From: a virus
IMG/VR virus record: IMGVR_UViG_3300024243_000103
Location: 1-20,211 of that record
Direction: 5' to 3' (one strand)
Length of the DNA stretch: 20,211 bases
Below are positions 1 to 20,211 of this stretch, one piece after another. Each line of letters starts with the position of its first letter. The first letter of the stretch is position 1. The notes below the pieces were generated by a model that saw only the letters and a list, made by a program, of their open reading frames with translations, made no database searches and had not been told where the DNA came from. Both the position numbers and the translations under genes were made by a program.

Positions 1-2
1 CT

Positions 3-32
3 AAAGAAGCCAGCCGCGAAAGAAATAGATAA
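3..32 (+). CDS. possible C-terminal end of an upstream gene (partial)
   Basis: One frame reads from the window edge as KEASRERNR and stops at TAA (30-32), just before the candidate promoter at 35-41. The fragment is too short to identify and is supported only by its position. The frame starting at base 2 stops at 26, and the frame starting at base 1 runs on past the next start codon. Confidence 0.25.
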   Translation, partial: KEASRERNR

Positions 33-33
33 G

Positions 34-42
34 ACTATTTAC
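34..42 (+). promoter_or_regulatory. candidate late promoter, ACTATTTAC
   Basis: CTATTTA at 35-41 lies 30 nt before the ATG at 72. It is one of seven intergenic copies of this 7-mer in the window. A TTACGAC string follows at 44-50, and a similar TTACGAC stands before the gene at 2473. The promoter role is inferred from recurrence and placement. Confidence 0.5.
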
Positions 43-71
43 TTACGACTATGTAAAAACGGAGGTTTCTT

Positions 72-527
72 ATGTCTAACTTTATCAAGTCCTACCAAGC
101 GAATGTAGGACTAAACCATGCACCAGCTTATCAGGTTTCGGGACAGCCATTTGCACAGGGCGGTCTTGAAGCACCGATAAGCGGCTCTACACCAATTAAG
201 GTTGAATTTCCTTATGTTACTCGATGGGTTTCTGTAGTTCCTCACACTGGCTCAACCTCAGGCGTCCACGACTTAAGGGTTGGGTTTAGTGAATATGGCG
301 TAACAACTGGGTCAAATTATTTCAGAGTACACACAGCCAAGAATGCTACCCACGAAAATGGGTTTGCTTCACCTGTTTATGAGTTTAAGGTATCTGAGCT
401 TTGGTTTATGTCTGGGAATGGTGCCAGTATTGAATTTGACGTTGTTGCTGGACTAACCTCTATCCCTGCTTCTCGCACCACAACCGCTGACGGCACAAGC
501 TGGTCAGGTTCCGCCGGGGTGGGCTGA
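72..527 (+). CDS. small beta-rich virion structural protein (151 aa)
   Basis: The protein has no signal peptide or membrane segment. It is rich in Gly, Ser, Thr, Val and Phe and looks all-beta. The N-terminal part (about 8-35, with YQVSGQPF) followed by FPYVTRWVSV (about 47-56) resembles small structural proteins that I recall from T4-like environmental phages, but no exact function can be given. ATG 72 is preceded by CGGAGG (60-65) at good spacing and by a candidate promoter, so this gene likely opens a transcription unit. It ends with TGA followed in frame by TAG, and the next gene's ATG comes directly after. Its place ahead of the fibre genes suggests a fibre-associated or surface decoration protein; this is inference. 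Confidence 0.6.
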   Translation: MSNFIKSYQANVGLNHAPAYQVSGQPFAQGGLEAPISGSTPIKVEFPYVTRWVSVVPHTGSTSGVHDLRVGFSEYGVTTGSNYFRVHTAKNATHENGFASPVYEFKVSELWFMSGNGASIEFDVVAGLTSIPASRTTTADGTSWSGSAGVG

Positions 528-530
528 TAG

Positions 531-1163
531 ATGGCTCAGTTTGGTTGGGCATACGTCAATTGTAACGATTCTAATCTTGGTGCCAATATGGGCGTCAGGT
601 ATGTTTCTGGTTCTGCCGTAACTGCATCGTCTACTTTCATTTATGATGTAGACAATAACAAAGTTACCCTAGACGGAGACATCGAGATCAACGGCACTGT
701 AACTGCTAGTTTCTTTGTTATTGATCACACAGAAGTCCTATCTGGCTCTACCATTTTTGGTAACACAACTGATGACACCCACCAAATAACTGGCTCCTTG
801 TTTGTTGGAGCCTCCGCTAGTGCTCCTGTCTTTAGGGTTGACCCCTACACAAGCCAGTCGGTTACGACAGGTTTTAGAGTGGCTTATCAGTCGGTTACGG
901 CATCTGGTGTCACATCATCAAACTCTAACTACATTATTGGAATAGGTGGCAGCACTACTCTGGAGTTTAGAGTTCATTCAGCCTCAGTGGCTGGTGCCGG
1001 CGGAATTCTGTTAGTGAAAGATGAATCAACTTCTCGATCGGGTCCAATCACCCTCTCGGCCTCCAGCGGAGATACAATTGATGGTGCCACATCTTATGAG
1101 ATTTCTGGCTCTAGCCCTGCTATCTCGCTTTACTCCAACGGCTCAAATTGGTTTGTATTCTAA
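531..1163 (+). CDS. modular tail-fibre-like protein (210 aa)
   Basis: This beta-rich protein has three recognisable blocks. The first is a strand-turn-strand unit around residues 30-60 (STFIYDVDNNKVTLDG). The second, around 63-90, reads VIDHTEV then GSTIFGNTTDD and is shared with the 401-aa protein downstream. The third is a C-terminal domain from about 128 to the end, with NYIIG, KDES, an ITLSASSGDTIDG stretch and the terminal NGSNWFVF. The third block is a common phage fibre-type ending and recurs in three more genes here. Translation is probably coupled to the preceding gene: the ATG follows TGA-TAG directly, and only a weak G-rich site lies upstream. Role: virion fibre, spike or whisker part; which organelle it belongs to cannot be told. 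Confidence 0.65.
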   Translation: MAQFGWAYVNCNDSNLGANMGVRYVSGSAVTASSTFIYDVDNNKVTLDGDIEINGTVTASFFVIDHTEVLSGSTIFGNTTDDTHQITGSLFVGASASAPVFRVDPYTSQSVTTGFRVAYQSVTASGVTSSNSNYIIGIGGSTTLEFRVHSASVAGAGGILLVKDESTSRSGPITLSASSGDTIDGATSYEISGSSPAISLYSNGSNWFVF

Positions 1164-1178
1164 AATAGGAGATTTGTA

Positions 1179-2384
1179 ATGGCTTACAACGCTCTTACCG
1201 GAACAGTTATAGCAAACAGGGATCTGGTCTTTGCCCCAAGTTCAAACGGCGGATCTCACTCAAACGCTATTCATGGTGAGTTTCATGGCGAAGGAATGTA
1301 CCTTCAAAATGTTGCTCGCGTAGTGGCAAACGACATAAATGATTATGTCGTTACTCTCGGTAATCAAGAGCAAAGCTTAGTTGGAGAACCAAACCTGAGA
1401 TTTAATGGCTCTCGCCTTTATGTAAATGCCCCCGTCACCGCATCAGCATTGCATCTCACCGATCTGCCTGATCTTGATAATCCCGATTCAACAGTGTTGC
1501 TGGCTATAGATGAAAACGGAAACGTTTTTAAAAGCAGCCCAACACCAACTAGTGGACCTCTCTATTCCATTCAGTTTGAGGGCAACAACAATAGCATCAC
1601 TGGATCGTCTAGTTTTATTTTTAATCCACTATCATCCAGCCTCTATGTGTCTGGAGCTATCAGTGGTTCAACGATGCAGCTAAGTGGGCTTAGTCAAAGC
1701 CCGAATCCAGAAAACACAACATTGATTGCAATCGATGACGATGGCAATTTGTTTAAAAGCACCCCGCCCCCATCGGTAGGACCAATCTATTCTCTACAAT
1801 TCGAGGGAGACGACAACGGTGTTAGCGGTTCTAGCAACTTTACTTACAATCCTAATCTCAATAAGGTTAACTTAAGCGGCAATCTCATAATCTCCGGCAA
1901 CATCACCGCCCACACTTTTGATATCATCCACACAGACATCATAGAGATTGATGCCTCTGGTTCTACATTCTTCGGAAACACCAATGATGATGTTCACGTC
2001 CGCACAGGCTCCCTATCTATTATGTCCTCATCGGGAGAGCAGTTCGGAGTAGATGTAGAGAATAAGATTACTTCTATCAACACAGGCATAGTCCTCAACA
2101 GAGTCACGACAGCAACAAACTATACAGCCAACAAGTCAAACTACATCATCGGAGTAGACTCAACAAGCAACCCAGTAATTGTAACGTTGCCCGATGCTGC
2201 CACTTTATCCAGCGGTCACGCATTTATTGTTAAAGACGAAGGGGGCGCAGCTTTCGCTAATAACATAACGATTTCAGCATCAGGATCACAAAAAATCAAC
2301 AACTCAAATACAGCAGTTTTGGAAGTGCCCTATTCATCTATCCAACTTTATTGTAACGGCACCAGTGGTTTCTTCATTTTCTAA
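1179..2384 (+). CDS. modular tail-fibre-like protein with an internal duplication (401 aa)
   Basis: The start ATG has TAGGAG at 1167-1172. The N-terminus begins MAYN, as does the 365-aa fibre protein at 5651, which may mark a shared attachment end. Residues 91-165 and 166-240 form a tandem duplication that aligns without gaps; each copy carries AIDxxGNxFKS and the (I/L)QFEG block. Next comes the FDIIHTDII / GSTFFGNTNDD block (about 248-275) shared with the 210-aa protein. The C-terminal domain (about 315-401) has NYIIGV, TLPDAA, IVKDEGG, ISASGSQKINN and the terminal NGTSGFFIF. There are no enzymatic motifs. It is most likely a trimeric fibre or whisker component; the receptor-binding role is inferred. 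Confidence 0.7.
   Translation: MAYNALTGTVIANRDLVFAPSSNGGSHSNAIHGEFHGEGMYLQNVARVVANDINDYVVTLGNQEQSLVGEPNLRFNGSRLYVNAPVTASALHLTDLPDLDNPDSTVLLAIDENGNVFKSSPTPTSGPLYSIQFEGNNNSITGSSSFIFNPLSSSLYVSGAISGSTMQLSGLSQSPNPENTTLIAIDDDGNLFKSTPPPSVGPIYSLQFEGDDNGVSGSSNFTYNPNLNKVNLSGNLIISGNITAHTFDIIHTDIIEIDASGSTFFGNTNDDVHVRTGSLSIMSSSGEQFGVDVENKITSINTGIVLNRVTTATNYTANKSNYIIGVDSTSNPVIVTLPDAATLSSGHAFIVKDEGGAAFANNITISASGSQKINNSNTAVLEVPYSSIQLYCNGTSGFFIF
1449..1898 (+). repeat. tandem 75-residue protein module, two copies (1449-1673, 1674-1898)
   Basis: At protein level, residues 91-165 and 166-240 align end to end without a gap. Shared landmarks are AID-x-x-GN-x-FKS, GP-x-YS-x-QFEG and TGSSSF/SGSSNF. The nucleotide copies have diverged clearly, so the duplication is old. 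Confidence 0.8.
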
Positions 2385-2405
2385 TTTCCACTAATGTTTG
2401 AGGTT

Positions 2406-2414
2406 CCTATTTAT
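2406..2414 (+). promoter_or_regulatory. candidate late promoter, CCTATTTAT
   Basis: CTATTTA at 2407-2413 lies 59 nt before the ATG at 2473. Here the motif sits in a dyad, CCTATT (2406-2411) and AATAGG (2420-2425), with an 8-nt spacer. A second hairpin follows in the leader. The promoter role is inferred from the motif set. Confidence 0.4.
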
Positions 2415-2423
2415 CATTGAATA

Positions 2424-2446
2424 GGCAAGGCTTTGCCCTTGTTTAT
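2424..2446 (+). terminator. weak hairpin in the leader of the stalk-fibre gene
   Basis: GGCAA (2424-2428) pairs with TTGCC (2433-2437) over a GGCT loop, and a T-rich stretch follows. It lies downstream of the candidate promoter, so it may be a leader structure, a weak terminator for the upstream gene, or nothing. CAAGG/CCTTG is an alternative pairing of the same bases. Confidence 0.3.
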
Positions 2447-2472
2447 CTTACGACATTATAGGAGGATTTTAT

Positions 2473-4392
2473 ATGTCTAATTACGTTCCCGCAAAGGGTA
2501 CTCAGGATCCACTCTGGAAGGGTGGTGGTCTTGAGGTTTCTGGTTCAGGCGTCTTGCGCGTTTCTGGTACTGGTACAAATGGTGAGGATATCCATCAGGA
2601 TTTCCAAGATCACCTTGGAATTACTTCCGTCGAGACTCGTCTCTCTCTAGCAGAGGATGAGGAAGCTGCCGATATGGTGTCTCTCGACACCCGCATCTCT
2701 ACTCTAGATTCAGAGCAGGATGCCGATCAGGCTTCTCTTGATCTTCGCGTTTCTAACGAAGAAGATAACCGCGAGGCGGCTGATGGTTCTCTCACAACTC
2801 GCCTAAGCTCTGAAGAGTCTAAGCTTGTTGCCGAGATGGCTTCTAACGATTTAGCCCACGGCTCTCTAGAGACCAAGATCTCTGTAGACGTTTCTGCTGC
2901 TAACGCATCTGTTGACCTTCGCGTCAGCAACGAAGAAGATAACCGCGCTGCTGCCGACACTTCTCTCGAAACACGTCTTTCTGAGGAAGAGTCACTAGCT
3001 CTAGCTGAGTTCGCTTCTGTTGATCTCCGCGTTTCTGCACTTGACTCTGAGCAAGATGCTGAAATGGGCTCTATGGAGACTCGCGTCTCTAACGAAGAAG
3101 ATAACCGCGCTGCTGCAATCACAGCCGAAGCTTCTAGTCGCCTTTCTGGTGATGTTTCTCTCGCAGCTAACCTCTCTTCTGAGCTTGTTGACCGCGCCGA
3201 TGCCGACACTTCTCTCACCACACGTCTAGCTGCTGAAGAGGGTGTTCGTTCTGCTGCTGATTCAACTCTCACAGCCAACCTCTCTTCTGAGCTTGTTAAC
3301 CGTGCCGCTGCTGATGGTTCTCTAGAGCTTCGTCTAAGCCAAGAAGAGTCTCTCGCTCTCGCTGAGTTTGGCTCTGTTGACGTTCGCGTCGCTGCTGAAG
3401 AGGGTGCTCGTGCAACTGCCGACACTTCTCTAGAGACTCGCTTCTCTGCTGCCGATTCTGCCGAAGCTTCTAGCCGCGTCTCTGCGGACGACGCCCTAGT
3501 CGTCAAGATTGAAGCTGATGACTCTACTGTAGCTTCTGTCCGCGATTCGGCTGATGCCTCTATCGTAGTCAAGATGGATGCTGACGTTTCATCTGAAGCC
3601 TCTTCTCGTGTTGCTGCCGACGCTTCTCTCACAACCCGCTTGGGTGTTGAAGAGGGTGCTCGCGGCACCGCTGACACATCTCTACAGACTCGCTTCTCTG
3701 ATGCTGACTCTGTTGAGGCTTCTGTCCGCGCTTCTGCTGACGCTTCTATCGTCTCTATGCACGATGCTGATGAGGCTTCTATCAACACTCGCATTGGTAA
3801 CGAAGAGGGTGCTCGCGCAACTGCCGACGCTTCTCTCGCAGTCGTTGATGGCTCTATTGAGACCCGCTTGGGTGTTGAGGAGACTGCTCGTAGCTCTGCT
3901 GATGCTTCTCTACAGACTCGTTTCTCTGATGCCGATTCTGTTGAGCTAGCTCTTCGCGAGTCTGTTGACGGTTCACTTGAGACCCGAGTAATTGCTGAGG
4001 AAACTGCTCGTGGCTCTATAGACACCCTACTAAGCGCAGGAATCTCTTCTGAGGCTTCTAGCCGCGTCTCTGGTGATGATTCACTCGATAGCCGCATCAC
4101 TGATGTTGTTGCTGAGATGAAGGACATTGCTCGCATCGGTGGTAAGACTCTTACCTCTTCTGATGAGCATCACATTGTCGCTAACGCAGATGCCCAGACC
4201 TTCACTCTACCTGCTGCTCCAAACGAGGGTGACTTCTGGTTCATCAAGAACTACAACGGTGTTGACGCTACCTGTATCGTCGCTGGTAACGGCAAGACGA
4301 TTGATGGTCAGTCCAGCATCACACTAGACGTTCCAAACGCTGCTATCAAGGTCGTTTACGATTCTACAATGGGTGGCTGGTTCATCTTCTGA
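2473..4392 (+). CDS. long coiled-coil stalk fibre protein with beta C-terminal cap (639 aa)
   Basis: Three parts are visible. Residues 1-51 form a Gly/Ser-rich head (with LWKGGGLEVSGSGVL), probably the virion-attachment end. Residues 52 to about 553 are a long helical stalk of repeated units such as SLETRLSEEESLALAEFA, nearly all 18 or 22 residues. The last 85 residues or so form the beta cap shared with three other genes here (TFTLPAAP, GKTIDGQSS, terminal GGWFIF). The RBS ATAGGAGG (2458-2465) is strong and almost matches that of the capsid gene. TGA is followed in frame by TAA, then a terminator. The likely role is a long homotrimeric tail fibre or whisker; in T4 fibrous proteins such stalks carry a tip that binds a receptor or partner. 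The function here is inferred from architecture. Confidence 0.75.
   Translation: MSNYVPAKGTQDPLWKGGGLEVSGSGVLRVSGTGTNGEDIHQDFQDHLGITSVETRLSLAEDEEAADMVSLDTRISTLDSEQDADQASLDLRVSNEEDNREAADGSLTTRLSSEESKLVAEMASNDLAHGSLETKISVDVSAANASVDLRVSNEEDNRAAADTSLETRLSEEESLALAEFASVDLRVSALDSEQDAEMGSMETRVSNEEDNRAAAITAEASSRLSGDVSLAANLSSELVDRADADTSLTTRLAAEEGVRSAADSTLTANLSSELVNRAAADGSLELRLSQEESLALAEFGSVDVRVAAEEGARATADTSLETRFSAADSAEASSRVSADDALVVKIEADDSTVASVRDSADASIVVKMDADVSSEASSRVAADASLTTRLGVEEGARGTADTSLQTRFSDADSVEASVRASADASIVSMHDADEASINTRIGNEEGARATADASLAVVDGSIETRLGVEETARSSADASLQTRFSDADSVELALRESVDGSLETRVIAEETARGSIDTLLSAGISSEASSRVSGDDSLDSRITDVVAEMKDIARIGGKTLTSSDEHHIVANADAQTFTLPAAPNEGDFWFIKNYNGVDATCIVAGNGKTIDGQSSITLDVPNAAIKVVYDSTMGGWFIF
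2626..4134 (+). repeat. about 500-residue stalk of 18- and 22-residue helical units
   Basis: Units begin with S-hydrophobic-x-x-R/K-hydrophobic-S and continue with EE/AD-rich segments. Reading from residue 52, unit lengths are mostly 18 or 22, with a few of 11 or 7; two irregular stretches (7+15 and 21+8) also add up to 22 and 29. Some DNA stays near-identical: AACGAAGAAGATAACCGC occurs at 2755, 2929 and 3091, spaced 174 and 162 nt, which are whole codon multiples. Confidence 0.85.
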
Positions 4393-4412
4393 TAACTGCT
4401 TAGTTTAATTCT

Positions 4413-4450
4413 AAGGGGGCACCTCTTCGGGGGTGCCCCCTTTTCATTTT
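4413..4450 (+). terminator. strong rho-independent terminator after the stalk-fibre gene
   Basis: GGGGGCACC (4415-4423) pairs with GGTGCCCCC (4432-4440), and flanking A/T pairs can extend the stem. TTTTCATTTT follows. It begins about 20 nt after the tandem stop of the fibre gene. Confidence 0.9.
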
Positions 4451-4475
4451 GTTAGTTCTCAAACGGATTCGTGCT

Positions 4476-4484
4476 ACTATTTAC
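4476..4484 (+). promoter_or_regulatory. candidate late promoter, ACTATTTAC
   Basis: CTATTTA at 4477-4483 lies just after the terminator and 27 nt before the glycosyltransferase ATG (4511). A gene behind a strong terminator needs its own promoter, which supports the reading. Confidence 0.55.
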
Positions 4485-4510
4485 GAGTGCTTACATTGGA
4501 GAACAAAAGA

Positions 4511-5614
4511 ATGAAAATAAGCAAGAATGTTAAGATTGGAATCACAACCAAATGTGATGAGAATTTATTTGGTAATGGACTGAACCAGAACGTCTGGTTC
4601 CTCTACAGACTATTGCAGGGTGCCGGTTATGATGTAAACTTGGTGTCCGAGTCAAGCAAACATCACGGCAAGAAGTTAATAACCCAAGACATCCTGCCCT
4701 TAACTGCTGAGAGCATCAAAGATTACGACATGATTATGGAGTGCGCCTTTGCTCTTGAGAATAACACGGCAGATGCTCTTCTTGAGAGTGGCGGTGTAAG
4801 AATCGGAATCCAGTACGGCAACCGCCTCCTAATTGATCTTGAGAGTATGCTATTCAAACCAAAGAACGCTGGAATCGGCAAGAAAGACATTCACGAAATC
4901 TGGTGCTCTCCACATTTTGAGTTCTCAATTCCAGCGTTGGAGATTCTAGAAAAAACAGAGATGCATGTGTGTCCCTATGTTTGGAGCCCTGACGTTGTTA
5001 CTCACACCTACATAAACCACAAAGTTGATCCGTTCTTCAAGCCTTCAACCAACATAAATAACATCTCTTTCTTTGAGCCCAACCTCAACATCGTAAAGTC
5101 TTGCATGATTCCTTGCATCATAGCTGAAGACCTTTACAACAGAAAGCCAGAGTTGATAAACGACATCTACAACTTTGGGTCTCTCAAACTCGCAGAGCAC
5201 AAAACCTTCCTCTCGATGGTAAGTAAATTAAACATCAAGAGAGATAAGAAGATCTCTTTTGAAGGTCGCTATAAGTTGGTCTGGGCTCTGCATAAGCAGT
5301 TTGCAGGAACAATCGTCAGTCATCACTGGATGAATGGATTGAATTACTTACAACTTGAGGCTATGTACTTTGGAACACCCATCGTCCACAACTCCGAGTT
5401 CTTCAAAGAGCACGGCTACTACTATCCAGAGTGGGATGCTAAAGAGGGTTCTCGACAGCTACAGCGTGCGATCGAGACGCACAAGGAAACCTACCTCAGT
5501 CAGCGAGAGAGAGATAGAGAAAAGCTATGGGAGTTTCACCCCGACAATCCCAAGAACATCCAGGGCTATGTTGATCTAATTGAGAATGCTCTTGCGAAGC
5601 ATTTGAAGAAATAA
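4511..5614 (+). CDS. DUF2827-type glycosyltransferase (367 aa)
   Basis: The protein looks like a GT-B-type glycosyltransferase of the DUF2827 family. The N-terminal half opens with a Rossmann-like strand (VKIGITT, 7-13) and the family-typical GNGLNQN (21-27), followed by YRLLQGAGYDVNLV. The C-terminal half has SHHWMNGLNYLQLEAMYFGT (from about 269), PIVHN, GYYYPEWDA and a helical end with NPKNIQGYVDLI. Glu/Asp positions after HHW and in YYPEWDA are candidates for nucleotide-sugar contact; this is family inference. I chose ATG 4511 because GGAGAA (4498-4503) stands at good spacing. A longer reading from GTG 4433 would begin inside the terminator. It is flanked by fibre genes and has its own candidate promoter. 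It may glycosylate a virion protein or alter the host surface; the target cannot be seen. Confidence 0.8.
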   Translation: MKISKNVKIGITTKCDENLFGNGLNQNVWFLYRLLQGAGYDVNLVSESSKHHGKKLITQDILPLTAESIKDYDMIMECAFALENNTADALLESGGVRIGIQYGNRLLIDLESMLFKPKNAGIGKKDIHEIWCSPHFEFSIPALEILEKTEMHVCPYVWSPDVVTHTYINHKVDPFFKPSTNINNISFFEPNLNIVKSCMIPCIIAEDLYNRKPELINDIYNFGSLKLAEHKTFLSMVSKLNIKRDKKISFEGRYKLVWALHKQFAGTIVSHHWMNGLNYLQLEAMYFGTPIVHNSEFFKEHGYYYPEWDAKEGSRQLQRAIETHKETYLSQRERDREKLWEFHPDNPKNIQGYVDLIENALAKHLKK

Positions 5615-5650
5615 GTAAACAAAACTAGTTATTGAGAAAAAGGATTATAA

Positions 5651-6748
5651 ATGGCTTATAACATTTTAAAAGACGATGTTGAATTTAGTGGCGTAAATCT
5701 CGGAAACATCGAGGACATGATAAACGATCACGCTGATCAGACAGTCGGAGGCACCAAGACATTCTCCAACATGGTCACAGCTTCAGCCGGCATGTCTGCC
5801 TCTGTTTATTACGGAGACGGAACCAACTTGTCGGGAATCAGCGCTTCTCCCGGCGGTGCCGATGGGTCAGTGCAATTCAACACCTCAAGCACCCTAGGTG
5901 GTAATGGAAATTTTACCTATGACGGCACAAATGTAACAATCGTGGGCGCACTATCTGCTTCCTTCCTTTCAGGTTCGGGACAGAACATCTACAACCTGAC
6001 TCCCGCTAACATTAACGGAACCCTAAACGCAAGTCAAATAAACCTTGGTCAAGGGCTAGAGGATGACTCTAATAACATAAGAGTGAAATTAGATAGTGAC
6101 CCAGGACTCTCCAGAGCCAACTCAGGAATTAAGGTTGCTGCCTCTGGTCTTGCAGATGCAGGAGCCTTGAATAATACTGACTTATTCATAGTCGATCAGA
6201 GCGGCAACAAGAAAGCCACCGCCCTACAAATTTATAATTACATTGATGGAAAGATTACAATTCCAGTAGTGGCTGGAGCCGATGAACAGATTCAGTTTAA
6301 CGATTCTGGCGATCTCGGAGCTTCTTCTAATTTAACTTTTAATTCTACCACCAACACATTAACAACAACGCAAATTTCAGCATCGTCTCATGTTTCATCG
6401 TCAATTTATTACGGTAGTGGGCTAGGCTTAACTGGTGTAAGCAAGATCGGCTTTAATTCCTTTACAGCTAGTTTTAATGTAACCCCACAACAGAGCATTG
6501 CTGCGATTAGCACATCTGGCTCTGTCGTCACAGCATCTCTGAGTGCAGCTAGCAATTATGACGTAGCACAAGCCATTACGTTCAAGGACATAGCAGGAAG
6601 CGCTTCAGCCAACAATCTTGTTATAGAACCATCTGGATCTCAAACAATCGATGGAAGCAACAATGGAGTCAAGATAGAATTAGATTATGGCTCGGTAACA
6701 ATCGCTTCAGATGGCGTGTCCTCCTTTTACATAATAGGGACAAACTAA
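5651..6748 (+). CDS. modular tail-fibre-like protein (365 aa)
   Basis: The N-terminus MAYN matches the 401-aa fibre protein. Residues 16-45 (NLGNIEDMINDHADQTVGGT, then KTFSN) resemble attachment regions of T4-like fibre proteins. Two copies of a YYG-x-G-x-x-L-x-G motif (about 54-63 and 256-265) are typical fibre repeats, as are the SVQFN and QIQFNDSGDLGASSN blocks. The C-terminal domain (about 285-365) again has PSGSQTIDGSNNG and a final aromatic strand, but ends FYIIGTN instead of WFIF. RBS: AAAAAGGA (5638-5645). The stop TAA overlaps the next ATG by one base (TAATG), so the two are translationally coupled. It is a structural fibre or short-fibre component; the exact organelle is unknown. 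Confidence 0.7.
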   Translation: MAYNILKDDVEFSGVNLGNIEDMINDHADQTVGGTKTFSNMVTASAGMSASVYYGDGTNLSGISASPGGADGSVQFNTSSTLGGNGNFTYDGTNVTIVGALSASFLSGSGQNIYNLTPANINGTLNASQINLGQGLEDDSNNIRVKLDSDPGLSRANSGIKVAASGLADAGALNNTDLFIVDQSGNKKATALQIYNYIDGKITIPVVAGADEQIQFNDSGDLGASSNLTFNSTTNTLTTTQISASSHVSSSIYYGSGLGLTGVSKIGFNSFTASFNVTPQQSIAAISTSGSVVTASLSAASNYDVAQAITFKDIAGSASANNLVIEPSGSQTIDGSNNGVKIELDYGSVTIASDGVSSFYIIGTN

Positions 6749-7500
6749 TGTCAAATCTCAGTTTAGTAAATGGCACCTGGGTTCTTGGACAGGCTGCCGG
6801 CTTTCCAGATTGGCGTGTCGTTAACCTAAGCGATGGAACTTGGTCAAGCAGCGACCCTGGCGGAAATGCACGAACCTCTGGGGTTGTCACTTCGGGCACC
6901 GAGACAACCGTAACTTGGAACGCTTTTACTGCTGGCTCTAGTGATTCTGTTGATGGATCGACCTTTGATGGATTACGCTATTACACACCTCTTACTTATG
7001 CAGACGGAACTGCGGTACAAGTTGCCGATGCCGGAGCTACGATTGAAATGTGGGTAGACACCCCTAGAGTAATAGGCTCAGCGAGGACTCAATTTTCTCT
7101 TGGGATCTCTGAGGATCCAACCAACACTAGCAACAACACGAGTAAAATGAGTGGATTATATTGGTCATCAGACCAGACTAATAGTTATAATTACATAGGA
7201 CAGATCAGAACCAGCGCCAGTCCCCTTACTGTTTTTAACACAGATAATCAATACGGCTATGGGCGCTGTGGTTTGGTTAAGGGAAATGGAGGCTACGCAA
7301 CCGGCTGGGCTATCAAGACAGATGGAACTGAATCTGGAATCAACCAAAGAGCTTTGGTAGATTACACTGGGACACTTTACATGCAGATTAATATAGGTGC
7401 TCCCTCAACGCGCGTCATAAGCAGCGGTCAGACAAATGTTTGGTCTGCTTTTTATCGAGTTTTGAAGACTCCCATAGGACCAGAAGGAAATAGACCATGA
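6748..7500 (+). CDS. beta-rich virion protein, possibly a receptor-binding or lectin-like domain (250 aa)
   Basis: It starts in a TAATG overlap with the preceding fibre gene and ends in an ATGA overlap with the next one, so the three form one translational unit. The protein is rich in Gly, Ser, Thr, Asn, Trp and Tyr with no long helix, which fits a jelly-roll or lectin-like sandwich. Visible segments include LVNGTWVLGQ near the N-terminus, TIEMWVDTPRV (about 99-109), FSLGIS and GLYWSSDQ, and LYMQINIG near residue 210. I know no specific family. Being encoded directly behind a fibre gene is typical of adhesins or tip proteins, so a tip or receptor-binding role is the best guess. Confidence 0.55.
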   Translation: MSNLSLVNGTWVLGQAAGFPDWRVVNLSDGTWSSSDPGGNARTSGVVTSGTETTVTWNAFTAGSSDSVDGSTFDGLRYYTPLTYADGTAVQVADAGATIEMWVDTPRVIGSARTQFSLGISEDPTNTSNNTSKMSGLYWSSDQTNSYNYIGQIRTSASPLTVFNTDNQYGYGRCGLVKGNGGYATGWAIKTDGTESGINQRALVDYTGTLYMQINIGAPSTRVISSGQTNVWSAFYRVLKTPIGPEGNRP

Positions 7501-7709
7501 CAATAAACAATAAGAACATAGAAAAATCTGAAGCGATTAGTGAAAGTGAAGAAGTGCTACTCGTCAGAACAGAGTGGAACAAAGCAGTCTGGGATAGCGT
7601 GAAAGCTGAAATTCTAGAGCGAATCTCCAATGGGCAGACTCCAGTTTTAGAAACACACTTACAGCAGTTGGGTCTATTTGAAGTTGTTGAGTTCCTAGCA
7701 ACAGAATAG
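7497..7709 (+). CDS. small acidic protein of unknown function (70 aa)
   Basis: ATG 7497 overlaps the previous stop as ATGA, a classic coupled start, and TAG ends it at 7709. The sequence is acidic and probably helical: SESEEVLLVRTEWNKAVWDS, a helix of Lys/Glu, then LETHLQQLGLFEVVEFLATE. There is no signal peptide or membrane segment. Small proteins encoded right after fibre or adhesin genes are sometimes assembly chaperones, but no motif supports that here. The coupling makes it more likely real than its size alone would. Confidence 0.55.
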   Translation: MTINNKNIEKSEAISESEEVLLVRTEWNKAVWDSVKAEILERISNGQTPVLETHLQQLGLFEVVEFLATE

Positions 7710-7735
7710 ATAGCATAAAATCTGCTCTATTGATG

Positions 7736-7762
7736 TCGTTTAGTTAAAAACGATGTCTTTTA
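7736..7762 (+). terminator. weak hairpin with T tract after the fibre operon
   Basis: TCGTTT (7736-7741) pairs with AAACGA (7748-7753) over a 6-nt loop, and TGTCTTTT follows. The stem is AT-rich and short, so it is weak. It sits between the small gene and the scaffold gene, before a candidate promoter. Confidence 0.35.
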
Positions 7763-7774
7763 CTAGTTACAGTT

Positions 7775-7783
7775 ACTATTTAA
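7775..7783 (+). promoter_or_regulatory. candidate late promoter, ACTATTTAA
   Basis: CTATTTA at 7776-7782 lies 33 nt before the scaffold ATG (7816). It would drive the scaffold and capsid genes as one unit, ending at the terminator near 10780. Confidence 0.5.
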
Positions 7784-7815
7784 TTTGAAAACCATCATCA
7801 TAGGAGTTTTTGTTA

Positions 7816-8970
7816 ATGTCCTCGTTATTAGAACAAGCAATCGTAGACGCCAAGGCGCTGAAGGAAGCCGCAATGAAAAATGCGGAAGCCACAATCATAG
7901 ACAAGTATTCAGAAGAAGTCAAGTCAACCCTCAACCAGCTATTAGAGCAGGATGAGCTTGAAGCCCTTCTCGGTGGAGAAGACGCACCTTCTCCCGACGC
8001 CGAAGCCGCAATGGACGAAGAAGTCGAGAAAGACGAAATCGCTGAGGGCGTCCCTGATGCCTTTACAGAAGATGTCGCAGAACTAGGTGGAGTAAACGAG
8101 GGCGACGACGCCCAAGTAACAATCGACTTTGCAGAGCTTGCTGAAGCTCTCAAGGAACTTCGCGAAGGCGTTGAAGAAGAAGAGACTCTAGACGAGGAAG
8201 AAGAGAAAGAAGAAGAGCCAATGGATGAAGAGTTGGAACTTGATGAAGACTCCATTATGGAAATGGTTGCTTCTATGCTCTCCAATGATCCTTCTGCCGC
8301 AGAAGAAGAGGCTGACGCCGATCAGATGCAAATGGCTGGTCTTGAAGAAGCCGAAGAGGAAGAAGAAGTTATGGAAGAGGGTGAAGACGAAGAGCTTTAC
8401 GAAGAACTCTCCGACGCTCTCCTTGACGCAATCGTAGAAAAACTTACCGTAGACATGGGTGCTTCGCTCTCTGGTTGGGCAGGTCGTTCCTCTGAGGACA
8501 CTAAACACCAGATGGAGCTTGAGTTGGCGAAACGCCGCAGCACCGACATGGAAGAAGAACTAGATGCGCTAAAGCAAGCGCAAGAAGAACTAGTCTTCGA
8601 GAACAAGAAATTAAAAGAAACACTTTCCAACTACCAACAGGTAGTAGGATCCCTTAAGGAGAATGTGCAGGATGTAAATCTTAGTAATGCACGACTCCTT
8701 TACACCAACCGCACGCTAGGAAATACCTCCCTGAATGAGCGACAAAAACAAACAATTGTCGAAGCGATTTCTAAAGCTGGTTCGGTTGAGGAAGCAAGGA
8801 CAATCCACGAGACACTTCAAAGCACAGTGTCGGCTGCTCCTAAGAGCAGACCACAATCACTAAGCGAAGCTATCAACCGTCCAACTTCCATTATCCGTGC
8901 ATCTCGTAAGGAAGAGCCAAAGGCTGATCCGTTTACAACGAGAATGCGTAAACTAGCAGGTATCAATTAA
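7816..8970 (+). CDS. prohead core scaffolding protein, gp22-like (384 aa)
   Basis: Scaffolds of this type form the inner core on which the capsid protein assembles, and in T4 they are then degraded by the prohead protease. Residues 1-45 form a helix (LLEQAIVDAKALKEAAMKNA). About 50-190 is extremely acidic, with runs of Glu and Asp. A coiled coil follows (about 246-285), then the family's conserved region with DVNLSNARLLYTNRTLGN and LNERQKQTIVEAISKAGSVE (about 285-330), and a short basic end (RMRKLAGIN). Several L-x-E sites could be protease targets. I chose ATG 7816, with TAGGAG at 7801-7806; the frame can also be opened by TTG 7810. It is directly followed by the capsid gene. No gp21-type protease gene or portal gene lies in the window. 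Confidence 0.85.
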   Translation: MSSLLEQAIVDAKALKEAAMKNAEATIIDKYSEEVKSTLNQLLEQDELEALLGGEDAPSPDAEAAMDEEVEKDEIAEGVPDAFTEDVAELGGVNEGDDAQVTIDFAELAEALKELREGVEEEETLDEEEEKEEEPMDEELELDEDSIMEMVASMLSNDPSAAEEEADADQMQMAGLEEAEEEEEVMEEGEDEELYEELSDALLDAIVEKLTVDMGASLSGWAGRSSEDTKHQMELELAKRRSTDMEEELDALKQAQEELVFENKKLKETLSNYQQVVGSLKENVQDVNLSNARLLYTNRTLGNTSLNERQKQTIVEAISKAGSVEEARTIHETLQSTVSAAPKSRPQSLSEAINRPTSIIRASRKEEPKADPFTTRMRKLAGIN

Positions 8971-8996
8971 ATCAAATTTAAGGAGGATTTATAATT

Positions 8997-10757
8997 ATGT
9001 CTAGTATTGTACAAAGACTCACCGAGGGTGTAGTCAACCGTGATATGCGTGCCGAGTCCCACGCTCTTCTATCTAAGTGGAAGAAAACTGGTCTTCTAGA
9101 GGGCATCGAGACTGAGCGCAAGCAAAACTCTATGGCTCGTCTACTTGAGAACCAAGCCAAGGAGCTTCTCCGTGAGGCTAACACCATGGCTGGTGGTGAT
9201 GTCGAAGGCTTTGCTGCCGTCGCCTTCCCGATCGTTCGCCGCGTCTTCGCTGGTCTTATCGCCAACGATCTCGTCAGCGTTCAGCCCATGAGCCTCCCCT
9301 CTGGTCTCATCTTCTTCCTCGACTTCACCTTCTCTGGTGATCTTGGAAACGGAACCCCCCAGACCGATCGCTTCGGCAACATCCCCGGTGATTCTATCTA
9401 CGGCACCGACCGAGTTGGTTCACAGATCACTGGTGGCGTCAACCTAGTTGGCGCGCAGGGTCAGGATCTATCTGGTCCTCGCTCTTCTGCTCGTGGTTAT
9501 GCTTACGCAAGCCCCACTGCTTCTGTTACTACTACTGCCGCCACTATTGAAGCCGAGTTCGACCTTGATGGTTCAGAAACCAATGCTCAGCTAAAGCTCA
9601 TTGATTTCGATCCTGATCTTCTTGCTCTTTCTGGTTCTGGCTTCAAGGCACTCGTTATTGATGCCCAGAAAAGTGACTACACCGCCGCTCTATCAGACTT
9701 CAACAACCTGTCTGCTTTTGAGATTGGTGGTGCTGCTCTAAACACTGCCCTTTCTGGTGCGGCTGGTACTGACACCGATTCTACCTACACCCTGGTTCGT
9801 CGTCTAACCAGTGTTGTAGGATCTGATGTTCGCTACGTCGTCACTGCTCTATCTTCTGCGGTTGGTGATGTTACTAGAAACGGCAACCTTGTTGCTCAAG
9901 TCCCGCAGCGCGACCAGTTCGAAGAAGGCACTGGTCTTGGTTCTATCGCTGGTGGTAATGTTGGTTGGGGTCTCGAAGGCAACGCCGACATCCCCGAGAT
10001 CGACATCAAGGTTGACTCTATTGCTGTCACAGCGCAGACCAAGAAGCTCAAGGCTAAGTGGACCCCCGAACTCGGTCAGGACCTCAACGCCTACCACAAC
10101 CTCGACGCCGAGGTTGAGCTTACCAGTCTTCTCTCTGAGCAGATTGCTCTTGAGATCGACCGTGAGATCCTCGCTGACCTCGTAAACGGTGCCACCGCTG
10201 GCACTCGCTACTGGTCACGCGCTCCGGGTCTCTTCGTTGACTCTAACGGTAACGAAATCGGTGCTTCTACTAAGGCTCCCGACTTCACCGGCACCGTCAG
10301 CGAGTGGTACGAGACTCTCGTCGAGACAGTAAACGACGTGTCTGCTCAGATCCATCGCAAGACTCTCCGTGGTGGTGCTAACTTCGTGGTCTGCGGACCC
10401 GAGGTTGCCAACATCCTTGAGTTCACCGCTGGCTTCCGTGCCTCTGTAACTCACGACGATGAGAAGGGCTCTATCGGCGCTCTCAAGGTCGGTTCACTAA
10501 GCAAGAAGTTTGATGTCATCGTTGACCCCTACTTCCTCCGCAACGTGATTCTAATCGGTCGCCGTGGTTCTAGCTTCCTAGAGTCTGGTTATGTCTACGC
10601 ACCTTACGTGCCGCTACAGACCACTCCCACCATCTTTGGACCGGAAGACTTCGTTCCGCGTAAGGGTGTTATGACCCGCTACGCGAAGCAGATGGTCCGT
10701 CCAGATATGTACGGTCTAGTTGTCGTCCGTGGTCTCCTAGGTGAGTCTGGCGCTTGA
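8997..10757 (+). CDS. major capsid protein, gp23-like (586 aa)
   Basis: This is the HK97-fold shell protein of T4-type phages. Signature stretches are KKTGLLEGIE and MARLLENQAKELL (29-58, in the likely cleaved N-terminal region), FPIVRRVFAGLIANDLVSVQ (about 76-95), and QTKKLKAKWTPELGQDLNAY then LDAEVELTSLLSEQIALEID (about 345-390). L-x-E sites near residues 34 and 50 may be prohead protease cuts. T4 gp23 is 521 residues; the extra length lies mainly in a weakly conserved middle part (about 150-320). Codon use is strongly biased to C-ending codons, more than in most neighbours, as expected for the most abundant protein. RBS AAGGAGG lies 12-13 nt before the ATG. TGA is followed by TAG, then a strong terminator. 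Confidence 0.95.
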   Translation: MSSIVQRLTEGVVNRDMRAESHALLSKWKKTGLLEGIETERKQNSMARLLENQAKELLREANTMAGGDVEGFAAVAFPIVRRVFAGLIANDLVSVQPMSLPSGLIFFLDFTFSGDLGNGTPQTDRFGNIPGDSIYGTDRVGSQITGGVNLVGAQGQDLSGPRSSARGYAYASPTASVTTTAATIEAEFDLDGSETNAQLKLIDFDPDLLALSGSGFKALVIDAQKSDYTAALSDFNNLSAFEIGGAALNTALSGAAGTDTDSTYTLVRRLTSVVGSDVRYVVTALSSAVGDVTRNGNLVAQVPQRDQFEEGTGLGSIAGGNVGWGLEGNADIPEIDIKVDSIAVTAQTKKLKAKWTPELGQDLNAYHNLDAEVELTSLLSEQIALEIDREILADLVNGATAGTRYWSRAPGLFVDSNGNEIGASTKAPDFTGTVSEWYETLVETVNDVSAQIHRKTLRGGANFVVCGPEVANILEFTAGFRASVTHDDEKGSIGALKVGSLSKKFDVIVDPYFLRNVILIGRRGSSFLESGYVYAPYVPLQTTPTIFGPEDFVPRKGVMTRYAKQMVRPDMYGLVVVRGLLGESGA

Positions 10758-10778
10758 TAGCAGCTTGACCTAAAACCT

Positions 10779-10810
10779 AAACCCCCTGCTTCGGCAGGGG
10801 GTTTTTGTTT
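10779..10810 (+). terminator. strong rho-independent terminator after the capsid gene
   Basis: CCCCCTGC (10782-10789) pairs with GCAGGGGG (10794-10801) over TTCG, followed by TTTTTGTTT. Flanking A/T pairs extend the stem. Confidence 0.95.
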
Positions 10811-10818
10811 ATGCCCTC

Positions 10819-10827
10819 ACTATTTAC
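10819..10827 (+). promoter_or_regulatory. candidate late promoter, ACTATTTAC
   Basis: CTATTTA at 10820-10826 lies right after the capsid terminator and 22 nt before the neck gene ATG. The following TACGA resembles the bases after the copy at 35-41. Confidence 0.55.
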
Positions 10828-10848
10828 TACGAACAGGAGGCTCTATGA

Positions 10849-12126
10849 ATGCCTACAAACTTACAACCCATCTCACAAACAAGCGCTATCATTCTCTCAC
10901 AGACCGGAACAGCCGGTGATGTAGCAGCCGCCGTCCCTTTTGGAGTCTACAATAGTTCAGATTACTTCTTAAGCGGCGCAGCAAAACAAGTAGACTTTGT
11001 TTACAAAAGATTAGGTGGCGATGTTGTAGACATTGAACTAACAGACTCAAACGTCTATGCTGCCTACGAAGAAGCAGTTCTAGAGTATTCTTACATCCTC
11101 AACATGCATCAAGGCAAAAACATTCTGCCCGATGCTCTCGGCAAGACCACAGGCACATTCGATCACAAAGGTGATTCCTTGTCTGGTCCAGCCGGAACTA
11201 ACCTACAGTATTCCAAAATCACTCTATCTTACGCAAACAAGATAGGAGACGCTGTAGCAACAATGGCTGGATTCGGTGGAACAACTCCAATCTATTCCGC
11301 CTCATTCACAACGGTCAAAAACCAACAAGATTACGATCTTCAATCTATCATCTCTGGCGCGTCCGCAACAGGACTAGACGATGACGGCAATGCTGTGCCT
11401 TATGCTGGAAAAGTTGGAGACTCTAGGGTCATAATTGATAAAGTTTTTTATCGCTCTCCAATCGCTATGTGGCGCTTCTATGGCTACTATGGCGGCGTTG
11501 GTGTCGCAGGCAATGCCTCCACCTACGGACAGTATGCTGACGACTCGTCTTTTGAGATTATTCCAACTTGGCAGAACAAACTACAAGCAATAATGTATGA
11601 AGATGCTCTTTACACAAGAACGTCTCATTACTCATTTGAGATTCTCGACAACAAACTTAGACTCTACCCAACGCCGCGCGGACACGATAACTTTGCTGGC
11701 TATCTCAACCGCATCTGGGTCCGCTTCCGCGTAGCCGATAACTCTTGGGGCGAGACTGGTGATGTAAACACTGGCGTCGAAGGCGTTAACAACATCAACA
11801 CATTACCATTCGACAACATCCCCTACGAGAACATCAACTCTATGGGCAAACAATGGATTCGCAACTATGCTCTCGCTCTCTGTAAGGAGATGCTAGGACA
11901 GATTCGTGGTAAGTTCCAGACAGTTCCAATTCCAGGCGAGTCCGTCACCCTAAACTACTCTGCGCTTCTATCCGAGGCTCAAAAAGAAAAAGACGATCTC
12001 CGTCAGAAACTAACAGACATGTTGAAAGAGATCGAATACACAGAACTCTCCAAGAAAGAGCAAGAGAAGGTCACGGCAGCAGAAGAAACTCTTCGTCGCT
12101 CTCCGCTACCCATCTTTGTAGGATAA
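10849..12126 (+). CDS. neck / head completion protein, gp13-like (425 aa)
   Basis: In T4, gp13 forms part of the neck that closes the filled head and joins the tail. Support here is the segment at 48-80 (VDFVYKRLGGDVVDIELTDS, then NVYAAYEEAVLEY), which matches the N-terminal pattern of gp13 (rank-LG-P-V-INVEL and a following helix), and the C-terminal part GKQWIRNYALALCKEMLGQI then GKFQTVPIPGESVTLN, followed by a charged helix. It is longer than T4 gp13 (309 aa), with an aromatic middle region (MWRFYGYYGG). ATG 10849 is preceded by AGGAGG (10835-10840) at 8 nt. A second ATG at 10845 is in another frame and leads only to a short ORF. gp14- and gp15-like genes follow at once. Confidence 0.65.
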   Translation: MPTNLQPISQTSAIILSQTGTAGDVAAAVPFGVYNSSDYFLSGAAKQVDFVYKRLGGDVVDIELTDSNVYAAYEEAVLEYSYILNMHQGKNILPDALGKTTGTFDHKGDSLSGPAGTNLQYSKITLSYANKIGDAVATMAGFGGTTPIYSASFTTVKNQQDYDLQSIISGASATGLDDDGNAVPYAGKVGDSRVIIDKVFYRSPIAMWRFYGYYGGVGVAGNASTYGQYADDSSFEIIPTWQNKLQAIMYEDALYTRTSHYSFEILDNKLRLYPTPRGHDNFAGYLNRIWVRFRVADNSWGETGDVNTGVEGVNNINTLPFDNIPYENINSMGKQWIRNYALALCKEMLGQIRGKFQTVPIPGESVTLNYSALLSEAQKEKDDLRQKLTDMLKEIEYTELSKKEQEKVTAAEETLRRSPLPIFVG

Positions 12127-12130
12127 TTAA

Positions 12131-12622
12131 ATGTCAGATAACGAATGGTCCAGACCAGCATCACCTCCTCCTCCACTCTTTCTTGGTAAGAAGGAACGAG
12201 ATCTTGTAAAGCAAGTTAATGATGAACTGGTAGAGAAAGTTATTGGACAACAGATCCTTTACTATCCTATCGATCTTGAAGCAACAAACTTTCACGAACT
12301 TTATGGTGAGGCAGTAGAGAAAACCTATTTACCACCTGTAAGGGTTTATGCCCTAGTTAAGTTTGACGAAGACAACACTTCTTATCTAGATTCAGTAGGA
12401 GTGGATAATGTCTCAAAGATCACCGTCCACTTCCACAAGCGCAGACTTACAGAAGACCAAAATCTATTTGTCCGCGAGGGAGACTTTGTTCTCTATGGAG
12501 ATCTCTACTATGAGATTATGGGCTTATCTTCTGCAAGAAGATTGTTCGGTCAAGTAAACCAAACATTTGAAATCTCTGCTACATGCAAGAGAGCACGCAA
12601 GGGACTATTCGATGCTACCTGA
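12131..12622 (+). CDS. neck protein, gp14-like (163 aa)
   Basis: The pattern fits a short version of T4 gp14 (256 aa): QQILYYPIDLEATNFHELYG (41-60) corresponds to the gp14 stretch where a Y-Y-x-P strand is followed by a GED-like site, then YLDSVG, KITVHFHKRRL (96-106) and REGDFVLYGDLYYEI (115-129). The N-terminus has a short Pro-rich run (SPPPPL). Only a weak RBS precedes the ATG, which lies 4 nt after the previous stop, so translation is likely coupled. TGA is followed by TAA, and the next gene starts inside this one. The assignment rests on pattern and position between gp13- and gp15-like genes, not on strong identity. Confidence 0.55.
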   Translation: MSDNEWSRPASPPPPLFLGKKERDLVKQVNDELVEKVIGQQILYYPIDLEATNFHELYGEAVEKTYLPPVRVYALVKFDEDNTSYLDSVGVDNVSKITVHFHKRRLTEDQNLFVREGDFVLYGDLYYEIMGLSSARRLFGQVNQTFEISATCKRARKGLFDAT

Positions 12623-13499
12623 TAACTTTGATTTTGCACAACTACCAGAAGACAAGAAAGACTTCACTCTACAAGAGATAGGAATGCTAGGTTCTCGCAT
12701 AGAGGACATAGACTATGCGATGATGTCTTGGATTAAAGAAGATCTGGATCTCTCCACAACAACAAATGAAGGCTACAAGCGTGTGCCTGTTTTGTGGCAG
12801 ACCCCCGAGCGAGCATTTCAAATCAAGAAGAACAGAGATCTTAGAGAGCCCGACGATCATAGCTCTGGTGCTATCACTCTTCCCGTGGTTACAGTCGAGA
12901 GAACAGCAATAACAAAAGATCCTTCAAGAAAGGGGGGCTATCAGGCACAGATTTTCTCTAACAAAAGAAATGGCAGAACAGGTCGAATGACTATTGCCAA
13001 GAGAATCAAACAAGATAAGACTCGCAACTTCGCTGTAGTAAGTAACACGCGCACAAACACATCAGGGGATAGACAGAAATACTTCCCGAGAGTAAACAAA
13101 AAGGTTGTTATTGAGACTTTGTCTATCCCTATTCCCATCTACGTCAATCTTGATTACAAGATAATAGTCAAGACCGAATACCAACAACAAATGAATGATC
13201 TAACCCAACCTTTTATGACGAGAACAGGTCAAATAAACTCTTTCATAATGCGTAGAAATGGTCATCTTTACGAGGCTTTCATCGACCAAGGGTTTAGCCA
13301 AAGTAACAACGTAGCTAATCTAGGAGAGGACGAAAGACAATTTACAAGTGAAGTGAGCATCAAAGTTCTCGGCTATTTAATCGGCGAAGGTAATAGCGAC
13401 GACAGACCTATTGTTACCAAAGAAGAAAGCGTAGTAGAAATAACCTATCCGCGAGAAACAGTTGTCCCAGCAGGTAGTGATAACTTTTTAATGGACTAG
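12612..13499 (+). CDS. tail completion / sheath terminator protein, gp15-like (295 aa)
   Basis: T4 gp15 (272 aa) caps the tail tube and sheath and joins tail to head. The features fit: KRVPVLWQTPERAF (56-69, like the gp15 RVPITY region), ITLPVVTVERT (88-98, like ETILPRINL), ETLSIPIPIYVNLDYKIIVK (168-187) with TEYQQQMNDLTQPFM, and the late beta segment EVSIKVLGYLIGEG (247-260). I chose ATG 12612, which overlaps the previous gene by 11 nt and has AAGGGA (12599-12604) upstream. The longer reading from TTG 12567 would overlap far more and has no RBS. The position just before the sheath gene supports the call. Residues 120-160 are basic and probably surface-exposed. Confidence 0.65.
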   Translation: MLPDNFDFAQLPEDKKDFTLQEIGMLGSRIEDIDYAMMSWIKEDLDLSTTTNEGYKRVPVLWQTPERAFQIKKNRDLREPDDHSSGAITLPVVTVERTAITKDPSRKGGYQAQIFSNKRNGRTGRMTIAKRIKQDKTRNFAVVSNTRTNTSGDRQKYFPRVNKKVVIETLSIPIPIYVNLDYKIIVKTEYQQQMNDLTQPFMTRTGQINSFIMRRNGHLYEAFIDQGFSQSNNVANLGEDERQFTSEVSIKVLGYLIGEGNSDDRPIVTKEESVVEITYPRETVVPAGSDNFLMD

Positions 13500-13531
13500 A
13501 CACATCCTGAAGTGTTTTGGGTTTCAACACT

Positions 13532-13540
13532 ACTATTTAA
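13532..13540 (+). promoter_or_regulatory. candidate late promoter, ACTATTTAA
   Basis: CTATTTA at 13533-13539 lies 55 nt before the sheath ATG. AGTGTT (13511-13516) and AACACT (13526-13531) form a possible weak hairpin just ahead of it. Confidence 0.45.
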
Positions 13541-13553
13541 ACTATGATTAGCG

Positions 13554-13576
13554 ATGCTATCTAGCATTATTTTTAC
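13554..13576 (+). other. short hairpin and T-rich stretch in the sheath gene leader
   Basis: ATGCT (13554-13558) pairs with AGCAT (13563-13567) over ATCT, followed by TATTTTTA. It lies downstream of the candidate promoter. It could be a leader structure or a weak terminator from the previous gene. Confidence 0.3.
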
Positions 13577-13594
13577 AAAAGAGAGGTTTCTAGA

Positions 13595-16378
13595 ATGTCA
13601 GTTAAAAGCTTTAAGTTTGTGTCCCCAGGTGTGTTTATCAACGAGATTGATAACTCTTTCCACCCACGTAGACCAGACGCCATCGGTCCAGTAATCATCG
13701 GGCGCGCAGCAAAAGGTCCAGCAATGCAGCCTATTAAGGTTGAATCATACTCCGACTTTGTTCAGGTTTTTGGCGGCACGGTTGCCGGAAATGCTGGTGG
13801 TGATGTTTATCGTGATGGTAATTACCAGACCCCCATGTATGGCACTTATGCCGCCAAGGCGTTCTTGAATTCCAATGTTGCTCCACTAACTTACATTCGT
13901 TTGCTCGGTCAACAGAACACTAATGCTGTCGAAGCTGGGTATGCCGGTTGGGAGACTACCAAGAATCCTGCTGCTGCAATTGCAGACAATGGCGGTGCTT
14001 ATGGGCTATGGCTATTTGAAAGCTCATCTGCCGCAAATCTTGGAACAGGCACTTTGGCTGCTGTTTGGTACATCGATAGTGGCTCACAGGTTCTACTTTC
14101 AGGAACTTATGCTAATAGTACAGCAACTGCTGCCAAGGTTGGAGCTTTTTTTGAACCAGATAGCAGCAACAACTACACCGTAGAAATAACCGAATCTGCT
14201 GGGGGTTCTAACAAATACACCTTCAACTTCGCTTCTTCTGAAGATAAATTTATTCGCAAGGTGTTTAACACTAACCCGCTTCTAGGAAATACTAATGCTA
14301 GCGACTTCTATTCAGCCGCCTCGGAAGAAGCCTATTGGCTTGGAGAGTCTTTTGAGCAAGAAGTTGGAAACCTTTCTTACACCGTAGCCGCCTCATTGGG
14401 AATTATTCTCCCAATTGCTAAGAGTACTCTTGTAAGTGAAGGCCCTCAATCAAGCCGCGAAGGCTTGCGCGAAGCTGGTACTGGCTGGATTGTCGGTCAG
14501 GATCTTGGCGCTGCGGGCTCTTACGTTGCCTCAGCAGCACAGAAATTATTTCGCCTTGTTGGTCGCAAGCACGGAGAGTGGCTAAACAAGAACACCAAGG
14601 TTTCTATCGAAAGAATCAAACCCTCTACTACTAACACTTCTGATTATGGTTCTTTTTCGGTAGTAGTCAGAGCGCTAAGAGATACAGATAATAAGGTCGT
14701 TGTTATTGAGCGTTTTGATAATCTAAACCTAAACCCAACTTCCGAAAACTTTATTGCTAGAGTAATCGGTGATGTGACTACCGAATGGAATTCAACCGAA
14801 AGAACTATAAGAAGTTATGGAGAATACCCAAATAATTCTAAATTATTCTATGTTGAGATGGAAGATGAAGCTTACGCTGGACTATTAAATGCCAAGTATT
14901 TACCGTTTGGCTACCACGGTCCCAATGCCTACTCAACCGTCGCTAATGTTAAGGCTACTGGATTCACCGGAACTGCAACAGACTTCGTAGTTACTAGTAG
15001 TGTTTTTGGTAGCGCCGCCACTCTTCTTTCCGATGGAGCAGTCGGCAGGACTGGCTCCTTTGGCTTCCCATCGACTAGACTTCGCGCTAGTTCTTCTGAT
15101 GGGGGCTTATTTAATGAGAAGAACGCTTACTTCGGAATGCAAACAACCAGAACTCCAACTAGCACAGTACCAGACGGTTCTGCTGCCGCCCCACATCGCT
15201 ACTGGCCTTCCGCTACAACACCAGCTTACTACTTTACCATGGATGATCTACAGGTTGATTCAACCGGCACAGCAGTTTATGTTCAGGGCTCTCGTGTAGC
15301 GGGCACAAGTCGTACTGCCACTAGTGGTTCAGGGCATCTATTAGAAGATGATTCCTACAACCGTTTCACTGCTCCAGTTTGGGGCGGCTTTGATGGTGTG
15401 AATATATTGAAGCCAGACCCGTTCTATAACGACGGAATGAGCAGCGCAACTGAACTAACAAACTACGCCTACAACACTTACAAGCAGGCAATCGATACGG
15501 TCGCAGACCCAGACTTATTAGACATGAATCTACTATCTGCTCCCGGTCTAACTAATACTGGTCTAACCACGATGATGATTGAAGCTTGTGAAGACCGCGC
15601 AGATGCCCTCGCGCTAATCGATCTTCCTAATGTCTACAAGCCAGTAGCGGAAGGTATCGCTACTAGGACTGCCCGCGTAGTAGGCAACGCCACTACCTCA
15701 GCCATAGCACTCCGCACACGACAGATTGATTCATCCTACGGTGCTACATTCTTCCCATGGGTACAAACTCTTGATGAGAGAACTGGACAACTTCTTTGGG
15801 TTCCCCCCACCGTTGCTATGATGGGCGTTATGGCTTCATCTGAGAGATCCGCACAGGTCTGGTTCGCTCCAGCCGGATTTAACAGAGGTGGGCTTTCTGA
15901 TGGTGCTGCGGGTATTCCAATCTCGAATGTTAGCCAGCGTCTCTCCTCTAAAGAAAGAGACACCCTCTACGATGCTCGCATCAACCCAATTGCTAGCTTC
16001 CCAAGCTCCGGCATCGTGGTGTTCGGTCAGAAGACTCTACAAGAGCGTCCATCTGCCCTAGACCGCATCAATGTGCGTCGTCTAGTCATCTACCTCAAGA
16101 AGCAAATTTCCATCCTATCTACACAGATTCTCTTCGAGCAGAATGTGCAGGCAACTTGGAACCGCTTCAAGGGTCTAGTCGAGCCATTCCTAGCCAACGT
16201 CAAGGTTCAGTTCGGTATCTCTGATTACCGCCTCATCCTCGACGAGAGCACAACAACCCCTGACCTAGTTGATCAGAACATCATGTATGCCAAGATCATG
16301 GTCAAGCCAGCACGCGCCATCGAATACATCGCAATTGATTTTGTGGTAGCTTCTACCGGCGCATCATTCGACGATTGA
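13595..16378 (+). CDS. tail sheath protein, gp18-like, enlarged (927 aa)
   Basis: Sheath subunits form the contractile outer cylinder. The N-terminus (FVSPGVFINEIDNSF, 8-22, then GPVIIGRAAKGPA) and the C-terminal domain (about 700-927: WVPPTVAMMGVMASSER, WFAPAGFNRGG, RINPIASFPSSGIVVFGQKT, ATWNRFKGLVEPFLANVK, final KPARAIEYIAIDFVVA) are typical of the family. T4 gp18 is 659 residues, so about 270 extra residues lie in the N-terminal and middle part, where the family's protruding outer domains vary. The segment around 115-330 is Ser/Ala/Asn-rich and looks like an added surface domain. RBS: GAGAGG, about 12 nt before ATG. TGA is followed by TAA, then a GC hairpin. Codon bias is mixed, stronger in the C-terminal part. 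Confidence 0.95.
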   Translation: MSVKSFKFVSPGVFINEIDNSFHPRRPDAIGPVIIGRAAKGPAMQPIKVESYSDFVQVFGGTVAGNAGGDVYRDGNYQTPMYGTYAAKAFLNSNVAPLTYIRLLGQQNTNAVEAGYAGWETTKNPAAAIADNGGAYGLWLFESSSAANLGTGTLAAVWYIDSGSQVLLSGTYANSTATAAKVGAFFEPDSSNNYTVEITESAGGSNKYTFNFASSEDKFIRKVFNTNPLLGNTNASDFYSAASEEAYWLGESFEQEVGNLSYTVAASLGIILPIAKSTLVSEGPQSSREGLREAGTGWIVGQDLGAAGSYVASAAQKLFRLVGRKHGEWLNKNTKVSIERIKPSTTNTSDYGSFSVVVRALRDTDNKVVVIERFDNLNLNPTSENFIARVIGDVTTEWNSTERTIRSYGEYPNNSKLFYVEMEDEAYAGLLNAKYLPFGYHGPNAYSTVANVKATGFTGTATDFVVTSSVFGSAATLLSDGAVGRTGSFGFPSTRLRASSSDGGLFNEKNAYFGMQTTRTPTSTVPDGSAAAPHRYWPSATTPAYYFTMDDLQVDSTGTAVYVQGSRVAGTSRTATSGSGHLLEDDSYNRFTAPVWGGFDGVNILKPDPFYNDGMSSATELTNYAYNTYKQAIDTVADPDLLDMNLLSAPGLTNTGLTTMMIEACEDRADALALIDLPNVYKPVAEGIATRTARVVGNATTSAIALRTRQIDSSYGATFFPWVQTLDERTGQLLWVPPTVAMMGVMASSERSAQVWFAPAGFNRGGLSDGAAGIPISNVSQRLSSKERDTLYDARINPIASFPSSGIVVFGQKTLQERPSALDRINVRRLVIYLKKQISILSTQILFEQNVQATWNRFKGLVEPFLANVKVQFGISDYRLILDESTTTPDLVDQNIMYAKIMVKPARAIEYIAIDFVVASTGASFDD

Positions 16379-16383
16379 TAAAC

Positions 16384-16399
16384 GGGGGCTTTTGCCCCC
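16384..16399 (+). terminator. GC hairpin between sheath and tube genes, no T tract
   Basis: GGGGGC (16384-16389) pairs with GCCCCC (16394-16399) over TTTT. No T run follows, so it may be a partial terminator, a processing site or an mRNA 3' stabiliser rather than a full stop. Confidence 0.5.
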
Positions 16400-16403
16400 A
16401 CCA

Positions 16404-16415
16404 ACTACTTATTTG
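16404..16415 (+). promoter_or_regulatory. weak variant of the candidate late promoter (ACTACTTATTTG)
   Basis: The element resembles ACTATTTA but with an inserted or shifted base and G at the end. It lies 23 nt before the tube ATG, in the same place as the exact copies. Confidence 0.25.
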
Positions 16416-16437
16416 TGAACATAGGAGAACTTAACAA

Positions 16438-17025
16438 ATGCCATTCTGGTCAACCAACTTCGGTCAAGATACAACACTAAAAGATCCAAAGCGTAAACAT
16501 CGCTTTACTGTGGAGTTCCAAGGAATCAACGCAGCCCAGGGCGGCGCACTCCTTTGGTACGCTAAAACAGCCACAAAGCCCGGCTTCAGCGTAAATGCTG
16601 CTGAGCACAAATACCTTGGTCACACTTTCTACTACCCAGGAAATGTAACTTGGGAACAAGTAACAGTCACCCTAGTGGATCCAGTTGACCCAGATGTTAC
16701 TGCCACTTTTGCTGACATCATGGTTGCTTCTGGCTACACCCCACCGACCGATGCTAACTCCCTAGGCACTGTCTCTAAGGCAAAGGCTACAGGCGCTCTT
16801 GGAACCGTTCTAATCACCCAGCTTGATGGTGACGGCAACCCAGTAGAGTCTTGGACCCTATGGAATGCTTTCATGACAAGCCTAAAGCAAGATGACCTTG
16901 ACTACACAAGTGACGAACTATCTACAACAACCGTAGAACTTCGCTTTGACTGGGCAAGAGTTGAGACACTCAACAATTCTTCTGCTGTCAACGGTTCCGG
17001 TGGCAACGAATTCTTCAAAGCCTAA
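16438..17025 (+). CDS. tail tube protein, gp19-like (195 aa)
   Basis: The tube protein stacks in hexamers inside the sheath and is the channel for DNA. DPKRKHRFTVEF (16-27), LLWYAKTATKPGFSV (38-52), the AEHKYLGHTFYYPGNVTWEQ stretch (55-74) followed by VTVTLVDPVDP, and the C-terminal strands TTTVELRFDWARVE are all family-like. It is somewhat longer than T4 gp19 (163 aa), the difference being mostly a loop near 95-125 and a Gly/Ser/Asn-rich tail. RBS AGGAG precedes ATG at 11 nt. The stop is TAA-TAA. It directly follows the sheath gene, the usual order. Confidence 0.95.
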   Translation: MPFWSTNFGQDTTLKDPKRKHRFTVEFQGINAAQGGALLWYAKTATKPGFSVNAAEHKYLGHTFYYPGNVTWEQVTVTLVDPVDPDVTATFADIMVASGYTPPTDANSLGTVSKAKATGALGTVLITQLDGDGNPVESWTLWNAFMTSLKQDDLDYTSDELSTTTVELRFDWARVETLNNSSAVNGSGGNEFFKA

Positions 17026-17054
17026 TAAGACAATAACTAAACGCGAGGTGTAAA

Positions 17055-17879
17055 TTGTCAAGAAATCAGGATCGCCTAGGCGGCGCTCAACAGCCTGACA
17101 CGAGCCCTCCACCCCACCAGGGTGGTGGGGGTTTCTCGTTTGTAGTCCCCACAGAGTTTGTGGATCTGCCCTCCCAGGGGCGCTTCTATGCACAGGGACA
17201 TCCGTTACACGGACAAGACTCTATCGAAATCAAGCAAATGACTGCTAAAGAAGAGGACATTCTCACTTCGAGAACACTCCTAAAGAAAGGCGTAGCACTT
17301 GATAAACTAATCGAAAGCCTTATCGTGAACAAGGCGATCAACCCTTCTACATTACTCATTGGTGATCGCAACGCAATCATTATTGCTGCTAGAGTCTCTG
17401 GCTATGGTAATGATTACAAAACCAGTGTTCAATGTCCTGCTTGTGAAACAAAGCAAGACTATGGATTTGATTTGAACGCAGCTAACATCTTTCATGGAAA
17501 AACAAGAGATGATTTAGAGGTTACAGATAATGGAGACGGGACAATAACCTGTATTCTGCCGAGAACACAAGTCTCAGTTGTCGCTAGACTCCTGACAGGT
17601 CGAGAAGAAAACATGTTAACAAAACTAAATGACTCCCAGGGCGTGATCACATCCCAACTTCAGTCTCTAATAATCAGTGTTAATGGGGATTCTTCACAAC
17701 AAGCAAGAACTTATGTTGCCAATAATTTACCATCGTCTGATTCTCGTCACCTAAGAATGGTTATCAAGATGGCTACCCCCAATGTTGATTTGACACAGCA
17801 CTTCTCTTGCTCTGCTTGTGGGCACACACAAGATATGGAGGTGCCGCTCACTGCGGACTTTTTTTGGCCTGACCGATGA
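17055..17879 (+). CDS. gp26-like baseplate hub / tail assembly protein (274 aa)
   Basis: The protein belongs to the T4 gp26-type family: EFVDLPSQGRFYAQGHPL (34-51), SIEIKQMTAKEEDILTSRTL (56-75), and a following helix with GDRNAIIIAARVSGYG (103-118). Two Cys pairs, C127/C130 (CPAC) and C252/C255 (CSACGH), suggest a zinc site closed across 120 residues. I chose TTG 17055 because no ATG lies before the conserved start; GAGGTG (17045-17050) is its RBS with only 4 nt spacing. The gene stops with TGA at 17877-17879, right after TTT-TTT-TGG, and an open frame continues in another phase. Its place between tube and tape measure genes is that of tail assembly chaperones in other phages, so such a role is possible. 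Confidence 0.8.
   Translation: MSRNQDRLGGAQQPDTSPPPHQGGGGFSFVVPTEFVDLPSQGRFYAQGHPLHGQDSIEIKQMTAKEEDILTSRTLLKKGVALDKLIESLIVNKAINPSTLLIGDRNAIIIAARVSGYGNDYKTSVQCPACETKQDYGFDLNAANIFHGKTRDDLEVTDNGDGTITCILPRTQVSVVARLLTGREENMLTKLNDSQGVITSQLQSLIISVNGDSSQQARTYVANNLPSSDSRHLRMVIKMATPNVDLTQHFSCSACGHTQDMEVPLTADFFWPDR
17112..17130 (+). other. GC-rich hairpin early in the gp26-like gene
   Basis: CCCCACCA (17112-17119) pairs with TGGTGGGG (17123-17130) over GGG, 57 nt after the TTG start, and GTTTCTCGTTT follows. It encodes the Pro/Gly linker PPPHQGGGG, so it may be only a composition effect. It could slow translation or transcription near the start. Confidence 0.35.
17859..17865 (+). other. candidate programmed frameshift site, TTTTTTT
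   Basis: A run of seven T lies at codons 269-271 of the gp26-like gene (GAC TTT TTT TGG), 12 nt before its stop codon. A Phe-tRNA can slip by +1 (or by -2) with full re-pairing, entering the open frame that codes a conserved-looking domain to 18117. No stem-loop is obvious directly downstream. Confidence 0.55.
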
Positions 17880-18117
17880 GTACAACGAGGGAGTTTATGA
17901 AGAAATTTTCTTCCTCAAGTATAACGGCGGTTGGAGTTTTTCGGAGGCTTACAGCTTGCCTCTAGGGCTGAGAAGATGGTTTGTTCAGCGGACTATTAAA
18001 CAGCTTGAGATGGAAGCTGAAGCAATAAAGAAAGCTTCAAGTGGTAAGTCAAACTCAAATTATCAAGAATTGACCCCCTCCAACCAGCCATCTATTCCAA
18101 AAGAATATGCCAGATAG
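17866..18117 (+). CDS. out-of-frame partner of the gp26-like protein, likely made by frameshifting (83 codons)
   Basis: The frame reads GLTDEYNEGVYEEIFFLKYN, then GGWSFSEAYSLPLGLRRWFV and QRTIKQLEMEAEAIKK, and stops at TAG (18115-18117). The W-S-F-S-E-A-Y-x-LP-x-x-x-RRW pattern looks conserved and resembles small proteins that follow gp26 genes in T4-like phages (the T4 gene after 26 is 51) and second parts of tail assembly chaperones. The frame has no ATG before residue 48 or so of this segment. GTG 17818 lies inside the gp26-like gene without an RBS; the ATG in the ATGA at 17876 is in a different frame and soon stops. A +1 shift at the 7-T run would give a 353-residue fusion with 270 residues of the gp26-like protein. 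I therefore favour frameshift expression; a weak GTG start or a sequence error in the T run are the alternatives. Confidence 0.6.
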   Translation, partial: GLTDEYNEGVYEEIFFLKYNGGWSFSEAYSLPLGLRRWFVQRTIKQLEMEAEAIKKASSGKSNSNYQELTPSNQPSIPKEYAR

Positions 18118-18120
18118 ACT

Positions 18121-18148
18121 TGGGCTCCTTCGGGAGCCCTTGCTTTTT
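18121..18148 (+). terminator. rho-independent terminator before the tape measure gene
   Basis: GGGCTCC (18122-18128) pairs with GGAGCCC (18133-18139) over TTCG, followed by TTGCTTTTTG. It lies directly after the TAG of the frameshift partner. Confidence 0.85.
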
Positions 18149-18157
18149 GCATAGATG

Positions 18158-18166
18158 GCTATTTAT
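18158..18166 (+). promoter_or_regulatory. candidate late promoter, GCTATTTAT
   Basis: CTATTTA at 18159-18165 lies between the terminator and the GTG start (18184), 18 nt before it, the shortest spacing of the set. The run CTATTTATAG is itself nearly palindromic; its reverse complement contains TATAAATA. Confidence 0.45.
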
Positions 18167-18183
18167 AGGGAGAGGTAACTCCA

Positions 18184-20211
18184 GTGCCGGATTCTACACA
18201 AAGCCTTAAATCATTACTAGAACAGATAATAAGTTCTGGCGGTGAAGCCGCCGCCATAACCAAAGAACTGGCGAAAGCGCTTTCTGATGTTTCTGCTGCA
18301 AAAATACAAGCGCTCCGCGACGAAAATCAACTCGCTGCTCAGATAGAGGCAGCAGCGGCAGCCCGTGAACGCCAGCTTGGATCCATAAAAGCCTCTGCTC
18401 AGGCATTATTAGAAGAAGCGAAAGAGACAAGAGACGCGGCTATAGCTATGGGGGACAAGAACAGGGCAGATAGAGAAAGCATAGAGGTTTCAAAAGCCAA
18501 AACTGAAGCGTTGAAAGCAGAAAGAGACGCTGCACCCACCGCTGATGAGAGAAGAAGACTCTCAGAAGACATAATAAAACAGACCCAGGAGACTGAACGT
18601 CTCACCTCGGAATTAGACAAGCAAGCTAAATCTTTTGAAGAAGTCAAAAAGCAAGCGGGACAGTTTGCTGACAATCTTATTCAGATAGGCTCTGGAGACA
18701 TCCTGGGTGGATTAAAGAATGTTGGAAAGCAAGTTGCAAATATTGGTGGTAAATTTGCAAAAGATAAGTTTGGACCGATGTTCCAAAAAGCAGCAAGTTC
18801 TATGAGCAGCGCAGGCGGTGCTGCGGCTAGTGGTGCGGGAGGATTCTCGGCGATGGCTTCTTCTATGGCGGCAACAGTGGCAGCATCTGGACCTCTCATA
18901 GTCGCAGTTGGTGCGATAGCTGCTGCTCTTGTTGCTCTAGCCGTTGTTGTTGGAATAGGCGTCAAGATTACAAAACTTGCCGTAAATGTTGCAGACATGC
19001 GGCGAGAGTTTGAAAAAACAACCGGTTCTAGTTACGAATTTTCTCTATCCATCGCTGCCTCTACGGAAAAAACGCGCCTTTTTGGTGCTTCTGTTGAAGA
19101 CACCTTGGCAGCGTCTCAATCATTAAGCGAAGCCTTTACAGATTTCAACAGGCTAGCACCAGAAGTTGGACAACAGACGGCAGCCAACGCCACATTGATG
19201 ACCAAACTTGGAATGAGTGCTGGTGATGTAGCGAAATCATACCAGAATCTCAATAAATCATTCAACCAAACAGCGGCACAGTCCGACAGGACTATGAGAG
19301 AATTACAAGCTCTCTCACAAGACATTGGAATCGCTCCTGCCAAAATGGCTTCTGATTTTGCGGGGGCTGGTCCTCAATTGGCTAAGTTTGGTTCTCAAGG
19401 CGTCCAAGCGTTTAAAGATCTAGCAGTTGCTTCTAAGGTAACAGGTTTCGAGGTAAGCAGGCTTCTATCAATTGTAGACAAGTTTGACACATTTGATGGC
19501 GCAGCAGAACAAGCAGGTAAGCTAAACGCAGCGCTTGGAGGCAATTTCGTCAATGCAATGGAGTTGGTGACCGAGACAGATCCTGTCGGTCGCTTCAACA
19601 TGATCCGTGATTCTATTTTGGATGCTGGCAAGTCTTTTGACACTATGTCCTACTACGAGAGAAAGTTTTTTGCTGAAGCTGCCGGCTTACAGGATGTTGG
19701 CGAGTTGGCTCTTATGTTGAAGGGGGACATGGATTCTCTAAATGGCGAGATTGGTAAAAACTCAGCGAGCTACGAAGAGGCAGCTAAAAGAGCAAGAAAC
19801 TTACAATCATTTCAAGAATCTCTAACAAAAGCATTTGAGGCTATGATTCCAGTAATCACACCTCTTGTCGAATTCATCGAGGAGTTCGGAAAATCATTAA
19901 CAGAAAATGTTTCCAAACGCAACGGGGAAGGGCTGTCAGCTATTGCGGTAGCTTTTAAAGAAATAGGTAATCAAATAATCCCTTTAATAAAGCCATTTAC
20001 AGAATTAATCAAATTGATGTCAGATCCGGCATTTGGTGATAGCTCTTTTGCCATCTCGATGCTATCTCAATCCATAAAAGGACTACTGGGAATATTAAAG
20101 CTAGCGATGATGCCTATTTATGCGTTGGTAGATGGTCTTCGGATCGTAATGCTTATTTCTCAAGGAAAGTTTTCTGAAGCGCTGGGCGTTGCGGGAGAAT
20201 ATTTCATGGGC
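18184..20211 (+). CDS. tail tape measure protein, N-terminal part (at least 676 aa, cut by window end)
   Basis: The frame is open from GTG 18184 to the last base with no stop. Tape measure proteins set tail length and fill the tube. Residues 10-165 are a long charged coiled coil (for example LAAQIEAAAAARERQLGSIK, then EETKETRD-like repeats). A Gly/Ala/Ser-rich part follows, then a strongly hydrophobic segment at about 235-262 (GPLIVAVGAIAAALVALAVV), the usual single membrane-like stretch. After it come amphipathic helices with GLGxxxGDVA-like spacing, a region LNAALGGNFVNAMELV and more hydrophobic patches near 20080-20140. GTG is preceded by GGGAGAGG (18168-18175) at 8 nt. It is placed after tube, gp26-like and frameshift partner, as in classic tail modules. 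T4 gp29 (590 aa) is shorter; family membership beyond 'tape measure' is not clear. Confidence 0.85.
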   Translation, partial: MPDSTQSLKSLLEQIISSGGEAAAITKELAKALSDVSAAKIQALRDENQLAAQIEAAAAARERQLGSIKASAQALLEEAKETRDAAIAMGDKNRADRESIEVSKAKTEALKAERDAAPTADERRRLSEDIIKQTQETERLTSELDKQAKSFEEVKKQAGQFADNLIQIGSGDILGGLKNVGKQVANIGGKFAKDKFGPMFQKAASSMSSAGGAAASGAGGFSAMASSMAATVAASGPLIVAVGAIAAALVALAVVVGIGVKITKLAVNVADMRREFEKTTGSSYEFSLSIAASTEKTRLFGASVEDTLAASQSLSEAFTDFNRLAPEVGQQTAANATLMTKLGMSAGDVAKSYQNLNKSFNQTAAQSDRTMRELQALSQDIGIAPAKMASDFAGAGPQLAKFGSQGVQAFKDLAVASKVTGFEVSRLLSIVDKFDTFDGAAEQAGKLNAALGGNFVNAMELVTETDPVGRFNMIRDSILDAGKSFDTMSYYERKFFAEAAGLQDVGELALMLKGDMDSLNGEIGKNSASYEEAAKRARNLQSFQESLTKAFEAMIPVITPLVEFIEEFGKSLTENVSKRNGEGLSAIAVAFKEIGNQIIPLIKPFTELIKLMSDPAFGDSSFAISMLSQSIKGLLGILKLAMMPIYALVDGLRIVMLISQGKFSEALGVAGEYFMG

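Follow-up and report, generated by a model that had tools for sequence, protein, structure and literature searches.

How can a phage fibre change the length of its stalk and still keep its helices in register? This question is raised by a fibre gene in a virus record of approximately 20 kb (IMG/VR record IMGVR_UViG_3300024243_000103, positions 1 to 20,211). The whole 20,211-nucleotide stretch that we analysed is called the window.

A fibre gene in a putative T4-like phage

The window contains genes for a gp23-type capsid protein (8997-10757) and a tail sheath (13595-16378), both with strong PHROG matches, and the source is predicted to be a T4-like, contractile-tailed phage. Among cultured phages, the capsid has its best-covered match in Microcystis phage Mel-JY01, with 37.5% identity over 97%; Rhodothermus phage RM378 comes next, ahead of the Flavobacterium immuto phages. 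The fibre ORF (Table 1) sits in a block of fibre-like genes, and in the contig L009 a prohead protease (Peptidase_S77, gp21-like) is encoded upstream of the fibre-like block. The fibre is thus encoded among virion structural genes, with capsid and sheath in the window and the protease in L009.

Table 1. Features of the fibre locus in the window
Feature	Position	Strand	Basis or remark
Ribosome-binding site AGGAGG	2460..2465	+	Upstream of ATG at 2473; direct sequence reading
Fibre gene, 639 aa	2473..4392	+	ORF list; six IMG/VR contigs carry full-length relatives
Conserved N-terminal head, residues 1-51	2473..2625	+	93-100% protein identity in four relatives, 77% in L016; stalk variable
Helical stalk, residues 52-546, mostly 18-residue units	2626..4110	+	Spacings; period 3.62; AlphaFold2 helices 62-340, 352-527
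15-residue unit SLETKISVDVSAANA, residues 131-145	2863..2907	+	Not a sum of 7 and 11; shared with L002, L003 (twice), L016
Predicted helix break, residues 341-351, low confidence	3493..3525	+	AlphaFold2
C-terminal beta domain, residues 550-639	4120..4389	+	Alignment; model; fold matches to CBA120 TSP4, T4 gp9
DUF2827 gene, conserved neighbour outside the fibre	4433..5614	+	Pfam E 4.6e-73; 78-97% DNA identity among relatives

Three other genes of the window (531-1163, 1179-2384, and 5651-6748) encode fibre-like proteins with a C-terminal domain that can be aligned to that of the repeat fibre, suggesting that one tip or trimer-forming domain may be common to several fibres of this phage. A small gene at 72-527 has conserved ends and a middle that has diverged between relatives; with BLAST, only approximately the first 83-89 or the last 93-151 bases match in most of them. 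By its sequence this may be a second fast-changing structural gene. In all relatives whose contigs reach far enough, the DUF2827 gene lies 3' of the fibre. The unrelated L028 carries a pair of DUF2827 genes next to its two fibres with 18-residue units. We take DUF2827 to be glycosyltransferase-like, and a link to glycosylation of the fibre is possible. A general partnership of DUF2827 with fibres of this type was rejected because L041, L042, L044, L045, and L046 carry DUF2827 but no 18-residue fibre in the fetched flank.

The fibre itself gave a best Pfam E-value of 0.042, which does not reach that family's cut-off, and no significant PHROG profile match, the best (E 0.0089) being to a family of unknown function. 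INPHARED yielded no relatives at E 1e-5. With the limit relaxed to E 1, the search returned assorted proteins, mostly fibres, at approximately 26-39% identity and with matches of the stalk type only. These matches, including one to a T4-type fibritin (E 0.5), were not counted as homology. A sequence search of solved structures returned no match and Foldseek with the whole fibre returned no meaningful match. Thus, the fibre lies outside the named Pfam and PHROG families and has no INPHARED match at the thresholds used.

Relatives with full or nearly full genes were obtained from IMG/VR scans (L001, L002, L003, L005, L006, and L016; L004 encodes the same protein as L003). Together with the window gene these make up the seven genes used below for statistics on stalk units and period. 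Fragmentary relatives are present in L007, L013, and L026, and the dominant unit in the relative L037 is 25 residues long. L007 and L013 come from one sample (3300011258), and both contigs end within the fibre gene, one with its 5' part and the other with its 3' end. Such breaks are as expected if repeats defeat assembly, and short reads may give biased stalk lengths.

Predicted structure of the fibre

Residues 1-51 are the probable attachment end of the fibre. The stalk begins where the initial annotation of this DNA had placed it, at nucleotide 2626 (residue 52), and the repeats reach to approximately residue 546 (nucleotide 4110). A single-sequence AlphaFold2 model of the monomer (mean pLDDT 60.8, pTM 0.21), which is uninformative on oligomers, contains helices at residues 62-340 and 352-527 followed by a beta C-terminus. 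Most helix blocks have a pLDDT of approximately 65-76, so a long alpha-helical stalk is predicted with modest confidence. The initial annotation had proposed a helical rather than a beta-helical stalk and had named fold prediction as the check on it; the two long helices bear this out, and a beta-helical stalk was rejected because AlphaFold2 predicts none.

The C-terminal domain was modelled from 15 rows, with a pLDDT of approximately 77-88 over the beta part. Fold matches (VIA) were to CBA120 TSP4 (Z 10.6), T4 gp9 (Z 9.5), and a T4 baseplate chain (Z 9.3), and Foldseek comparison of the domain with TSP4 chains gave E-values of 3e-4 to 2e-3. The baseplate chain is 602 residues long and is presumably gp10. 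The domain thus shares the beta fold of the TSP4/gp9/gp10 type. CBA120 TSP4, T4 gp9, and T4 gp10 are homotrimers, and analogy with these relatives in fold suggests that the fibre studied here may be a trimer too.

The stalk repeats with a nearly straight helical period

In the window fibre an anchor, S-[LIVM]-x-x-R-[LV], recurs from residue 52 on. Its spacings are 18 (13 times), 22 (five times), 25 (twice), and 29, 33, 14, and 15 (once each), and a spacing of 18 accounts for 13 of the 24 window spacings and for 90 of 161 across the seven genes. Protein self-identity of the window fibre peaks at lags of 18, 36, and 54 (z approximately 9-11), with further peaks at lags of 22, 40, 58, and 76. The stripe formed by hydrophobic residues (VILMFYW) in the window stalk has a period of 3.62 residues with a power of 23.3, compared with a shuffle maximum of 9.4. 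Over all seven genes this period is 3.605-3.63, inside the tested range of 3.5-3.8, and the power is 17.6-42.2 versus shuffle maxima of 8.3-10.5. The spacings, the self-identity peaks, and the power of the 3.62 stripe show that the repeat is real and far above shuffled controls. A repeat of 18 residues at approximately 3.6 residues per turn is that of an 18/5 coiled coil. The undistorted helix has 3.63 residues per turn (PMC4786415) and the periods of the seven genes therefore support the near-straight periodicity that had been claimed for this stalk.

The stalk had also been described as a series of near-identical 54-nt units. This is wrong for the window gene, in which the 18-residue units average 51% DNA identity (best pair 81%, adjacent maximum 59%). 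We found no exact internal repeat of at least 30 nt in this gene, and TRF detected no tandem array in it. These results rule out near-identical tandem DNA units in the window gene, the units of which are old or are not linked by recent duplication.

Unit chemistry and oligomeric state

The 18-residue units comprise 71 distinct sequences. All of them have aliphatic residues at positions 2 and 6, and 67 have R at position 5; an acidic residue likewise occupies position 10 in 67. R or K at position 5 is combined with D or E at position 10 at 19 of 25 anchors. The distance from R5 to the acid at position 10 equals that between g and e in the R-hxxhE trimer motif (PMC3653964), an indirect hint at a trimer. 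The strict motif does not occur in the window stalk because position 9 is usually E, and its relaxed form occurs six times. Approximately three of the five layers in each unit are polar or small, which is unusual for a classical coiled coil, and the window stalk is very acidic, with a net charge of -66 over 496 residues.

Such chemistry could also be that of a dimer or of single, highly charged helices in which the repeat serves mainly as a spacer. Besides the charge, this reading draws on there being two of approximately five layers that are strictly hydrophobic and on a monomer model that is a plain helix. We consider it unlikely, since the aliphatic stripe stays phase-locked over approximately 500 residues and every unit has aliphatic residues at positions 2 and 6, features that a lone helix would not need. 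In addition, K is rare in the stalk, unlike in typical single alpha-helices, and the C-terminal domain has a fold of a class generally known as homotrimeric. We infer that the stalk is a trimer, and a straight one.

Length changes follow whole helical turns

The initial annotation held that all units are sums of 7 and 11 residues. This fails at a 15-residue unit, SLETKISVDVSAANA, that the window shares with three relatives, so that units of this type are present in four genes. It vanishes as an exception only if merged with the neighbouring unit (25+15=40). Lumping of this kind is weak evidence because sums of 7 and 11 make up 49% of the integers 10-44 and every integer of at least 60, the largest integer that is not such a sum being 59. 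Moreover, relatives show net differences of 3, 4, and 15 residues, and indels that are not sums of 7 and 11 are what the initial annotation had said would speak against its rule.

The 161 unit spacings of the seven genes take only the values 11, 14, 15, 18, 22, 25, 29, 33, 36, 40, 43, 51, 55, and 62. Among the 140 distinct units of these genes, those no longer than 44 residues have 11 lengths only (11, 14, 15, 18, 22, 25, 29, 33, 36, 40, and 43), and all 11 are within 0.14 turn of a whole number of turns at 3.62 residues per turn. No heptad-only sum of at least 21 (21, 28, 35, or 42) occurs among the 161 spacings, and the sums of 7 and 11 that go unused (21, 28, 32, 35, 39, 42, and 44) are mostly lengths that drift off phase. 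For distinct unit lengths alone, the 7/11 rule has a p of approximately 0.004. The whole-turn rule gives a circular concentration of 0.93 for 136 distinct units (null maximum 0.27) and of 0.85 over the 11 distinct lengths (null maximum 0.71).

We also compared shared blocks, either between two relatives or between two parts of one gene. Their net length differences were 3, 4, 7, 11, 14, 15, 18, 22, 25, 29, 32, 36, 40, 43, and 47 residues, all within 0.17 turn of whole turns at 3.6. This comparison is independent of the anchor pattern but uses the same sequences; the unit and indel tests share sequences and homologs and are thus not independent of each other. We excluded big cumulative offsets, for example the 30 residues that separate the window from L003, because the hendecad excess accumulates and large numbers become uninformative.

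Thus, the rule that holds is one of whole alpha-helical turns at approximately 3.6 residues per turn, and 7 and 11 are two instances of it. Based on the unit lengths, the indels, and the phase concentration, we dropped the strict 7/11 rule in its favour. The claim that every change keeps a coiled-coil register does not stand in its strict 7/11 form, and survives in whole-turn form because 3, 4, and 15 are the sizes of a stammer, a stutter, and a pentadecad, which coiled coils tolerate.

Stalk turnover and probable recombination

Fibre length does evolve, as had been suggested. Stalks are 475 (L001), 488 (L016), 496 (window), 539 (L002), 617 (L003), and 840 residues long (L005 and L006), which corresponds to 71-126 nm if the helix is continuous. 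The window and L002 have near-identical flanks and different stalks. Nucleotide identity between them is 100% at the fibre N-terminus, 97.5% at the C-terminus, and 96.6% in the DUF2827 gene, whereas the stalks differ by 43 residues and are reshuffled. Only the first part of the two stalks is collinear, and exact blocks are found at offsets of 0, -90, -69, -138, and finally +43 residues. The fibre genes of L001 and L005 share 247 nt exactly at positions that are 151 residues apart.

The genes of L005 and L006 are equal in length and differ at 67 of 2,949 bases. These differences are clustered, with a fraction of 0.55 of neighbouring differences lying within 9 nt compared with a maximum of 0.38 in a codon-position-matched null, and they are not dominated by changes at A. 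One tract of L006 is identical to L001. The non-collinear blocks, the 247-nt sharing, and the clustered tracts fit the exchange of short blocks between phages, and much of the stalk change looks like such exchange. In L005 and L006, where the fibre gene runs from 4001, the differences between single-unit tracts resemble gene conversion and leave the length unchanged.

Internal duplication is seen in relatives. There are 54-nt arrays at 78-87% match in L005, and exact internal copies of 57 and 59 nt in L002 and of 53 nt in L016. Recombination between near-identical 54-nt units, as initially proposed, is unsupported in the window gene, where the units have diverged in DNA and from which the recent repeats of the relatives are absent. 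In its strict version, that proposal allows only 7- and 11-residue elements, gained and lost as near-identical 54-nt units of one gene undergo unequal crossing-over. The arrays and exact repeats of the relatives speak for it, as does the fact that 132 of the 136 distinct units no longer than 44 residues are sums of 7 and 11. We nevertheless judge it very unlikely given the 15-residue unit in four genes, the indels of 3, 4, and 15 residues, the diverged units of the window gene with no exact 30-nt repeat, and the replacement of tracts between L005 and L006 without a change in length.

The same tract replacement, the non-collinear block exchange, and the numerous unit types could instead reflect selection on the surface of the units, with their changing residues making receptor or host contacts along the shaft and length change being a by-product of block exchange. 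By contrast, 48 of the 67 differences between L005 and L006 are at third codon positions, and the binding site of phage fibres is usually at the C-terminal tip. Selection on the unit surface is therefore an unlikely explanation.

A model for stalk evolution

It is probable that the gene encodes the fibre of a T4-like phage with a conserved head, a helical coiled-coil stalk, and a beta domain, in which units of whole turns are resized and reshuffled by recombination. According to this model, an N-terminal attachment head would be followed by a long coiled-coil stalk, which at 0.15 nm per residue would measure approximately 74 nm as a continuous helix, and by a C-terminal beta domain. Each 18-residue unit would form five helical turns with aliphatic layers at positions 2 and 6, R5 paired with the acid at position 10, and the other layers small or polar, and its period would match a nearly straight bundle. 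The other unit lengths, 14, 15, 22, 25, 29, and 33 residues, would likewise span near-whole turns. Because of this, units could be added, lost, or swapped with the hydrophobic stripe remaining on one face. The stalk would be resized and reshuffled by recombination among relatives and, occasionally, by duplication within the gene, while its ends and the neighbouring genes stay fixed, and selection on helix phase would filter the length changes that survive. We infer such selection on helix phase, and a role of the fibre in receptor binding or as a support fibre.

A broader and more tentative idea is that helix pitch may act as a grammar for recombination, with whole-turn units moving as cassettes between lineages and fibre length and surface evolving fast, decoupled from the conserved head and tip. 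Alongside this we note that the same SLxTRVSxEExxRxxAD-like 18-mer is present in unrelated fibres of the uncultured viral contigs L027 and L028, the latter with two such fibres. These resemble the window fibre in the 18-mer and differ from it in N- and C-terminal domains and in gene neighbourhood. The natural length series with conserved ends, from 475 through 488, 496, 539, and 617 to 840 residues, offers a test of fibre length evolution and of whether helix pitch limits the insertions that survive. This set of relatives displays the whole-turn rule unusually clearly. The surprise is moderate, since the principle (stutters, 18/5 periodicity, reshuffled stalks) is already established.

Comparison with known systems

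The C-terminal fold is shared with a domain of CBA120 TSP4, T4 gp9, and T4 gp10 (Z 9.3-10.6, 13-22% identity), but this domain lies at approximately residues 29-175 in those chains, close to the N-terminus or the middle, and at the C-terminal end of a helical stalk here. The 18/5 coiled coils combine 7+7+4 residues over five turns (two heptads and a stutter), and 11/3 and 15/4 are also accessible (PMC4786415). All three periodicities are used in the present fibres. The paper treats them as resulting from insertions into heptad coiled coils, with delocalised stutters (PMC4786415), whereas here 18-residue units dominate stalks of 475-840 residues.

The PCoil domains of collagen-like fibres from E. 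coli prophages form trimeric helical stalks with lengths that differ by multiples of 7 (PMC3368898). They resemble the window fibre in being alpha-helical coiled-coil stalks of variable length in a phage fibre, and for PCoil the trimer has been demonstrated. By contrast, Leu and Ile are nearly absent from PCoil, whereas positions 2 and 6 are always aliphatic in the window fibre family. Length steps in PCoil are multiples of 7, while units and indels here are mainly 18, 22, 25, 29, and 36 residues (the indels mostly 18, 36, 43, 22, and 25) and do not follow that pattern.

Trimeric autotransporter adhesins of the BadA type also combine conserved ends with a repetitive stalk of variable length that is reshuffled, and recombination has been proposed for them (PMC8859334). 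Unlike the window fibre, they are bacterial and membrane-anchored, with stalk domains of 68-147 aa (PMC8859334). No Pfam match to a C-terminal YadA-type membrane anchor was found in the fibre at E<0.1, and its C-terminus is modelled as a phage-like beta domain. Thus, the architecture is of a known kind, that of a phage fibre stalk formed by an alpha-helical coiled coil with mainly 18/5 periodicity. What is new here is the whole-turn rule, together with the natural length series and the evidence for block exchange.
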